DNA of 64,000 nucleotides from Rhodospirillaceae bacterium (lineage in GTDB: Bacteria; Pseudomonadota; Alphaproteobacteria; Bin65), in assembly GCA_011523655.1 (NCBI GenBank), contig WTGH01000018.1, forward strand, positions 62,001 through 126,000, written 5' to 3'. Made by a program: the position numbers and the translations under genes. The notes under the pieces were generated by a model. It saw only the letters and a list, made by a program, of their open reading frames with translations. It ran no database searches and was not told the origin of the DNA. Of the stretch, positions 1 to 64,000 are shown piece by piece; the first letter of the stretch is position 1, and every line of letters starts with the position of its first letter.

Positions 1-2
1 CG

Positions 3-395
3 ATCCTCCGCCGCAAGTCGGAAGGCTGGCTGCACCGGATGGAGGAAGGGTTCCGGGAAAACGCCTTTTCCTATCTGATGGTCCTGCGCCTGATTCCGCT
101 CTTCCCCTTCTGGCTGGTCAACCTCGTCCCGGCATTCCTGGGCGTCGGCTTGCGCACCTATGTGATCGCCACCTTTTTCGGCATCATGCCCGGATCGATC
201 GTCTATGTCAGCCTGGGCAACGGGATCGGCGCGTTGCTCGAGAGCGGCCGGACGCCCGATCTCGGGATCATCTTCAGGGCGGAAATCCTGCTGCCGCTGG
301 TCGGCCTGGCGATCCTTTCGATGCTGCCGGTCGTCTACAAGCGCTATCAGCGCCGCAAGGCGGGCGGCCAGCCGGATGCAGCGCCCGGCGATTGA
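3..395 (+). CDS. VTT/DedA-type membrane protein, C-terminal part
   Basis: The reading frame is open from the left edge, so only the last 130 residues are visible and the true start lies outside. The fragment begins with a charged segment (ILRRKSEGWLHR) and continues with hydrophobic stretches. It carries the family-like pattern LRLIPLFPFWLVNLVPAFLGVG followed by TYVIATFFGIMPGSIVYVSLGNGIG, typical of the TVP38/TMEM64 (VTT, DedA superfamily) fold. A last membrane helix (LLPLVGLAILSMLPVVY) is followed by a basic tail. The family is implicated in lipid scrambling or membrane homeostasis; the substrate here is unknown. The sensor kinase starts 9 bases after the stop, so the two may be co-transcribed. 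Confidence 0.8.
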   Translation: MLRRKSEGWLHRMEEGFRENAFSYLMVLRLIPLFPFWLVNLVPAFLGVGLRTYVIATFFGIMPGSIVYVSLGNGIGALLESGRTPDLGIIFRAEILLPLVGLAILSMLPVVYKRYQRRKAGGQPDAAPGD

Positions 396-404
396 CGGCC
401 CGCC

Positions 405-1907
405 ATGACAGGCCGCGACGGGACGGGCCGCGACGCCTCCATCGTCAACGGCCCCGAATACGGCTACGGTAACGGCCGGCACATCCTGCGCCGCCGGCCG
501 GCCTGGAGCACCGGCCTGTCGACCAGGCTGCTGATCCTGACGGCGATCTTCGTGATGCTGGCGGAAGTCTTCATCTATCTGCCGTCGATCGCGCGCTACC
601 GGCAGGTCTATCTGGAAAACGTCCTGTCGGACGCGCATCTGGCGACCCTGGCGCTGGACGCCGCGCCGGACAACATGGTGAGCCCGGACCTGAGCCGCCG
701 GCTGCTGTCGCATGCCCGCGCGCTGGCGATCGTGCAGCGCCGGGCGGACGGGTCGCGGCATCTGATCACCGCCGGCATGCCGCCCAGGGTGACGAGGCGC
801 GTCAGCCTCGGCAATCCGGATTTCCTGCGGCTGATCTGGGACGCCATCGCCACCCTGGCCGTAGGCGGCGGCGAGGTGCTGCGCGTCGTCGGCCCGTCGC
901 CGCGCGACCCGGCGACCGCCCTCGAGGTCCTGATTTCCGATGCCGCGCTGCGCCAGGGCATGCTGGAATATTCCCAGCGCATCCTGATCCTCTCGCTGAT
1001 CATTTCCTTCTTTACGGCCCTGCTGGTGTTCCTGACCCTGCACTGGCTGATCGTGCGGCCGGTCCAGCGCCTGACCGACAATATGGTCCGGTTCAGCGAC
1101 GACCCGATGGACGAGGCGGGCCTGTTGCCACCGACCGGCCGCCTGGACGAAATCGGGCTGGCCCAGGACGAATACGCCCATCTGCAGCAGAATCTGCTCA
1201 CCACCCTGCGCCAGAACGAGCGCCTGGCGGCGCTGGGCGCCGCGATCACGCGGATCAACCACGACCTGCGCAACATGCTCGCCGCCGCGCAGCTCGTTTC
1301 GGACCGGCTGGCCGGCAGCGAAGACCCGGGCGTCAAGCGGATCGCACCGACCCTCGTGCGCTCGATCGACCGGGCGGTCCGCCTGTGCACCCAGACCCTG
1401 GATTTCGCACGCGATTCGAAAGCGACCCGCCGGGCCGAATATTTCTTCCTCAACGAACTGACGCTCGAACTGGCGTCGCTTCACGGAACCGAATATCCCG
1501 GCACCGCGTTCGTCAGCGACATGGCCGGCGACCTGACGATCTTTGCCGACCGCGGACAGGTCTTCCGCGCGCTGTCCAATCTCATGCGCAACGCGGCGCA
1601 GGCCGGCGCGCAGACCGTGACCGTCGGCGCCGTGGCGGCCGCGGGCCTGGTGACCGTCGATATCCGGGACGACGGGCCCGGGCTGCCGGAGGACATCCGG
1701 CAATCCCTGTTCAAGCCGTTCATCACCCGGCCCGGCGCGGCCGGCACCGGGCTTGGCATGGCCATCGCGCACGAAATCGTTTCGAGCCACGGCGGGGTGA
1801 TCGAACTGGTCGCGACCGGACACGCGGACACCCATTTCCGCATCACCCTGCCGCAGGGCGCGGCCCCACCAGCCGAAAATCCACCGGACGAACCTCTGCC
1901 GGGCTAG
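405..1907 (+). CDS. membrane sensor histidine kinase (HAMP + HATPase)
   Basis: 500-residue two-component sensor kinase. There is an N-terminal membrane helix near residues 38-60, a periplasmic sensor region, and a second helix (about 195-222, ILILSLIISFFTALLVFLTL). A HAMP-like linker (IVRPVQRLTDNMVRF) follows. The phosphoacceptor H-box is RINHDLRNMLAAAQ with His286. The ATPase has an N box (LSNLMRNAAQAG), a G1 box (DIRDDGPGLPEDI) and a G2 box (GTGLGMAIAHEIVSSHGG). No response regulator lies beside it, so it is an orphan within the window; phoB at 17 kb sits in its own operon and is not an obvious partner. The ATG at 405 has a weak ribosome site, so a later start is possible. The signal sensed cannot be told. 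Confidence 0.88.
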   Translation: MTGRDGTGRDASIVNGPEYGYGNGRHILRRRPAWSTGLSTRLLILTAIFVMLAEVFIYLPSIARYRQVYLENVLSDAHLATLALDAAPDNMVSPDLSRRLLSHARALAIVQRRADGSRHLITAGMPPRVTRRVSLGNPDFLRLIWDAIATLAVGGGEVLRVVGPSPRDPATALEVLISDAALRQGMLEYSQRILILSLIISFFTALLVFLTLHWLIVRPVQRLTDNMVRFSDDPMDEAGLLPPTGRLDEIGLAQDEYAHLQQNLLTTLRQNERLAALGAAITRINHDLRNMLAAAQLVSDRLAGSEDPGVKRIAPTLVRSIDRAVRLCTQTLDFARDSKATRRAEYFFLNELTLELASLHGTEYPGTAFVSDMAGDLTIFADRGQVFRALSNLMRNAAQAGAQTVTVGAVAAAGLVTVDIRDDGPGLPEDIRQSLFKPFITRPGAAGTGLGMAIAHEIVSSHGGVIELVATGHADTHFRITLPQGAAPPAENPPDEPLPG

Positions 1908-1957
1908 AGCCTGTCCGTTCCTCCCGAAACCGCCGGCGCGACCTGGGACGCCCTTGT

Positions 1958-2112
1958 GACAGGCTCAGGGCACGCCCTTCGATACGCCCCGGCCTTCGAT
2001 ACGCCCCGGATTAAATCCGGGGCTACTCAGGGTGAGGGTGAAGGGGAATAAACTCACTACACACCCTCATCCCGAGTAGGCGCGCCAGCGCCGTATCGAG
2101 GGGCGTATCGAG
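1958..2112. repeat. dispersed inverted-repeat element, copy 1
   Basis: This region between two converging genes is an imperfect long palindrome. The left half has TCGATACGCCCCGG and GGGGCTACTCAGGGTGAGGG; the right half has CACCCTCATCCCGAGTAGGC and CGCCGTATCGAG. Within the left half, CCCCGGATTAAATCCGGGG forms a small hairpin. The right half recurs almost identically, in the opposite orientation, at 51460-51568. It could act as a bidirectional terminator for the sensor kinase and the NicO gene, but no clear T-run follows. Confidence 0.75.
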
Positions 2113-2117
2113 TGGCC

Positions 2118-3143
2118 TCAAGCCGGCGGCGCGTCGAGAAACGCCAGGAAGGACAGCAGGCCGATCAGGCTCACGAGAAGGGCCCCGGCGAGGTTCATCG
2201 TGTGCCGAAACAGATCGGCGCGCCCGGCCCCGCCCGACCTGTCCATAAGGCGCATCGCCGTCTGCCGCGCCAGAATTGCGCCGACTCCCAGCGCACAGAT
2301 GCTGGTGCCGATCCCCAGCGACATGGCCGCGACCAGGAGGATTCCCGGATAGACCATGTCGTTGGCCACCGCGTACAGCATGACCAGCACGGCGCCGGGA
2401 CAGGGAACCATGCCCGCCGCAAGAGCGACGAGACCGCCCTCGAAAACGCCGCCGTGCGGATGGGCGTGCCCGTGTGCGTGTGCGTGAGCGTGCCCGTGTG
2501 CGCTTTCAGGCCCGTGTTCATGCCCGTGACGATGGCCGTGCGGGCGTCCGGCCGTGCCGCGGTCCGCCCTTCGCATCAGACCGCGCACGGCGTGCCAGAG
2601 CATGTACAGGCCGATGGCGAAGATGATGAGAAAACTGGCCGCGCGCACCCCCGGCAGTTCGGAAAGCCCGACCCCGAAGCCGGCGCGAAGCGCAAGATCG
2701 GCCAGCCACACGATGACGACGGCCGCGATGACATGGACGACCGCGATCTGTGCGGCCATCGCCACGCCGCGCACGACCCGGACCTCCCGTCCCAGGAAAT
2801 ACGAGACGATCACCAGTTTTCCGTGGCCGGGCCCGAAGGCGTGGATGGCGCCGTAGGCGAACGCGAACGTAAGGGCCAGCAGGAAGGAAGGCAGACTGCC
2901 GCCCCGGCCGATCGCCCGCATGCTGTCGGCGATTTCGGCGTTCAGGCGGCGCTGGAATTCGACGACGGGCCCGGCGGCGCCGTTGCGGGCCGCGGCCCCG
3001 GCGTCGGCGAGTTCCATCGCCGCACCCTGCGCGGCTGCCGCCGACGGCGCCGGCAATTCCGCTGCGAGAAAGGCAAGACCGGCGACCGCTGCCAGAGCAA
3101 CGGCCAGGGCAAGCCGGCGGCGTGCGGGGCATCGGGAAACCAC
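2118..3143 (-). CDS. NicO/RcnA-type nickel-cobalt transporter
   Basis: 341-residue inner-membrane transporter of the NicO (RcnA-like) family, which exports or moves Ni2+/Co2+. An N-terminal hydrophobic leader is followed by an extracytoplasmic segment to about residue 80, then six or so membrane helices. The family signature HAFGPGHGK is present near residue 103. A His-rich loop at about 200-232 (repeated HGH and AHAHAHGH) is the usual metal-binding loop of the family. The second half has the conserved AAGMVPCPGAVLVMLY. The gene begins with GTG at 3143, with panB divergent 185 bases away. The DUF1007 partner often seen with this family is not next to it. Metal choice cannot be decided from sequence, and no cobalamin riboswitch was seen upstream. 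Confidence 0.85.
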   Translation of the reverse strand: MVSRCPARRRLALAVALAAVAGLAFLAAELPAPSAAAAQGAAMELADAGAAARNGAAGPVVEFQRRLNAEIADSMRAIGRGGSLPSFLLALTFAFAYGAIHAFGPGHGKLVIVSYFLGREVRVVRGVAMAAQIAVVHVIAAVVIVWLADLALRAGFGVGLSELPGVRAASFLIIFAIGLYMLWHAVRGLMRRADRGTAGRPHGHRHGHEHGPESAHGHAHAHAHGHAHPHGGVFEGGLVALAAGMVPCPGAVLVMLYAVANDMVYPGILLVAAMSLGIGTSICALGVGAILARQTAMRLMDRSGGAGRADLFRHTMNLAGALLVSLIGLLSFLAFLDAPPA

Positions 3144-3328
3144 GGCTCAATCCCGGCAGCGCCGCGCCGAACGCCGGCGATGTATCTTCGATGTCATGAA
3201 CGCTCCGTCGCCCGGGAGCCGGCCGCTCGCCCCCCGCAAAATGGTCCGGCCAATCTCTTTTTTCCAGACGCCGCAAAATGCTCTACTGTGGCCGCCCGAG
3301 CGAATCCGGGCAGAGACAGGACCGCGAT

Positions 3329-4168
3329 ATGAGCGTCCCGGGCGATGCGCCGGCTGCCGGCCGGCGGCTGACTGCACCCGATATCGGCGCGCGCAAGGGC
3401 GGCACGCCGGTGGTCTGTCTGACCGCCTATACCACGCCGGTCGCCCGCCTGCTCGATCCCCATGTCGACCTGCTGCTGGTCGGCGACAGCCTGGGCATGG
3501 TGCTGTACGGCCTGGACAGCACGCTCGGCGTCACCCTCGACATGATGATCGCCCACGGCCAGGCCGTGATGCGCGGCTCCGAGGCGGCCTGCGTCGTCGT
3601 CGACATGCCGTTCGGCAGCTACCAGGAATCGGCGGCCCAGGCCTTCCGCAACTGCGCCCGGGTGATGACCGAAGTCCGCTGCCAGGGCGTCAAGCTCGAA
3701 GGCGGCCGGGACATGGCGGAAACCGTGGACCGTCTTGTCCGGTGCGGCATCCCGGTCATGGGCCATGTCGGGCTCACGCCGCAGTCGGTGAACGCGTTCG
3801 GCGGTTTCAAGGCCCAGGGGCGCGACGAGGCGGCGGCCGCCCGCATCGCGGCGGACGCGGCGGCCATCGCCGAGGCCGGCGCCTTCGCCATCGTGGTCGA
3901 GGGCGTGCCCGAACCGCTGGGCCGCCGGATCACCGGGGACATCGCCGTGCCGACCATCGGGATCGGCGCCTCGCCGGCCTGCGACGGCCAGGTTCTCGTG
4001 ACCGAGGACATCCTCGGCCTGTTCGCGGAATTCCAGCCGAAATTCGTCAAGCGGTACGCCGAGCTCGCGCCGGCGGTCGGAGACGCCGCGAAACGCTACG
4101 CGGCGGAAGTGCGCACCCGCGAGTTTCCGTCGGCCGATTTCTGTTTCGGCGCCGCCAAGCCGGCCTGA
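3329..4168 (+). CDS. panB: 3-methyl-2-oxobutanoate hydroxymethyltransferase
   Basis: PanB (279 aa) transfers a hydroxymethyl group from methylene-tetrahydrofolate to ketoisovalerate, giving ketopantoate, the first committed step of pantothenate and CoA synthesis. Family features are plain: [20 protein letters not shown], the metal-binding [38 protein letters not shown], and the catalytic-loop Glu of [14 protein letters not shown] followed by IPTIGIGAS-like [18 protein letters not shown] chose the ATG at 3329; an in-frame ATG at 3278 would add 17 residues that do not look like the family. panC follows after 15 bases, forming a panBC operon. Confidence 0.95.
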
Positions 4169-4183
4169 CAGGGTTTGCGGCCG

Positions 4184-5038
4184 ATGGCGGCGTTCCGCAC
4201 CCGGGTGGTCCGGTCGATTCCCGCGCTGCGCGATACGGTGGCGCGCTGGCGGCGCAACGGCGAAACGGTCGGCCTGGTGCCGACCATGGGCGCCCTGCAC
4301 GAAGGGCATGTCGAGCTGGTGCGCCGGTCGCGCGCGCACTGCGACCGCACGGTCGTGTCGATCTTCGTCAACCCGACCCAGTTCAATCCTGACGAGGACC
4401 TCGACCGCTATCCCCGCCAGGAAGAGGACGATCTGAAGGCCCTGTCCGACGTGCGCGCCGATCTCGCCTTCATCCCGGCGGTCGGAGACATCTATCCCGA
4501 AGGCTTCGCAACCGCCGTCCATGTCGACCGGGTGACGACCGGCATGGAAGGCACCGTCCGCATCGGCCATTTCGACGGCGTCGCCACGGTGGTCTGCAAG
4601 CTCTTCATGCAGACGCAGCCGGACAAGGCCTTCTTCGGCGAGAAGGATTATCAGCAGCTCATGACCGTCCGGCGCATGGTGCGCGACCTCGACATGCCGC
4701 TCACGGTCGTGCCGGTGCCGACGGTGCGGGAGGCCGACGGCTTGGCCCTGTCGTCCCGCAACGCGTATCTCTCGCCGGAGCAGCGCCGGATTGCCGCTTC
4801 CCTCAACCGTATCCTGCGGGAAACCGCCCGGGCCATTGCCGGCGGCCGCGCCATCGACGCCGCAACGGCGGCGGCGCGCCAGAGCCTGCTGGACGCCGGG
4901 TTCGACGCCGTCGACTATGTCGAGTGCCGCGGTGCGGCGGATCTCGCCGTGCTGGAGACGCCGGACCGGCCGGCCCGCCTGCTGGCGACGGTGCGCCTCG
5001 GCCCGACCCGGCTGCTCGACAACGTCCCCGTAGAATAA
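4184..5038 (+). CDS. panC: pantoate-beta-alanine ligase
   Basis: PanC (284 aa) condenses pantoate with beta-alanine using ATP, completing pantothenate. The ATP-binding HIGH-like motif is in VPTMGALHEGHVELVRRS; the second nucleotide motif is FFGEKDYQQLMTVRRMV; the KMSKS-like region is LALSSRNAYLSPEQRRIA. The pantoate-binding FVNPTQFNPDEDLDRYPR is intact. Length matches the family. A TTG at 4175 is in frame, but the ATG at 4184 is more usual. It follows panB directly and is surely co-transcribed. A DMT transporter gene converges on its 3' end 48 bases later. Confidence 0.95.
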   Translation: MAAFRTRVVRSIPALRDTVARWRRNGETVGLVPTMGALHEGHVELVRRSRAHCDRTVVSIFVNPTQFNPDEDLDRYPRQEEDDLKALSDVRADLAFIPAVGDIYPEGFATAVHVDRVTTGMEGTVRIGHFDGVATVVCKLFMQTQPDKAFFGEKDYQQLMTVRRMVRDLDMPLTVVPVPTVREADGLALSSRNAYLSPEQRRIAASLNRILRETARAIAGGRAIDAATAAARQSLLDAGFDAVDYVECRGAADLAVLETPDRPARLLATVRLGPTRLLDNVPVE

Positions 5039-5086
5039 TTCAGGTGGAGTGATTCAGGCGGACTGATTCAGGCGGAGCGATTCCGG

Positions 5087-6055
5087 TCAGCCCGCCCGGT
5101 CTGTCCGGCGGCCCGCCAGCGCCGGCAGCAACAGCACCAGCGCGATGGCGCTGAGGACCAGGGCCAGCGCCAGCAGTTCGCGCCAGCCGAAGGGCTCGCC
5201 CAGCAGCAGCGCGCCGCTGGAGACGCCGATCACCGGGATCATCATCGTGCCGATCGAGGCGACCGTCGCCGGCATGACGTGGACGACGCGAAACCACAGG
5301 GCGTAGCCCATCACCATGCCGACGAACAGGACATAGAGCCCGGCCAGCGTCGCCTCGACGCTCGCCCGGTGCAGGACGAAGGGCTCGCTGACCGCCGCGA
5401 TCAGGCCGATCGGGAACAGGCCGATCAACAGTTGCCACCCGGCCAGCGCGTTCATCGAGACGTTCCACTCGTGATGCTTGATGACCAGCGTCCCGCCGGC
5501 CCAGGTGACCGACGCCAGCAGGATGAAGAGGAAGCCGAGCGGCCGCTCGCCCTGCCACAGGTCTCCGGCCGCGCCGAAGCCGGCGGACAGCAGGACGGCG
5601 ACCCCGGCGATTCCCAGCGCGATGGCGACCACCACGCGCGCCGTGATCCGTTCGCCGAGGAACAGGCCCGCCAGCAGGGCCGTCCACACCGGCAGCGTGT
5701 AGCAGACGATGGCGGCGTGGCCGGCGCCGACGATCTGCAGGCCGAAGCCGGTCAGCACATGCCAGCAGGTCATGTTCAGGAAGGACGCCGCGACCAGGCG
5801 CGGCCAGATCCGGCGCGGCGCCTTCCAGCGGCTGCGGTCCTGCAGAATGCCGAGACCGAGCAGAACGGCGCCGGCGACGCCGCAGGTCAGCGCGCGGAAC
5901 TGCCAGACCGGCAATTCCAGGAACACGATGCGCATGGCCGGCCAGGTCGTGCCCCAGACCATCCAGAGAAACACCAGCATGACGAGGCCGCCAAGGGGGA
6001 CTGCGGCACGGGGGACTGCGGGGCGGGGCGGCGCCGGGCGGGCGCGGTCCGGCAT
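5087..6055 (-). CDS. EamA/DMT-family transporter (second of tandem pair)
   Basis: 322-residue inner-membrane transporter with the ten-helix, two-repeat plan of the drug/metabolite transporter superfamily (two EamA domains). Typical pieces are WMVWGTTWPAMRIVFLELPVWQFRALTCGVAG in the first repeat and AGHAAIVCYTLPVWTALLAGLFLGERIT at its end. In the second half they are SVTWAGGTLVIKHHEWNVSM and ASIGTMMIPVIGVSSGALLLGEPF. The substrate is unknown. It is a diverged paralogue of the gene just upstream (6062-7003), from which it is separated by 6 bases. Both follow gpt in one operon. Confidence 0.88.
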   Translation of the reverse strand: MPDRARPAPPRPAVPRAAVPLGGLVMLVFLWMVWGTTWPAMRIVFLELPVWQFRALTCGVAGAVLLGLGILQDRSRWKAPRRIWPRLVAASFLNMTCWHVLTGFGLQIVGAGHAAIVCYTLPVWTALLAGLFLGERITARVVVAIALGIAGVAVLLSAGFGAAGDLWQGERPLGFLFILLASVTWAGGTLVIKHHEWNVSMNALAGWQLLIGLFPIGLIAAVSEPFVLHRASVEATLAGLYVLFVGMVMGYALWFRVVHVMPATVASIGTMMIPVIGVSSGALLLGEPFGWRELLALALVLSAIALVLLLPALAGRRTDRAG

Positions 6056-6061
6056 CGCGGG

Positions 6062-7003
6062 TCAGCGCGGCCCGGGCGCGCGGCGGCCGGCCACCGGCTC
6101 GCCCGTCGGCACCAGCAGGACCAGGGCCACCGCCCCGACGATCAGCGCCAGCGCGATCAGGTCGCGCAGGCAGAAGGGCTCGCCGAGCACGACGACGCCG
6201 CTGACGACGCCGACGACGGGCACCATCAGCGTGCCGACGGCCGAGACGGACGCCGGGAAGATTTTCACCACGCTGAACCAGGCGAAATAGCAGAACACCA
6301 GGGCGATCAGCACCAGGTAGGCGGTCGACCACCAGACGGCGGCGCCGGCATCGCCGTAGTCGAAGCTGCCCAGAACGAGCCAGATTGCTACGATCGGCGC
6401 CGTACCCAGCAGGAGTTGCCAGCCGCCCAGCGCGACGACGCCGATCCGCCACGGCGTGTGCTTCTGGATCAGCACGCCGACCGCCCACAGGGCCGCGCCG
6501 GCGAGGGTGAGCGCAAAGCCGAGCGGCTCCGCGCCGATGACGCTGAAATCGTGGGACATCAGCACGGCGACGCCGGCCGCGCCGAGGGCCAGCGCGGCGA
6601 TCCGGCGGCGCGTCATCGCCTCGCCGAGGGCGAGCACGCCGAAGACGGCAGCGAACAGGGGCATGGTGAAGGCCATGATGACGGCATGGCCCGCCCCCAT
6701 CATCGATACGCCGAAGCCGATCAGGACGAACCAGCTCGTGATGTTGAACAGGGCCGCCAAGCCAAGCCGCAGCCACTGTTCGCGCGGGGCTTTCCAGGCT
6801 TCGCCCGAGGCGCGGCTCACGGCAACGGCGAGGCCCAGCAGCAGAAGGGCGGCGGCGACCCCGCTGAACGCGCGGAATTCCCAGACCGAGACCTCGGAGA
6901 CGATGATCTTCATCATCGGCCAGTTGACGCCCCAGCCGAACGCGACTCCGGTCAGCAGGGCATAGCCGCGCAACGGGTAAGGCGAAGCGGCGATCCCGGC
7001 CAC
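6062..7003 (-). CDS. EamA/DMT-family transporter (first of tandem pair)
   Basis: 313-residue EamA-type transporter, paralogous to its downstream neighbour. Matching segments include GWGVNWPMMKIIVSEVSVWEFRAF, MMGAGHAVIMAFTMPLFAAVFGVLALGEAMT and AVGTLMVPVVGVVSGVVVLGEPF. Ten membrane helices are expected. The proposed start is a GTG at 7003 that directly abuts the stop of gpt at 7004, so translation is probably coupled. In the DMT superfamily these proteins export amino acids, purines or other metabolites. Position behind gpt makes purine-related transport a guess only. Confidence 0.87.
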   Translation of the reverse strand: MAGIAASPYPLRGYALLTGVAFGWGVNWPMMKIIVSEVSVWEFRAFSGVAAALLLLGLAVAVSRASGEAWKAPREQWLRLGLAALFNITSWFVLIGFGVSMMGAGHAVIMAFTMPLFAAVFGVLALGEAMTRRRIAALALGAAGVAVLMSHDFSVIGAEPLGFALTLAGAALWAVGVLIQKHTPWRIGVVALGGWQLLLGTAPIVAIWLVLGSFDYGDAGAAVWWSTAYLVLIALVFCYFAWFSVVKIFPASVSAVGTLMVPVVGVVSGVVVLGEPFCLRDLIALALIVGAVALVLLVPTGEPVAGRRAPGPR

Positions 7004-7507
7004 CTAGCCGTGGCCGCCGCGGATCGGCGCCACATACTGCGCCTCGGTATCCCAGGGAAAATGGATCCAGGTGTCCTGGCTGACCTCGGTAACGTAGGAA
7101 TCGACCATCGGGCGGCCGGCCGGTTTGGCGTAGACCGTCGCGAAATGCGCCTTGGGCAGCTTGTCGCGAACCACCTTGGCGGTCGCGCCGGTATCGACCA
7201 GATCGTCGACGATCAGCAGGCCTTCGCCGTCGCCCTCCACCGCCTTGAGCACCTTGACCTCGCCCTTGACCTCGTCGTCGTAGGTCGAGACGCAGAAGGT
7301 GTCGATCAGGCGGATATTGAGTTCGCGGGCGACGATGGCGGCAGGCACCAGGCCGCCGCGGGTCACCGCCACGACGCCCCTGACATGGTTCAGGCTGCTC
7401 AGGCGCCAGGCCAGGGCCTTGGCGTCGCGATGCAGTTCCTGCCACGAAACCGGGAAATGGCGGGTGTAGCCCTGCTGCGGTTCGGCGGCCCTCTCGGCGT
7501 CGGACAT
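7004..7507 (-). CDS. gpt: xanthine(-guanine) phosphoribosyltransferase
   Basis: 167-residue purine-salvage enzyme that couples xanthine or guanine to PRPP. The PRPP-binding loop is [17 protein letters not shown]. The N-terminal [17 protein letters not shown] and the substrate-loop region [16 protein letters not shown] match the Gpt family, whose usual length is about 150-170. The ATG at 7507 was chosen because AAGGAAAG lies just upstream; an upstream in-frame start at 7573 would add an unlike extension. It is the first gene of an operon with two DMT transporters. Confusion with hypoxanthine transferases is possible, but the short form and the tryptophan-rich C-terminus favour Gpt. Confidence 0.88.
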
Positions 7508-7619
7508 GCCGGTCTTTCCTTCCCCGGTTGCGCGCTGAGGGCGGATATAGGCGCAGGCGCGCGCGGGAAGCAAGGTGACGGCTTTGCAGGCGCGCTGGCC
7601 GGAAGTTGCGGCGCGTAGG

Positions 7620-8666
7620 CTACGCCGCGAGGACGACCCGCCCGACGATCCGGCCGGCCTTCATGTCGTCCAGCGTTTTCTGCGCCTCGCCGAGCGGACG
7701 CCGCTCGACAGGCAGGGCGGGGATTTTGCCGGCCCGGGCGAGCGCCATGAGTTCGGTCATTTCCGCCGGACTGCCGACATAGCTGCCGGTCAGCGTCATC
7801 GCCGTCAGCGGCAGGAGCGGGACGGAGAGCGGCAGCGACCCGCCCATCAGGCCGACGACGATGACGGTGCCGCGCCGCGCGACGGCCTTCATCGCGAAGC
7901 CGAGCGAAGCCGCCGCGCCGACGAAATCGACGACCGCGGGCGCGCCGCCGCCGGTCAGTTTGCGGATCTGCCGTGCCGCGTCCGCCGCGCCGCTGTTGAC
8001 GACATGGTCGGCGCCCCTGGCGGCCGCCGCCTCCAGCTTGGCGTCGTCGATATCGCAGACGGTGATCGTCGCGTCCGTGACGTTGCGGGCGATCGCCAGC
8101 CCGGCGAGGCCGACCCCGCCGGCGCCGATCAGCACGATATGGCCGGCGCCGGTCTTCGCGGCCTTGCGCAGCGCCGAAAAGGCGGTGAGGCCCGAACAGG
8201 CATAGGTGCAGGCGATTTCGACCGGCACATCGCCGTGATCGAACAGATATTTCGCGTGGGGCACGATGAGGCGGTCGGCAAACCCGCCGTTCCGGGTGAC
8301 GCCGAGCGAGCGGTTGTCCGGGCAGAAATGCTCGTCGCCCGCCGCGCAGACCGGGCAGCCGCCGCAGCCTATCCAGGGATAGACCACGACGCTGTCGCCG
8401 ATTGCGACGCCGTTCGCCGTCTCGCCCATCGCGATAACCGTGCCGGCGATCTCGTGCCCCAGGCAGAAGGGCAGGTCGCAATTGCCGGTCAGATCCGCCT
8501 TGCGGTCGCCGCCGAGGTCGAAATAGCCGTCATGGATGTGCAGGTCGCTGTGGCACACGCCGCAGCCGGTGACCTGGAGCAGCACCTCGTCGCCGGCGGG
8601 CTCCGGCGTCGGCAGGTCCATCTCGACCAGGGGTTGGCCGAATTCGACGATGGCGCAGCAGCGCAT
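7620..8666 (-). CDS. zinc-dependent alcohol dehydrogenase (MDR family)
   Basis: 348-residue medium-chain dehydrogenase/reductase. Catalytic-zinc ligands are in [14 protein letters not shown] and [10 protein letters not shown]. The structural-zinc cysteines are in [18 protein letters not shown]. The NAD(P)-binding Rossmann loop is [16 protein letters not shown] with [23 protein letters not shown] after it. It oxidises or reduces an alcohol/aldehyde pair; the exact substrate is not evident, though the family resembles AdhP/AdhA-type enzymes. The start is an ATG at 8666. It is separated from gpt by a 112-base gap and is divergent from the DUF899 gene. Confidence 0.9.
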
Positions 8667-8841
8667 GGCGGGCTCCGTTTGCGGGCAAGCGGGATTGTGG
8701 CGCCCCTGTTAGCGCATCGCTTGGGAATTGCGAAGGGAGCGCGGCAGGATGCGCCGGCGGGCCGGTTTCCCTCGACCCGGCGGCCCATGGCCAGCATAGT
8801 GTCGCCCCGATTTATTCAGGGGTTCATTGAGGGGATGGACA

Positions 8842-9501
8842 ATGTCCCGTTTCGCGCTCGATCATGCGTCGGCCGAATACAAGGAGGCCCGCGCCCGGCT
8901 GCTCGCCGCCGAGGAGGCGCTGCGCGACCGGGCCGAGGAAGTGGCCGCCCTGCGCCGCGCCCTGCCGGCCGATACGCCCGTGCCCCAGGACTATGCCCTT
9001 ACCGAACTGGTCGGCGGCAAAAGGCGGACGGTGACGCTGTCGGACCTGTTCGGCGCCCAGCCGACGTTGATCCTGATGCATTTCATGTGGGCGCCGGCCG
9101 ACGACGAACCCTGCCCCATGTGCGCCCTGTGGGCCGACGGCTATAACGGAATCCAGCCGCATCTGCGCCAGCGCACCGCCTTCGCGGTCGCGGTCAAGAA
9201 GGATATCGAATCGATGGCCGCCTTCGCGGCCCGGCGCGGCTGGACCGGCCTGCGCCTGGTCTCCTCGGCGGGCACGAACTTCAACCGCGACTTCGGCATG
9301 GAGGACGACGACGGGGGCCAGCGGCCGGGCGTCAGCGTCTTCATCCGGGCGGATGACGGCAGCGTCCGGCATTTCTACACGGTCAGCGCCGGTCTCGGCG
9401 ACGGCAGCTTTCGCGGGATGGACCTGCTCAGCCCGGTCTGGAACTATCTCGACCTGCTGCCGCACGGGCGCGGGGAATTCATGCCGAAACTCGCCTATTG
9501 A
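8842..9501 (+). CDS. DUF899-type thioredoxin-fold protein
   Basis: 219-residue cytoplasmic protein of the DUF899 family (thioredoxin-like fold). The N-terminus is a charged helix (EYKEARARLLAAEEALRDRAEEVAALRRALP), as usual in the family. It is followed by a YALTELVGGKRRTVTLSDLFG strand-helix region and the diagnostic CPMCALWADGYNG with a CxxC pair near residue 92. The ATG at 8842 is preceded by GAGGGG and is better than the TTG at 8827. Function is not established; family members are often called dithiol-disulfide isomerase-like. Confidence 0.8.
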   Translation: MSRFALDHASAEYKEARARLLAAEEALRDRAEEVAALRRALPADTPVPQDYALTELVGGKRRTVTLSDLFGAQPTLILMHFMWAPADDEPCPMCALWADGYNGIQPHLRQRTAFAVAVKKDIESMAAFAARRGWTGLRLVSSAGTNFNRDFGMEDDDGGQRPGVSVFIRADDGSVRHFYTVSAGLGDGSFRGMDLLSPVWNYLDLLPHGRGEFMPKLAY

Positions 9502-9566
9502 ACCGGGGCCGCCGCCTGATATGAGGCGGCACGAGACGGCGCGCCAAAAGCAAGAGGAAACGGATC

Positions 9567-10424
9567 ATGGCCACCCGGCAACCGGAGGACGGCGGCGCCG
9601 TCAAGGCGCTCTGGCGCTATCCCGTCAAGTCCATGGCCGGCGCTTCGCTCGATGAAGCGGCGGTCGCCGACGGCGGCATCCTGGGCGACCGCGCCTATGC
9701 CGTGATCGACCGGACCAGCGGCAGGGTGGGGAGCGCCAAATATCCGAAGAAATGGGCCGGCCTGATCGCGCTCGCGGCGGATTTCGTCTCCCCGCCGCAG
9801 GCCGGCGCGCCCCTGCCGCCGGTGCGCATCGTCTGGCCCGACGGCACGGCGGTTGCGAGCGACGGGGGAGAAGCGGACGCGCGCCTCTCCGAAACCCTGG
9901 CACGGCCGGTCACGCTCACGGCGCAGCGCCCGGAAACCGTCAGCGTCGAGCGCCTAGACCCGCTCGCCGACGAGGAGACCGTCGTCGATATCGGCGCACT
10001 GATGATGGCCGGCCGGTTCTCCGACTACGCCGCCCTCCATCTCATCACCACGGCGACGCTGGCGCGCCTTGCCGAACTCCGCCCGGAGTCGGCGTTCGAC
10101 GTCCGCCGCTTTCGCCCGAACATTCTGATCGCCTCGCCGGACGGCGCGCCGGGCTTCGTCGAGAATGGCTGGGTCGGGCGGGAAATCGCGATCGGCAGCG
10201 ACGTGCGTCTGCGCATCTCCGACCCGGCGCCGCGCTGCTCGGTCCCGACGCTTGCTCAGGCGGGGCTCCCACAAGACCCGCAGGTCCTGCGCACCGTCGC
10301 CGAACACAACACGGTCCCCGTCCCCGCCCTCGAAGGCGAGGCGCTGCCCTGCGCCGGCGTCTACGCCTTCGTCATCCGCGGCGGCACGGTGAAAAAGGGC
10401 GACCCGGTGCGGGTCGACGGCTAG
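9567..10424 (+). CDS. MOSC domain protein
   Basis: 285-residue MOSC protein. The N-terminal beta-barrel segment VKALWRYPVKSMAGASLDEAAVADGGILGDRAYAVID is typical of MOSC_N. The core MOSC domain follows, with the conserved Cys in APRCSVPTLAQAG that is thought to coordinate molybdenum or carry sulfur. MOSC proteins take part in molybdenum-cofactor handling or reduction of N-hydroxylated compounds. A good ribosome site (GAGGAAA) precedes the ATG. The neighbouring convergent gene encodes a tungsten/molybdenum pterin enzyme, which fits cofactor-related work but does not prove a link. Confidence 0.88.
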   Translation: MATRQPEDGGAVKALWRYPVKSMAGASLDEAAVADGGILGDRAYAVIDRTSGRVGSAKYPKKWAGLIALAADFVSPPQAGAPLPPVRIVWPDGTAVASDGGEADARLSETLARPVTLTAQRPETVSVERLDPLADEETVVDIGALMMAGRFSDYAALHLITTATLARLAELRPESAFDVRRFRPNILIASPDGAPGFVENGWVGREIAIGSDVRLRISDPAPRCSVPTLAQAGLPQDPQVLRTVAEHNTVPVPALEGEALPCAGVYAFVIRGGTVKKGDPVRVDG

Positions 10425-10460
10425 CGACAAGGGGATTTAGCCAGAAGCCATGCCCATTTA

Positions 10461-10588
10461 CCTCCCCCTCTTCAGAGGGGGAGGCCAGGTGGGGGTGCCG
10501 TGACACCGGCACGGCCTTACCGGCGCGCGGACACCCCCATCGACCTCGCTGCGCTCGGCCACTTCCCCCTCTGAAGAGGGGGAAGGAC
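10461..10588. repeat. inverted-repeat element between convergent genes
   Basis: The 182-base gap between the MOSC gene and the oxidoreductase gene is mostly one palindromic element. Its left arm is CCTCCCCCTCTTCAGAGGGG plus GAGGCCAGGTGGGGGTG. Its right arm is ACACCCCCATCGACCTCGCTG and GGCCACTTCCCCCTCTGAAGAG. Each arm also forms its own hairpin around CTTCAGAG or CTGAAGAG. Located tail-to-tail, it may terminate both transcripts. A simpler GC hairpin of similar flavour is at 25112-25135. Confidence 0.75.
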
Positions 10589-10606
10589 AAATTTGCGGCG
10601 CCAGAC

Positions 10607-12322
10607 CTACCAGGCGGCCACCACCTCGTCCATCGCGGCGTTGACTTCGGCGGCGTGCAGCCGGCCCGTCTTGTTGGTCGGCGCGAGCGGTTCGTGGAGG
10701 AAGAATTCGGGCAGTTCGTCGTCTTCGACCGTGAAGCCGGCCTGGCGATTGAATTCCTTCTCCAGCCTCAACGTCTCGATGCCGATCTCGTCGATGAAGT
10801 CCGGCGGTATGTCGATATTGTAGGAATCGTTGATCGCGTCGGCGATCAGCTTGCGGTTGACGTCCGTCACCGTGCGGCCGAACACGCACAGGCCGAGGGA
10901 ATCGGCGACCGCGCTGTTGATCTGGACCTGGTAGCTGCGCTCAGCCAGGTCCTTCATCGGCTTGCCGGCGCTGTCGTAGTGCGGCAGGTTGCCCGCCGTG
11001 TGGTCGGCGCCCTGGGCGGTCAGCATCATGGAGACGCCGGTCACCTCGATGACCCGTGGATCGTAGGCGCTGATCGCCTGCTTCTTGATCACCGGCACCC
11101 GCTCGATGCCGTAATGCGCGCCGACCCGGGCGGTGCCCTGGGCGAGGATGCGGCCGCGCTCGTTGCCGACGCGGATATCCTCCAGGGCCCGCTCCATGAA
11201 GGCGACGTCGCCGAATTCGGCCTCGCCGTGATCCATCAGGATCGCCAGCATGGCGCCGACCTCGATGGTATCGATGCCGAGATCGTTGGCGACGAAGTTG
11301 AGCCGGGCGATATCGTCCGGGTCCTTGATGCCGCAATTGGTGCCGAGCAGGCCGATGGTCTCGTATTCCAGCGGCGAGACGACCTCGTTGCCCTCTTCGT
11401 CGTTATAGATGTTGGAGCATTTGATCAGGCAGCCGGGCATGCAGGCGTGGGAGGGATCGCCGCCGCGCTCGACATTCTGGTTGTAGATAAAGTCGCCGCC
11501 CGCTTCGAATGTCTCCTCCTTCGGATCGACGATCTGGCCGGCACTGAAATTGCGCACCGGCAGGGCGCCGGTGGCGTTGGTGTAGTCGGCCATCATGGCG
11601 GTGCCGTAGGTCGACATGTTCTGGACCGCCGGCTGCTCGCGCAGCATCGCGCCGTATTGCTTGATCGCGCCCATCACCTTCGGGCGGTCGTGCAGCGGCG
11701 GCATCTTGGTCTTGTCGACGACGATCGCCTTGACCTTCTTGAGGCCCATGACGGCGCCGACGCCGCCGCGCGCCGCGATGCGCACCGGGCGGTTCTCGGC
11801 GTCGCTCACCGCGATGCCGGCGAGCAGGCCGCAATATTCGCCGACCGGGCTGCAGAGTGCGACGCTGGTCTTCCGGCCGTATTTCTCGTGCAGCAGGGCG
11901 GCTGCCTCGATATTGCCCTTGCCCATGTAGGGTTCGGCGGTGTCCCAGCTGAAGGCACCTTCCTTGTCGATATGGATGACGACCCAGTCGTCCGCCGCGC
12001 CGTGGAGCGTGAAGCCGGCGATCTGCAGATGGCCCATGGCGAGCGCGAAAGTGCCGCCGGCGTTGGATTCCTTGATCCCGCCGGTCAGCGGGCTCTTGCA
12101 GCCGATCGAGAGCCGGTTGGCGTTCGAGAAGTTGGTGCCGGCGAACGGCCCGGCGGAGAAGATCAGCGGGTTGTCCGGCGACATCGGATCGACCGTGGCG
12201 ACGCCGTCCTTCAGCAGGGTCTTGGCGATGAAATAGCGCCCGGCCTCGGCGAACTCCCGCCCTTTCAGCTCGCGGGATGTGACGGTGCGGGTCGCAAGAT
12301 CGATATCGAGATAATGGCGCAT
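10607..12322 (-). CDS. aldehyde:ferredoxin oxidoreductase family protein (W/Mo-bispterin)
   Basis: 571-residue member of the aldehyde ferredoxin oxidoreductase family, which carries a tungsten or molybdenum bis-pterin and a [4Fe-4S] cluster and oxidises aldehydes to acids. The N-terminal domain (RHYLDIDLATRTVTSREL, FSAGPFAGTNFSNANRLSIG) matches the family barrel. The cluster cysteines are in HACMPGCLIKCSN with a distant Cys in LLGTNCGIKDPDD. The start is the ATG at 12322; upstream in-frame residues do not resemble the family. It is somewhat short for the family (near 600). No ferredoxin or cofactor-synthesis genes are adjacent apart from the MOSC gene. Such enzymes are best known in anaerobes, so its presence in an apparently aerobic alphaproteobacterium is noteworthy. 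Confidence 0.87.
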   Translation of the reverse strand: MRHYLDIDLATRTVTSRELKGREFAEAGRYFIAKTLLKDGVATVDPMSPDNPLIFSAGPFAGTNFSNANRLSIGCKSPLTGGIKESNAGGTFALAMGHLQIAGFTLHGAADDWVVIHIDKEGAFSWDTAEPYMGKGNIEAAALLHEKYGRKTSVALCSPVGEYCGLLAGIAVSDAENRPVRIAARGGVGAVMGLKKVKAIVVDKTKMPPLHDRPKVMGAIKQYGAMLREQPAVQNMSTYGTAMMADYTNATGALPVRNFSAGQIVDPKEETFEAGGDFIYNQNVERGGDPSHACMPGCLIKCSNIYNDEEGNEVVSPLEYETIGLLGTNCGIKDPDDIARLNFVANDLGIDTIEVGAMLAILMDHGEAEFGDVAFMERALEDIRVGNERGRILAQGTARVGAHYGIERVPVIKKQAISAYDPRVIEVTGVSMMLTAQGADHTAGNLPHYDSAGKPMKDLAERSYQVQINSAVADSLGLCVFGRTVTDVNRKLIADAINDSYNIDIPPDFIDEIGIETLRLEKEFNRQAGFTVEDDELPEFFLHEPLAPTNKTGRLHAAEVNAAMDEVVAAW

Positions 12323-12497
12323 GACAGCCCCGATGGTTCCGGTCGTATGGCGGGATTTTAGCGGGTCGTGCCTGCGGTGTGTGGGGAAATTATGTCGTCC
12401 CCTCAATCGTCATATCGACCGAGCAGCGTTTGCGATTTTCGCCGGCCTGCAAACCGCGCTAAACAGAGCGCCCCGCACGACCGAGGAGCGACGCCCC

Positions 12498-13670
12498 ATG
12501 CCCGTCATCAACCGCATCGCCGATTTCCACGACGACATGACCGCCTGGCGCCGGGACATCCATGCCCATCCGGAAACCGCCTTCGAGGAGAACCGGACGG
12601 CCGATATCGTCGCCGACAGGCTGGAGAGCTTCGGCATCGAGGTGCATCGCGGGCTGGCGAGGACCGGCGTGGTCGGCCGGCTGAAGGCCGGCGCCTCGGA
12701 CCGGACCATCGGGTTGCGGGCCGATCTCGACGCCCTCAACCTGCTCGAAAAGAACGACTTCGACTATCGCTCGAAGCGCGACGGCAAGATGCACGCCTGC
12801 GGCCATGACGGCCACATCACCATGCTGCTCGGCGCGGCGCGCTACCTGGCCGAGACCCGGAATTTCGACGGCACCGTGCATTTCATCTTCCAGCCGGCCG
12901 AGGAAGGCGGCGCCGGCGGCAAGGTCATGGTGGACGAGGGGCTGTTCGAGCAATTCCCCTGCACGGCGGTCTACGGCATGCACAACTGGCCCGGCATGGC
13001 GCGTGGCCGGATCGGCGTGCGCACCGGCGCGATGATGGCCTCGGCGGACATGTTCCAGATCCGCATCCACGGCCGGGGCGGCCATGCCGCAATGCCGCAC
13101 CATGCCGTCGATCCGGTAGTCGTCGGCGCGCAGATGGTCGGCGCCCTCCAGACCATCGCCAGCCGCACCAACGATCCGCTCGACAGCGTCGTGGTCAGCG
13201 TCACCCAGTTTCACGCCGGCACGGCGGACAATGTGATCCCCGACGAGGCCGTGCTGTCCGGCACCTGCCGGGCGCTCTCGCCGGAAGGGCGGGACATGAT
13301 CGAGCGGCGCATGAGGGAGACGGTCGCGGGCATCGCCGCCTCTCACGGCATCGCCGCCGACCTGGACTACCGGCGCAACTATCCGGTGCTGGTCAACACC
13401 GCCGAAGAGACGCAGAGGGCCGCGCGCGCCGCCGCGAAGGTGGTCGGCGAGGCCAATGTCGCGGTCGACGATCCGCCGGTCATGGGCTCCGAGGATTTCG
13501 CCTTCATGCTCCAGGCCAGGCCGGGCAGCTATGTCTGGATCGGCAACGGCGTCGGCGAGGAAGGCGGCTGCATGGTGCACAATCCGCGTTACGACTTCAG
13601 CGACGAAATCCTGCCGGTCGGCGCGAGTTACTGGGCCGCGCTGGTGGAGCAGGAGTTGCCCCGGGGGTAG
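12498..13670 (+). CDS. M20-family amidohydrolase (hippurate-hydrolase-like)
   Basis: 390-residue metal-dependent amidohydrolase of peptidase family M20D (HipO/AmhX/IAA-amino-acid hydrolase group). Metal-binding motifs are HACGHDGHITMLLGAARYL, FQPAEEGGAGGKVMVDEG and YGMHNWPGMARG. The dimerisation domain contains GRGGHAAMPHHAVDP. The final metal-binding part is DDPPVMGSEDFAFMLQARPG. It probably removes an acyl group from an N-acyl amino acid. The ATG at 12498 is preceded by GAGGAG. The divergent oxidoreductase starts 175 bases upstream. Confidence 0.92.
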   Translation: MPVINRIADFHDDMTAWRRDIHAHPETAFEENRTADIVADRLESFGIEVHRGLARTGVVGRLKAGASDRTIGLRADLDALNLLEKNDFDYRSKRDGKMHACGHDGHITMLLGAARYLAETRNFDGTVHFIFQPAEEGGAGGKVMVDEGLFEQFPCTAVYGMHNWPGMARGRIGVRTGAMMASADMFQIRIHGRGGHAAMPHHAVDPVVVGAQMVGALQTIASRTNDPLDSVVVSVTQFHAGTADNVIPDEAVLSGTCRALSPEGRDMIERRMRETVAGIAASHGIAADLDYRRNYPVLVNTAEETQRAARAAAKVVGEANVAVDDPPVMGSEDFAFMLQARPGSYVWIGNGVGEEGGCMVHNPRYDFSDEILPVGASYWAALVEQELPRG

Positions 13671-13675
13671 ACGAT

Positions 13676-14368
13676 CTAGGGCGTCCGTTCCCGGATGGCG
13701 TGGAATGTGTGGGTCATGTAGGCGGCGGCGACGACGGGCATGACCAGGTTGAGCACCGGCACGGTCATCAGCATGGCGATGACGAAGCCGGCCCGGAAGA
13801 CCCGGCCGCCGTTGGCGCGGCGCAGCGCCGTGCGGTCGGCCTTCTCCAGCCGGCGCATGGCCACCACGTCGTAATATTCCCGGCCGGCCAGATAGCCGTT
13901 CAGGGTCCAGGAAATCAGGAAGTTCAGGCCGGGCAGCAGCAGGTAGAGCGGCAGCACGAGCAGGTTGAGCAGGAGCAGCAGCCCGGTGAAGCGGAGCACG
14001 CCGACGATATCCTCGCGCAGGGGGATGTCCCGTGCGGGCGGCAGGTGCGGATAGTGCCGGCGCTCGACCGCCGCGACGACCCAAGACAGGAAGAAGCCGG
14101 TGATCATCAGCAGGACCGCCGGCGCCACCAGCAGCACAGCGAAGAAGATCGCCAGCCCGGTAAAGGTGTCGACGATCCAGTTGGCCCAGCCCCAGCGGAA
14201 AATCTCGAAGCCGGTCAGAAGCCAGGCCACGACAACCCACAGGACGGCGAGCGACGCCACGGTCAGCAGGAGACTGACCAGCACGACCCAGCTTATGCGC
14301 GGGTTGAGCAGGGCGCCGAAGGCCCGGGCGAGCGACCCGGCGGTCTGGACGGCTTCGTTGGACGCCAT
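13676..14368 (-). CDS. EI24/CysZ-like membrane protein
   Basis: 230-residue polytopic inner-membrane protein of the EI24 (CysZ) family. Several long hydrophobic helices (WVVLVSLLLTVASLAVLWVVV, FFAVLLVAPAVLLMITGFFLSWVVA, LLLLNLLVLPLYLLLPGLNF) alternate with loops. The conserved tail region is LNGYLAGREYYDVVAMRRL and PVLNLVMPVVAAAYMTH. E. coli CysZ imports sulfate; for alphaproteobacterial EI24 proteins the cargo is not known. The 3' end nearly touches the M20 gene that converges on it. A gap of 184 bases separates its start from the divergent sugar-kinase gene. Confidence 0.85.
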   Translation of the reverse strand: MASNEAVQTAGSLARAFGALLNPRISWVVLVSLLLTVASLAVLWVVVAWLLTGFEIFRWGWANWIVDTFTGLAIFFAVLLVAPAVLLMITGFFLSWVVAAVERRHYPHLPPARDIPLREDIVGVLRFTGLLLLLNLLVLPLYLLLPGLNFLISWTLNGYLAGREYYDVVAMRRLEKADRTALRRANGGRVFRAGFVIAMLMTVPVLNLVMPVVAAAYMTHTFHAIRERTP

Positions 14369-14552
14369 GGATATTTCCCTTCCCGCAATCTTCCCTGCGT
14401 GAAATGCGGCCCCGCGTGAAATGCCGCGCAGCCTGCCGGCCGCAGGGACCGGCGCTCTTGCCGCCGCCGCATACTGCCTTTAGTTGGGGCTACATTTGGG
14501 AACGGGCCCGCACATTTCCACCGGAACGGACACAATCCCCCATGAGCGCCCC

Positions 14553-15545
14553 ATGAGCGACGCCGCTTTCGACGTTGTCGGCCTCGGCAACGCCATCGTC
14601 GACGTGATCGCCCCGGCCGACGACGCCTTCATCGCGCGGCACGGGCTGCGCAAGGGCGGCATGACGCTGGCAGACACGGAAGCGTCCGAAGCGCTTTATG
14701 CCGCCATGGGGCCGGCCACGGAAATGTCCGGCGGCTCGGCGGCCAACACCATGGCGGGGATCGCCTCGCTCGGCGGCCGGCCGGCCTTTTTCGGCCGGGT
14801 GCGCGACGACCAGCTCGGCGCGGTTTTCACCCACGACATCCGGGCCATCGGCGTCGGCTACGAAACCCCGCCGGCGCGCAGCGGCGACGCGACCGGACGC
14901 TGCCTGATCCTTGTGACGCCGGACGCCGAGCGCACCATGCAGACCTGCCTCGGCGCGTCGGCGCAGTTCGAACCGGAGGACGTCGACGACGCCGTCGTCC
15001 GCAACTCCGGGATCGTCTATCTGGAAGGCTATCTGTTCGATCCGCCGCCCGCCCGGGCGGCCTTCTACAAGGCCGCCGAGGCGGCCCACGCCGCCGGGCG
15101 CAAGGTCGCGCTGTCGCTTTCCGACGCCTTCTGCGTCGAGCGGCACCGGGCGGAAATCCGCGCCCTTGTCGACGGCCATATCGATATCCTGTTCGCCAAC
15201 GAGGAAGAGATCGTCTCGCTTTACGAAACGCGCGATTTCGCCGGCGCGCTGGACGCGGTGCGCGGAAAATGCGCCATCGCGGCGCTGACCCGGAGCGAGA
15301 AAGGCTCGGTCGTCGTCTCCGGCGCCGACGCCTTCGAGGTTGCCGCCGAGCCGGTCGCCGCCGTGGTCGACACCACCGGCGCGGGCGACCTGTACGCCGC
15401 CGGCTTCCTGCACGGCCTCAGCCGCGGCGCAAGTCTTGCCGAGTGCGCCAGGACCGGCGGCCTGTGCGCCGCCGAAATCATCAGCCATATCGGCGCCCGG
15501 CCGGCTGTGGCGCTCAGGGAACTGGTAACGCAAAAGTTGGGTTGA
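14553..15545 (+). CDS. PfkB-family kinase, adenosine-kinase-like
   Basis: 330-residue ribokinase-superfamily enzyme. The substrate motif GGSAANTMAGIASLGGRPAFFGRV is present. The catalytic/anion-hole motif VVDTTGAGDLYAAGFLHGLSRG contains the base Asp. Sequence style (VVGLGNAIVDVIAPADDAFI and lid segment GRCLILVTPDAERTMQTCLGAS) resembles the bacterial adenosine-kinase group rather than fructokinases. It would phosphorylate adenosine or a related nucleoside/sugar with ATP. The ATG at 14553 was chosen because the family begins just before the first strand; ATGs at 14542 and 14553 are close but only the latter is in frame. Confidence 0.85.
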   Translation: MSDAAFDVVGLGNAIVDVIAPADDAFIARHGLRKGGMTLADTEASEALYAAMGPATEMSGGSAANTMAGIASLGGRPAFFGRVRDDQLGAVFTHDIRAIGVGYETPPARSGDATGRCLILVTPDAERTMQTCLGASAQFEPEDVDDAVVRNSGIVYLEGYLFDPPPARAAFYKAAEAAHAAGRKVALSLSDAFCVERHRAEIRALVDGHIDILFANEEEIVSLYETRDFAGALDAVRGKCAIAALTRSEKGSVVVSGADAFEVAAEPVAAVVDTTGAGDLYAAGFLHGLSRGASLAECARTGGLCAAEIISHIGARPAVALRELVTQKLG

Positions 15546-15611
15546 CGCTTGCCGGCCGCTGCCGGAAGCAGGGCGGCGCGCCGGGACGAACGGGCCGTCA
15601 AGGAACGGGAC

Positions 15612-17030
15612 ATGACAAACGCCGCGGAAAAAACCGCGCCGACATGGCGGCAGGCGCTGGCCGCCTATCGCGACCCGCGGGTCATCACCATGTTCTTCAT
15701 GGGCATCTCCGCCGGGCTGCCGCTCATCCTGGTGTTTACCACGCTCTCGGTCTGGCTGCGCGATGTCGGGGTCAGCCGCACCGCCATCGGCTTCTTCAGC
15801 TGGGTCGCGCTGACCTACGGCTTCAAGTTCCTGTGGTCGCCGCTGGTCGACCGGTTGCAGCTTCCCGGGCCGCTCTCCCGGCTCGGCCGGCGCCGGAGCT
15901 GGGTCCTGCTGGCCATAGCCGGCGTGATCGCCGGCCTGATCGGCATGGCGCTCACCGACCCGAAGAGCGACCTGTGGCAGATGGCGCTGTTCGCCTTCAT
16001 CGTGGCGTTCAGCAGCGCGACCCAGGATATCGCGCTCGACGCCTTCCGCATCGAGAGCGCGCCCGACCATATGCAGGGCGCGACCGCCGGCGCCTACCAG
16101 GCCGGCTACATGCTGGCGGTCAAGATCGTCGGCGGCGCGCTCGCGCTCTATCTGGCGGAATTCATCGACTGGGGCACGGCCTACGCCGCCATGGCCGCCT
16201 TCATGCTCATCGGCGTCGTCACCATCCTGATCCGGCCGGAGCCCGTGGCGGCCCGCATCGGGGCGACCGACGAGTTGCTGGCCAGACTCCAGGCGGCCGC
16301 AGGCCTGCGCGGCGGCCGGCAGACCGCCCTTACCCGGATCGCGACCTGGTTCAGCACCGCCGTGATCGGGCCGTTCACGGAATTCTTCACCCGCAACGGC
16401 AGCTGGACCCTGCTGATCCTGCTGCTGATCGCGGTCTACCGCCTGTCCGACATCACGCTCGGCGTCATGGCGGGGCCCTTCTATATCGACCTCGGCTTTT
16501 CCAAGACCGACATCGCCAACGCCACCAAGCTGTTCGGCCTGTTCGCGGCGATCGGCGGCGCCCTGTTCGGCGGCTTCGTCGTGGCCCGGATCGGCGTTCT
16601 GCCGGCGCTGATGACCGCGGCGCTCGCCGTGATCGCGACCAATCTGCTGTTCGGCTTCATGGCGCTGATCCAGACCGACAGCTTCTGGCTGCTCACGGCG
16701 ATCGTCAGCGCCGACAGCATCGCCGCCGGCATGGCCGGATCGGCCTTCATCGCCTATCTGTCGTCGCTCACCAACGTCCAGTACACGGCGACGCAATATG
16801 CCCTGCTGACCTCGATCATGCTGCTGCCGGGCAAGCTGGTCGCCGGCTTTTCGGGCGTCGTCGTCGATGCCGCGGGCTATGTGCTGTTCTTCGCCTACGC
16901 CTCGGCACTGGGCGCGCCGGCGGTCATCCTGATCCTGGTGCTGGCACGCCTGGAGCGGCGCGGCATCATCCGCCGCAAGCGCGAAGACGGGCAGAAGGCC
17001 GAGGGCGCGCCGGCCGCGGGGCCGGCATAG
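15612..17030 (+). CDS. AmpG-like MFS transporter
   Basis: 472-residue major facilitator with twelve or more helices. The opening DPRVITMFFMGISAGLPLILVFTTLSVWLRDVGVSRTAIGFFSWV matches the AmpG muropeptide (anhydro-MurNAc-peptide) permease family. So do LWSPLVDRLQLP and the loop ATQDIALDAFRIE. AmpG recycles cell-wall fragments from the periplasm. Start ATG 15612 has AAGGA upstream. It lies 66 bases behind the PfkB kinase and may be co-transcribed. Family members in alphaproteobacteria are often called only MFS transporter, so the muropeptide substrate is probable, not certain. Confidence 0.85.
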   Translation: MTNAAEKTAPTWRQALAAYRDPRVITMFFMGISAGLPLILVFTTLSVWLRDVGVSRTAIGFFSWVALTYGFKFLWSPLVDRLQLPGPLSRLGRRRSWVLLAIAGVIAGLIGMALTDPKSDLWQMALFAFIVAFSSATQDIALDAFRIESAPDHMQGATAGAYQAGYMLAVKIVGGALALYLAEFIDWGTAYAAMAAFMLIGVVTILIRPEPVAARIGATDELLARLQAAAGLRGGRQTALTRIATWFSTAVIGPFTEFFTRNGSWTLLILLLIAVYRLSDITLGVMAGPFYIDLGFSKTDIANATKLFGLFAAIGGALFGGFVVARIGVLPALMTAALAVIATNLLFGFMALIQTDSFWLLTAIVSADSIAAGMAGSAFIAYLSSLTNVQYTATQYALLTSIMLLPGKLVAGFSGVVVDAAGYVLFFAYASALGAPAVILILVLARLERRGIIRRKREDGQKAEGAPAAGPA

Positions 17031-17042
17031 AGCGCGCCGCCG

Positions 17043-17729
17043 CTACTGCAGCTCCATCGCGTAGCCTGCGGAGCGGACCGTGCGGATGACGTCGGGCGCC
17101 GGGCCGACATCGAGCGCCTTGCGCAACCGCCTGATGTGCACGTCCACGGTCCGCGGCTCGACATAGACATCGTGGCCCCAGACCGAATCGAGCAGCTGCT
17201 CGCGCGAGAAGACCCGGCCCGGATGTTCCATGAAATGGCGCAGCAGGCGGAATTCGGTCGGGCCCAGATGGGTCGCCTTGCCGGCGCGCGTCACCTTGTG
17301 GGCGGCCAGGTCCATCTCGATATCGGCGAATTTCAGGTTCTCGGCCGAGACGGCCGGCCGGGTCCGGCGCATGACGGCGCGAATCCGCGCGACGAGCTCC
17401 TTGGGCGAGAAGGGCTTGGTGAGATAGTCGTCGGCGCCGCTGTCCAGGCCCCGGATGCGGTCGGCTTCCTCCGATTTGGCGGTCAGCATGATCACCGGAA
17501 CGTCGCGGGTCTCACGGCGCCGGCGCAGCTGGCGGCACACCTCGATACCGGAGACCGCCGGCAGCATCCAGTCCAGGACGATCAGGTCCGGGCGGCGTTC
17601 GCGGACCGAGATCAGGGCATCCTCGCCATCCCGCGCGTCATCGACCTCGAAGCCCGCCTCTTCCAGATTGTAGCGGAGCAGCGTGACCAGCGGCGCCTCG
17701 TCTTCGACGACAAGGATGTAGGGCTTCAT
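17043..17729 (-). CDS. phoB: phosphate regulon response regulator
   Basis: 228-residue OmpR/PhoB-family regulator. The receiver domain (1-120) has the acidic pair ED at 9-10, the phosphoacceptor Asp53 in LIVLDWMLP and the LTKPF lysine. The C-terminal winged helix (about 130-225) has LGPTEFRLLRHFMEHPGRVFSREQLLDSVWG and VDVHIRRLRKAL. It activates phosphate-starvation genes through Pho boxes. It is the last gene of the pst operon, 25 bases behind phoU. The kinase phoR is not next to it. The start was chosen at ATG 17729, where the receiver begins. Confidence 0.95.
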   Translation of the reverse strand: MKPYILVVEDEAPLVTLLRYNLEEAGFEVDDARDGEDALISVRERRPDLIVLDWMLPAVSGIEVCRQLRRRRETRDVPVIMLTAKSEEADRIRGLDSGADDYLTKPFSPKELVARIRAVMRRTRPAVSAENLKFADIEMDLAAHKVTRAGKATHLGPTEFRLLRHFMEHPGRVFSREQLLDSVWGHDVYVEPRTVDVHIRRLRKALDVGPAPDVIRTVRSAGYAMELQ

Positions 17730-17754
17730 CGGCCTTCCCCGGGGCGCCGCCGCG

Positions 17755-18474
17755 CTATTCGCCCGTCGGCGCTTCGACCTGGTCGTATTCCTCGTCGCCG
17801 CCCTTCGGGCGCGATTGCAGCAGCGGGCGGCCCTCGACCAGATAATAGATGGATTCGGCGATGTTCGTCGCGTGGTCGCCGACCCGTTCAATATTCTTGG
17901 CGATGAACAGGAGATGGGTGCAGGAGGAAATCCTGCGCGCGTCCTCCATCATGTAGGTCAGCAGTTCGCGGAACAGGCTGACATACATTTCGTCCAGTTC
18001 CTCGTCGCGGCGCCAGACCGCGATCGCCTTCCGCGTATCCCGGTCCGAATAGGAATCGAGAACCTCGTTGATCATCGACAGGGCGAGCCGGACCATGCGC
18101 GGGATCGCGTGGGCGGGGCGGACCTGCGGATGCTGCGCCAGGGTGATCGTCCGTTTCGCGACGTTGGTCGCATAGTCGGCGATCCGCTCGAGGTCGCTGG
18201 CGATCTTGAGCGCGACGATGATTTCGCGCAGGTCGGTCGCCATGGGCTGGCGCAGCGCCAGAAGCTGGACGACGAAGGCGTCGATCTCGCGCTCCATCTC
18301 GTCGACCCGCCGGTCGCTCTCGACCGTGCGCGCCGCCAGGTCGGTATCCCGGCGCTGCATCGCCTCGAGCGCATTGGCGAGTTGCGCCTCGGCAAGGCCG
18401 CCCATCTCGGACACCTTGTTCTTCAGTTCGTTCAATTCCTGGTCGAACGCGCTGACGATATGTTCCGATGCCAT
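17755..18474 (-). CDS. phoU: phosphate transport regulator PhoU
   Basis: 239-residue cytoplasmic protein of two PhoU three-helix bundles. It begins HIVSAFDQELNELKNKVSEMGGLAEAQL, with the metal-binding-type motifs ERIADYATNVAKRT in the first half and ERVGDHATNIAESIYYLVEG in the second. PhoU restrains the Pst transporter and links it to PhoR/PhoB signalling. It follows pstB by 61 bases. A short charged tail (RPKGGDEEYDQVEAPTGE) ends the protein. Confidence 0.96.
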   Translation of the reverse strand: MASEHIVSAFDQELNELKNKVSEMGGLAEAQLANALEAMQRRDTDLAARTVESDRRVDEMEREIDAFVVQLLALRQPMATDLREIIVALKIASDLERIADYATNVAKRTITLAQHPQVRPAHAIPRMVRLALSMINEVLDSYSDRDTRKAIAVWRRDEELDEMYVSLFRELLTYMMEDARRISSCTHLLFIAKNIERVGDHATNIAESIYYLVEGRPLLQSRPKGGDEEYDQVEAPTGE

Positions 18475-18535
18475 TTCCGGTCTTCCCTCGGGCCGCCTCG
18501 CCGTCTGCCGGTCGTCCGGGCTCGGGCGCGCCGGT

Positions 18536-19375
18536 CTAGCCGAACCGGCCCGTGATGTATCCCTGGGTCTTCTCGTCCCGGGGATTGGTGAAAATCTGCG
18601 GGGTCTCGCCCTGTTCGATCAGATCGCCCAGATGGAAGAAGGCGGTCTTCTGCGAGACCCGCGCCGCCTGCTGCATCGAATGGGTGACGATGACGATGGT
18701 GTAGTTCTGGCGCAGTTCGTCGATCAGCTCTTCGATCCGCGCCGTCGCGATCGGGTCGAGGGAGGAACAGGGCTCGTCCATCAGGATCACTTCGGGGCCC
18801 ACGGCGATCGCCCGGGCGATGCACAGGCGCTGTTGCTGGCCGCCGGACAGGCTGGTGCCCGGGTCGCCGAACCGGTCCTTCACCTCGTCGAACAGGCCGG
18901 CCTTGCGCAGGCTCTGCTCGACCAGTTGTTCGAGATCGGCCCGGTCCGCGACCAGGCCGTGGACCCGCGGGCCGTAGGCGACGTTGTCGAAGATCGACTT
19001 GGGAAACGGGTTCGGTTTCTGGAACACCATGCCGATGCTGGCGCGCAGCTGCACCACATCCACGCTGTCGGCATAGATATCCTGGCCGTCCAGCTCCAGC
19101 CGGCCGGTGACCCGGCAGATGTCGATGGTGTCGTTCATCCGGTTCAGGCAGCGCAGGAAGGTCGACTTGCCGCAGCCCGACGGCCCGATCAGCGCGGTGA
19201 CCTCCCGCTCGCCGATATCGAGCGACACGTCGCGCAGGGCGTGCTTCTCGGCGTAATGGACGTTGACGCCGCGGGTCCGCATCTTGACCGGATTGCGGTC
19301 GGCGCCGGCGGGGTCCGCCTCCGCGGCCTCGGGCGGCGGTGCGGTCACGACATGCTCAACCGATTTCTCGTTCAT
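18536..19375 (-). CDS. pstB: phosphate ABC transporter ATP-binding protein
   Basis: 279-residue ATPase of the high-affinity phosphate importer. Walker A is [19 protein letters not shown], the ABC signature is [16 protein letters not shown], Walker B is [13 protein letters not shown], and the switch His is in TIVIVTHSM. The first 25 or so residues ([19 protein letters not shown]) are a short extension before the usual start of the fold. It starts 9 bases behind pstA and acts with PstA and PstC at the inner membrane. Confidence 0.96.
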
Positions 19376-19384
19376 GACGGCTCC

Positions 19385-20689
19385 TCACCAGCGGCGCTCG
19401 AATTTCTTGCGAAGATACACGGCCGACGCGTTCATAACGACCAGGAAGGCCAGCAGCACGATGACCGCGCCGGAGGTCTTCTCGACGAAGCCGCGTTCGG
19501 GGCTGTCGGCCCACAGGTAGATCTGCACAGGCATCACCGTCGACGCGTCGGTCGGCCCGCCGGGAATGTCGACGATGAAGGCGACCATGCCGATCATCAG
19601 CAGCGGCGCGGTTTCGCCCAGCGCCCGCGCCATGCCGATGATCGTCCCGGTCAGGATGCCCGGCATCGCCAGCGGCAGGACATGATGCGAAACCACCTGG
19701 ACCCGCGACGCGCCGAGGCCGAGCGCGGCTTCGCGCACCGAAGGCGGCACCGCCAGGAGCGAGGCGCGGGCCGCGATGATGATGGTCGGCAGCGTCATCA
19801 GCGCCAGCACCATGCCGCCGACCAGCGGCGCCGAGCGCGGCAGCTCGAAAAAGTTCAGGAACACCGCCAGGCCGAGCAGGCCGAACACGATCGACGGCAC
19901 CGCCGCCAGATTGTTGATGTTGACCTCGATCAGGTCGGTCAGCCGGTTCTTCGGCGCGAACTCCTCCAGGTAGACCGCGGCGGCGAGTCCGACCGGGAAG
20001 GCCAGGATCAGGGTCACGAGCATGGTCAGGAAGGAGCCGACGATCGCGCCCCAGATTCCGGCCTGCTCCGGTTCCCGCGAATCGCCGGTCGAAAAGAAGC
20101 CGGTATTGAAGCGCGTCTCGATGCGGTTCTCTGCAGCCATCCGGTCGTACCAGACGAGCTGCACGTCCTTCACCTTCCGCCCCGATTCGGGCAGGTCGCG
20201 GCGGATCGCACCCTTGGTCAACTGGTCGATGTCGGAAGACGCCTTGACCCAGATCGAGATGTTCTTGCCGACCAGCCGCGGGTTCGCGATCGCATGGCGC
20301 TGCAGGGTCCGCTCGGCGTCGGTGCTGAACATGGCGATGAGCCGGTTTTCCTTCTCCCGCCCGCGCACCCGGTAGCTGGCGACCAGCGATTCGATCAGCG
20401 CGCCGCGGAAGTCGCCCTCTTCGCGCAGCGTCTGCGGATCGGTTTTGCCATCGGGCGCAATCAGTTCTTCGTCGAGGAAGACATCGACCTTGATCCAGGT
20501 CTGGTAAAAGGCCGAATAGCCGTTCGCCGCGATGGTGCCGGCCAGGAACAGCAGCATCAGGATGGCGAGCACGATTGCGACGACGCCATAGGCCCGGAAG
20601 CGCCGCTCGGCGCGCAGACGCCGGCTCAGGCCCTGCCGGACCTTCTCCTTCTGGCCCTCGATCAGCACGCTGTCGGCAGGATCAGTCAT
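19385..20689 (-). CDS. pstA: phosphate ABC transporter permease PstA (long form)
   Basis: 434-residue permease. A first membrane helix (VVAIVLAILMLLFLAGTIAANGY) is followed by a long periplasmic insert of roughly 150 residues. After the insert comes the usual permease core: AIVGSFLTMLVTLILAFPVGLAAAVYLEEF, then AVPSIVFGLLGLAVFL, and the coupling-helix region REAALGLGASRVQVVSHHVLPLAMPGILTG. The enlarged N-terminal half is typical of alphaproteobacterial PstA but well over the E. coli length. The gene overlaps pstC by 8 bases, pointing to coupled translation. Confidence 0.93.
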   Translation of the reverse strand: MTDPADSVLIEGQKEKVRQGLSRRLRAERRFRAYGVVAIVLAILMLLFLAGTIAANGYSAFYQTWIKVDVFLDEELIAPDGKTDPQTLREEGDFRGALIESLVASYRVRGREKENRLIAMFSTDAERTLQRHAIANPRLVGKNISIWVKASSDIDQLTKGAIRRDLPESGRKVKDVQLVWYDRMAAENRIETRFNTGFFSTGDSREPEQAGIWGAIVGSFLTMLVTLILAFPVGLAAAVYLEEFAPKNRLTDLIEVNINNLAAVPSIVFGLLGLAVFLNFFELPRSAPLVGGMVLALMTLPTIIIAARASLLAVPPSVREAALGLGASRVQVVSHHVLPLAMPGILTGTIIGMARALGETAPLLMIGMVAFIVDIPGGPTDASTVMPVQIYLWADSPERGFVEKTSGAVIVLLAFLVVMNASAVYLRKKFERRW

Positions 20690-22091
20690 ATTTTTCGCGG
20701 TATTTCTGGACCACCTTGAGGGCGATCACGTTGAGGCACAGGGTGACCAGGAACAGCGCCAGGCCGAGGGCGAAGGCCGACAGGGTCTTGGGGCTGTCGA
20801 ATTCCGGGTCGCCGGTCAGGTTCGTGACGATCTGCACGGTCACGGTGGTCACCGCATCGAACGGATTGACCGTCAGTTTGGCCGAAAGGCCGGCCGCCAT
20901 CACCACGATCATCGTCTCGCCGATGGCGCGCGAGACGGCGAGCAGCACGGCGCCGACGATTCCCGGCAGCGCGGCGGGCAGGACGACCTGGCGGATCGTC
21001 TCCGAGCGGGTCGCGCCCAGCCCGTAGGAGCCGTCGCGCAGGGCCTGGGGCACCGCGTTGATGATGTCGTCCGACAGCGAACTGACGAACGGGATGATCA
21101 TGATGCCCATGATCAGGCCGGCGGCGAGCGCGCTCTCCGAGGCGACCGACAGGCCGACCGCCGCGCCGGCATCGCGGATCATCGGCGCGACGGTGAGCGC
21201 AGCGAAGAAGCCGTAGACCACGGTCGGAATGCCGGCCAGCACCTCCAGGACCGGCTTCACCGCCGCCCGGACTCGGCGCGAGGCGTATTCCGACAGATAG
21301 ATCGCCGCAAACAGGCCGACCGGCACGGCGACGACCATCGCGATGACCGTGATCAGCATCGTGCCGGCAAAGACCGGGATCGCGCCGAAGGCGCCGGACG
21401 CGCCGACCTGGTCCTCGCGGATCGCGGTCTGCGGGCTCCATTCCAGCCCGAACAGGAAATCGACCGGCGAGACCTTGGTAAAGAAGGCCAGCGCCTCGAA
21501 CAGCAGGGAGAGAACGATGCCGACGGTCGTCAGGATCGCGATGGTGGACGCGACCATCAGCAGCAGCAGCGCAACCCGTTCCACCCGGACGCGGGCGCGC
21601 ATCGTCGGGGCGATGCTCCGGTAGGTCAGCAGCAGCCCGACCGCCGCCAGGATCGCCATGGCGGCCGCAAGGATCCACGAGGACAAGGCTTCCAGCCGCA
21701 GATATTGCGCCGCACCCTGTTTCATCAGGGCGGTAACGTCCCCGCTCACCACGTCGCCGGTGGCGTAGTTGCGGATATTGTTGATCAGGAGCTGCTTCTG
21801 TTCGGCCGGCAGCGCATCCCTGGGCTTCGTCTCGCCCAGCACGGTCACCCTGTCGGGCAGGCCGTTCCAGACGATACCCTCGACAATCGCGCCCTGGAAC
21901 GAAATCCAGAACACGAACAGTGTGAAGGCGGGGAGAGCCATCCAGATGGCGACATGGGCGCCGTAATATCCGGGCAGCGAATGCAGCCGGGACTGTCCGC
22001 GCCCGGCGGCGGCCCGGGCGCGGCCTCGGCCCAGATAGAAGCCGAGCACCGTCAGCACCAGCAAGGCCGCCAGGATCGCGCCGTAGTTCAT
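20682..22091 (-). CDS. pstC: phosphate ABC transporter permease PstC (long form)
   Basis: 469-residue permease, longer than the roughly 320 residues of E. coli PstC. Two N-terminal helices (ILAALLVLTVLGFYLGRG and HVAIWMALPAFTLFVFWISF) precede a periplasmic loop, and another helix (ILAAAMAILAAVGLLLTY) follows. Then comes the regular core with GTMLITVIAMVVAVPVGLFAAIYLSEYAS, AGIPTVVYGFFAALTVAP and the coupling segment RDGSYGLGATRSETIRQVVLPAALPGIVG. It pairs with PstA to form the phosphate channel. A gap of 114 bases separates it from pstS. Confidence 0.93.
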   Translation of the reverse strand: MNYGAILAALLVLTVLGFYLGRGRARAAAGRGQSRLHSLPGYYGAHVAIWMALPAFTLFVFWISFQGAIVEGIVWNGLPDRVTVLGETKPRDALPAEQKQLLINNIRNYATGDVVSGDVTALMKQGAAQYLRLEALSSWILAAAMAILAAVGLLLTYRSIAPTMRARVRVERVALLLLMVASTIAILTTVGIVLSLLFEALAFFTKVSPVDFLFGLEWSPQTAIREDQVGASGAFGAIPVFAGTMLITVIAMVVAVPVGLFAAIYLSEYASRRVRAAVKPVLEVLAGIPTVVYGFFAALTVAPMIRDAGAAVGLSVASESALAAGLIMGIMIIPFVSSLSDDIINAVPQALRDGSYGLGATRSETIRQVVLPAALPGIVGAVLLAVSRAIGETMIVVMAAGLSAKLTVNPFDAVTTVTVQIVTNLTGDPEFDSPKTLSAFALGLALFLVTLCLNVIALKVVQKYREKYD

Positions 22092-22205
22092 CCTTCTCCG
22101 CCGTACGAATACGGCAACCGCTGCGAACCTGCCGGGTCCGTTTCCCCGTCGGCCGCGCGTGCCGTTTCGATCGTCACATCGTCAAAAAATAATGAACCGG
22201 GCCTT

Positions 22206-23249
22206 CTACATCGTCAGGTCGGGCAGGGATTTTCCGGCCGAGATAAAGTCTCTCATTTCAGCCCGCGGCAGCGGGATCAGGCCCTTGCCGATCAGGTAGC
22301 CGCGCTTGCCGATCGCCTTCCGGTTCATGAAGGCGCGGACATACTCCTGGATACCCGGAATCTGGCCGACATGGTTCTTCTTGACATAGAAGAACAGCGA
22401 GCGGCTGACCGGGTATTTCTGCGCCGAAATGTTCTCGAAGGTCGGCGGGACGCCGTCGACGATCGAACCCTGGACCTTGTCGCCGTTCTGGTCGAGGAAG
22501 GAGAAGCCGAAGACGCCCAGCGCGTTCGGATCGGCCTCCAGTTTCTGGACGATCAGGTTGTCGTTCTCGCCGGCTTCGACCCAGGCGCCGTCCTCGCGGA
22601 TGCCGCGGCAGACGCCCTTGTACCGCCTTTTGTCCACCTTCTTCATCGCCTTCAGGCTCTCGAAGGTCTTGCAGCCGCCCTCCATGGCGAGTTCGTTGAA
22701 GGCGTCGCGGGTGCCGGAGGTCGGCGGCGGGCCGAGAACCCTGATGGCGACGTTCGGCAGGGCCGGGTTGACGTCCTTCCAGGTCCTGTTCGGGTTCGGC
22801 ACCAGCCTGGCGCCGTCCTTGTGACCTTCGGGGACCAGCTTGGCAAGCGCCAGGAAGATGTCGCGGCGGCTCAGCTCGATACGCTTTTTCTTTTTCGAAT
22901 TCGCCACGACGATGCCGTCATAGCCGATCTTGAATTCGGCGACCTTGATGCCGTTCTTCGTGCAGCGCTCGTACTCGCTCTTCTTGATGCGCCGCGAGGC
23001 GTTGGTGATGTCCGGGGTCTTCACGCCCAGACCGGCGCAGAACAGCTTGAGGCCGCCGCCCGAGCCGGTGGCTTCGACGACCGGCGTCTTGAACTTGCTG
23101 CTCTTGCCGAAGCGTTCGGCGACGACGGTCGCGAACGGGTAGACCGTCGACGACCCGACGATGCGGACCTGGTCGCGCGCCGCGGCCTGTCCTGCCGCGC
23201 CGGCCAGGGCGAGCGCTCCGACGGTGGCGAGCGTGATTGTCTTTTTCAC
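22206..23249 (-). CDS. pstS: phosphate-binding periplasmic protein
   Basis: 347-residue periplasmic binding protein for phosphate. A Sec signal peptide (KKTITLATVGALALAGAAGQAAARD) precedes the phosphate-binding strand VRIVGSSTVYPFATVVAERFG. Ligand-site segments VEATGSGGGLKLFCAGLG, ITNASRRIKKSE and PTSGTRDAFNELAMEG are present. Translation starts with GTG at 23249, preceded by GGAGAAAC. It is the first gene of pstSCAB-phoU-phoB. A three-unit Pho box lies 70-98 bases upstream. Confidence 0.95.
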   Translation of the reverse strand: MKKTITLATVGALALAGAAGQAAARDQVRIVGSSTVYPFATVVAERFGKSSKFKTPVVEATGSGGGLKLFCAGLGVKTPDITNASRRIKKSEYERCTKNGIKVAEFKIGYDGIVVANSKKKKRIELSRRDIFLALAKLVPEGHKDGARLVPNPNRTWKDVNPALPNVAIRVLGPPPTSGTRDAFNELAMEGGCKTFESLKAMKKVDKRRYKGVCRGIREDGAWVEAGENDNLIVQKLEADPNALGVFGFSFLDQNGDKVQGSIVDGVPPTFENISAQKYPVSRSLFFYVKKNHVGQIPGIQEYVRAFMNRKAIGKRGYLIGKGLIPLPRAEMRDFISAGKSLPDLTM

Positions 23250-23318
23250 GGATGTTTCTCCAGATTGAAAGCCGCGCTGCGGACAATCCGGATGCTACCG
23301 GCGGCGCGCTGCCGATTT

Positions 23319-23347
23319 ACTACAGTTTTGCGTCAGATTTGTTACGG
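23319..23347 (-). promoter_or_regulatory. Pho box upstream of pstS (three 11-bp-spaced units)
   Basis: Read on the minus strand, three seven-base units follow each other with exact four-base spacers: CCGTAAC, aaat, CTGACGC, aaaa, CTGTAGT, then aaat again. This is the 11-base periodicity of PhoB sites (consensus CTGTCAT repeated every 11 bases). Agreement with the consensus is partial in each unit, but spacing and AT-rich spacers fit well. It lies between pstS and the divergent malate synthase gene, so aceB could also be affected. Confidence 0.65.
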
Positions 23348-23482
23348 CGGCGGCGTTTCGGCTGCGGGTCGGCTGCGGGCCGCGGCGGCGAAGTGCGCCG
23401 AAGCCGCCCTTGACCGGGCCGGCCATATGCCGTTGAACCGCCGCAGATCCGGCAAACCCACGAAATTCGGGAGGCCCCGACC

Positions 23483-25099
23483 ATGACGACTGTAGCGGGG
23501 ACGACAGCGGCGGGCGTAACCCTGCACGGCGAACTCAAGCCCGGCTATGACGAGATCCTGACTCCGGAAGCCCTGGAGTTTATCGCAGACCTTCAGCGCA
23601 CCTTCGGCCCGCGCCGGGCGGAGCTTCTGGCGCGCCGGGAGGAGGTGCAGGGCAAGCTGGACGACGGCTGGCTGCCGGACTTCCTGCCGGAGACGAAGCA
23701 TGTGCGCGACGGCGACTGGACGGTCGCGCCGATCCCGGAGCCGCTGCTTGACCGGCGGGTCGAGATCACCGGCCCGGTCGACCGCAAGATGGTCATCAAC
23801 GCGCTGAATTCCGGCGCGCGGGTCTTCATGGCGGATTTCGAGGATTCCAACGCGCCGACCTGGGACAACAACATCCAGGGCCACATCAACGTGCGCGACG
23901 CCGTGCGCGGAACGATCGAGTATGACGATCCGGTCAGCGGCAAGCATTACGAACTGGGCGAGAAGACCGCCGTTCTGATTATCCGGCCGCGCGGCTGGCA
24001 CCTGCCGGACAACTATATCCGCGTGGACGGCGAGCCGATTTCCGGCAGCCTCGCCGATTTCGGCCTGGTGTTTTTCCACAATGCGAAAGCGCAGATCGCC
24101 CGCGGCCTCGGCCCGTATTTCTACCTGCCCAAGCTGGAAAACCATCTCGAGGCGCGGCTGTGGAACGACGTGTTCGTCCATGCGCAGGAGAGGCTCGGCC
24201 TGCCGGCCGGCACGATCAAGGCGACCGTGCTGATCGAGACGATCATGGCCGTCTTCGAGATGGACGAGATCCTCTACGAACTGAAGGACCACATCGCCGG
24301 CCTGAACTGCGGCCGCTGGGACTATATCTTCAGCTACATCAAGCGCTTTCGGAACCGGGCGGATTTCACCCTGCCGGACCGCGCCCAGGTGACGATGACG
24401 GTCGGCTTCCTGCGCAGCTACTCGCTGGAGCTGATCCGCACCTGCCACCGGCGCGGCGCCTTCGCCATGGGCGGCATGGCGGCGCAGATCCCGATCCGGA
24501 ACGATCCCGAGGCCAGCGAGGCCGCCATCGGCATGGTGCGGGCCGACAAGGAGCGCGAGGCCGGCGACGGCCATGACGGCACCTGGGTCGCCCATCCCGG
24601 CCTGGTGCCGGTCGCGCTGGAGGTGTTCGACCGGCTGATGCCCGAGAGCAACCAGCTCGCCCGCCAGCGGCAGGACGTGCATACACGGGCCGCCGACCTG
24701 CTCGCCGTGCCGGACGGCACGATCACGGAACAGGGCGTGCGCAACAACATTTCGGTCGGCATCCAGTACACGGAGGCCTGGCTGCGCGGTAACGGCTGCG
24801 TACCGATCAACAACCTGATGGAAGACGCCGCGACGGCGGAGATCTGCCGGTCCCAGCTCTGGCAGTGGCGCAAGCACGGCGCGTCGATTACGGATGGGCC
24901 CCCGATTGACGACGATCTGCTTGCCCGCCTGATCGCCGAAGAGGCGGAGCGGATTGCCGGGGCAAGGGGCGAGGACGCCGAAGCGCTCGCCGCCCTCGAC
25001 GAGGCGCGCGCCCTGTTCTGGGACATGACGGCGTCCGACGAGTTCCAGGAATTCCTGACCCTGCCCGCCTATCAGCGGATTTCGGCCGACGCGGCGTAG
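23483..25099 (+). CDS. aceB: malate synthase A
   Basis: 538-residue glyoxylate-cycle enzyme that condenses acetyl-CoA with glyoxylate to malate. Family segments include RVFMADFEDSNAPTWDNNIQGHINVRDAV, the glyoxylate/Mg-binding TVLIETIMAVFEMDEILYEL with GLNCGRWDYIFSYIKRFR, and the catalytic-Asp region NNLMEDAATAEICRSQLWQW. FAMGGMAAQIPIRNDP is also typical of the A form. Length matches MSA, not the larger G form. An isocitrate lyase proper is not in the window; the ICL-superfamily gene at 33.6 kb belongs to another branch. Confidence 0.96.
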   Translation: MTTVAGTTAAGVTLHGELKPGYDEILTPEALEFIADLQRTFGPRRAELLARREEVQGKLDDGWLPDFLPETKHVRDGDWTVAPIPEPLLDRRVEITGPVDRKMVINALNSGARVFMADFEDSNAPTWDNNIQGHINVRDAVRGTIEYDDPVSGKHYELGEKTAVLIIRPRGWHLPDNYIRVDGEPISGSLADFGLVFFHNAKAQIARGLGPYFYLPKLENHLEARLWNDVFVHAQERLGLPAGTIKATVLIETIMAVFEMDEILYELKDHIAGLNCGRWDYIFSYIKRFRNRADFTLPDRAQVTMTVGFLRSYSLELIRTCHRRGAFAMGGMAAQIPIRNDPEASEAAIGMVRADKEREAGDGHDGTWVAHPGLVPVALEVFDRLMPESNQLARQRQDVHTRAADLLAVPDGTITEQGVRNNISVGIQYTEAWLRGNGCVPINNLMEDAATAEICRSQLWQWRKHGASITDGPPIDDDLLARLIAEEAERIAGARGEDAEALAALDEARALFWDMTASDEFQEFLTLPAYQRISADAA

Positions 25100-25111
25100 C
25101 ACTCTGCCGAG

Positions 25112-25135
25112 TCCCCCTCCCCTTGGGGAGGGGGA
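25112..25135. terminator. GC-rich hairpin between convergent genes
   Basis: A perfect inverted repeat TCCCCCTCCC / GGGAGGGGGA around CTTG sits 12 bases after the malate synthase stop. It stands between that gene and the converging DMT transporter. It is followed by only TTT, so it is a weak candidate for a bidirectional terminator and may instead be a relic of the intergenic repeat family at 10461-10588. Confidence 0.45.
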
Positions 25136-25210
25136 TTTGAGCAGCAGTTTAGCCCATTTTCGGCGGATTCCCGAAGCGGCGGAAATTCCCGTTTCCCGCA
25201 AAATTTCCGG

Positions 25211-26080
25211 TTACCCGCCCCCGGCCTTCGCCTCCCGGCGCATGACGTAGAGGCCGACGACGATCAGCACGGCGGCGCCCGCAATCGTGACCGCATCGGG
25301 GAATTCGCCGAAGAAGATCAGGCCCAGCAAAACGGCCCAGGGGAAGGTTGTGTAAACGAAGGGCTGCAACAGCGAGGCCGGCGCCGCGTTCAGCGCCAGG
25401 ATCAGCGTGTAGTGGGCCACGGTGCCCAGGATGCCGGCCGCAATCAGCAGCAGCCAGGTCTCCGGGCTCGGCCAGACCCAGTCGATCCAGCCGATGAGGG
25501 TCGTGAACGCAAGGCCGGCGAGCACCGTCCACAGGAGCGTCGTATCCTGCCCGTCATAGTGCGCGGTCAGGCGGATCAGCACCTGGTAGACCGCCCAGAT
25601 CAACGCCCCGGCGACGGGCAGCAGGTGATACCAGTCCAGGTCGAGGAAACCGGGGCGGATGATCGCCAGCACCGCGAAGAACCCGACCCCGACAGCGATC
25701 CAGCGCCGCCAGCCGACCCGCTCGCCCAGCACCGGGACCGCCAGCGCCGTGACGATCAGCGGCACGGCGGCGGCGACGGCATGAACGTCGGCGACGGGCA
25801 GGTAGCGGAAGCTCAGCACGAAGACCGCGATTTCCGCCACGAGCACCATGCTGCGGACGAACTGCAGCCAGGGCTTCCGGCTCTTCAGCTTGGCGGGGAC
25901 CGTGCGCGGCCCGGCGATCGCGACGACGATCGCGGCGAAGATCACGAAGCGCACCCACAGGATCTGGCTGACCGCCAGGCGCTGGGTCAGTTCCCGGGCG
26001 AGCGTATCGACCGCGACGAAGAAGAACATCGACAGGCACATGATCGCGATGCCGCGGACCGGGTTGTCCTGGGCGGTCAT
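25211..26080 (-). CDS. EamA/DMT-family transporter
   Basis: 289-residue ten-helix transporter of the drug/metabolite superfamily. Marks are GIAIMCLSMFFFVAVDTLARELTQRL at the start, SFRYLPVADVHAVAAAVPLIVTALAVPVLGERVGWRRW closing the first EamA repeat, and LNAAPASLLQPFVYTTFPWAVLLGLIFFGEFPDAVTIAGAAVLIVVGLYV in the second. This subfamily (with the RarD/S-adenosylmethionine-carrier-like look) is poorly defined functionally. It starts 47 bases before the end of the SdhB-like gene upstream and may share its transcript. Confidence 0.87.
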   Translation of the reverse strand: MTAQDNPVRGIAIMCLSMFFFVAVDTLARELTQRLAVSQILWVRFVIFAAIVVAIAGPRTVPAKLKSRKPWLQFVRSMVLVAEIAVFVLSFRYLPVADVHAVAAAVPLIVTALAVPVLGERVGWRRWIAVGVGFFAVLAIIRPGFLDLDWYHLLPVAGALIWAVYQVLIRLTAHYDGQDTTLLWTVLAGLAFTTLIGWIDWVWPSPETWLLLIAAGILGTVAHYTLILALNAAPASLLQPFVYTTFPWAVLLGLIFFGEFPDAVTIAGAAVLIVVGLYVMRREAKAGGG

Positions 26081-26126
26081 CGCGGCGGCTGTCGGGGAGG
26101 ATTGCCCAGGAGGCGCTCCGGCGCGC

Positions 26127-26858
26127 TTATTCGGCGGCGGACGGCAGCCGGTCGCCGGCGTCGTCGACCAGCGCCCTGACCACCAGGCCCTTCAGATCGA
26201 TGCCGACGCCGCATTTGCAGCCGGGGCAGCCGACGCATTCGTCGAGGCCGAGGTCGATGGCGTTGTCCAGCGCCGCCTCGCGGCCGGCCGCGGTCGTCAA
26301 GGGATCGATGCGGATCATCTGCAGCTTCAGCAGCGAGAAGGGATTGCCCCAGCGATAGCCCTCCGCCGGGTCCGGCAGGTCGGCCGGGTCCATGTCGCCG
26401 GGCAGGCCGCCGCCGAAGTTGCGCATATGCATCGGGCAGTTGTTGAGACAGGCATAGCATTCGATGCACGAGGTGAGTTCGTGATAGTCCGCCGGCGCCT
26501 CGACGTTCAGGTCGTTGCCCTGGGCGGTCTGCAGGCGCCCGCGCATCTGCCGGGCGATGCCGTCGCGGCGCACCACCAGGTCGGCGACCGCCGGGAGGGT
26601 CGCCACCGGGCTGATCCGGTCGCCGTCGCGCGCCCGGGCGCGGCAGGCAATGCGCGGCCGGCCGTTGATGTCGATGGTGCAGACGCCGCAGTTGCGCGCG
26701 CGGCAGCCGTAGCGGAAGGCGAGGTCCGGCATGGTCGTCGCCTGGGCCTGGAGGAGGACGTCGAGCACCATCGGCTTCTCGTCCTCGGACCGGCGGGCAT
26801 AGTCGAACTCGACGACGGCCTCCGCGCCGTCGCGGACGGTGACGATTTCCACTTTCAT
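26127..26858 (-). CDS. SdhB/FrdB-like iron-sulfur subunit
   Basis: 243-residue iron-sulfur protein of the succinate dehydrogenase/fumarate reductase B type. The N-terminal plant-ferredoxin domain carries the [2Fe-2S] ligands FRYGCRARNCGVC and the later RIACRA. The C-terminal domain has a ferredoxin motif CIECYACLNNCPM. The last cluster motif is unusual, CVGCPGCKCGVGI, where the family normally has CxxCxxCxxxCP or the 3Fe-4S variant. It passes electrons from the flavoprotein encoded just upstream (9-base gap). No membrane-anchor subunits (SdhC/D) are present, so the acceptor is unclear. Confidence 0.85.
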   Translation of the reverse strand: MKVEIVTVRDGAEAVVEFDYARRSEDEKPMVLDVLLQAQATTMPDLAFRYGCRARNCGVCTIDINGRPRIACRARARDGDRISPVATLPAVADLVVRRDGIARQMRGRLQTAQGNDLNVEAPADYHELTSCIECYACLNNCPMHMRNFGGGLPGDMDPADLPDPAEGYRWGNPFSLLKLQMIRIDPLTTAAGREAALDNAIDLGLDECVGCPGCKCGVGIDLKGLVVRALVDDAGDRLPSAAE

Positions 26859-26867
26859 GGCCCGCCC

Positions 26868-28853
26868 CTACGCCCGCGTGCTTTCGCCGATGGCGGCTTC
26901 CGTGCCGCCGATCGCCATCTCGGGCGCCATGACCTCTTCGACCGCGCCCTTGCCCATGATCGCCTGATAGCGCGCCAGCAGCTTCCTGTCCTTCACGCCC
27001 CTGGGCAGCATGCGCAGCCATCTCAACTGAATCTTCCGCTTGGTCTCCTGGAGTTTGTAGGAGATCAGGCGTTTCACCGGCGTGCGCTCCCGTTCGAGCC
27101 GGGCGATCTGCCAGCCGTCGTCGTTGAGGCGGACCACCGTGGAGTAGGGCTTCGAAAAGGCGGAAACGGTCTTCCTGTCGAAGCGCACATGGCCGCCCAG
27201 GCTGCCGTCGCGCTCCCGCGCCGCCGCGGCGACGGCCCTGGCGCAATCCAGCAGGTTGCGCAGTTCCTCGAACTCGATGAACGCCTGGTTCCACATGCCG
27301 TAGTCCGGGATCGCCACCTCGTCGAGCCTGGCCGTCGATTCGGCGATCACCTTGTCCATCCGGTCCAGCTTTTCCGCCGTCCGCACGGGCCCGATATACT
27401 TCCAGGCCTCCTTCTGCAGCTCCAGCTTGAGGGTTGCCGCCGCTACGGTGCCTTTCTGGCCGAAGCGCCGGTTGACCCGGTCGATCAGAGGCTGGAAGGC
27501 CTCATCCCCGGTCCGGCCCCCGGTCCGGCTCTTTGCCTGACGTGCATGGCCTGCTGCCGCCGCGCCGGAACGCCCGCCGAAGACGGCGCCTTCCGTCAGG
27601 GATGTCGAGCCGAGGCGGTTCGCGCCGAAGACGCCGCCCATGGCGCCCCCGGCGGTAAACAGGCCGGCGATGCCGTGTTCCGCGTCGCCGTCGCCCGCGC
27701 CGCCGGCCGAGGCGCCGTACGCGTCGGCCCGGATGCCGCCCATGTGATAGTGGGCGCCCGGGCGCACTTCCCACGGTTCCTCGAACTTCGCCGCCTTCTT
27801 GCCCAGCGCCTGGCGGGCGTTGTTGTAGGAACTCGGCAGGCAGGTTTCCCCGAACCGCTGAAAATAGGGGCCGGACAGCGGCAGTTCCTTGTTGGCGGTC
27901 ATGTCCAGATAGGCGCCGCCATTCGGGCTGCCGCGGCCGTCCTCGACCGCGCGCAGGATCGCCGACGCGCACTCGGCACGGGTCCGGATGAAAACGCTGT
28001 CGAGGATGATCTTGCCGTTCTTGTCGCGCAGAACGCCCAGATAGCTGGCCATCACCGGCTCGCCGGCGCACAGGCCCTCGTAGGCCGGCGGAGAGGCGAG
28101 GCAGAAGGGCAGGAACTGGATCTGCTCCATATCGACCAGGTCGGCGCCGGCGCGCAGCGCGACGGCGTAACCGTCGCCGGTATTGCCGCGCATGGTGTCG
28201 GTGTTCGGGAAATACAGGCTGGAGACGCCGCCGGCGGCGATCACCACCGAGGGCGAACGCACCGCAAGGAGAACGCCGCGGGCCGCGTGGTAGATCAGGC
28301 CGCCGGCGATCTTCCTCTTGCGGCCCGACCCGTTGGACACGTCCTCGGTGACAAGGTCCAGGAACCAGGCGTCTTCGATATAGTCGACGCGGTTGCCCTG
28401 GACGATCGCGTTCCAGTTGGCGTGGCCGAAGGCGATGCCGCTGTTCTTGTGGCCGACCGACCGCCGCCGGGTGTGTCCGCCGAACGGCAGGGGGAGGGGT
28501 TGCGGGCCGGACCGGTCTTCCTTGATCGGGGGGCGCAGGCCCTGGGTGCGGTAGCGGTCGTAGGCGGATGTGCTGTCGCTGGCGAACGCGTCGGTGATCG
28601 CCCGCACGGGCAGGTCGCCGCCGGCCATTTTGAGGTTTTCCGAGAGCACTTCTTCCGAATCGTCCGCCGCGCCCGATCCGCGCACCGTCGCGATGCCTTC
28701 CGAAATCTTCGTGTCGGACGCGCCGACCGGATCCTTCGAGACCGACAGCACCCGCGCGCCCGCATCCGCCGCCGCCCGGGCCGCCTGCCCGCCAGAGCCG
28801 CCGGAGCCGACCACGACCACGTCATAATCCAGCCATTCGATGTCAATTGTCAT
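26868..28853 (-). CDS. SdhA/FrdA-like FAD flavoprotein
   Basis: 661-residue flavoprotein of the succinate dehydrogenase/fumarate reductase/aspartate oxidase superfamily. The FAD-binding start is YDVVVVGSGGSGGQAARAAADAGARVLSVSKD. Further marks are RPGAHYHMGGIRADAYG and FGANRLGSTSLTEGAVFGGRSG, both conserved in SdhA. The segment normally reading ShTvaAQGG, with the FAD-linked His, is here ASDTKISEGIATV, so covalent flavin attachment looks unlikely. The ATG at 28853 is preceded by AGGGGA. Together with the SdhB-like subunit it forms a soluble two-subunit oxidoreductase; the substrate is unknown and need not be succinate. Confidence 0.82.
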   Translation of the reverse strand: MTIDIEWLDYDVVVVGSGGSGGQAARAAADAGARVLSVSKDPVGASDTKISEGIATVRGSGAADDSEEVLSENLKMAGGDLPVRAITDAFASDSTSAYDRYRTQGLRPPIKEDRSGPQPLPLPFGGHTRRRSVGHKNSGIAFGHANWNAIVQGNRVDYIEDAWFLDLVTEDVSNGSGRKRKIAGGLIYHAARGVLLAVRSPSVVIAAGGVSSLYFPNTDTMRGNTGDGYAVALRAGADLVDMEQIQFLPFCLASPPAYEGLCAGEPVMASYLGVLRDKNGKIILDSVFIRTRAECASAILRAVEDGRGSPNGGAYLDMTANKELPLSGPYFQRFGETCLPSSYNNARQALGKKAAKFEEPWEVRPGAHYHMGGIRADAYGASAGGAGDGDAEHGIAGLFTAGGAMGGVFGANRLGSTSLTEGAVFGGRSGAAAAGHARQAKSRTGGRTGDEAFQPLIDRVNRRFGQKGTVAAATLKLELQKEAWKYIGPVRTAEKLDRMDKVIAESTARLDEVAIPDYGMWNQAFIEFEELRNLLDCARAVAAAARERDGSLGGHVRFDRKTVSAFSKPYSTVVRLNDDGWQIARLERERTPVKRLISYKLQETKRKIQLRWLRMLPRGVKDRKLLARYQAIMGKGAVEEVMAPEMAIGGTEAAIGESTRA

Positions 28854-29017
28854 CGGAAATCCCCTGCCCCGGTCCCGGCGCCGGCAAGCGTTGTATCGCG
28901 GCCGGTATAACCCGCGAATACGCATGCGGGCAAATGCACGGGAAAATGGGTGGTGAGTCGGTTTGACTCTTCGCGCAGGACAAAGCCCGGAATTCTCTTC
29001 GAATCCCTCCCTTGTTA

Positions 29018-29152
29018 CCCCGGATGGAGCGAAGCGGAATTCCGGGGTCCAGAGTCGCCCGGCGCGGTCTTGCCCTGTGGCCCTTCGACAGGCTCAGGGC
29101 AGGCCCCTGGTCCCCGGATCGCTGCTGCGCAGCGTCCGGGGCGGCACCGGGC
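29018..29152. repeat. dispersed CCCCGGA-type intergenic repeat, copy 1
   Basis: The 397-base gap between the flavoprotein and FMN-reductase genes holds a composite repeat. A hairpin, CCCCGGATGGAGCGAAGCGG with AATTCCGGGGTCCAGAG, is followed by CCTTCGACAGGCTCAGGGCAGG. A second hairpin-like block is CCCCGGATCGCTGCTGCGCAGCGTCCGGGG. The first block recurs at 39894-39990. I see no gene in the rest of the gap, and no RNA gene was recognised. Confidence 0.7.
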
Positions 29153-29250
29153 AGGCGTTGGACGGCGGGCCGTTTTCAGGCCGCTGCGTGCTCGATAACG
29201 TCAAACTGACTCACCATCGGCAAATGCCGGGGCAGCCCTTCTTGCCGGGG

Positions 29251-29796
29251 TTATCGCACCCGCTGGATCCAGGCCGCCAGCGCCTTCATGTAATCCGTCA
29301 GGATTTCCCGGGTCGCTTCGTCGGTCAGCGCGCCGGCTTCGTCGAATTTCGTGTGCGCAGCGCCGACGAAGATTTCCGGCCGGTTCATCACCAGGCCTTC
29401 CAGGAAAATGAACGACCGGCGCAGGTCGTATTGCGCCCGGGCGGTGCCCAGACCCCCCATCGCCGCACCCATGACGCCGATCGGCTTGTCCTTGAAAGGC
29501 TGATCCGGCACGCGGGAAATCCAGTCGATGGCGTTCTTCAGCACGCCCGAGACGCCGTAATTGTATTCCGGCGTTGCGATCAGCAGCCCGTCCGCGGCGC
29601 GGATTTCCTCTGCCAGCGCGGTCACGACCTCCGGGAACGCCTTCTGCTTTTCGTCGTCGTTGTAGGGCGGGATTTCGCCCAGCCGGCCGAACGCGGCGAC
29701 GGTCACGCCGTCCGGCGCCGCGGCGCCCGCCGCCCGGATCAGGTTGCGGTTGAAGGAGCCGGCGCGCAGGCTGCCGGCGATGCCGAGAAGGTTCAT
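29251..29796 (-). CDS. NADPH-dependent FMN reductase
   Basis: 181-residue flavodoxin-like oxidoreductase (NADPH-dependent FMN reductase, chromate/quinone reductase group). The FMN phosphate loop is GIAGSLRAGSFNRNLIRAA. The flavin-ring motif is IATPEYNYGVSGVLKNAIDWISR, followed by GVMGAAMGGLGTARAQYDLR. It reduces FMN, quinones or other acceptors with NAD(P)H. The ATG at 29796, with GGAGCGA ahead, starts exactly at the first strand; a longer frame upstream lacks similarity. Transcribed away from the TPP enzyme gene at 30021. Confidence 0.92.
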   Translation of the reverse strand: MNLLGIAGSLRAGSFNRNLIRAAGAAAPDGVTVAAFGRLGEIPPYNDDEKQKAFPEVVTALAEEIRAADGLLIATPEYNYGVSGVLKNAIDWISRVPDQPFKDKPIGVMGAAMGGLGTARAQYDLRRSFIFLEGLVMNRPEIFVGAAHTKFDEAGALTDEATREILTDYMKALAAWIQRVR

Positions 29797-30020
29797 GCAA
29801 TTCGCTCCGGGATCGGGAAATCGTCCGCCGTGACCTATCCGGCTTCCGGCGGCCCGGCAAGATCGCCCGCTGCCGCCGGACGGCATGACCCTGTTGCGGA
29901 TTTTGCAACCGGAGTGATTTCCGGCGCCGCCCCCGAGGGCGACAGGGCGGGACGGACTGACGCTTCCGCCGGGCCTGCGAAGGGTGCTAACGGAGGGCGC
30001 CAACCGACAGCGGAGAGATC

Positions 30021-31718
30021 ATGACCGGCGCAGCAACCGCTCCTTCCGACAATCTCAGGACCGGCGGACAAATCCTGGTCGACCAGCTGCGCATCCACGG
30101 CGTCGAGCGCGTGTTCTGCGTGCCCGGCGAAAGCTATCTCGCCGCGCTCGACGCCTTTGTCGACGCGCCGGAAATCCATGTCGTCACGGCGCGCCAGGAG
30201 GGCGGCGCGGCGATCATGGCGGAAGCCCACGGCAAGCTGACCGGCACGCCGGGCGTCTGCTTCGTCACCCGCGGGCCGGGCGCGACCAACGCCAGCGCCG
30301 GCATGCATATCGCGTTCCAGGATTCGACGCCGATGGTCCTGTTCGTCGGCCAGGTCGCCCGCGCCACGGCGGACCGGGAAGCCTTCCAGGAAATCGACTA
30401 CCGGCGCATGTACGGCCAGCTCGCGAAATGGGTCGGCCAGATCGAGGACCCGGAGCGCATCCCGGAGATGGTCTCGCGCGCCTTCCACACGGCGGTCAAC
30501 GGCCGGCCGGGACCGGTCGTCCTCGCGCTGCCGGAGGACATGCTGGTGCAGCGCGCCGGGGTCGGCGACGCGCGCGCCTTCCGGGAAATGCAACCAGCCC
30601 CGCCGCCGGAAGACATGGAACGGCTGCGCGGCCTGCTGCTCAAGGCCGAGCGGCCGATGGCCCTGCTCGGCGGTGGCGGCTGGGACCGGCAGGCCGTGGC
30701 CGGCTTCGAGACCTTTGCCAAGGCGTTCGACCTGCCGGTTGCGGTCTCGTTCCGCTGCCAGGCCTATTTCGACAACCGGCTGGGCCAGTATGCCGGCCAT
30801 GCCGGGGTCGGCGCCGACCCGGCGCTCAACGCACGGATCGCGGCGGCGGACCTGCTGCTGGTCGCCGGCGCCCGTCTCGGCGAGGTGACGACCGGCGGTT
30901 ACACCATCGTGCGCCCGCCGGTGCCGGAACAGACGCTCATCCACGTCCATCCCGGCGCCGAGGAGCTGGGCCGCGTCTACCAGCCCGCCCTCGGCATCAA
31001 CGCCGGGATGAAGCATTTCGCAGCGGCGGCGGCGGCGCTGGAGCCGCCGGCGTCGACACCCTGGAGCGCATGGCGCAAAGCCGCGCACGACGATTACCTC
31101 GCCTTCCTCAAGCCGCTTGCAGTGCCCGGCGACGTCCAGATCGGCGAGATCGTCGCCTGGCTGAGCGACCGGCTGCCGGAAGACGCCATCGTCTGCAACG
31201 GCGCCGGCAACTACAACACCTGGCTGCACAGGAATTTCGTCTTCAAGGGCTACCGGACGCAGATCGGCGCGACCTCCGGCTCGATGGGCTACGGCACGCC
31301 GGCGGCCGTCGCAATCGCCCTGGCCGAACCGGGTCGGGTCGTCGTGAACTGGACCGGCGACGGCTGCTTCCTGATGCACGGCCAGGAGCTGGCGACGGCG
31401 ATGCAGTACGGCGCGAAGGTCGTCAACATCGTCGTCAACAACGGCATGCTCGGCAGCATCCGGATCCACCAGGAACGGGACTATCCGACCCGCGTCTCCG
31501 CGACGGCCCTGCGCAACCCGGATTTCGGCGCGCTCGCCGAGGCCTACGGCCTGCACGGCGAGACCGTGCGCACGACCGACGATTTCGCGCCGGCTTTCGA
31601 ACGCTGCATCGCGGCCGGACGGTCCTCGCTGATCGACCTCCAGGTCAGCCCGGACGCCGGCACGACGACCCGCTCGGTCAGCCAAATCCGCGACGCCGCC
31701 CTGGCGCGGCAAGGCTGA
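30021..31718 (+). CDS. thiamine-diphosphate enzyme, acetolactate-synthase-like
   Basis: 565-residue ThDP-dependent enzyme with the three-domain layout of acetolactate synthase/oxalyl-CoA decarboxylase relatives. The N domain has GVERVFCVPGESYLAALDA and the catalytic Glu in TARQEGGAAIMAEA. The central domain is around residues 195-330. The C domain carries the ThDP motif GDGCFLMHGQELATAMQYGAKVVNIVVNNG. The regular biosynthetic enzyme would be accompanied by ilvN; there is none here, so a catabolic or unknown 2-oxo-acid reaction is more likely. GGAGAG precedes the ATG. The isochorismatase-type gene follows 76 bases later. Confidence 0.85.
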   Translation: MTGAATAPSDNLRTGGQILVDQLRIHGVERVFCVPGESYLAALDAFVDAPEIHVVTARQEGGAAIMAEAHGKLTGTPGVCFVTRGPGATNASAGMHIAFQDSTPMVLFVGQVARATADREAFQEIDYRRMYGQLAKWVGQIEDPERIPEMVSRAFHTAVNGRPGPVVLALPEDMLVQRAGVGDARAFREMQPAPPPEDMERLRGLLLKAERPMALLGGGGWDRQAVAGFETFAKAFDLPVAVSFRCQAYFDNRLGQYAGHAGVGADPALNARIAAADLLLVAGARLGEVTTGGYTIVRPPVPEQTLIHVHPGAEELGRVYQPALGINAGMKHFAAAAAALEPPASTPWSAWRKAAHDDYLAFLKPLAVPGDVQIGEIVAWLSDRLPEDAIVCNGAGNYNTWLHRNFVFKGYRTQIGATSGSMGYGTPAAVAIALAEPGRVVVNWTGDGCFLMHGQELATAMQYGAKVVNIVVNNGMLGSIRIHQERDYPTRVSATALRNPDFGALAEAYGLHGETVRTTDDFAPAFERCIAAGRSSLIDLQVSPDAGTTTRSVSQIRDAALARQG

Positions 31719-31794
31719 CGGACGGCCGCCTAAGCTGTATGTATGGACGGCGGGCGAAGGCACTTGCCGCAAAATGAAGGGAAGGACCGCTTCG

Positions 31795-32442
31795 ATGAGC
31801 GACGTCGATATCTACAAGACCCAGAATTTCGGCAACAGCAGCGGATGGGGCCGGGCGCCGGCGCTGCTGATCGTCGATTTCGTCAACGGCTTCACCGATC
31901 CGGCGCGCTTCGGCGGCGGCAACATCCAAGAAGCGATCGCCAACACCGCGGTCCTGCTCGACGCCTGCCGCAGCTACGGCCTGCCCATCGTGTTCACCCG
32001 GGTGATCTATGCCGACGACGGCGCGGACGCCGGCGTGTTCTGCCTCAAGGCACCGAGCCTCGCGACGCTGACCGAGGACAATCCGGAAAGCCATGTCGTC
32101 GATGCGCTCGAGCCGCGCGACGGCGAGCTGATCGCGCGCAAGCAGCAGCCCTCGGCCTTCTTCGGCACCAACCTCCATTCCTGGCTTACCATGCGCGGCG
32201 TCGACACGATCATCCAGACCGGCTGCACGACCTCGGGCTGCGTCCGCGCTTCGGTGATCGACGCGCTCAGCTACAACTACCGCAATATCGTCGTGACCGA
32301 CTGCGTCGGCGACCGGGCGCTCGGCCCGCACGAGGCCAACCTGTTCGACATGGGCCAGAAATACGCCGACCTGCTGACCTGCGAGGAGACCCTGGCGGCG
32401 CTCGCCCAACTCATGGGCGTCCGGGCGGAGGCCGCGGAATAG
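31795..32442 (+). CDS. isochorismatase-family amidase
   Basis: 215-residue cysteine hydrolase. The catalytic triad of the family can be placed at Asp in ALLIVDFVNGF, Lys in IARKQQPSAFFGT and Cys in QTGCTTSGCVRASVIDA. The style resembles N-carbamoylsarcosine amidase and maleamate/nicotinamidase relatives more than true isochorismatases. The ATG at 31795 has GAAGGGAAGG ahead; the ATG at 31774 is an alternative. It probably works with the ThDP enzyme before it, but the substrate is unknown. Confidence 0.87.
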   Translation: MSDVDIYKTQNFGNSSGWGRAPALLIVDFVNGFTDPARFGGGNIQEAIANTAVLLDACRSYGLPIVFTRVIYADDGADAGVFCLKAPSLATLTEDNPESHVVDALEPRDGELIARKQQPSAFFGTNLHSWLTMRGVDTIIQTGCTTSGCVRASVIDALSYNYRNIVVTDCVGDRALGPHEANLFDMGQKYADLLTCEETLAALAQLMGVRAEAAE

Positions 32443-32469
32443 GGCTGCCGCGGAGCGCGGGCCGGGCGG

Positions 32470-33540
32470 CTAACGGACCGCCGGGGTGTAGGAAAAGCTA
32501 AGACCGAGGAACTTCTGGAGCGGGTCCAGATCCAGTTTCTGGCCCTTCCCCTGATTCGCCTGTGCGGACAAGGCGCCGATATAGCCGACGATACTGGCGA
32601 TCGGCAGGGGCCGGGCGGGCCTGAGCGCAATGGTGAGCGTGCCCGGCGCGAGCAGCCATCGCGCCGTCGCACCCAACATTTTCGGCGCGAAGGACCCGGA
32701 GAAGCGGGCGGCCGCGCCGGCCAGCCCCCCGGCAATCCCTTGTCGCATCATCTTTGCAGTAATCTTCGGCCCGTCCGGGTTCTGCTTCGATTGCGCCTCG
32801 GCCATGACGGCCAGCATCTTGTCGACGCCGCCGAGATCGGTAAGCGCGTAGGACAGGCGGTGCACGCGCGTCGCGGAGAAGAGATCGAGGACCATGCCGA
32901 GAGCGGCCTCCGGCGGCATCGATGCCGCGCTGCCCAACCCCAGCTTTTCGAGCAGTTTCGGGTCGGACAGCCGGACGAAATCCAGGCCGTCGAACCGTCC
33001 GGCCAGGTCGAAACGCATGAGCCCGCGCATCGTCACAGTGCCGGCCGTCAGATCGATCGATCCAGCTTCCCAATCCAGCTCGTAGGTCTGCACGAGGTCG
33101 ATCACCAGATCATGCCGGCCGAAAGGAGTCAGCGCGCTGCGCACTTCCGCGGTGTCGAACAGGCTGCCGCCGATCCGCATGCCGGTGAACGTCATATCCG
33201 CGAAATGCGGCAGCTCCGGGTTCCGGTAGTCGTAGCGGCGGACGGCAATTGTCTCTGCGGTCAGCGTCATGGTCACCGACTTTTTCGGGGCGCCCGGTTT
33301 GTCCACCGCAGCCCCCGGCAGCGTCACCGCGTATTTCAGGTTCCGGATCGTCAGGACGCCGTTTTCCTCGGCGACCGGACCGTAGCTGTATTTTGCGCCG
33401 TACCGGCCATAGGTGTGAAAAACGCGCTCGGCTTTCTGCGCCGGCGTCAGCGATTCCTGAGCGTGTGCCGCGCCCGGCAGGCCCACGGCTAGGGTGGCGG
33501 CGAACAGCGCGATGGCGCAGGCGCGCGCTGCGGTCAGCAT
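32470..33540 (-). CDS. secreted protein of unknown function
   Basis: 356-residue protein not recognised by me. It begins with a Sec signal peptide (MLTAARACAIALFAATLAVGLPGAAHAQE). The mature part has beta-rich stretches (VLTIRNLKYAVTLPGAAV, VTMTLTAETIAVRRYDY, GSIDLTAGTVTMRGLMRFDL) and a more helical, alanine/glycine-rich part near residues 240-310. These repeated beta strands suggest a periplasmic or outer-membrane-facing fold such as an AsmA- or LolA-like sheet, but this is only a guess. It starts 37 bases behind the ICL-family gene and is probably in the same transcript. Signal-peptide start chosen over an upstream ATG at 33618. Confidence 0.75.
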   Translation of the reverse strand: MLTAARACAIALFAATLAVGLPGAAHAQESLTPAQKAERVFHTYGRYGAKYSYGPVAEENGVLTIRNLKYAVTLPGAAVDKPGAPKKSVTMTLTAETIAVRRYDYRNPELPHFADMTFTGMRIGGSLFDTAEVRSALTPFGRHDLVIDLVQTYELDWEAGSIDLTAGTVTMRGLMRFDLAGRFDGLDFVRLSDPKLLEKLGLGSAASMPPEAALGMVLDLFSATRVHRLSYALTDLGGVDKMLAVMAEAQSKQNPDGPKITAKMMRQGIAGGLAGAAARFSGSFAPKMLGATARWLLAPGTLTIALRPARPLPIASIVGYIGALSAQANQGKGQKLDLDPLQKFLGLSFSYTPAVR

Positions 33541-33577
33541 CGAACTTGCGCGGCGGCCCGCACGGACGCACCGGGCC

Positions 33578-34465
33578 TCATACCGCTTCGGCCCATTTCT
33601 TCTCAAATTCCCACACATCCTCGAATCCCATCAGCTTGCTGAACTCCTGGAAATCGTACAGCGGCGCATCCGTGCCGATGCTCGACCCGGTCTCGCGGAT
33701 CTGCGCGTAGACCCGGCGCAGCGCCTCGCCGGCCGCCAGGAAGCCCGCCGCCGGATAGATTGCCATCGTGTAGCCGATCGCCCGGTAGTCGGCGACCGGC
33801 AGGACCGGCGTGCTGCCGCCCTCGACGACATTCACGAGCAGGGGCTTGCCCCGGAAGGCCGCGCCGATCCGCTGCATCTCCTGTTCGTTCTCGGGCGATT
33901 CGATGAACAGGATGTCGGCGCCGGCTTCGGCGAAGGCTTCGCCCCGGCGCAGCGCCTCGTCCAGCCCGTACAGGCCGCGCGCGTCCGTCCGGGCGACGAT
34001 CAGGAAATCCTTCGAGGCCCGCGACGCCGCGGCGACCCTGAGCTTGGCGACCGCATCCTCGAGCGGAATCACCCGGCGGCCCGGCGTGTGGCCGCATTTC
34101 TTGGGAAATTCCTGGTCCTCGAGCTGGATCGCCGCAGCGCCCGCCGCCTCGTAGCCGCGCACCGTGCGCTCAACGTTGAGCAGGCCGCCATAGCCGGTGT
34201 CGCCGTCGGCGATCAGCGGCGTCCCGGTCACGCCGACGAACTGGCCGACCCGGCCGACCATGTCGGTGTAGGTCGCCAGCCCGGCGTCGGGAATGCCGAG
34301 ATGGCTGGCGACGGTGCCGTAGCCGGTCATGTAGAGCGCGTCGAAGCCCATCGCGTCGGCGACGCGCGCCGAGATCATCTCGAACACGCCCGGCATCGAC
34401 ATCCATTCGCGCCTGCGGATCTTCCCGGCCAGCGCCGCATTGGCCGCCTTTCGATCTGCCGTCAT
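33578..34465 (-). CDS. isocitrate lyase/PEP mutase superfamily enzyme
   Basis: 295-residue alpha/beta-barrel enzyme of the ICL/PEPM superfamily. Metal and substrate motifs include MTGYGTVASHLGIPDAG, PLIADGDTGYGG, AIQLEDQEFPKKCGHTPG (the KKCGH active-site loop characteristic of the 2-methylisocitrate-lyase branch) and ARTDARGLYGLDEALRR. The loop Cys suggests a real lyase of the methylisocitrate or 2,3-dimethylmalate type, rather than an oxaloacetate decarboxylase. No prp genes accompany it. The start was set at ATG 34465; an in-frame upstream extension looks non-coding. Confidence 0.87.
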   Translation of the reverse strand: MTADRKAANAALAGKIRRREWMSMPGVFEMISARVADAMGFDALYMTGYGTVASHLGIPDAGLATYTDMVGRVGQFVGVTGTPLIADGDTGYGGLLNVERTVRGYEAAGAAAIQLEDQEFPKKCGHTPGRRVIPLEDAVAKLRVAAASRASKDFLIVARTDARGLYGLDEALRRGEAFAEAGADILFIESPENEQEMQRIGAAFRGKPLLVNVVEGGSTPVLPVADYRAIGYTMAIYPAAGFLAAGEALRRVYAQIRETGSSIGTDAPLYDFQEFSKLMGFEDVWEFEKKWAEAV

Positions 34466-34559
34466 CGCCGAACCGCAGCTTCGCGGACGTCCGGGCGGCG
34501 CTTTCCGGCAGCCGCGCCGGACCGGCCGTTGCATCTTCCATCAGTCATCGAAGGGCCCT

Positions 34560-35099
34560 TTATCCGTGATGGTGGCGTACGAAGGCCATGACGCTGCCGT
34601 AGGTCTGCTTCACGCGGGTTTGCACCTTCGGCATCATATCCCGGCCGCGCTCGGGCCAGTCGTGCGCTTCGAACAGTTTGGTGAAGTTTCCGTATTTCTC
34701 TCTTGCCGTCTCGGCGATCGCCTTGGAGTCCCAACCGGGCGTCCGGTATTGCCTTGCGGTTGCCCCGACGCCGCGCGACGGCGCCGGTTGCCCGGCGGAA
34801 AGTGCGAGGCGGCTGTTCATATACATCCGCAAAGCCGCATTGATACGGGTCTGATACCCCGGCCCGCCGGCTTTGAAGAATTCGAGAATATCCGTGTCCA
34901 GCCGGACCGAGATGGCCTGTTTCCGGCACGGCATGACAACCCTGGCCCGGGCCTCGTCAAATTCGCCTTCATCGGGGTCAGCCGCAGGTTCGAAGCCCGC
35001 GGCTTGCTGTTCGCGAAGGCGGTCCCAGTCGGTCCGGTTCTCACCCCGCTGAAGGAGGGCTTCGTTCAGGGACATGCGCTCGATATTGTTCTCGTTCAT
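34560..35099 (-). CDS. BrnA-like antitoxin with C-terminal extension
   Basis: 179-residue protein. Its middle (about residues 60-100) has the BrnA antitoxin signature VRLDTDILEFFKAGGPGYQTRINAALRMYM, the ribbon-helix-helix-type DNA-binding end of BrnA. Ordinary BrnA stops soon after this (near 100 residues). Here about 75 more residues follow, with WDSKAIAETAREKYGNFTKLFEAHDWPERGRDMM and a His-rich end. The tail is not recognised. The gene overlaps the BrnT toxin gene by 59 bases, as expected for a coupled toxin-antitoxin pair. It should neutralise BrnT and repress the promoter at 35467-35494. Confidence 0.82.
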   Translation of the reverse strand: MNENNIERMSLNEALLQRGENRTDWDRLREQQAAGFEPAADPDEGEFDEARARVVMPCRKQAISVRLDTDILEFFKAGGPGYQTRINAALRMYMNSRLALSAGQPAPSRGVGATARQYRTPGWDSKAIAETAREKYGNFTKLFEAHDWPERGRDMMPKVQTRVKQTYGSVMAFVRHHHG

Positions 35100-35349
35100 T
35101 TCGTTTCGCCGGTCTTGCAGAGATGATTCGGCGTCTGCCGTTTCTGCGGGTGTAGACGAGGGCAACAAGGATGTCCGCGCACCGCCCGACAGCTTTCCAC
35201 CTGTCTTCGTTCGACCTGACCGATGGCGTCTCCACGACCGCTTCGTCGAATATCGTGATCGCATCCCTGAAGTCGATTCCATGTTTGTCGATATTGGCGA
35301 GGCGCTTCGCCTCGTCCCATTCGAAGCGGGCCTCTTCATCCGGCCGCAT
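35041..35349 (-). CDS. BrnT-family ribonuclease toxin
   Basis: 102-residue RelE-fold toxin of the BrnT family. The hallmark FEWDEAKRLANIDKHGIDFRDA is at residues 9-30, and RRIISARPAKRNEREQY near 73-90 supplies the catalytic Arg/Lys and Glu. BrnT cleaves RNA and halts growth when free of BrnA. It is first in a two-gene operon and its 3' end runs 59 bases into the antitoxin gene. A strong promoter with an operator-like palindrome lies 118-145 bases upstream. A slightly long C-terminus (YRAHVPERSPPSAG) comes from that overlap. Confidence 0.88.
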   Translation of the reverse strand: MRPDEEARFEWDEAKRLANIDKHGIDFRDAITIFDEAVVETPSVRSNEDRWKAVGRCADILVALVYTRRNGRRRIISARPAKRNEREQYRAHVPERSPPSAG

Positions 35350-35466
35350 TCGACGCGCCTCGGTGCGCGGCGGCAGGTCGGCCGCTTCCCGGAGTCACGG
35401 TACGGCAGGTCTCTTGTGCGGACGGCGATCCGTCCGCCGCGGAGATCGGGTTTGCCGACGCGATTG

Positions 35467-35494
35467 TATATACGAAGGGACCTGTCCCGGTCAA
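35467..35494 (-). promoter_or_regulatory. brnTA promoter with operator-like palindrome
   Basis: On the minus strand, TTGACC (35494-35489) is followed by a 16-base spacer and TATATA (35472-35467), a good sigma-70 promoter pointing at brnT. The spacer contains GGGACAGGTCCC, an inverted repeat (GGGAC-AG-GTCCC, 35477-35488). The -10 itself sits in the palindrome GTATATAC. BrnA-type antitoxins repress their own operon, so this is the likely operator. Confidence 0.7.
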
Positions 35495-35523
35495 GTATCC
35501 CTCCGGCCCGCGCGAAGGAGAAT

Positions 35524-37545
35524 TCAACCCATCAGCACCGCGCCGACCGCCGGCCGGCCGGCGATGTCTTCGAACCATGCGGCCAGCGCCGGCCAGGCCG
35601 CCCGCCAGTCCTCGCCGGGCAGCTGCCGGTCGAGATGCGCCAGCATGGCCGCGAGCGCGATATCGCTGCGCGAGAATTGCGCGCCCACGGTAAAGGACCG
35701 GTCGCCCAGCATGCTGGCGGCGGTCGCCAGGCCGTCCCGCACCCGGGTGCGCCGGCGCGCGATCCAGTCCCCGTCCCGTCCAGGGTTTTCGGCCGGTTCG
35801 CCGCGGGCGCCGGCGATGTAGAGATCGACCGCAGCGGCGTTCACGCCTTCGGTGAGCGCTTCCCAGGTCTTGACCTCGAAGACTTCGGCCGGGTCCGACG
35901 GCATCAGGGCGGGCACCGGACGGACGGTTTCCAGATAGTCCAGGATGGTCCGCGGATCGTAGAGCGCGAATCCGCCCCCGAAGCGGACCAGCGGGTTCCG
36001 GTTCAGCGGGTTTTCCGACACGCCTTCGCCGGGGCGCCAGGTCATGTCCTCCACCAGCCGGTAGGCCAGCCCCTTTTCGCGCAGCGCGATCAGCACCCGG
36101 CTGGTATCCGGACCCGGCGCGGGCGAGATCACGGCGATCGGGCCGCCGGGCAGCTGCCCGGCGTCGGCCGGCGTGCGCCCCGGCCCCGGCCCGCTCAGCG
36201 CCTTGGGCGCCGCCGCTTCCGCAACTGCCGGTGCTTCCTCGTCCTGCCGGCGCGGCGCGGGCGCTCCGTTGCCGGCGGCGATCAGCTCGGCATAGTCCCG
36301 GCGCTCGAGCAGGAGCGACGTCGCCGCGCCGAAGACCAGCCCCCAGAAGGGCGCGCCGATGCCCAGCAGGTTGACGTCCACGCCGGGGATCAGGTCGGTC
36401 ACCGTCACGATCAGGCTGACCGTCGCGCCGATGGCGAAGCGGCCGCCGAAACCGGCCGTGAAGGCCTGCTGCAGCACCGGCAGCATGGCCAGCCCGCCGA
36501 TGATGTAGATGAAGGATTCCGGCACCGAGAGCGCGAGTCGGGTCACGACCGGTGACAGCAGGCCGAAGGCGACCGCCAGCGCCGCCCACAGATAGGCGCC
36601 GACGAAATGGAAGCGCACCGGGCCGGACGAGGACAGAATCGCGTTGACCGGCCCGGTCATGCAGGTGTTGACGCTACCATAGGCGCCGAACAGCAGCGAG
36701 CCGGCGCCGCACATGAAGGTGCTGGTGTTGGTCGGCGGATCGTGGCCGGCGACGCGCAGGATGGCGATACCCTGGGCGTTCTGCAGCGCCAGCACGGAAA
36801 CAAGCAGCGGCAGGACAAGATCGAGCAATGCGGCCTTCGAGAACACCGGGTGGATGGCCTCGGGCCGGGCGGTCTGCAGCGTCAGTTCTCCCTGGAGCGC
36901 GAACTGGCCGCCCTCGACCGCCATGTAGCCGGCGGCGAGCAGCGCCATCAGCACCGGCGGCAGGACGCGGGCGACCGGCTTCCAGAAGGAGAACACGACC
37001 CAGGCGATCAGCGCGGCCAGCGCGATCTTCAGTTCCTTGTCGAATGCGTCGACCGCCAGGAGACCGAATTTCAGGAATACGCCGGCGACCATGGCCATGA
37101 CGATCGGCTGGGGCACGAAGCGCATGATCGCCTTGAAGCCGCCGCTGAGGCCGAGCAGGATCATCACGGCGCCGGTCACCATGTAGGCGCCGACGATTTC
37201 CGCAAACGGGTATTTGAGCAGGGCCTGGCCGGCGATGGCCGTGCCGGAGATCGTCCAGGCGAAGGCGAGCGGCTGCTTGTAGAGCCAGCTCATCGCGAAG
37301 GTGATGGCGCCGCCGGCGACAAAGCCGATGAAGATCCACGACGACAGGGTTTCGGTCGAGAGCCCTCCGGCGATCCCGATGGTCAGGATCAGCGCGACCG
37401 GCCCGGTCGAGGCGAAGAGAAACGCGACGACGGCGTTCGCCAGATGGTGCGGACGGACGGCCAGCAGCGTCTCGGCAATTTTCGGGCGGTCGGCGGTTGG
37501 CAGTTCGAACACGGGATGCAGCGGGCTCGTTCGAATTCTTTGCAC
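35524..37545 (-). CDS. BenE-type permease fused to a glutathione S-transferase domain
   Basis: 673-residue two-part protein. Residues about 15-390 are a BenE-family (benzoate/H+ symporter-like) permease with ten or more helices: FASTGPVALILTIGIAGGLSTETLSSWIFIGFVAGG, KQPLAFAWTISGTAIAGQALL and FGAYGSVNTCMTGPVNAILSSSG. A 60-residue Ala/Pro-rich linker follows. Residues about 465-673 form a GST-like unit: thioredoxin-fold part (GPIAVISPAPGPDTSRVLIALREKGLAYRLV, NPLVRFGGGFALYDPRTILDYLE) and helical part (FTVGAQFSRSDIALAAMLAHLDRQLP). The frame is continuous with no stop between them. The start is uncertain: GTG at 37545 or 37512. It might import an aromatic acid and pass it to glutathione chemistry. 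Confidence 0.83.
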   Translation of the reverse strand: MQRIRTSPLHPVFELPTADRPKIAETLLAVRPHHLANAVVAFLFASTGPVALILTIGIAGGLSTETLSSWIFIGFVAGGAITFAMSWLYKQPLAFAWTISGTAIAGQALLKYPFAEIVGAYMVTGAVMILLGLSGGFKAIMRFVPQPIVMAMVAGVFLKFGLLAVDAFDKELKIALAALIAWVVFSFWKPVARVLPPVLMALLAAGYMAVEGGQFALQGELTLQTARPEAIHPVFSKAALLDLVLPLLVSVLALQNAQGIAILRVAGHDPPTNTSTFMCGAGSLLFGAYGSVNTCMTGPVNAILSSSGPVRFHFVGAYLWAALAVAFGLLSPVVTRLALSVPESFIYIIGGLAMLPVLQQAFTAGFGGRFAIGATVSLIVTVTDLIPGVDVNLLGIGAPFWGLVFGAATSLLLERRDYAELIAAGNGAPAPRRQDEEAPAVAEAAAPKALSGPGPGRTPADAGQLPGGPIAVISPAPGPDTSRVLIALREKGLAYRLVEDMTWRPGEGVSENPLNRNPLVRFGGGFALYDPRTILDYLETVRPVPALMPSDPAEVFEVKTWEALTEGVNAAAVDLYIAGARGEPAENPGRDGDWIARRRTRVRDGLATAASMLGDRSFTVGAQFSRSDIALAAMLAHLDRQLPGEDWRAAWPALAAWFEDIAGRPAVGAVLMG

Positions 37546-37729
37546 CGCCCGGATTCGCGGCGGCGCATGGCGGGCGCACGTTAGCGGCGGCGGCAACGGC
37601 CGGTCAACGCGCCGGATCGGTCCGCCGCGGTGCGGGGACCGGGCCCGGGAACCAGACCGGGAGATTGGACCTGCCGGCGGACCGGCTCTATTCTGCCGGC
37701 GCAAATCGAACGGATCCGGGGAGGGCGAC

Positions 37730-38941
37730 ATGGCGGTCGGCACGCTCGACAAAGAGGCTGTAACGGAGATTCCGTCCCACGACGAAATCGTGGCGCGCGC
37801 CGAGCGGGTCGCGATTGCGCTCCGCGACAACGCGGCCGAGGCCGACGACCTGCGCCGCGTGCCCGACGATTCGGTCGGGCTGATGAAGGAGCAGGGCCTG
37901 CTCAGGGTCATCCAGCCGCGCCGGGCCGGCGGCTGGGAAATGTCGCTGCGCGCCCATCTCGACGTTATCGGCGCGCTGGCCGAGGGCTGCGGCTCAGCCG
38001 CCTGGGTCGCCGGCGTCGCCCACGCCCACAGCTGGATGCTCGGGCATTTTCCGGAGCAAGCGTTGCAGGACGTCTACGGCGCGGACCCGACAAACCTGGT
38101 CGCCGCGGTCATCGGCCCGCGCGGCCGGGCGGTGCGCCGCGCCGACGGCAGCCACACGCTGGAGGGGTTCTGGCCCTTCGGTTCCGGCTGCCACCACGCC
38201 GACTGGCTGATCCTCGGCGCCGAGGTGTTCGACGAGGCCGGCGAGCTGATCGAACCCGGCGATTTCGTCGTTCCGGCCGGCGCTGTCGAAATCCGCGACG
38301 ACTGGTATGTCGCCGGCCTCCAGGGCACCGGCAGCAATTCGCTCACTTGCAAGGGCCTGGAAGTCCCGGCCCACCGCTTCCTCTCGATGCCGAAGCTGTT
38401 CGACCTCGATACGCCGGGCCTGGAGGGCTATGACGGCTGGCTCTACCGGGCGGAGGCGGTGCCGGTGCTCGCCCTGTGCATCACCGGCAGTTCGCTGGGC
38501 ATCGCCCGGGCCGCCCTGCCGGAATATCTGCGCGTCGTGCCCGGCAAGGCGCTGGCCTATACCCACTATACGGCGGAGGAATTCGTCGGCACCCAGATCA
38601 ACGTTGCCGAGGCCGCGACCCTGATCGATTGCGCCCATTTCCTGCTCTACCGCATCGCCGACGATATCGACCGCTACGCAAAGGCCGGCGAGCGGATGCC
38701 GATGGAGATGCGCGGCCGCATCCGCATGGACTGCGCCCAGGGCGTGCGCTTCTGCATGGAGGCGGTGGACAAGCTGTTCCACACCGCCGGCGCCTCGGGC
38801 CTGTCGCTCAAGGGCTCGCTGCAGCGGGCGTGGCGCAACCTGCACGCGATCAACATGCACGGCCTGCTGGCCTACGACACCAGCGCGGAACTCTACGGCC
38901 GGGTCATGCTCGGCCTGGAGCCGAACACCGAGATCATCTGA
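37730..38941 (+). CDS. flavin-dependent monooxygenase of the acyl-CoA dehydrogenase fold
   Basis: 403-residue protein with the acyl-CoA dehydrogenase fold. It resembles two-component flavin monooxygenases (HsaA, p-hydroxyphenylacetate hydroxylase oxygenase, DszC-like): VPDDSVGLMKEQGLLRVIQPRRAGGWEMSLRAHLDVIGALAEGCGSAAWVAGV, then GFWPFGSGCHHADWLILGAE, the substrate region GTGSNSLTCKGLEVPAHR, and a C-terminal helical domain ending in HTAGASGLSLKGSLQRAWRNLHAINMH. The catalytic Glu of true acyl-CoA dehydrogenases is not evident. Such enzymes use reduced flavin from a partner reductase to hydroxylate aromatic or related compounds. It is divergent from the BenE-GST gene (184-base gap), which supports aromatic-compound metabolism. 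Confidence 0.85.
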   Translation: MAVGTLDKEAVTEIPSHDEIVARAERVAIALRDNAAEADDLRRVPDDSVGLMKEQGLLRVIQPRRAGGWEMSLRAHLDVIGALAEGCGSAAWVAGVAHAHSWMLGHFPEQALQDVYGADPTNLVAAVIGPRGRAVRRADGSHTLEGFWPFGSGCHHADWLILGAEVFDEAGELIEPGDFVVPAGAVEIRDDWYVAGLQGTGSNSLTCKGLEVPAHRFLSMPKLFDLDTPGLEGYDGWLYRAEAVPVLALCITGSSLGIARAALPEYLRVVPGKALAYTHYTAEEFVGTQINVAEAATLIDCAHFLLYRIADDIDRYAKAGERMPMEMRGRIRMDCAQGVRFCMEAVDKLFHTAGASGLSLKGSLQRAWRNLHAINMHGLLAYDTSAELYGRVMLGLEPNTEII

Positions 38942-38960
38942 GCCGCCGGCCCGCGGCCGC

Positions 38961-39749
38961 CTATTTCCTGTCGAAGCGGATGTCCTGCTTTTTCAGGAAG
39001 GCTTCGATGCCGCGCCGCGCCTCCTCGCTGGTCTGGGACAGGGCGCTGGCGACATTTTCGGTGAAGCTGCCGGCCATGCGGTCCATGTCGGCGATGCGCG
39101 GCAGAGCGTTGATCATCATGTAGTTGCTGATCTTCGCGTTGCCGGCGATGTCGTCGGCCAATGCCATCGCCTTGTCGAAGGCGGTGCCGGCCGGCTCGAT
39201 ATAGTGGCCGAGGCCGAGGCGCAGGCCCTCCTCGGCGTCGTAGCGCCGGCCGGTCAGCATCATTTCGCGCATCCGGTCGGCGCCGATGATGCGCTGGACC
39301 CGGACGCTGGCGCCGCCGCCGACATAGATGCCGCGCCGGCCCTCGGGCAGCTGGTAGAAGGCCGACGGCTCCGAGACCCGGACATGGCAGGCCGTGGCGA
39401 TCTCCAGCCCGCCGCCGATCACGCCGCCCTGCATCGCCGCGACGACCGGCACCGGGCCGAATTCCAGCAGGTCCAGCGTCTCGTGCCAGAAGCGCGAATG
39501 GAGCACGCTGTCGAAGGGCGGCCGGTCCTTGTGCTCGGCGAGGTCGAGGCCGGCGCAGAAATGGCTGCCGGCGCCGCGCACCACGATAGCGCTGGTCTCC
39601 TGCGGATCGAGCGCGTCGACGAAGGCGCGGATATCGCGGATCAGCCCGTCGCAGACCGCGTTGCGCTTCTCCTCCCGGTCCAGGGTCAGAACGGCGATCC
39701 GCTCCTGCCGGGAAACGGTGACATAGTCGGTGGCGTAAACCTGTTCCAT
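38961..39749 (-). CDS. enoyl-CoA hydratase/isomerase (crotonase) family protein
   Basis: 262-residue crotonase. The opening VTVSRQERIAVLTLDREEKRNAVCDGL, the oxyanion-hole segment IVVRGAGSHFCAGLDLAEHK and the second one VPVVAAMQGGVIGGGLEIATACHVRVSEPSAFYQLPEGRRGIYVGGG match the family. The usual Glu144-type position reads P-E-G-R-R. Glu164-type residues are not clearly kept, so it may not be a standard hydratase. The C-terminal part (TSEEARRGIEAFLKKQDIRF) is typical. It converges on the monooxygenase gene with a 19-base gap. The ATG at 39749 was chosen. Confidence 0.88.
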   Translation of the reverse strand: MEQVYATDYVTVSRQERIAVLTLDREEKRNAVCDGLIRDIRAFVDALDPQETSAIVVRGAGSHFCAGLDLAEHKDRPPFDSVLHSRFWHETLDLLEFGPVPVVAAMQGGVIGGGLEIATACHVRVSEPSAFYQLPEGRRGIYVGGGASVRVQRIIGADRMREMMLTGRRYDAEEGLRLGLGHYIEPAGTAFDKAMALADDIAGNAKISNYMMINALPRIADMDRMAGSFTENVASALSQTSEEARRGIEAFLKKQDIRFDRK

Positions 39750-39893
39750 CGGGCGCCCGCTCGTTCGTGCCGGTTGAGTGGCACAGCCTATAGACAAAGC
39801 CGCAGCAGGTGAGAAGGGGCGTGTCGCGGGGGGCATCGGAGCAAATGGCGCCGGGAACCGTACCGGCTACTGTCTTCCGCATTCCCTCCATGC

Positions 39894-39990
39894 CACCCCG
39901 GATGGAGCGCAGCGGAAATCCGGGGTCCAGAGCCACAGGCAAATGTCTTTCAAGTTGCTCCTGGACCCCGGATCAAGTCCGGGGCGGCAT
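39894..39990. repeat. dispersed CCCCGGA-type intergenic repeat, copy 2
   Basis: In the 397-base gap between the crotonase and TRAP genes, CACCCCGGATGGAGCGCAGC plus GGAAATCCGGGGTCCAGAG matches the block at 29018 almost base for base. It is followed by CTGGACCCCGGATCAAGTCC and GGGGC. The second part is a clean hairpin, CCCCGGA-TCAAG-TCCGGGG (39966-39984). The remainder of the gap (40000-40146) is AT-richer and holds no gene that I can see. Confidence 0.7.
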
Positions 39991-40146
39991 TTTTGATTTG
40001 ATTGCAAAAAATGTCACCAAACCCAAGCGGGACCGGCGTTAGAGCCGGTAGTCAGCCCAAGGTAGAGACATTTGTGTGGGTTTCAGGCAGATTTTTATAT
40101 AATCATTCATAAATATGGCCGACGCTGCCGCACCACCCCGCCGCCC

Positions 40147-41454
40147 TCAATACAGCAACCCCGGCAGCCACAGGGCGAGGCCGGGCAGCAGGACGAGCAG
40201 GACGACCAGCGCCGTATCGGCGAACAGGAAGGGCACGATGCCGCGATAGACGGCGCCGAGGTCGATATCCGGCAGCTGGGCCCGAATGACGAAGATGTTC
40301 ATGCCGACCGGCGGCGTGATCAGCCCGGCCTCCGCCACCACGACGACGAAAATCCCGAACCAGACCTTGTCGTAGCCGATGCCCTCGGCGAGCGGCAGGA
40401 AGACCGGCACCGTGATCAGGATCATGCTGAGCGAATCGAGGAAGCAGCCGAGCACGAGATAGACCGCCAGCATGAGCAGGATGACCAGCCAGGGATGCAG
40501 CGAGCCGGCGCCGAACAGGTCGGTCACCGCCTTGGGCAACTGGGTCAGGACGATGAATTCCTTGAACAGGAAGGCGCCGAGCACGATGAAGAACAGCATG
40601 GCCGTGGTCGAGACCGTCTCGGCCAGGCTGGCCCGGAAGCCGGCCCAGTCGAGGGTCCGGGTCGCCACGGCGATGACAATGGCGGTCAGCGCGCTCACCG
40701 CGGCCGCCTCGGTCGGGCTGAACACGCCGAGATAGATGCCGCCGACGGCGATACCGAATAGCAATACGATCTTCCACAGGCCGAACAGGGGCAGCAGCCG
40801 CTCGGCGAGCGCCAGGCCGGGCATTTTCGGCACCCGGCCGGGCGCGACCCAGCCGATGATCGCGATAACGAGGACATGCAGGGCCGCGAGGGCGAGGCCG
40901 GGCAGCAGGGCGGCGGCGAACAGCTCCGGCACGCCGGCCTCGGCGATGATGGCGTAGAAGATCAGGATGACCGAGGGCGGGATCAGGATGCCCAGCGTGC
41001 CGCCGGAGGCCACGGTGCCGGTCGCCAGCTTCTCGTCGTAGCCGAATTTGCGCATCTCCGGGATCGAGACGCGCGACATGGTGGCGGCGGTGGCGAGGGA
41101 CGAGCCGCAGATCGCGCCGAAGCCGGCGCAGGCGCCGATCGTGCCCATGGCGAGCGCGCCGCGCAGGCCGCTGAACAGGGCGTTGGCGGCCCGGTAGAGG
41201 TCGCCGGACATGCCGGAGCGGGTCGCGACGACGCCCATCAGGATGAACAGGGGCACGACGGTCAGCCCATAGGCGTCCTCTCCGACCAGGTAGGAGGAGG
41301 TTTCGCCCGCCGCCAGCCCGGCGTTGCGCCAGCCGTCCATGACCGTGTAGCCGAGCAGGCCGGTGATGCCGAGGGCGGCGCCGACCGGAATCCGGACCAG
41401 GATCAGTCCGAAAACCGCCAGCAGGCCGAGGACGCCGTAGACCTCATCCGGCAT
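40147..41454 (-). CDS. TRAP transporter large permease (DctM type)
   Basis: 435-residue membrane protein of the TRAP large-subunit family, about twelve to thirteen helices. Marks are VPLFILMGVVATRSGMSGDLYRAANALFSGLRG, GFGAICGSSLATAATMSRVSIPEMRKFGYDEKLATGTVASGGTLGILIPPSVILIFY and GCFLDSLSMILITVPVFLPL. It couples a sodium gradient to uptake of a carboxylate-type substrate together with the small permease and the binding protein encoded upstream. It is the last gene of the operon. Confidence 0.94.
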   Translation of the reverse strand: MPDEVYGVLGLLAVFGLILVRIPVGAALGITGLLGYTVMDGWRNAGLAAGETSSYLVGEDAYGLTVVPLFILMGVVATRSGMSGDLYRAANALFSGLRGALAMGTIGACAGFGAICGSSLATAATMSRVSIPEMRKFGYDEKLATGTVASGGTLGILIPPSVILIFYAIIAEAGVPELFAAALLPGLALAALHVLVIAIIGWVAPGRVPKMPGLALAERLLPLFGLWKIVLLFGIAVGGIYLGVFSPTEAAAVSALTAIVIAVATRTLDWAGFRASLAETVSTTAMLFFIVLGAFLFKEFIVLTQLPKAVTDLFGAGSLHPWLVILLMLAVYLVLGCFLDSLSMILITVPVFLPLAEGIGYDKVWFGIFVVVVAEAGLITPPVGMNIFVIRAQLPDIDLGAVYRGIVPFLFADTALVVLLVLLPGLALWLPGLLY

Positions 41455-41513
41455 CGGGAATCGCCCGAATCCGCCCGTTTCCGGTTTTTGAACGAATCAT
41501 CGTTAATGTGCGG

Positions 41514-42047
41514 TCAGAGCGCCGCGTCGCCGCCCTGGTCGGGCGGCCCGCGGCGCAGCCAGTGGACCGCGACCGCCACGCCGGCAAGCGCGGCGCAGCC
41601 GAGGCCGATCAGCATGGGCAGCCAGAACCAGAAGCGGTTGATGTCCAGCGACATCGTGTTTTCGCCGAATTCGAGCTTTTCCAGCGCGACCGGCAGCGCC
41701 TCGAAGAATGAGACCGCCAGAAAGACGATAATCAGGAGCAGGCCGATCCAGCGCATCGCCCGGATCGGCCGGCCCGGCGCGATCTGGTCGATCAGGTCGA
41801 CGGCGACATGCTCGTCGCGCAGGGTGACCGCGGGCAGGGCTATGAAGATGCAGGTCGCGAACGCCCACACCATGATGTCGACATCGTTCTCCCCGGTCCA
41901 GTTCGCGACGTAGCGCAGCGTCACCGAGACCGTGGTGAACAGCATCATGAATACGAGGAACAGGGCGGCGGCGAGGGAAAACACCCCCGCCGCCCGGTTC
42001 AGCCCGGTCGGCGGCCCGGTCGGCGGCCCGGCTTGATCCTGGGACAA
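41514..42047 (-). CDS. TRAP transporter small permease (DctQ type)
   Basis: 177-residue membrane protein with four helices, the small TRAP subunit. Helix 1 is VFSLAAALFLVFMMLFTTVSVTLRYV. The family pattern DIMVWAFATCIFIALPAVTLRDEHVAVDLI is clear, and RAMRWIGLLLIIVFLAVSFFEALPVALEKLEFGENTMSL follows. A short N-terminal duplication (GPPTGPPTG) precedes the first helix. It lies 42 bases behind the binding-protein gene and 59 bases ahead of the large permease. Confidence 0.92.
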   Translation of the reverse strand: MSQDQAGPPTGPPTGLNRAAGVFSLAAALFLVFMMLFTTVSVTLRYVANWTGENDVDIMVWAFATCIFIALPAVTLRDEHVAVDLIDQIAPGRPIRAMRWIGLLLIIVFLAVSFFEALPVALEKLEFGENTMSLDINRFWFWLPMLIGLGCAALAGVAVAVHWLRRGPPDQGGDAAL

Positions 42048-42089
42048 GAGCCGGAGTCCGACCGATTTGGGTCTGAACGGCGGCCGGCG

Positions 42090-43133
42090 CTAGTTCCTCA
42101 GGAAGTTGCGCGAGGTCTTTTCGTGCTTCGCCGCCAGCGATTTCATCATGGTGTAGACCGCGCGCGCCGGCAGGCCCTTCTTCTCCAGGGCGGCGATCCG
42201 GGCCTCGGTCACCTTAGCGCCGACGTCGCGGAACTTCTTCGCTTCGGCGTCGGACAACTGGATCGGCGTCATGCCGGCCTTCATCATGATCTTCTTGCCG
42301 ATCGCGTCCAGCTTGTCCCATTCATGGCCGATTTCCTTCTCCCGGCCGGTCACGCTGTCGTCGATGACCTTCTTCAGCTTGGCCGAAAGGGAATCGTACC
42401 GCTTGGCGTTCATGTTGACCGAGAAGCTGGCGACATAGCTGTACATTTCGGTGGTGTATTTGGTCACCGGGCCCATGCGGAAGGCGATGCCGGCGCCGCC
42501 ATAGTCGATGAACGCACCGTCCAGCGTGCCTTTTTGCATCTGCTCGACGATCTGGGTCGGCGGCAGGCCGCGCGGCGTGGCGCCCAGGGCCCGGATGAAG
42601 TCCCGGATCGTCTGGGAGGCGAAGCGCAGGCGCAGCCCCTTCATGTCCGCGGTCGTGCGCACCGGCTTCTTGGCCGTGTGGATGTTGCCGGGCTGGTGGG
42701 TCAGCAGCACCAGCACCTTCACGCCCTTGTGCTCCCCGTCGAGATACCTGGCGCGCAATCCTGCATCGTTCAGCACCTTGGTGCCGATTTCCGCGCTGCC
42801 GATCAGGAACGGCATGTTGGACATCTCGGTCAGCGGGAAGCGGCCGGGCGTGAAGCCGTGGACCGACCAGGTCACGTCGGCCCGGCCGGTGCGGGCGATG
42901 TCGTAGTATTTCGGCGGCGGGCCCATCTGGGCGCCGGGAAAGAGCTTGAAGGCGATCTCGCCGCCGGATTTCTGCTCGACCTCCTTGGCCCAACGGGCGA
43001 GCCACTGGGAAAACGAGTGTTTCGGCGTCACGAAATGCGCCAGCTTCATCTCGATTTTGGCGCTGGCCGATGCGGACCAGAGCACCGCGCCGGCGAGGGC
43101 CGCAACTGCGGCCGCTGTTTTCAGATGATGCAT
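42090..43133 (-). CDS. TRAP transporter substrate-binding protein (DctP type)
   Basis: 347-residue periplasmic binding protein. The signal peptide is MHHLKTAAAVAALAGAVLWSASASAK. The mature part starts IEMKLAHFVTPKHSFSQWLARWAKEVEQKSGGEIAFKLFPGAQMG, the standard DctP opening. The carboxylate-binding region MKGLRLRFASQTIRDFIRALGATPRGLPPTQIVEQMQKGTLDGAFID includes the conserved Arg. GGGAGGAAAAAC precedes the ATG at 43133. The ligand is an organic acid, possibly one of the acids processed by the neighbouring CoA-ligase/lyase genes. Confidence 0.93.
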   Translation of the reverse strand: MHHLKTAAAVAALAGAVLWSASASAKIEMKLAHFVTPKHSFSQWLARWAKEVEQKSGGEIAFKLFPGAQMGPPPKYYDIARTGRADVTWSVHGFTPGRFPLTEMSNMPFLIGSAEIGTKVLNDAGLRARYLDGEHKGVKVLVLLTHQPGNIHTAKKPVRTTADMKGLRLRFASQTIRDFIRALGATPRGLPPTQIVEQMQKGTLDGAFIDYGGAGIAFRMGPVTKYTTEMYSYVASFSVNMNAKRYDSLSAKLKKVIDDSVTGREKEIGHEWDKLDAIGKKIMMKAGMTPIQLSDAEAKKFRDVGAKVTEARIAALEKKGLPARAVYTMMKSLAAKHEKTSRNFLRN

Positions 43134-43228
43134 GTTTTTCCTCCCGTCGCGCCCCGGCACCGTTGCCCGTACAGGCGCTTTGCAGATTTCAGCCCGGCGC
43201 CGGCAACGGTCCGGATGCCGGCAGGCGC

Positions 43229-43837
43229 TCAACCGTCCAGCAACGGCATGCGATCCAGCCATTTCTCCACGTCCGCCGGATCGTCGAACAGGGTTTCCAG
43301 TTCCGCCTTCGCCGTGGACCGGGTCTGCCTTGCCGACTGTACTACAGACGGGTCGAAACCTTCCACCCTCGTACTGATTTCCAGCCGGATGCCGTTGTTG
43401 TCGTAGAAATAGACGGAGAGGAACCCGTCGCCGAGGTCGATCGGCTCGGTGATCTCCACGCCGCAGGCCCGGACATGGGCGCGGATGTCGTCGAAGCGCC
43501 GGTGCGGCGTGTGGAACGCGACATGCTGCATGCCGCCGATATGGTCGCGGTCGGCCTGCGGCACCCCTTTCGGATACTCGAACACGGCGAACAGCGAATC
43601 GTTGCCCATGTCGAAAAAATAGTGGCGTAGCTGGTCGTAGGGCGGCTGGCCGCGGTCCGCCGCATAGGGCACCCGGCGGACATGAACCAGCTGCATCCGC
43701 AGCACCCTGGTATAGAAATCCAGCGTCCCTTCGAGGTCGTCGGTGACGATCGCCAGATGGTCGATGCCGCGCAGCGGCATGCCGGCCGGCGCGCTTGCGT
43801 CCGCGGTGTCCGGGGCCGATTGTGGCGTTCCGTCCAT
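43229..43837 (-). CDS. VOC-family (glyoxalase/dioxygenase-like) protein
   Basis: 202-residue protein of the vicinal-oxygen-chelate superfamily. A first beta-alpha-beta module (LRGIDHLAIVTDDLEGTLDFYTRVLRMQLVHVRR) supplies a metal-binding His. The second module has GGMQHVAFHTPHRRFDDIRAHVRACGVEI and GFLSVYFYDNNGIRLEIST, with His and Glu in the usual places. Glyoxalase I, fosfomycin-resistance and extradiol dioxygenase proteins share this fold; the reaction is not evident. It is the first gene of the VOC-TRAP operon. Start ATG 43837; a GTG at 43846 is possible. Confidence 0.85.
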   Translation of the reverse strand: MDGTPQSAPDTADASAPAGMPLRGIDHLAIVTDDLEGTLDFYTRVLRMQLVHVRRVPYAADRGQPPYDQLRHYFFDMGNDSLFAVFEYPKGVPQADRDHIGGMQHVAFHTPHRRFDDIRAHVRACGVEITEPIDLGDGFLSVYFYDNNGIRLEISTRVEGFDPSVVQSARQTRSTAKAELETLFDDPADVEKWLDRMPLLDG

Positions 43838-44027
43838 TGTCCTCACCTGTGCTATGGCCGGCGATCCGGCTTGCGCTTACGGTAGATCGGGGAAAGCCTA
43901 GGAGTCCCGGCAATTTCAGTCAAATGGCCGTTCCGGTTCATGGCACGCCCTACGCACCGGGCGGACCGGCGAAACCGGGCGTCCGCAGGGCGATGAGCCG
44001 GAGACGGGGCCAGCGAAAGGGGAAGCC

Positions 44028-44843
44028 ATGTTGATCGGCAAGGCGCGTCCGCTCAGAAGCGCAATCTGCACGGCGGACGAGACCAGCATCGCGGTGCGCG
44101 GGCGCGACCTGTGCGGCGACCTGATGGGCGGCCTGTCCTTCACGGAGTTTTTCCTGCTCCATCTGACCGGCAAGGCGCCGACCGCTGACCAGGCCTTTTT
44201 CCTCGACGCCATGCTGGTCGGCCTCGCCGAACACGGCGTGACGCCGAGCGTCCAGGCGGCACGCATGACGCTCGCCGCGGCGCCGGAATCGCTACAGGGC
44301 GCGGTGGCGGCCGGGATCGCCGGCGCCGGCTCGGTGGTGCTGGGCGCGGCGGAAGAGGCGGGCCGGCTGCTGGTGCGGGGCGTTGCCGAGGCAGGCGAGG
44401 AGGCGGACGCCTTCGAAACCGCCGCCCGGCGCATTGCGGAGGAAATCCGCGCGGCGCGCCGGCCGATCCCCGGCTTCGGCCACCCCTTGCACAGGCCCGA
44501 CGATCCGCGCGCGACGCGCCTGCTCGCCCTGGCACACGAACGCGGGGCGGCCGGCGGCCACACCCGTTTTCTAGAAGTTCTGGCGCCGGTCGTGAACGAG
44601 GTCTGGCAGCGCAATCTGCCGGTCAACATCAACGGCGCGATCGCTTCCATCATGCTGGATCTGGACTTCCCGATGGAGGCCCTGCGCGGGGTGCCGATCC
44701 TGGCGCGGACCGCCGGCCTGCTCGGCCATCTGTACGAGGAGAGCCAGCGGCCGATGGGCTTCCTGCTCGCCCACCACGCCGAAGCGGCGGTCGAGTATGA
44801 CGGCGAACCGCCGCCGCCGGACAAAATGGCAGGGCGGGAGTGA
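44028..44843 (+). CDS. citryl-CoA lyase-like, citrate synthase superfamily
   Basis: 271-residue short member of the citrate synthase superfamily. Key segments are LMGGLSFTEFFLLHLTGKAPT, LVGLAEHGVTPSVQAARMTLAAAPESLQGAVAAGIAGAGSVVLG and IPGFGHPLHRPDDPRATRLLALA, the last containing the family's second active-site His. VNINGAIASIMLDLDFP follows. The length fits citryl-CoA lyase (CitE-replacing CCL) rather than citrate synthase. It would cleave a citryl-CoA-like 3-hydroxy acyl-CoA to acetyl-CoA (or another acyl-CoA) and an oxo acid. Preceded by AAGGGGAAG. The CoA-ligase gene follows after 7 bases. Confidence 0.83.
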   Translation: MLIGKARPLRSAICTADETSIAVRGRDLCGDLMGGLSFTEFFLLHLTGKAPTADQAFFLDAMLVGLAEHGVTPSVQAARMTLAAAPESLQGAVAAGIAGAGSVVLGAAEEAGRLLVRGVAEAGEEADAFETAARRIAEEIRAARRPIPGFGHPLHRPDDPRATRLLALAHERGAAGGHTRFLEVLAPVVNEVWQRNLPVNINGAIASIMLDLDFPMEALRGVPILARTAGLLGHLYEESQRPMGFLLAHHAEAAVEYDGEPPPPDKMAGRE

Positions 44844-44850
44844 CCGGTCC

Positions 44851-46176
44851 GTGACGGGATTCCTGCACAATCCCGCGGCCGAAACCCGGGATCCGGCGGA
44901 ACAGGCGCTGCGCGACGCCGCCCGCTATCCCGAACAGATCGGCTATCTGCTTGAAAGGTCGGACTTTTACCGGGCCAAGCTGGCCGACGCCGGCATTTCC
45001 CGCGTTGCGGACGCCGGCGGCCTCGACACTATCGCCAACCTGCCGTTCACGGAAAAGGACGAGCTGCGCAAGAGCCAGGCGGACCATCCGCCGCTCGGCA
45101 GCCATGTCGCCGCGTCGTGGGACGAGATCGTGCGGGTCTATTCCACCAGCGGCACCAGCGGCGACCCCTGCTACATCGCGATCACGCCGGCCGACCTCGA
45201 CGTCTGGACTGAAATCTCGGCGCGCAGCTACGCCGCCTGCGGCATCCACCGCGGCCGCCGCGTGGTGCACAATTACGGCGCCGGCCCCTTCGTCGCCGCG
45301 GCGGCGACCGACATGCTGACCCGCAACCGCATCGCCCACATCCCGGTCGGCACGGGCAATACCGAACGGTATGTCGCCGGGATCCGGAAAATGGGCGCGA
45401 CGGCGATCATGGCGACGCCCTCCTTCGCCCTGCACCTGATCGACTGGCTCGAGGAACGCGGCATCGCGCCCCGGTCGCTCGGCATCGCGCGCATGGCAGT
45501 CGCCGGCGAGCCCGGCGGCGGCGATCCGGTCATCCGTAACCGGATCGAGACGGCGTTCGGCTGCACGGCGAACGAGGCGATGGGCATTGGCGATATCTCG
45601 ATCACCCTGTGGGGCGAGTGCGAAGACCAGGGCGGCATGCATTTCAGCGGCCGGGACTTCGTCCATATCGAGCTGATCGACCCGGAGAGCGGCGCGGCGC
45701 TGCCTTTCGAGGACGGCGCGGAAGGCGAGCTGGTCTACACCGCCCTGCGGCGCGAGGCCATGCCGCTGCTGCGATTCCGCAGCCGCGACCATGTTGTTGT
45801 CAACGCACGGCCCTGCGCCTGCGGCCGGACGAGCGTGCGCGTGCGCTGCATCGGGCGGACCGACGACATGCTGATCGCGCGCGGCGTCAACCTGTTCCCC
45901 TCTGCGTTGCGGGCGGTCGTGAACCGGTTCGCGCCCCATGTCGGCGAAGTCGTGATGATCCGCCCCAGGACGCGCGGCGTGATGCAGGAGCCGCCGTTGC
46001 CGGTGGCGATCGAACTGGCCGCCGGCGCGGAGCCGCCGCCGGACCTTGCCGGGCGCATCCGGGCGGCGATCCGCAGCGAACTGATCGTCGCGACCGAGAT
46101 CGAACTGGTGCCGCACCTCTCCCTGCCACGCAGCGAATACAAGAGCCGACTGGTCGATTTCGGCAAGGCCGGATAG
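44851..46176 (+). CDS. phenylacetate-CoA ligase family protein
   Basis: 441-residue AMP-forming acyl-CoA ligase of the PaaK type. The nucleotide-binding loop is VYSTSGTSGDPCYIAITPAD. Other family parts are KMGATAIMATPSFALHLIDWL, AGEPGGGDPVIRNRIETAFG, GEGELVYTALRREAMPLLRFRSRDHV-like EGELVYTALRREAMPLLRFRSRD, and the C-terminal domain with IGRTDDMLIARGVNLFPSAL and the terminal Lys region LPRSEYKSRLVDF. The start is a GTG at 44851 with GGGCGGGAG ahead. It probably activates an organic or aromatic acid for the lyase-like enzyme encoded just before it. Confidence 0.88.
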   Translation: MTGFLHNPAAETRDPAEQALRDAARYPEQIGYLLERSDFYRAKLADAGISRVADAGGLDTIANLPFTEKDELRKSQADHPPLGSHVAASWDEIVRVYSTSGTSGDPCYIAITPADLDVWTEISARSYAACGIHRGRRVVHNYGAGPFVAAAATDMLTRNRIAHIPVGTGNTERYVAGIRKMGATAIMATPSFALHLIDWLEERGIAPRSLGIARMAVAGEPGGGDPVIRNRIETAFGCTANEAMGIGDISITLWGECEDQGGMHFSGRDFVHIELIDPESGAALPFEDGAEGELVYTALRREAMPLLRFRSRDHVVVNARPCACGRTSVRVRCIGRTDDMLIARGVNLFPSALRAVVNRFAPHVGEVVMIRPRTRGVMQEPPLPVAIELAAGAEPPPDLAGRIRAAIRSELIVATEIELVPHLSLPRSEYKSRLVDFGKAG

Positions 46177-46208
46177 CCTTGCACCGCATTCCTTCAGGAG
46201 ACGAGCCC

Positions 46209-47108
46209 GTGAACGCACCCGTCACTCTGCCGGACCACCGGACCGGCACCGTCGAGTCCGGCGACGTCACGATCTTCTACCGGCATTTCGGCGCGCGCCC
46301 TCCCGACTCCGGGGCCGGCACGCCGATGATCGTTTTGCACGGCCAGTCCTACTTTTCCTACGACTGGATCGGCATCGCCGACGAACTGGCCCGCGGGCCG
46401 GCGGGCGGCCGCGAGATCGTCGCCATGGACATGCGCGGCTTCGGCAGCTCCGGCTGGAGCCCAAGCGAGGCCTACAAGGTGCAGGATTTCGCCGCCGACG
46501 TACTGGCGGTGGCCGACAGCCTGGGCTGGGACCGCTTCGTCCTCGCCGGCCACTCGATGGGCGGGCGCAACGCCACGTACACCGCCTCGGCGTATCCCGG
46601 CCGGGTCGAAAAGCTGATTTTGATTGATTACGCACCGACAAACGCGAAGGCGGGATCGATGCGGGTGATGAACCAGTCGGTCGACATGCCCGAATCGTTT
46701 TCGGGGTTGGATGAGGCGCTGCGCTATTTCGGCCTGGACCCGGCGACCGTGGATGCAAGGAAGCGCGCGCGCTTCGCGGCCTATCTCGGCACTTTCGGCG
46801 GCAACTACACCGTGTCCCGCGATCCCTATTTCCGGGAAGTCTTCCGCAAGGCCCGCGACGAGGGCATCAAGCCGGACCACGGCGCCGACCTGTGGGACTG
46901 CCTCGGCCGGGTCGCCTGCCCGATACTCGCGCTGCGCGGCCGGCAGTCCGACATGTTCGCGCCGGAGACGGCGGAGAAGGTCAGGGCGGCGAACGCCAAC
47001 GTCACGCTGACCGAGGTCGAGGGCGGCCACAACATCCCCGGCGACAACCCGGCCGGCCTGATCGCGGCGCTGCGGCCATTCCTGGCGGGCCGGACCGCGG
47101 ACGCCTGA
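46209..47108 (+). CDS. alpha/beta-fold hydrolase
   Basis: 299-residue alpha/beta hydrolase. The nucleophile elbow is LAGHSMGGRNATYTAS, the oxyanion region is IVLHGQSYFSYDWIG, and the catalytic His is in EVEGGHNIPGDNPAG. MDMRGFGSSGWSP follows the standard strand-4 pattern. It probably cleaves an ester, lactone or C-C bond. The start is GTG at 46209, supported by AGGAG eight bases ahead; upstream in-frame sequence overlaps the ligase and is not coding in this frame. It completes a three-gene operon. Confidence 0.87.
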   Translation: MNAPVTLPDHRTGTVESGDVTIFYRHFGARPPDSGAGTPMIVLHGQSYFSYDWIGIADELARGPAGGREIVAMDMRGFGSSGWSPSEAYKVQDFAADVLAVADSLGWDRFVLAGHSMGGRNATYTASAYPGRVEKLILIDYAPTNAKAGSMRVMNQSVDMPESFSGLDEALRYFGLDPATVDARKRARFAAYLGTFGGNYTVSRDPYFREVFRKARDEGIKPDHGADLWDCLGRVACPILALRGRQSDMFAPETAEKVRAANANVTLTEVEGGHNIPGDNPAGLIAALRPFLAGRTADA

Positions 47109-47322
47109 GCCGCGCCCTGACGCCGCCCGCGCGCCGCTTCCGCAGCGCAGCGCAATTTCCTGTATACATCACGCCGAATTTCAGGGGCGCCGCCAGATCG
47201 TCCGACCGCGGAATCGGTGCCGAACTCCGGCATACATCGCGCCTGTTTCATCAAAATACTGTATACTGAATTCCGAGAAGGCGGATGGTCCATTGTGTAC
47301 ATCCTGCCGGACCGGCGCCGCG

Positions 47323-48441
47323 TCAGGCCCAGACGTCCCTTGCAACCCTTACGATGGTTTCCAGCTTCGCCCTCTCGTCCTCTTCGCGCACCGGGTTGCC
47401 GGCAACCGTCGAGGCGAAACCGCATTGCGGGCTCAGCGACAGGCGCTCGCGGTCGATATAGCGCGCCGCCTCGTCGATCCGGCGTTTCAACTCGCCCGCG
47501 GCTTCGATTTCCGGGACTTTCGAGCTGACGATGCCGAGAACGACGCTCTTGTCGTCCGGAACATGGCGCAGGGGCTCGAAACCGCCGGCCCGCCCGGTAT
47601 CGTATTCGAGCATGAAGGCATCGACCCCGACGTTTTCGAACACCCGTTCTGAGATCAAGTCGTAACCGCCTTCGGAGAGCCATTTCCCGCGGAAATTGCC
47701 CCGGCACATATGCATGCCGGCAACCGTGTCGCCCCGCCCGCGCACGGCGGCGTTCATCGCCTCGATATACAGGTCGAGCAGCCGGTCGGGATCGCCGCCG
47801 AGGGCGCGCACCCGCTCGCACACCGCCGGGCTGCCGAGCATGATGAGCGGCACCTCGTCGAGCTGGACATAGCGGCAGCCCAAAGCGGCAAGATCGGCGA
47901 TTTCCTGCCGGAAAATCGCGCACAGATCGTCGAAAAACGCCTCGTCCGTGGCGTAGCCCGAGCCTTCGATCGTTTTCGACAACCGCCAGAAATGCAAAGT
48001 GGACGGCGACGGCATGGTGATTTTCGGCTCGGCGGTCTTCGCCGCGGTCTTGAGGAAAGCGAACTCTTCCGTCGAAATCGGTGCCGCCTTGCGCAACGGG
48101 CCGACGCAATCGGCGGCGATGAATTCCTGCTCCGCGCCGGATTCGTCGTGGAAGGTGAACAGGGATGGCGCGACATCGAAGCCGTCGATCGCATCGACCC
48201 AATGGCCCCAGTAGGATTTCCGGCGAAACTCGCCGTCGGTCACCATTTCGAGGCCCAGGCCCTCCTGCATCGCCACGACATCGCGGATTGCCGCCTGCTT
48301 GGCCGCCTCGAAGGCCGCATCGCCGATCTCCCCCGCGCTGTGGGCCTTGAAGGCGTCCTTGAGCCCCCGCGGGCGCAGCAGGCTGCCGATATGCTCGGCG
48401 CGGAACGGCGGGTTGCGTCTCGCTTTCGTCGGGGCGGTCAT
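47323..48441 (-). CDS. MetE C-terminal-domain-like protein
   Basis: 372-residue protein resembling the zinc-binding C-terminal domain of cobalamin-independent methionine synthase, without the N-terminal half. It begins FRAEHIGSLLRPRGLKDAF. The zinc-ligand pattern is present: HMCRGNF (His and Cys), FMLEYDTG (Glu) and SLSPQCGFAST (Cys). Such stand-alone proteins (MetE-like, DUF1852-associated or core-MetE) methylate homocysteine from non-folate donors or act on other thiols. GAGG precedes the ATG. It lies in a minus-strand run after pyruvate kinase and glycerate kinase genes, 82 bases from pyk. Confidence 0.85.
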   Translation of the reverse strand: MTAPTKARRNPPFRAEHIGSLLRPRGLKDAFKAHSAGEIGDAAFEAAKQAAIRDVVAMQEGLGLEMVTDGEFRRKSYWGHWVDAIDGFDVAPSLFTFHDESGAEQEFIAADCVGPLRKAAPISTEEFAFLKTAAKTAEPKITMPSPSTLHFWRLSKTIEGSGYATDEAFFDDLCAIFRQEIADLAALGCRYVQLDEVPLIMLGSPAVCERVRALGGDPDRLLDLYIEAMNAAVRGRGDTVAGMHMCRGNFRGKWLSEGGYDLISERVFENVGVDAFMLEYDTGRAGGFEPLRHVPDDKSVVLGIVSSKVPEIEAAGELKRRIDEAARYIDRERLSLSPQCGFASTVAGNPVREEDERAKLETIVRVARDVWA

Positions 48442-48523
48442 CGTTACGGCCTCGTTTGATTGTTGTTTAAGGAACGATCATTAATGTCGGCAACGGCTGG
48501 CATAGCGCAAGAAGCACGCCGGG

Positions 48524-49945
48524 CTAACCGCCGACCCAGGCGATGCGCAGCATGTTGGTGGCGCCGGGGGTGCCGAAGGGCATGCCGGCGGTGATGACGA
48601 TCGGCTGGCCGGCCTCGGCAAAGCCGTGCGTCTTCGCCATGTCGACGGCGTAGTCGACCATCTCCTCGACGCTGTTGGCATCGTGGGAGAAGAAGCAGGA
48701 CACGCCCCAGGCGAGCACCAGCTTGCGCGCCGTCCGGTCGCTGCCGGTCAGGCACAGGATCGGCGCCGCCGGCCGGGCGCGCGACGCCCGCAGCGCCGTC
48801 GAGCCGGACATGGTGTAGGTGACGATCGCCGCGGCGCCCACGGTATCGGCGACCTGCCGGGCCGCCGCCGTGATCGCGTCCGACGCCGTCGGATCCGGGA
48901 TCGCGGCGCCGGCGTCGATCACGCTGCGCCAGGTCGGGTCGGCCTCGGTCCGGCGCACGATCCGGCTCATGACGTCGACCGAGCGGACGGCATGGCGGCC
49001 GACCGCCGTTTCCGCCGAGAGCATCACCGCGTCCGCGCCTTCGTACACGGCGTTGGCGACGTCGGAGGCCTCGGCGCGGGTCGGCGTCGGCGCGGCGACC
49101 ATCGATTCCAGCATCTGGGTGGCGACGATCACCGGCTTGCCGGCCGCCCGGCAGGCCCGCACAATCCGTTTCTGGACGCTCGGCACCTCTTCCGGCGGCA
49201 GTTCGACGCCGAGATCGCCGCGCGCCACCATGACGGCGTCCGACAGGTCGACGATCTGGGCCAGGTTATCGAGCGCCGACGGTTTTTCGATCTTGGCCAG
49301 CACGCTCGCCCGGTTGCCGGCCAGCGTGCGCAGCTCGGCGACATCGTCCGGCCGCTGCACGAAGGAGAGCGCGATCCAGTCCACCCCCTGGTCGAGCGCG
49401 AAGGACAGATCCATGCGGTCCTTCTCCGTCATCGCCGACAGGGGCAGCACCGCGCCCGGCAGGTTGACGCCCTTGCGGTCGCCGATCGGGCCGCCGGCGA
49501 GGACCGTCGCCGCGATATGGCTGTCCGAACAGTCGGCGATCTCGAGCCGCAGCCGCCCGTCGTCGACCAGCATCTGCTGGCCCGGCGCCACGGCGCGGTA
49601 GACCTCCGGATGGGGCAGGCAGACCCGGCCGGAGTCGCCGGGCGCCGGGTCGGTGTCGAAGCGGAAGGCCGCGCCCTCGGACAGATCGACCGGGCCGGCA
49701 GCGAATTCGCCGATGCGGATTTTCGGCCCCTGCAGGTCGGCCATGATGCCGATCGGCCGCTGGACCTCCCGTTCGACGGCCCGAACAGCGCGGATGCGCG
49801 CCCGGTGGTCCTCGCGGCCGCCATGGCTGAAATTGATCCGGAACACCGCAACGCCCGCCTCATACAGGGCGCGCACGGTCTCCGGCGCGCTGCTCGCCGG
49901 GCCCAGCGTCGCGACGATCTTGGCGTTGGCGCGTAGTCTCTGCAT
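48524..49945 (-). CDS. pyk: pyruvate kinase
   Basis: 473-residue glycolytic enzyme converting PEP and ADP to pyruvate and ATP. The signature AKIVATLGPASSAPETVRALYEAGVAVFRINFSHG opens the barrel. MADLQGPKIRIGEF follows, and the catalytic region is LAKIEKPSALDNLAQIVDLSDAVMVARGDLGVELP. MLESMVAAPTPTRAEASDVANAVYEGADAVMLSAETAVG is also fully conserved. The C-terminal regulatory domain is present. The ATG at 49945 opens the first strand. It lies 74 bases behind a glycerate kinase gene, so the two may channel glycerate into pyruvate. Confidence 0.96.
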   Translation of the reverse strand: MQRLRANAKIVATLGPASSAPETVRALYEAGVAVFRINFSHGGREDHRARIRAVRAVEREVQRPIGIMADLQGPKIRIGEFAAGPVDLSEGAAFRFDTDPAPGDSGRVCLPHPEVYRAVAPGQQMLVDDGRLRLEIADCSDSHIAATVLAGGPIGDRKGVNLPGAVLPLSAMTEKDRMDLSFALDQGVDWIALSFVQRPDDVAELRTLAGNRASVLAKIEKPSALDNLAQIVDLSDAVMVARGDLGVELPPEEVPSVQKRIVRACRAAGKPVIVATQMLESMVAAPTPTRAEASDVANAVYEGADAVMLSAETAVGRHAVRSVDVMSRIVRRTEADPTWRSVIDAGAAIPDPTASDAITAAARQVADTVGAAAIVTYTMSGSTALRASRARPAAPILCLTGSDRTARKLVLAWGVSCFFSHDANSVEEMVDYAVDMAKTHGFAEAGQPIVITAGMPFGTPGATNMLRIAWVGG

Positions 49946-50019
49946 GGCGTCCTGCGCTCCCGGCCTGCCCTGACGGCCGGCTCGTCCCACGATCGGGCCA
50001 CGATTGGGCCGGCAGCCGG

Positions 50020-51324
50020 TCAGGCGATCAGAATCGCCCGGAAATCGTTGACATTGGTGTGCGTCGGCCCCGTGACGACGAGGTCATCCAGGGCGTCAAA
50101 GAAGCTCCAGGCGTCGTTGTCGGCCAGAAAGGCGGCCGGACGCAAGCCCCGTCGGCGCGCCCGCTCCAGCGTTTCCGGGCCGACGATCGCACCGGCATTG
50201 TCCTCGCTGCCGTCGGCGCCGTCGGTATCGGCCGCCAGCGCCCACACGCCCGGCATGCCGTCGAGCGCCCCGGCGAGACCGAGCAGGAATTCCGTGTTCG
50301 GCCCGCCCCTTCCTGTTTCGGGGCCGCCGCCGGCGAGGGTGACGGTGGTTTCGCCGCCGGAGAGCAGGAGCAACGGCCGTTCGCCCTGCCGTTTCGCGGC
50401 CCGCTCCCGCGCCAGCGCGGCATGGTCCCGGCCCAGGTCGCGGGCCTCGCCGGTCAGGCCGTCGCCCAGCATCTCGACGGAGAGTCCCTCGGCCTCCGCC
50501 AGCCGGGCCGCGGCGGCGAGCGATTGCGCCGGCGTTGCGATCAGCCGGTAGTGCGCCCCGGCAAGCCGCGGATCGCCCGGCTTCACCGTTTCGTTTGCCG
50601 GGTCGGCGAGCGCCGCGGTCACCTCCGGGCCGGGCGCGATGCCGTAATGTTCGAGCACCCGGCGGGCGTCGGCCAGCGTGGTCGGGTCGGCGACGGTCGG
50701 GCCCGAGCCTATGGTCGCCGGATCGTCGCCCGCCACGTCCGATATGGCGAGGGTCGTCAGGCGCGCCGGCGCGGCCCGGGCGGCGAGACGCCCGCCCTTG
50801 ATCGCCGACAGGTGCTTGCGCACCGCGTTGAGCTCGTGGATGTCGGCGCCCGCCGCCAGCAGGGCCCGGGTGACCGCCTGCTTGCCGGCCATCGTCACGC
50901 CGGGCGCCGGCAGGCTGAGCAGGGCCGAGGCGCCGCCCGACAGCAGGAACAGCACCGCATCCTCCGCCCCGGCGCCGCGCGCCAGCTCCAGAATTTGCGC
51001 GGCGGCTTCTGCACCGGCCCGGTCCGGCACCGGGTGGGCCGCTTCGAGGACGCGGATGCGGCGGCAGGGAACCGAGTGGCCGTAGCGGGTGACAACCAGG
51101 CCTTCGAGGTCGCGCTCCGGCCATGCCCGTTCGACCGCCTGCGTCATGGCGGCGGCGGCCTTCCCCGCACCGAGAACGAGCATCCGGCGCGCCGGCCCGA
51201 AGCCCCGACTTCGTTCCAGTTCGGCCAGGACCGGCGGCAGGCAGCGCTCCGGGCGCGCCACCGCGACGGCTTCGTCGAGCAGGCGGCGCAGCAGCGCCGG
51301 CGGGTCGGAGGCCGGCGCAGTCAT
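50020..51324 (-). CDS. glycerate 2-kinase (MOFRL family)
   Basis: 434-residue enzyme of the GckA/TtuD group, often labelled hydroxypyruvate reductase in older annotations. The N-terminal domain has RMLVLGAGKAAAAMTQAVERAWPERDLEGLVVTRYGH and FLLSGGASALLSLPAPGVT. The LSAIKGGRLAARAAPARLTTLAISDVAGDDPATIGSGPT region and the C-terminal MOFRL domain (GGETTVTLAGGGPETGRGGPNTEFLLGLA) are typical. It phosphorylates glycerate at C2, feeding enolase and then the pyruvate kinase encoded next to it. Confidence 0.93.
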   Translation of the reverse strand: MTAPASDPPALLRRLLDEAVAVARPERCLPPVLAELERSRGFGPARRMLVLGAGKAAAAMTQAVERAWPERDLEGLVVTRYGHSVPCRRIRVLEAAHPVPDRAGAEAAAQILELARGAGAEDAVLFLLSGGASALLSLPAPGVTMAGKQAVTRALLAAGADIHELNAVRKHLSAIKGGRLAARAAPARLTTLAISDVAGDDPATIGSGPTVADPTTLADARRVLEHYGIAPGPEVTAALADPANETVKPGDPRLAGAHYRLIATPAQSLAAAARLAEAEGLSVEMLGDGLTGEARDLGRDHAALARERAAKRQGERPLLLLSGGETTVTLAGGGPETGRGGPNTEFLLGLAGALDGMPGVWALAADTDGADGSEDNAGAIVGPETLERARRRGLRPAAFLADNDAWSFFDALDDLVVTGPTHTNVNDFRAILIA

Positions 51325-51459
51325 GGCGTTTGCCGAAATCGAAATCCGCCAATCACGATGGGCCGCCGCCGCAAATCGCCTTTCGTTGAAGGAGGAGATT
51401 CTCCTGCGGCGAACACCTGCTCTGCTGCGAAAACGTACCGCCGGACCGGTTGCGTGTCC

Positions 51460-51568
51460 CTCGATACGGCGCTGGCGCGCCTACTCGGATGAGGGTGTGT
51501 AACAAGTCCACTCCCGTTCACCCTCATCCTGAGTAGCCCCGGCCCCCGGCCGGGGCGTATCGAAGGGC
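51460..51568. repeat. dispersed inverted-repeat element, copy 2
   Basis: The 285-base gap between the glycerate kinase and aminotransferase genes contains CTCGATACGGCGCTGGCGCG, then CCTACTCGGATGAGGGTGTG, then TTCACCCTCATCCTGAGTAG and CCGGCCGGGGCGTATCGAAG. The left half is the reverse complement of the right half of the element at 1958-2112 with one base missing. The element folds into a long imperfect stem. The rest of the gap holds no gene that I recognise. Confidence 0.75.
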
Positions 51569-51609
51569 GCCGGTTTCCGCATGGTCCGGTCATTCGCGAA
51601 AAATCCGGA

Positions 51610-53004
51610 TTACTCCGGCCCGTTCTCGCGCACCCAGTCTTCGGTATCTTCCAGCGCGGCGCCGAACCGGTCGGCGAGATCGTCGATGCCGGCTTCGTCG
51701 ATCACCAGCGGCGGGCACAGGGCGAGCGTATCGACGATGTTGCGCAGGATCAGCCCGTGCTTCTCGGCATTCTTGCGGAACACGGTGCCGACCACGCCCG
51801 GCCTGGCGAAGCCCTTGTGGGCGGCCTTGTCCCGGACCAGTTCGATGCCGGCGATCAGGCCGACGCCGCGGACCTCGCCGACCAGGTCGCTGCTCCCGAA
51901 CTGGCGCAGCCGGGCCTGGAAGCGGTCCTGCACGCTGCGAACATGGGCGCCGATATCGGCCTCGCGGTAAATTTTCTGGGCCTCGATGGCGACCGCCGCG
52001 GCGACCGGATGGCCGGAATAGGTGTAGCCGTGGCCGAAGGTGCCGATCCGCGCGCTCGCCTCGACCATGGCGGCCCAGATCCGTTCGTTCACCAGCAGGG
52101 CCGAGATCGGCAGGTAGGAGGCCGACAGCGCCTTCGCCATCGAGATCATGTCCGGCTCGATATCGAAGGTCTGGCAGCCCCAGGGGTTGCCGGTGCGGTG
52201 GAAGCCGCAGATCACCTCGTCGGCGACAAACAGGATGTCGTATTTCTTCAGCACCGCCTGGATTTTCGGGAAATAGCCGCGCGGCGGCACGACCACGCCG
52301 CCGGCGCCCATGATCGGCTCGGCGAACATGCCGCCGATCGTTTCCGGGCCTTCATTCAAAATCAGTTTTTCCAGGTCTTCCGCGCATCTGGTGGCGAAGG
52401 CGTCCTCGTCCTCGCCGTCCCGCGCCTCGAAATAGTGGTGCGGGCAGGTCGTGTGGACGATCCGGTCGATCGGCAGGTCGAAGTCCATATGGTTGGGCGG
52501 CAGGCCGGTCAGGCTGGCCGAGGCGATGGTGACGCCGTGATAGGCGCGGCGCCGGGAAACGATCTTCTTCTTCTCCGGCTTGCCCATCGCGTTCCAGTAG
52601 TACCAGATCAGCTTCATGGCCGTGTCGTTGGCCTCGGAGCCCGAGTTGGAGAACAGGGCCTTGGACATCGGCACCGGCGCCATCTCCAGCAGGATCTCCG
52701 CCAGCTCGACGCCGGGCATGTGCGACTTGTGGGTGAACTGGTGGTAGAAGGGCAGGGTCCGCAGGGCATCGGCCGCCGCCTCCACTAGGCGGCTGTTGTC
52801 GAAGCCGAGCGCGGCGCACCACAGGCCGGCCATCCCCTCGATATACTGCTTGCCGTCATCGTCCCAGACATGGATGCCCCGGCCGCGCCGGATCATCAGC
52901 GGGCCTTCTTCCTGGTGCAGCTTCAGGTTGGTATAGGGGTGGACGACGGCAGCGATATCGCGGGCCGCCGGCGAGTTGGCGGCGTGGCGGTCGGGTGCGG
53001 ACAT
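51610..53004 (-). CDS. class III (omega) aminotransferase
   Basis: 464-residue PLP-dependent aminotransferase. Family parts are GIHVWDDDGKQYIEGMAGLWCAALGF, the PLP-phosphate loop FSNSGSEANDTAMKLIWYYWNAMGKPEKKKIVSRRRAYHG, the cofactor Asp in DILFVADEVICGFHRTG, and the Schiff-base Lys in MISMAKALSASYLPISALL. The style fits the pyruvate-dependent omega-aminotransferases acting on beta-alanine, taurine or putrescine-type amines. The exact donor is unknown. The ATG at 53004 has TGGAGACC ahead. It is divergent from pqiA-like 53122. Confidence 0.93.
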   Translation of the reverse strand: MSAPDRHAANSPAARDIAAVVHPYTNLKLHQEEGPLMIRRGRGIHVWDDDGKQYIEGMAGLWCAALGFDNSRLVEAAADALRTLPFYHQFTHKSHMPGVELAEILLEMAPVPMSKALFSNSGSEANDTAMKLIWYYWNAMGKPEKKKIVSRRRAYHGVTIASASLTGLPPNHMDFDLPIDRIVHTTCPHHYFEARDGEDEDAFATRCAEDLEKLILNEGPETIGGMFAEPIMGAGGVVVPPRGYFPKIQAVLKKYDILFVADEVICGFHRTGNPWGCQTFDIEPDMISMAKALSASYLPISALLVNERIWAAMVEASARIGTFGHGYTYSGHPVAAAVAIEAQKIYREADIGAHVRSVQDRFQARLRQFGSSDLVGEVRGVGLIAGIELVRDKAAHKGFARPGVVGTVFRKNAEKHGLILRNIVDTLALCPPLVIDEAGIDDLADRFGAALEDTEDWVRENGPE

Positions 53005-53121
53005 GAAGGTCTCCAGGCTGGAACGGCGGAATCGCGGCAATATAGACACGGACGAACGGCGCGCCAGTGACACGGACGCCACGCCCTTGCAAACCGCGGC
53101 CGGGCGCGCCTAATCAGCCTC

Positions 53122-53664
53122 ATGCCCGAGAACGAACCCCTTGGGGCCGTACGGCGCTGGCGCCACCCGAACGCGCTCGCCGGCCGGCCCGGCGCCTTCT
53201 GGATCGGGCCGCTGGCGGCCGCCAATCTCGCGCTGCTGGTCGCGGCCTGGTTCCTGCCGATCATGACGCTGACCCGGTTCTGGTTCTGGAGCGACCGGGT
53301 CTCGCTCTGGGAAACGGCGGTGGGCCTGCTGGAACAGGGCGAAATCCTGCTGTTCCTGATCGTCGCCGGCTTCTCGATGGTCTTCCCGGCGGCAAAGCTG
53401 CTCGCCGCCGGCTGGGTCTGGGCGCGGGTCGATGCGGCGAGCGGCGGCGGCCACCGGGCCGTGCGCCTCATGGAGGCGTTGGGCCGCTGGTCGATGATCG
53501 ACGTCTTCGTCGCTGCGCTGATCGTCGTCGCGGTGAAGGTCTCGCTGGTCGCCGATGTCGGGGTGCACAGCGGCATCTACGTCTTCGCCGCCGCCGCCGC
53601 TGGGTCGATCGCCCTGATGGCCTGGATCGGCCGGGCGCTCAGGCGCGCCGCAGCGGGCGCCTGA
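53122..53664 (+). CDS. paraquat-inducible protein A family membrane protein
   Basis: 180-residue membrane protein with four helices. It belongs to the PqiA family as a single-domain version. The diagnostic pieces are WFLPIMTLTRFWFWSDRVSLWETAVGLLEQGEILLFLIVAGFSMVFPAAKLL and MEALGRWSMIDVFVAALIVVAVKV. PqiA works with MCE proteins in envelope lipid trafficking in E. coli, but no MCE-domain gene is adjacent here. Confidence 0.87.
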   Translation: MPENEPLGAVRRWRHPNALAGRPGAFWIGPLAAANLALLVAAWFLPIMTLTRFWFWSDRVSLWETAVGLLEQGEILLFLIVAGFSMVFPAAKLLAAGWVWARVDAASGGGHRAVRLMEALGRWSMIDVFVAALIVVAVKVSLVADVGVHSGIYVFAAAAAGSIALMAWIGRALRRAAAGA

Positions 53665-53744
53665 CGCGCCGGAGAGCCGGCTCCGTGCCGCGGTGCCCGC
53701 CGCCAAGCAGAGACAGGCGACGGCGACGATGAGCAGGATGGGCG

Positions 53745-53945
53745 TTATTCGGCTGGTTCGCCTTCGCCCTTGCCGCGAGCGCGACCCGTCAGGCCGAGTC
53801 CTTCGAGCAGGCCGGCCAGCCGCGCGGTTTCCTTTTCAACGGCGGTCAGCCGCGCGCCCAGCCGCCCGGACGTGGTAAGAATCAGCCCGGCCAGCGCCAC
53901 GCCGACGGCGCAAATGGCAACGATTATCGCGGTATCGCCTTCCAT
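53745..53945 (-). CDS. small membrane-anchored coiled-coil protein
   Basis: 66-residue putative protein. One hydrophobic helix (AIIVAICAVGVALAGLILTT) is followed by a heptad-like helix (GRLGARLTAVEKETARLAGLLEGLGL) and a charged tail. Layout matches the two paralogous mini-proteins just upstream (membrane helix, then coiled coil with xRVARVEGxL). I know no function; proteins of this build are common as unannotated genes in alphaproteobacteria. No strong ribosome site is seen. Confidence 0.6.
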   Translation of the reverse strand: MEGDTAIIVAICAVGVALAGLILTTSGRLGARLTAVEKETARLAGLLEGLGLTGRARGKGEGEPAE

Positions 53946-53978
53946 GCGTCTTGCAATGTTCGACTATGGCAAATGGCG

Positions 53979-54176
53979 TCAAGCGGCGTCGCGGCTTCGA
54001 TCGAGGCCCGGCGCGCCGGAGAGCCTGCCTTCCACACGGGCGACGCGCTCCTTGATTGCGCTCAGTTCCTTATGCATGTCGTTGAAGCAATCCTGCCAGC
54101 GGGAATCGACGCGCCACATGAAACCGAGAATGGCCAGCGCCGTCGCAATCACGGTGAGGATCGTCGGATATTCCAT
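53979..54176 (-). CDS. small membrane/coiled-coil protein, tandem paralogue A
   Basis: 65-residue putative protein: a membrane helix (MEYPTILTVIATALAILGFMW), then RVDSRWQDCFNDMHKELSAIKERVARVEGRLSG, a charged amphipathic coiled coil. It is nearly identical to the product of 54245-54445, lacking about four residues in the middle. Synonymous base changes between the two copies, with protein sequence kept, argue that it is translated. Function unknown. A possible ribosome site is CTGGAG before the ATG at 54176. Confidence 0.65.
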   Translation of the reverse strand: MEYPTILTVIATALAILGFMWRVDSRWQDCFNDMHKELSAIKERVARVEGRLSGAPGLDRSRDAA

Positions 54177-54244
54177 GCAAACAGTACTCCAGATTGCCGG
54201 ACTGCGCCGACAACGCAACTCAAGCCCCCCATTCGAGACCGGGA

Positions 54245-54445
54245 CTACGACCGCTTTTCCCGGCCCGGCGCGCCGGAAAGCATACCCTCGACATGAGCAA
54301 CACGTTCCTTGATCGCGCTCAGTTCCTTCTGCAGGTCATTCTGCAAATCGTTGAAGCGATCCTGCCAGCGCGCATCGACGCGCCACATGAAGCCGAGAAT
54401 GGCCAGCGCCGTCGCGATTACGGTCAGGATTGTCGGATATTCCAT
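54245..54445 (-). CDS. small membrane/coiled-coil protein, tandem paralogue B
   Basis: 66-residue putative protein, the tandem duplicate of 53979-54176. It shares MEYPTILTVIATALAILGFM exactly and then has RVDARWQDRFNDLQNDLQKELSAIKERVAHVEGMLSG. Many codon differences with the copy are silent (for example in the ILTVIATALAI stretch), suggesting selection on the peptide. The coiled-coil half resembles XhlA-like or phage-type small proteins only in layout. Function is unknown. Confidence 0.65.
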   Translation of the reverse strand: MEYPTILTVIATALAILGFMWRVDARWQDRFNDLQNDLQKELSAIKERVAHVEGMLSGAPGREKRS

Positions 54446-54636
54446 GCGGCGCGCTATCCCGGTGCCGGTTCAATGCCCGAGCCAAAACATTTGCAGTACA
54501 AATAATAGCGCCCTGCGGTTAATCCGTCAACCTGCCTGTCGTCCCCGCGCTACGGCGGGCCGGGAGCGTCTCGAAACCGAAATTGCCCCGGAGCGGGACG
54601 CCCCGCCGCCGCGGCTCAACCTGAGGCGGACAGGCT

Positions 54637-55128
54637 CTAGAAGAACACCATCAGCAGCACGATGCCGGCCACGCCGCCCAGAATGAAGGCGATGGCGCTG
54701 ACGATGCCGGTCAGCGTCGCCCAGTCGGCGGCGCGCCAGGTCTGTCCTTCGATGTTAAACATGACCTCGGACCGGTCGCCGTCGCCGTCGACAAAGCGCT
54801 TCAGCGCGGTCTCGCTGCCATGCGCTTCCTTGATGGAAACGACGGTCACCAGAAACATCGTCAGGGCCGACGTCAGCGTGCCGATGCCGAATATCAACAC
54901 GGTCGCCAGCGCGAACCAGTGGAACACGCCCTCGACCCCGCCGGTCGTGGCGCCGCTCATGAAGCCGATGATCAGCGCCGTGCCGGCGCCGTTGCCGAAC
55001 AGCAGGAAACGCGTCGACTCGAGCAGATTCCGGAACATGATGTTCCGCCGCATGGAGACAACCTTGTAGCCCTCGCGAAGCCACTCCTCGGCGGTTTCCT
55101 CGCGTTCGAATTCGTTGATTTTCTTCAC
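54637..55128 (-). CDS. small polytopic membrane protein of the SPFH operon
   Basis: 163-residue protein that I do not recognise. A charged N-terminal segment (EFEREETAEEWLREGYKVVSMRRN) is followed by about four hydrophobic helices: FLLFGNGAGTALIIGFMSGA, FHWFALATVLIFGIGTLTSALTMFLVTVV and, after a short loop with RFVDGDGDRSEVMFN, TLTGIVSAIAFILGGVAGIVLLMVFF. Its ATG overlaps the stop of the binding-protein gene in an ATGA arrangement, so it is translationally coupled as the fifth gene of the operon. It may be a membrane partner of the SPFH proteins or of the permease. Confidence 0.78.
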   Translation of the reverse strand: MKKINEFEREETAEEWLREGYKVVSMRRNIMFRNLLESTRFLLFGNGAGTALIIGFMSGATTGGVEGVFHWFALATVLIFGIGTLTSALTMFLVTVVSIKEAHGSETALKRFVDGDGDRSEVMFNIEGQTWRAADWATLTGIVSAIAFILGGVAGIVLLMVFF

Positions 55129-56312
55129 TCGGCCGTCACCTTGTCAGGATTGTCGTTCGAATATTCGATGAGCCGCACATAGTCGGAACCCGCATTGCTA
55201 CCGGCGGCGAAGGAAATGACCCAGTCATCGATGCCGACGGGCTTCGTCGCCAGCGCGGACGCCAGGAATTTCTCGCGGGTCGGTTCATCCGGCATCCGTT
55301 CCAGGACCGCTATGACGAACCGGCCGACGATATAGCCTTCCAGGCTGTACGGCCCGGCGACGCGGGCGGTAGCCTCCGGGCTGGCCCGCCTGTACCGTGC
55401 AAGCGCCGACCGGAACCGCCGTACCAGTGCAATGCTCCCCTTGCGGACGTCCGGCGTTATCCTGGCGACGACCGCCGGTTCGAAGGAGCGGTCCAGCGAT
55501 CTCCTGAGCAGATCGGTATTCACGATGGACAGCAGCCCCACGGCATAGGTGTCGCCGAGGGTCCGCGCCATGTTGATCGCATCCACGGCGTTCGTCGTGG
55601 TGGTCGCGAGCATGACGACGTCCAGGTCGGCCTTCTGCAGCAGAAACACGCTGCTATGAACCGAATGCGAGTGCCAGGAATAGGACGCCTTGGCCAGTAT
55701 GGGCAGGCCCAGGGCCTTCAGCGCTTCGTGGTAGCTGTTCAGGACGGACCGGCCGAACGCATCGTCCTGGTAGATGACGCCGAACCGGCGGGCGCCCAAC
55801 TTGTTGAACATGTGGGAAACCAGCCGGCGCGTTTCCTCGCCATAGGAGGTCCGCAGGTTGACCACGTTCGGAAATCGCTTGCGGTCGCGCAGGAAATCCG
55901 CGCCCGACACGATTCCGACGAACGGCATTTTCGCGCGGCGCAGTATCGGAGCCATGCGCCGCGCCGTCGGAGAGCCGATGCCGCCGATGATCGCGAACAC
56001 GTTGTTGTCGGAGACGAATTTCATCGCATCGGCGGCGGCCTTTTCCGCCTGATATTCGTGGTCCCGCGACACCAGCTCGAGTCTCCGGCCGTTGACGCCT
56101 CCCTGCAGGTTGCGTTCGTGGAAAGCGGCAAGAATGCCGGCGCTGACCTGCAGACCGGCGTGCCCGCACGGGCCGGAGAGACAACTGCTTTGACCGAATG
56201 TAATCGAATCGGCCGTCACGCCCGGCGCCTTGGCCCCGGAGCCCCCCGAACCGCCGACTAGGAATAGCAACACAAGCATGAAAACTGAAAGCGGCCTAAC
56301 GGCTACGGCCAT
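55125..56312 (-). CDS. periplasmic type-1 (Leu/Ile/Val-type) binding protein
   Basis: 395-residue periplasmic binding protein of the branched-chain amino-acid ABC type. A signal peptide (RPLSVFMLVLLFLVGGSGGSGAK) precedes SITFGQSSCLSGPCGHAGLQVSAGILAAFHERNLQGGVNGRRLELVSRDHEYQAEKAAADAMKFV, the standard LivJ/K-like opening, and IIGGIGSPTARRMAPIL follows. No ABC permease or ATPase accompanies it, so it probably acts as a sensor or accessory protein. Only one base separates the upstream SPFH gene's stop from its ATG, and its own stop overlaps the next gene. Ligand unknown; the SSCLSGPC pair of cysteines may form a disulfide. Confidence 0.83.
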   Translation of the reverse strand: MAVAVRPLSVFMLVLLFLVGGSGGSGAKAPGVTADSITFGQSSCLSGPCGHAGLQVSAGILAAFHERNLQGGVNGRRLELVSRDHEYQAEKAAADAMKFVSDNNVFAIIGGIGSPTARRMAPILRRAKMPFVGIVSGADFLRDRKRFPNVVNLRTSYGEETRRLVSHMFNKLGARRFGVIYQDDAFGRSVLNSYHEALKALGLPILAKASYSWHSHSVHSSVFLLQKADLDVVMLATTTTNAVDAINMARTLGDTYAVGLLSIVNTDLLRRSLDRSFEPAVVARITPDVRKGSIALVRRFRSALARYRRASPEATARVAGPYSLEGYIVGRFVIAVLERMPDEPTREKFLASALATKPVGIDDWVISFAAGSNAGSDYVRLIEYSNDNPDKVTAE

Positions 56313-56313
56313 C

Positions 56314-57759
56314 TCATTTCTCTGACTTCGCAGTTGCGGTTTTCGCCCGCTTTTCTTTTTCCGGCTTTGCCTTCGGCGGTTTCCCCGGCTTTGCACCCGC
56401 CGTTTTTGCCGGCTTCGGCCCGGCTTTCCTTGCCCGGGCGGGTGCCTCATCGTCTTCTTCGTCGGTCCGGACGGTCGTTCGGGTCACCAGCGGCCGTTCG
56501 TTTTTCTCCGCCGATGCCGCGACGCCGGTCGACGCGACATGGCGATGGCTGAAGATGGAGAGATCGTCGAAGATCAGGGACCGCGGCCGGGCGCTGCTCA
56601 GATGGTGGCGTTCGCTGCCCGCTGCGTGAAGACGCCCGCTGATCAGGAAACGGTCCGCCCCGGTATTCTCGAAACCGTGGCGGCGTTTCTCGCTGGCGGT
56701 GGTCAGGGAACGGCGTCCGCCGACCAGCTGGTCTCTTACGGTCGCAGGCCGCCCGGAAGCGCCGGCCGATGCGACCCCAGCCGGTATGCGGCCGACACCC
56801 GGCACGAAGCCGTCGACCATATTGATGTCGATCGCCGAAGCATCGCCGGGATTGACCGCCGAAAGCGTCGCGTCGCGGAAAATACTGCGCATCCGCTGCC
56901 AATAGCGCGTCACCGTCACCGAAGAGGACTGTTTGCGATAGACGGTCAGCAACTCCGAAAACATCTTGGCGCTGCTTCCCGCCTGCATCAGACGCTCCTT
57001 CGCCCTGGCTCGGGCGTTCGTCACCACGGCCTCGGCCTGGCCCCTGCTGCGCGCCAGAAGCTGCTCCGTTCTCCGTCTCGCGTCGCTGACCGACTGGATG
57101 CTCTCCGCGATTGCGTCGCTGACGTCCCGGAACGCCGCGACGGTTTCCTCGATGGGCCGCAAATCGACGATATTGAGCGCCAGCAGTTCGATGCCGATAT
57201 CGTTGGCCTTCAGATAGGCCGTGGTGCTCTTGAACAGGTGCGCCTGGATGAGGTCGCGGTTGTTGGTAAAGATCAGGTCGATATAGTTCCTGCCCATAAT
57301 GTCGATCAGGCGTTCGCGCACGATCAGCGTCAGGACGGTTTCGGGATCGACCGTTGCGTAGAGGTAATTTCTCAGGTCGCCGATTTTGAACTGCAGCGCG
57401 ACATCGGCTTCGAACAGATTCGCGTCGCCCGAGAGTATCGAAAAGGAGACGGCGCCCTTTTTGCCCTGCGTCGCAACGTTGCTTCGGGTTATGCGCATGA
57501 CCTTGCGGACCCGGGCCCGTTCGACGAACGGCAGGGCGTAGTGCAGCCCCGGCGGAATTTTCAAGTTCACCACCTTGCCGAAACGGGTCAGCACCGCTTC
57601 TTCTTCTTTCTTTACGACGTAGAAGCCGCTCGCCAGGACCGCCAGCACCGCAAGGGCCGACAGCGACGCGGAGATGATCTTCCTCCGCGCGCCCAGAAAA
57701 TCGAAAACCGCGTAGATGGCGCGTGTACTCGGCGCCAGGTCTTCGGGAATTTCCGGCAT
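56314..57759 (-). CDS. HflK-like SPFH (band 7) membrane protein with basic tail
   Basis: 481-residue SPFH-domain protein. One N-terminal helix (IISASLSALAVLAVLASGFYVV) anchors it. The band-7 domain follows (EEEAVLTRFGKVVNLKIPPGLHYALPFVERARVRKVMRI, then LQFKIGDLRNYLYATVDPETVL). A helical region (AAFRDVSDAIAESIQSVSDARRRTEQLLARSRGQAEAVVTNARARAKERLMQAG) is the coiled-coil part typical of HflK. The last 150 residues are low-complexity and rich in Lys, Ala and Pro, unlike ordinary HflK. It probably pairs with the HflC-like product encoded just upstream. True FtsH-associated hflKC should be elsewhere in the genome. Confidence 0.85.
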   Translation of the reverse strand: MPEIPEDLAPSTRAIYAVFDFLGARRKIISASLSALAVLAVLASGFYVVKKEEEAVLTRFGKVVNLKIPPGLHYALPFVERARVRKVMRITRSNVATQGKKGAVSFSILSGDANLFEADVALQFKIGDLRNYLYATVDPETVLTLIVRERLIDIMGRNYIDLIFTNNRDLIQAHLFKSTTAYLKANDIGIELLALNIVDLRPIEETVAAFRDVSDAIAESIQSVSDARRRTEQLLARSRGQAEAVVTNARARAKERLMQAGSSAKMFSELLTVYRKQSSSVTVTRYWQRMRSIFRDATLSAVNPGDASAIDINMVDGFVPGVGRIPAGVASAGASGRPATVRDQLVGGRRSLTTASEKRRHGFENTGADRFLISGRLHAAGSERHHLSSARPRSLIFDDLSIFSHRHVASTGVAASAEKNERPLVTRTTVRTDEEDDEAPARARKAGPKPAKTAGAKPGKPPKAKPEKEKRAKTATAKSEK

Positions 57760-57771
57760 GGCTTCGGCCCG

Positions 57772-58698
57772 CTATTCCTGCGCCTTCGCCGGGCCCGGCG
57801 GCTGGCCCGGCGTCGGAACCGTCCTGCCGTCGAGATATTTGAACAGTTCGTTGTCGGCGGGCAGGATCAGGGTTGTGTTCTTGTCGATGATCGAATCGTA
57901 GCTGTCGAGCGCCCGGATGAACTTGTAGAAGGCCGGATCCTGGCGGTAGGCCGCGGACAGCGTTTTCAGGGCATCGGCCTCGGCGCGGCCGAGGATGGCG
58001 GTCGCTTCGGCATGGGCGGCCGCCATGATCTTCTGATGTTCGTTGATCGCGAACGCCTCGATACCGATGGCCCGTTCCTCGCCCTCGCTGCGGTAGCGCG
58101 CGGCGATGCGGGCGCGTTCGGAAATCATCCGCTTGATGACGCTGGGGCGGTTTTCCGCCGGCAGGGTGTATTCGACCAGTCCGGCGCGCAGCACATCGAT
58201 GCCGTAATCCGATGCGGCGACGGATTTGATCTGATCGAGAATTTCCCCGGCGATCTTGGCCATGTCCTCATGCGCCAGGCCGAGGCTGACGAAGGCGTCC
58301 CGCGACTTGTTGCTGACGACGATGCCGACGCTCGACCTGTACAGGTCGCTCAGCCGCTTCACGGCATTGGCTTCGGTGCGGATGGCCTCGACGAAACGAA
58401 CGGGATTGGCGACGCGCCACAACAGATAGCCGTCCACCAGGACGTTCTTCTGATCTTCGGTGATGAACTCCTGCTTGAGGCCCGTCAACGGGCGCACGCG
58501 CCGGTCGATCTTGTAGACCATCGAAATCGGCGTCGGCAGCTTGAAATGGAGGCCCGGACCTTTGACCGGCGGAACGATCCTGCCGAAATTGGTCAGGACG
58601 CCCTGCTCCGATTCGTCGATCACATAGTGTATGTCCCAGGCGAGGACGCCCGCGAACAGGACCGCGGCAGCGGCAGCGATGGTCTTGCGCCTGCTCAT
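57772..58698 (-). CDS. HflC-like SPFH (band 7) membrane protein
   Basis: 308-residue SPFH protein. A membrane helix (TIAAAAAVLFAGVLAWDIHYV) leads to ESEQGVLTNFGRIVPPVKGPGLHFKLPTPISMVYKIDRRV, the HflC-type domain start. A coiled-coil region (ISERARIAARYRSEGEERAIGIEAFAINEHQKIMAAAHAEATAILGRAEADALKTL) follows, and then the HflC-typical YRQDPAFYKFIRALDSYDSII with TTLILPADNELFKYL. The ATG overlaps the permease-fusion stop (ATGA), so the two are coupled. It starts 12 bases ahead of the HflK-like gene. Expected to form ring- or cage-like assemblies at the membrane. Confidence 0.88.
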   Translation of the reverse strand: MSRRKTIAAAAAVLFAGVLAWDIHYVIDESEQGVLTNFGRIVPPVKGPGLHFKLPTPISMVYKIDRRVRPLTGLKQEFITEDQKNVLVDGYLLWRVANPVRFVEAIRTEANAVKRLSDLYRSSVGIVVSNKSRDAFVSLGLAHEDMAKIAGEILDQIKSVAASDYGIDVLRAGLVEYTLPAENRPSVIKRMISERARIAARYRSEGEERAIGIEAFAINEHQKIMAAAHAEATAILGRAEADALKTLSAAYRQDPAFYKFIRALDSYDSIIDKNTTLILPADNELFKYLDGRTVPTPGQPPGPAKAQE

Positions 58699-61049
58699 GG
58701 CCGGCCTCCGGAAGTCTGGGTCTTGTGTCCGGCCTTGTCTGCGTGTCCCGGACGCTTGAGGCGCCGGTGCCCGGCGCCGGATGCGCCGTTCGAGTTTTTC
58801 CACACGGCGACCTTTTTCAGCGTTGCCTCATTGGGCACGATGATCTTGCTCCGGCCGGCGAGCGACGTCTCCAGCTTCTCGCGCCACAACATGTAGTGGA
58901 GCACGTCGGGCGCCTCCCGGACGGCGCCGGCAACGTCGCGGATCGCCTTGCTCTCCGCCGCCGACGTCACAGATCTCCGCGCGGCTTCGCCCTTCGCCTG
59001 CTGGACCTCGTAGGCCGCGTTGCCGTGGGCCCGGGGAATCAGCGAGACGGTCAGGCGCTGGGCGTTGACGATGATCCGCTCCCGGTCGTCCTGGGAACTC
59101 GAGACTTCGCGGAACGCGCTCATCGAATCGTTGACGGGGTTGACCGAGAGTAGATTGACTTTCACCAGTTCAATCGCGTCGAGCAGGGCGCTGTCCCCGC
59201 CGGCCATCAGGTTCTTGAACACCCGCCCGATATGGGACTGCAGTTGCGCCCGCTCGACGTTCAGCAACCTGTCGAGCGTCCGCCCTGCCACGAACTTGCG
59301 CAATTCCTTGCGGACATTGTCGCCGATCACCTGCTCCGGATTCGCGACCCGATAGTAGTAGGTGTAGGGGTCCTTGACCCGATACTGCACGTTCAGCGAC
59401 ATCGACATGAGGTTGACGTCGCCGGTGAGATATTCGTTCGCCGTGCCGCTGGTAACGGACTTCACCACCCGCACCGGCCAGCGATCCGCCTGCACGAAGG
59501 GCCAGGGCGCGAGATAGTGGAGGCCGGGCGGCAGATCGCGCCACACCACCGCGCCGAACAGCCGCCCGTAGCCGACCTCGCCGTGCCGCACGACCATGAG
59601 GCCGCTCGCCAGGAAGGCGACGACCAGCGCGGCCAGGATGCCGCCGCCGGCCGGCGTGCGTGGGCGGAACAGGCCCCTGACGGGCTCGTTGCCCGTGAGC
59701 CGGGCCCACCAGCGCCCCAGCGGCGTCGTTACCGGGCGCAGGTTGGAAAACAGGTCCTGATAGCCGGTCTTGAACGCGCCGGCCCGGAAGCGCCAGAGCA
59801 TGAGGGCGAAGAGACCGAATGCACCGGCCCATTGCAGGGTCAGGAGCGCCGGCGAATCGGACGCGTCGAGATTGACCGCAAGCGACAGGCCGAAGGCGAT
59901 CATCAGGAGGTCGACGGCGATGCCCAGCGCCAGCGTTACGGCGATCACGGAACCGACATAGACCGAGGCGAACCGCGCGCCGAACTGGCTCGCGACGATG
60001 GCGATGGTGCCGGTATTGGTCGCCGGGCCGGTCATCAGGAAGATGAGTGCAGCGCCCGGGCTGAAACCCTTGGCGACGAGGGCCGCGGCGATCGGGGTGC
60101 TGGCGGAGGCGCAGATGTACAGCGGGATCCCGACGAGGACCATGACGGGATAGGAGAGCCAGCGGGCGTATTCGTAGGCCATGAGGTCGCCGGGAATGGC
60201 CAGGTAGATGACGCCGCCCAGCAGCACGCCGACCAGCAGCGCGAAAAGAATGTCGTCCGCGACCTCGATGAAGCCGTAGCGCAGGATGTGTCTGCAGACG
60301 GTGCTGAAGGAGAGGCCGCTGAGATCGCGCCCGCCGACCGTCGGCGGCTCGGTGCGGACTTCGGGAAGCGACAGGAACTCCCGGTAGAATTCGGGCTTGA
60401 TCCAGGTCATCGACCGGGCGCGCCCGACGCCCTGGTTCATACGCGCCAGCCAGGTCACGAAGAAGGCCTTGAAGGCGGCCGGGCTGATGTAGCAGTCGTC
60501 GTCGCCCGGGATCAGCGTCTTGTGGCTGTGATCGTGGCCGTCGTGGTCGTGGGAATGGTCGTGGCCGTGATGGTCGTGATCGTGGTGGTCGTGATCGTGG
60601 TCGGCGTCGCCGGCCGCCGGCTCGTCGGCGTCGGCGCCGCGGATCATCCCGATGCAGAAAATGCCCGCCACGACGCCGGTAATGAAGCTGATGAGCGGCC
60701 GGACCACCGCGGCCACGGGGCCGAAGAACGCGTTGGTGACGAGGATCGAATCCGCGCCCGTCTCCGGAGCGGTGATCAGGAACGACATGCAGGACGAACG
60801 CGAGGCCCCCTTGCGCCGCATTTCGGCGACGACCGGGACCACGGAACAGCTGCACAGCGGCATCGGCACGCCGATGGCGGCGCTGGACGCGACGGATTTC
60901 AGGCTGTCATGGCGCAGCCATTTCAGGACCGCGTCCCGCGAAATGAAGACGTGAATCAGCCCTGCCAGGAACAGGCCGAGCAGAAGCATCGGCCCGAGCA
61001 GCAGAAAAGAAGACCAGAGAAAATCAAGAAAAAGGATTAAGTTTTCCAC
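58695..61049 (-). CDS. YraQ/SO_0444-type permease fused to an SPFH domain
   Basis: 784-residue fusion. Residues 1-390 are a DUF318/ArsP_1 (YraQ, SO_0444 Cu/Zn) permease: LLLGPMLLLGLFLAGLIH, the hallmark GVPMPLCSCSVVPVVAEMRRKG with the CxC pair near 66-68, and the second-half motif LYICASASTPIAAALVAKGFSPGAALIFLMTGPATNTGTI. A His/Asp-rich loop (about 150-176, repeated HDHDHHDHDHHGHDH) binds metal. A further helix at about 400-420 and another at 470-487 (ILAALVVAFLASGLMVV) lead into a band-7 domain from about 488 to 740 (EVGYGRLFGAVVWRDLPPGLHYLAPWPF). GTG 61049 was chosen because GGGAAAG precedes it and the family starts there; GTG 61085 is possible. No stop interrupts the join. Confidence 0.87.
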   Translation of the reverse strand: MENLILFLDFLWSSFLLLGPMLLLGLFLAGLIHVFISRDAVLKWLRHDSLKSVASSAAIGVPMPLCSCSVVPVVAEMRRKGASRSSCMSFLITAPETGADSILVTNAFFGPVAAVVRPLISFITGVVAGIFCIGMIRGADADEPAAGDADHDHDHHDHDHHGHDHSHDHDGHDHSHKTLIPGDDDCYISPAAFKAFFVTWLARMNQGVGRARSMTWIKPEFYREFLSLPEVRTEPPTVGGRDLSGLSFSTVCRHILRYGFIEVADDILFALLVGVLLGGVIYLAIPGDLMAYEYARWLSYPVMVLVGIPLYICASASTPIAAALVAKGFSPGAALIFLMTGPATNTGTIAIVASQFGARFASVYVGSVIAVTLALGIAVDLLMIAFGLSLAVNLDASDSPALLTLQWAGAFGLFALMLWRFRAGAFKTGYQDLFSNLRPVTTPLGRWWARLTGNEPVRGLFRPRTPAGGGILAALVVAFLASGLMVVRHGEVGYGRLFGAVVWRDLPPGLHYLAPWPFVQADRWPVRVVKSVTSGTANEYLTGDVNLMSMSLNVQYRVKDPYTYYYRVANPEQVIGDNVRKELRKFVAGRTLDRLLNVERAQLQSHIGRVFKNLMAGGDSALLDAIELVKVNLLSVNPVNDSMSAFREVSSSQDDRERIIVNAQRLTVSLIPRAHGNAAYEVQQAKGEAARRSVTSAAESKAIRDVAGAVREAPDVLHYMLWREKLETSLAGRSKIIVPNEATLKKVAVWKNSNGASGAGHRRLKRPGHADKAGHKTQTSGGRP

Positions 61050-61222
61050 CAAGCTTTCCCGCGCAGTTTGCGCCCAAAAAAACACTATGTCGCGACAGCG
61101 GGAGCGATGTCAACAATTGCCGCGCGAGGACTATTTCCATTCGCCGAAACCGAAAAGAAATTCAATTAGTTGCAAAAAACCGACCGCCATGTTGCAGGAA
61201 ATTTATGCATTGTAGTTTTGCG

Positions 61223-61245
61223 ATTCTGTTATATTATAAAATTTA
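61223..61245. promoter_or_regulatory. Zur-box candidate in the znuA/SPFH-operon intergenic region
   Basis: The core TGTTATATTATAAAATTT agrees with 17 of the 22 fixed positions of the E. coli-type Zur palindrome (GAAATGTTATA-N-TATAACATTTC), counted by eye. The centre TTATA-T-TATAA is exactly symmetrical. On the minus strand it contains TATAAT (61238-61233), a good -10 pointing at the permease-SPFH operon; TTGTCC or TTGCAG elements lie a little upstream. Binding of a zinc-loaded repressor would block this promoter. The site lies about 174 bases from the proposed operon start and 720 bases from the znuA start. Confidence 0.7.
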
Positions 61246-61430
61246 ACTGCAAAAAATCGGACAAAAGATGGACATTTGCGGCGGTCGGCGCGCTTGTCCG
61301 AACCGGCAAGCCGGGAGACCCGTTCGACCGCTTCCCGCGTCCGGTTTTCCGACCGCCCCGCGGTGATCCGGAACCGGACGACGACACCCGGCGAAGGCCG
61401 CTTCCGCGCACTGCGTGCAGAATTTTCGTA

Positions 61431-61569
61431 CTGCCCAGCGTTTTCCGGCCCAGCGTTTTCCGGCCCAGCGTTTTCCGGCCCAGCGTGTTCCGGCCCGGTG
61501 TTTTCCGGCCCGGTGTTTTCCGGCCCGGTGTTTCCCGGCCCGGTGTTTCCCGGCCCGGTGTTTCCCGGT
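61431..61569. repeat. 15-bp tandem repeat (about nine copies)
   Basis: Eight full copies run from 61441 to 61560, with part copies at each end. Units 1-3 are TTTTCCGGCCCAGCG, unit 4 is TGTTCCGGCCCGGTG, units 5-6 are TTTTCCGGCCCGGTG and units 7-8 are TTTCCCGGCCCGGTG. The orderly change along the array shows stepwise local duplication. The 15-base length keeps several frames open as five-residue repeats, but no convincing gene uses them. There are no spacers, so it is not a CRISPR array. It lies between the Zur-like box and znuA. Confidence 0.92.
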
Positions 61570-61699
61570 TGCCGACACCGATACGGCATCCTGCATTCCG
61601 CCCGGCGGCGTCCGCATGAGACCCGGCGAAGCCGCAGTGTTTCGATCTGCGTGTTTCGATCTGCATGATGCGCGTGGAAGATTCAGGGCTGCTTGCAGA

Positions 61700-61735
61700 A
61701 AAAAGTTATGTTATCTTGTAATGAAATAATTTTCT
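61700..61735. promoter_or_regulatory. AT-rich island, possible second Zur-like site upstream of znuA
   Basis: After the GC-rich repeat array, an AT-rich stretch contains GTTATGTTATCTTGTAATGA. The part TGTTATCTTGTAATG keeps 10 of 14 fixed positions of the central Zur palindrome by eye, weaker than the box at 61223. It lies about 240 bases ahead of the znuA start. A perfect 14-base palindrome, CCGGAATATTCCGG, follows at 61801-61814. Other parts of the 61086-61968 gap show no gene. Confidence 0.35.
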
Positions 61736-61968
61736 TGTCCGGCATTTTTCATTATCAGGGACAGACGATATTGGCTTGCGCAGGGAGCCAGTTCTCGAAT
61801 CCGGAATATTCCGGTGTACGGGCGCCGACTAGATCCGCCTCACGGCGGGAATGGCGGAGCATTCGGCATCGGTCCTGCCGGTCGGAGTGACTTGCGAACC
61901 GGCGGAAGTTCTGATCGAATCCGGCCGGGATCGATACGAGCCTTTCGGCCGGAATGGTACGGGCAGCC

Positions 61969-62907
61969 ATGAATAAAGGTCTCGTTTTCGCGGTACTCTT
62001 TGCCGGAGCGGCTCTGCACGCGCCGCAGGCGCGCGCCGCCGAAGTCGTCGTCAGCATCAAGCCGATCCATTCCCTCGTCGCTGCTGTGATGGGCAAGACC
62101 GGCGAGCCGCGCCTGCTGCTGGGCGGCGGCGTGTCGCCGCACACCTATCGGATGCGCCCGTCCGAGGCCCGGGCGTTGACCGGGGCCGATCTCATCGTCT
62201 GGATCGGCAGGGATTTCGAGAAATTCCTCGATCGCCCGATCGCCGGTCTCGGCTCCGGCGCGAGGGTCGAGACCTTGCGCGACGCAGCGGGGATGCGGCT
62301 GCTGCCCGCCCGCGGCGGCGGCTTGTGGGCCGAAGGCCACGACGAGCCCCATATCGACGAGCGCGCGGCACCCGGCCACGATCACAGCGGGTTCGACATG
62401 CATATCTGGCTCGACCCCGCCAACGCCCGCCGCATTGTCGAGGTCGTGGCAGAGTCGCTCGTTCGCATCGATCCCGGCCGCGCCGACACCTATCGAAAGA
62501 ATGCCGCGGCGACGCGAGAGCGGATCGCCGCCCTCGAGGAATCGTTGCGAACGCAACTGGAGCCGGTCCGGCGGCGTGCGTTCATCGCCTTCCACGACGC
62601 CTTCCAGTATTTCGAGTTCGCGTTCGGCCTCAACAGCAAGGGGGCCGTCGCCGTCGATCCGGCACGGCCGCCCGGCGCCAGGCGGCTCGCGGAGTTGCGC
62701 GCCGCCCTTGCCGATTACGATATCGGTTGCGTGTTTTCCGAACCGCAGTTCGAGCCGGATCTCGTTCGGGCCTTTGTCGAGGGGACCCGAATCGGGACGG
62801 GAACGCTCGATCCGCTGGGCTTCGGCGTCGAGCCGGGCCCGGACGCCTGGTTCGCGATCATGCGCGGCCTGGGCGACGCCGTTGCGGACTGTCTCGGCAG
62901 GCCCTGA
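61969..62907 (+). CDS. znuA: zinc ABC transporter binding protein
   Basis: 312-residue periplasmic zinc-binding protein of the cluster A-I family. The signal peptide (NKGLVFAVLFAGAALHAPQARA) ends before AEVVVSIKPIHSLVAAVMGKTGEPRLLLGGGVSPHTYRMRPS. Zinc-ligand positions are visible: His in SPHTY, His in DMHIWLDP, His in AFHDAFQYFEF and Asp in TGTLDPLGF. The His-rich loop is short (EGHDEPHIDERAAPGHDHSG). ZnuB and ZnuC are not adjacent; a Na/Pi cotransporter gene follows instead. ATG 61969 starts the signal peptide; GTG/ATG at 61954 is possible. It is divergent from the permease-SPFH operon and probably under the same zinc control. Confidence 0.92.
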   Translation: MNKGLVFAVLFAGAALHAPQARAAEVVVSIKPIHSLVAAVMGKTGEPRLLLGGGVSPHTYRMRPSEARALTGADLIVWIGRDFEKFLDRPIAGLGSGARVETLRDAAGMRLLPARGGGLWAEGHDEPHIDERAAPGHDHSGFDMHIWLDPANARRIVEVVAESLVRIDPGRADTYRKNAAATRERIAALEESLRTQLEPVRRRAFIAFHDAFQYFEFAFGLNSKGAVAVDPARPPGARRLAELRAALADYDIGCVFSEPQFEPDLVRAFVEGTRIGTGTLDPLGFGVEPGPDAWFAIMRGLGDAVADCLGRP

Positions 62908-63015
62908 TTTCTCCGGCGCCGTCCTTCGTTCCGCAGGCCGGGCGGCGTGTACTGATTTTTCCGCGGCGCTCCCCTAGATTGGGGAGGCCCGATCCCGAAC
63001 GGAGAGAAATCCCGT

Positions 63016-64000
63016 ATGGCTCCCGAGGCCCGGACATCCGGCTGGTACCGGATCCTTTCCTGGCTCGTCCTTGCGGCGGCACTCTACGCTTTGCTCGTGG
63101 CGGTCGGCGTCGTCGGCAAGGGCTTCCGCCTGGCGTTCGGCGGTGCGGAGGGGGTTGGGGCGCTGTTCGAATTCGCGACCAACCCCTTCATCGGGCTGGT
63201 TCTCGGTATCCTTGCAACCGCCCTGATCCAGTCGTCCAGCACGGTCACGTCGATCATCGTCGGCCTCGTGGCGGGCGGTATGCCGATCGCCATGGCGATC
63301 CCCATGGTGATGGGCGCCAATGTCGGAACGACGGTGACCAACACGCTTGTCAGCTTCGGCCATCTCAAGCGGCCGGCGGAGTTCAGAAAGGCGTTTGCCG
63401 CCGCCACGGTTCACGACTTTTTCAATCTCCTCAGCATCGCGATCTTCCTGCCTCTGGAGCTCGCCTTCGGCCTGCTCGAGAAAATGAGCGGCGCCGTGGG
63501 CCATGCCGTCGAAAGCATCGGGACGGTCGACGCCGGCGGAAAGGGCGTCTTCAATACCGTCATCGGCGCCGGGACCGAATTCGTCGAGTCGCTGACGGCG
63601 CCGCTGCCCGACGTCTGGGCCGGTTCGGTCCTGATCGTCGGCGGAATCGCACTGATCCTGGTGTCGATCCTGTATCTCGGCAATGCGCTGAAGACCGTGT
63701 TCGTGGGCAGAGCCAGGAGAATCTTGCAGGCGGCGGTCGCCAGGGGTCCGGTGACCGGGATCTGCTCCGGCACCCTGGTCACGGTGCTGGTGCAATCGTC
63801 GTCCACCACCACGAGCATCATCGTGCCCCTGGCGGGAAGCGGCGTGATCGGGCTGCGTCACGCCTATCCGTTCACCCTCGGCGCCAACATCGGCACGACC
63901 GTGACCGCGCTGCTCGCCGCGACGGCGATCGTCGGCCCGACCCATGCCGTCGCGCACCAGATCGCGATTGCGCATTTTCTCTACAATCTGCTGGGCGTCG
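63016..64000 (+). CDS. Na+/phosphate cotransporter family protein, 5' part
   Basis: The frame opens at an ATG with GGAGAG ahead and stays open to the right edge, so the first 328 residues are visible. After one N-terminal helix come the two inverted Na/Pi-cotransporter repeats, each with the QSSS hallmark: ATALIQSSSTVTSIIVGLVAGG with GANVGTTVTNTLVSFGH, and TVLVQSSSTTTSIIVPLAGSG with LGANIGTTVTALLAATAIVG. This is the NptA/PF02690 family. It begins 108 bases after znuA and may be read with it. A role in phosphate uptake is likely, but PhoU-type C-terminal domains, if any, are beyond the window. Confidence 0.9.
   Translation, partial: MAPEARTSGWYRILSWLVLAAALYALLVAVGVVGKGFRLAFGGAEGVGALFEFATNPFIGLVLGILATALIQSSSTVTSIIVGLVAGGMPIAMAIPMVMGANVGTTVTNTLVSFGHLKRPAEFRKAFAAATVHDFFNLLSIAIFLPLELAFGLLEKMSGAVGHAVESIGTVDAGGKGVFNTVIGAGTEFVESLTAPLPDVWAGSVLIVGGIALILVSILYLGNALKTVFVGRARRILQAAVARGPVTGICSGTLVTVLVQSSSTTTSIIVPLAGSGVIGLRHAYPFTLGANIGTTVTALLAATAIVGPTHAVAHQIAIAHFLYNLLGV

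What the first reader, a model, noticed from the sequence alone, without database searches (positions are those of the whole stretch)
58695..61049. Metal permease and SPFH/band-7 domain fused in one polypeptide
Seen: a continuous frame joins a YraQ/SO_0444-type permease (CSCSVVP motif, His/Asp-rich loop) to a transmembrane-anchored SPFH domain. Known: the permease family is tied to Cu/Zn/As transport, while SPFH proteins (HflK, HflC, stomatin) form membrane rings or microdomains; I know of no described permease-SPFH fusion. Inference: the SPFH part may cage or cluster the transporter, making a scaffolded metal channel.
Basis: partly seen in the sequence, partly recalled or inferred. Interest (0 to 1): 0.92.

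Follow-up and report, generated by a model that had tools for sequence, protein, structure and literature searches.

The report
Metal transporter fused to membrane cage
A bacterial protein joins a metal-ion transporter to a subunit of a cage-forming membrane protein in one chain; the same kind of joining has happened to at least two other, unrelated metal transporters, which suggests that a poorly understood class of membrane cages works by enclosing metal transporters, here probably for zinc.

Summary
Window 58695-61049 (-) is one open frame: an SO_0444/ArsP_1 permease with a His/Asp-rich loop, a basic linker, a TM anchor and an HflK-like SPFH domain. It is not an assembly artefact: 14 genomes in two phyla carry it in one frame, with purifying selection on both halves. 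It heads a five-gene operon: fusion, HflC-like, second HflK-like, substrate-binding protein, small membrane protein. It is divergent from znuA, and a Zur-box-like site lies upstream. Only five loci in the whole genome match that pattern; two others are a second znuA beside a zur-like gene, and znuCB.

Such fusions recur. A complete P1B-ATPase is fused to HflK in 30 of 61 sampled relatives of an acidobacterial genome, and a CDF transporter to HflK on an Aquibium plasmid, always as first gene of an HflK-HflC-HflK' triplet. An unfused Pseudomonas triplet sits with P1B-ATPase HmtA; published work shows Zn-dependent Zur binding to its promoter. Most likely this is a zinc-starvation SPFH assembly carrying its metal permease covalently. 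Direction, metal and cage geometry are untested. I found no published transporter-SPFH fusion. New variant of a known kind, high interest.

The parts
58695..61049 (-). Fusion gene, 784 aa from GTG 61049: SO_0444/ArsP_1 metal permease + HflK-like SPFH protein
   Evidence: conserved in 14 genomes
59913..61031 (-). PF03773 ArsP_1 permease domain with CSCSVVP and CASAS motifs
60518..60600 (-). His/Asp-rich stretch in a long loop, predicted cytoplasmic
   Evidence: crude topology
59652..59780 (-). Basic linker at the join (R+K 7, D+E 2), predicted cytoplasmic
59589..59651 (-). Transmembrane anchor preceding the SPFH domain
59082..59558 (-). PF01145 SPFH/Band 7 domain, HflK-like, predicted periplasmic
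   Evidence: E. coli HflK 7vhp, 1.6e-21
57772..58698 (-). HflC-like SPFH protein; its ATG overlaps the fusion's stop codon (ATGA)
   Evidence: (TIGR01932 154 bits, cut-off 134.4)
56314..57759 (-). Second HflK-like SPFH protein (HflK'), 481 aa
55125..56312 (-). Peripla_BP_6 substrate-binding protein with N-terminal signal/anchor; no ABC transporter gene beside it
54637..55128 (-). Small multi-TM protein of unknown family, conserved in the operon; start overlaps the end of the preceding gene
61223..61241 (-). Zur-box-like site TTTTATAATATAACAGAAT, about 190 nt upstream of the fusion start
61705..61727 (+). Second AT-rich palindrome GTTATGTTATCTTGTAATGAAAT in the znuA/fusion intergenic region
61954..62907 (+). 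Divergent znuA, zinc substrate-binding protein
   Evidence: znuA directly upstream on the same strand as the fusion in L036 and L040
63016..63999 (+). Na/Pi cotransporter (cut by the window end), a recurrent neighbour
   Evidence: follows the small TM gene in L036 and L039

Best explanation
The gene encodes a metal permease covalently built into an SPFH assembly. In known HflKC, HflK and HflC form a periplasmic dome over the inner membrane. Here one of two HflK paralogues carries an SO_0444-type permease at its N terminus. The operon also supplies HflC, the second HflK', a periplasmic binding protein and a small membrane protein. I propose that HflK-permease, HflC and HflK' co-assemble, so that several permeases sit in the membrane under one dome, and that the operon is switched on by Zur when zinc is scarce to move zinc (or a similar metal) between a confined periplasmic space and the cytoplasm, with the His-rich loop as a cytoplasmic metal buffer. 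SHOWN: fusion, operon, conservation, recurrence with other transporter families. SUPPORTED IN SILICO: Zur control, periplasmic SPFH topology. INFERRED: co-assembly, enclosure, metal, direction (uptake slightly favoured).
For: Fusion in 14 genomes of two phyla, with the whole five-gene operon kept in the loci examined in full. HflC-like partner above the HflC cut-off. The SPFH part aligns to E. coli HflK, and the partner to HflC, of the solved HflKC-FtsH complex; HflKC is 12 heterodimers forming a cage round FtsH (PMC12005517). Separate fusions at the same position: complete P1B-ATPase-HflK and CDF-HflK. The tree places HflK and HflK' of the Pseudomonas-like triplets together (98/94), and those of the ArsP and CDF triplets together with weaker support (90/80, 93/94), so at least some triplets seem to have arisen separately. 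Zinc link: divergent or co-directional znuA; the box pattern hits 5 loci in 4.27 Mb, among them znuA2 near a zur-like gene and znuCB; sites exceed dinucleotide shuffles in 8 of 9 fusion promoters. The P. aeruginosa triplet PA2437-2439 with HmtA is induced by zinc depletion (PMC4542158, PMC11761036, PMC9431628) and Zur binds the PA2439 promoter in a Zn-dependent way (PMC8531726). ZIP and P1B-ATPase genes follow the operon in Latescibacterota locus L199.
Against: SO_0444 family members are annotated as Cu/Zn exporters (PMC3219624), which sits oddly with induction under zinc starvation. The box pattern was written with the fusion site in view, and two of its five loci (formamidase; SBP/LysR) are not obvious zinc genes. 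The Latescibacterota locus L041 has no good site, nor do the stretches upstream of znuA tested in L036 and L040. AlphaFold2 failed (pLDDT 34), so neither fold nor assembly was modelled. hmtA mRNA was not repressed by zinc in one study (PMC8531726), and deleting P. aeruginosa SPFH genes had little effect in the tests reported (PMC13086221). The fusion's SPFH part scores below the HflK cut-off (121.1 against 159.4).
Confidence: 0.6

Rival explanations
1. Caged exporter: the permease keeps the SO_0444 efflux activity and the SPFH dome receives exported Cu/Zn in a confined periplasmic space, for detoxification or for loading periplasmic metalloproteins.
For: SO_0444 model met above cut-off; SO_0444 is needed under Zn or Cu stress (PMC3219624); the CDF and P1B families fused elsewhere are typically exporters (general knowledge); PCuAC and SCO genes follow the Aquibium triplet.
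Against: znuA association and Zur-box-like sites; the Pseudomonas triplet is induced by zinc depletion. Both fit starvation better than excess.
Confidence: 0.25
2. Protease-control module: the triplet is an FtsH modulator used in zinc starvation to protect or degrade membrane proteins, and the fused transporter is simply a client tethered for quality control.
For: HflK/HflC are FtsH modulators and FtsH is a zinc protease; authors read PA2437-2439 this way (PMC9431628, PMC11761036).
Against: The genome also holds another HflK-HflC-like pair on contig C42. Recurrent fusion to three unrelated metal-transporter families is hard to explain by general protease control.
Confidence: 0.12
3. Tethering without a closed cage: the SPFH domain only clusters the permease with the binding proteins in a membrane microdomain.
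For: SPFH proteins organise detergent-resistant membranes (papers listed); no structural model was obtained here.
Against: HflC and two HflK types are co-encoded in the complete operons examined, as expected of an HflKC-like cage.
Confidence: 0.2
4. The fusion is an artefact or a chance read-through of two genes.
For: Split or frameshifted copies exist: G553 (frameshift in the linker), G550 (contig break). Stand-alone permease orthologues exist in G548, G549, G554, G555.
Against: 14 intact copies in separate assemblies and two phyla; purifying selection on both halves. The stand-alone orthologues have no SPFH genes in the stretches read.
Confidence: 0.02

Closest known systems
E. coli HflK-HflC (HflKC-FtsH complex; PDB 7vhp, 7wi3)
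   Same: TM anchor + SPFH domain + helical region; HflK-like and HflC-like partners in one operon; predicted periplasmic placement
   Different: First subunit carries a polytopic metal permease; a second HflK-like gene is added; zinc-gene context; another HflK-HflC-like pair is kept elsewhere in the genome; SPFH part below the HflK equivalog cut-off
SO_0444 family Cu/Zn efflux transporter (NF033936; PF03773)
   Same: Permease half scores above cut-off, CSCSVVP motif, His-rich loop
   Different: Known members stand alone; here a C-terminal SPFH protein is fused, and the regulation looks like zinc starvation
P. aeruginosa PA2434-PA2439 locus (HmtA + PaFlo5-7)
   Same: SPFH triplet next to a metal transporter; Zur-bound promoter; induced by zinc depletion (literature)
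   Different: In the Pseudomonas-like loci read here (L131, L132) the transporter is a separate His-rich P1B-ATPase, and the first SPFH protein carries an unidentified 6-TM N-terminal region
P1B-ATPase-HflK and CDF-HflK fusions (acidobacterial genomes; Aquibium plasmid WP_072608301.1)
   Same: Metal transporter fused to the N terminus of the first HflK of an HflK-HflC-HflK' triplet
   Different: Unrelated transporter families; found here, and the plasmid record annotates its copy only as HflK

Membership tests
SO_0444 Cu/Zn transporter (NF033936) | Whole-protein score above the curated cut-off | tested here: met
   319.1 against 300 bits; stand-alone orthologue L195 313.3
SO_0444 Cu/Zn transporter (NF033936) | Cu/Zn efflux activity | not testable with these tools
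   No transport assay possible
HflK (TIGR01933) | Score above the equivalog cut-off | tested here: not met
   121.1 against 159.4 bits; it still aligns with PDB HflK at 1.6e-21 including the TM region
HflK (TIGR01933) | Single N-terminal TM helix | tested here: not met
   7 to 9 predicted TM segments, by method
HflC (TIGR01932), second gene | Score above cut-off | tested here: met
   154 against 134.4 bits; groups with HflC in the tree
HflKC-FtsH complex | Assembly of HflK/HflC heterodimers enclosing FtsH | not testable with these tools
   AlphaFold2 of the fusion failed; no complex prediction offered
Zur regulon | Zur operator in the promoter | tested here: inconclusive
   Good site at 61223-61241, shared in type with znuA2 and znuCB; 2 of 5 genomic loci not zinc genes; no binding assay
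HflK-HflC-HflK' triplet with N-terminal membrane domain on the first subunit | Gene order and a polytopic region before the first SPFH domain | tested here: met
   Scan of the loci held, complete P1B fusions, tree

The most novel reading that the evidence does not exclude
Caged metal transporters are a general class: HflK-HflC-HflK' assemblies in several phyla have captured metal transporters of at least three unrelated families (ArsP_1/SO_0444, P1B-ATPase, CDF) by separate gene fusions, and the periplasmic SPFH dome acts as a controlled vestibule for metal exchange.
Probability: 0.45. Interest if true: 0.93.

Novelty: new variant of a known kind. Interest (0 to 1): 0.83.

Why it matters
What SPFH cages do apart from FtsH control is a long-standing question. 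Covalent fusion of a metal transporter to HflK, repeated with unrelated transporter families, gives natural single-chain evidence that some of these cages enclose transporters. It makes the idea directly testable, gives a reading of the zinc-regulated Pseudomonas triplet, and adds an architecture to zinc homeostasis that I did not find described.

Tried and rejected
AlphaFold2 on 8 fusion proteins gave pLDDT 34 and was not used. The palindrome RTTATRTTATNNYRTAAYATAAY was first taken as a Zur signature, but its other genomic sites lie by a formamidase and an SBP/LysR pair, so it was down-weighted. Long SPFH frames in G399, G484 and G486 read as flotillin-type proteins with one or two TM segments, or as antisense frames, not transporter fusions; the long G063 and G054 frames looked antisense or inflated too. 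A sample of 398 Pseudomonadota genomes returned mostly canonical hflKC pairs among the loci read. The CDF-HflK fusion was not seen again in 385 alphaproteobacterial genomes at E 1e-62, a strict cut-off without a positive control. Literature searches found no transporter-SPFH fusion; the library holds open-licence papers only. No solved structure matched the permease half.

Full report
1. Observation. The frame 58695-61085 (-) holds PF03773 ArsP_1 followed by PF01145 Band_7 and matches the SO_0444 Cu/Zn transporter model above its cut-off. Comparison with relatives puts the start at GTG 61049, giving 784 aa. The CSCSVVP motif, the His/Asp-rich loop and a TM helix before the SPFH domain are all there.

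2. Not an artefact. The same uninterrupted fusion occurs in other species of the genus (4 of 7 including the own genome), in other alphaproteobacterial MAGs, and in Latescibacterota, one copy lying on a 2.87 Mb contig. I count 14 genomes with an intact frame. Codon comparison shows purifying selection on both halves; the linker is looser, on few sites. Latescibacterota also offer a natural contrast: four genomes hold a stand-alone permease orthologue, about 61% identical, that ends where the fused linker begins, with a P1B-ATPase about 1 kb downstream and no SPFH genes in the stretches read.

3. Operon. Behind the fusion follow an HflC-like gene (ATGA overlap), a second HflK-like gene, a Peripla_BP_6 binding protein and a small membrane protein, all abutting or overlapping. 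This order is kept in the complete loci examined, although the third gene is frameshifted in L039. znuA is divergent in the window and lies directly upstream on the same strand in L036 and L040. In Latescibacterota locus L199 a ZIP-type gene and a P1B-ATPase follow the operon.

4. Recurrence. The first gene of other HflK-HflC-HflK' triplets also begins with a polytopic membrane domain. In a Terriglobia MAG it is the end of a P1B-ATPase. In 30 of 61 sampled genomes around that MAG the query, ATPase end included, is matched in frames of mostly about 1000 aa; four that I read in full hold E1-E2_ATPase, HAD and Band_7 domains in one frame, with CPC, DKTGT and GDGVND-type motifs, and one exceeds both the P1B and the HflK cut-offs. 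On an Aquibium oceanicum plasmid the first gene is CDF + HflK, also above both NCBIfam cut-offs. In Pseudomonas-like genomes it carries a 6-TM region I could not identify, and a His-rich P1B-ATPase of the HmtA kind follows.

5. Evolution. In a 35-row tree the middle genes group with HflC and the outer genes with HflK. The two outer genes of the Pseudomonas-like triplets pair with good support; those of the ArsP and CDF triplets pair with support just under the usual limits. The simplest reading is repeated duplication of HflK and repeated capture of a transporter, but deep branches are weak, so a single old triplet with later swaps is not excluded.

6. Zinc. The own genome has a zur-like gene near a second znuA, and a znuCB operon. 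A core pattern written from the Zur consensus and the fusion site matches five loci in 4.27 Mb with a control of one: the fusion promoter, znuA2, znuCB, a formamidase and an SBP/LysR intergenic region. Eight of nine fusion promoters exceed dinucleotide shuffles (p 0.022 or less). Published work on the Pseudomonas triplet adds experimental weight: induction under zinc depletion (PMC4542158, PMC11761036, PMC9431628) and Zn-dependent Zur binding (PMC8531726). I did not compare L131/L132 with the PAO1 sequences directly, so their identity with PA2437-2439 rests on gene order and the HmtA-like neighbour.

7. Mechanism. Predicted topology puts the linker and the His-rich loop in the cytoplasm and the SPFH domain in the periplasm (crude). 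With the HflKC cage as template (PMC12005517), the permease would lie in the membrane under the dome. If HflK and HflK' shared the twelve HflK positions of such a cage equally, six permeases per cage would result; that number is pure inference. Direction is open: gene context favours uptake or redistribution in zinc starvation, family annotation favours efflux.

8. Verdict. Observation confirmed; interpretation partly supported and extended. New variant of a known kind, with a real chance of a general class of caged transporters.

Noticed in passing
window 61440-61568: Tandem array of 8.6 copies of a 15-bp GC-rich unit (GTTTTCCGGCCCGGT) between znuA and the fusion promoter.
   Followed up: no
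L131:9341-11431 (-), L132:6764-8923 (+), L045:2562-4487 (+): First SPFH protein of Pseudomonas-like and Verrucomicrobia triplets has a 5-6 TM N-terminal region; for L045 no family model matched it, for L131/L132 it was not scanned.
   Followed up: partly
L179:6999-7994 (-) and neighbours (own genome C4): Second znuA near a zur-like gene and a 554-aa protein with a His/Lys-rich N-terminal part, possibly an outer-membrane zinc protein.
   Followed up: partly
L170 (own genome C30:43882) and L171 (C56:21210): Zur-box-like palindromes upstream of a formamidase and between an amide-type SBP and a LysR gene; either false positives or unexpected regulon members.
   Followed up: partly
window 63016-63999; L036; L039: A Na/Pi cotransporter is a recurrent neighbour of the fusion operon; reason unknown.
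   Followed up: no
L091:9497-11191 (+): A PpiC-type peptidylprolyl isomerase sits between the CDF-HflK triplet and a P1B-ATPase on the Aquibium plasmid.
   Followed up: no
L190:6874-7878 (-), L132:8902-9972 (+): HflC-like middle subunits with a very His-rich N terminus, predicted cytoplasmic, where the transporter is a P1B-ATPase; in the ArsP fusion the His-rich stretch lies in the permease loop instead.
   Followed up: partly
L039 about 11296-12752: Third operon gene is frameshifted in this MAG; sequencing error or decay.
   Followed up: no
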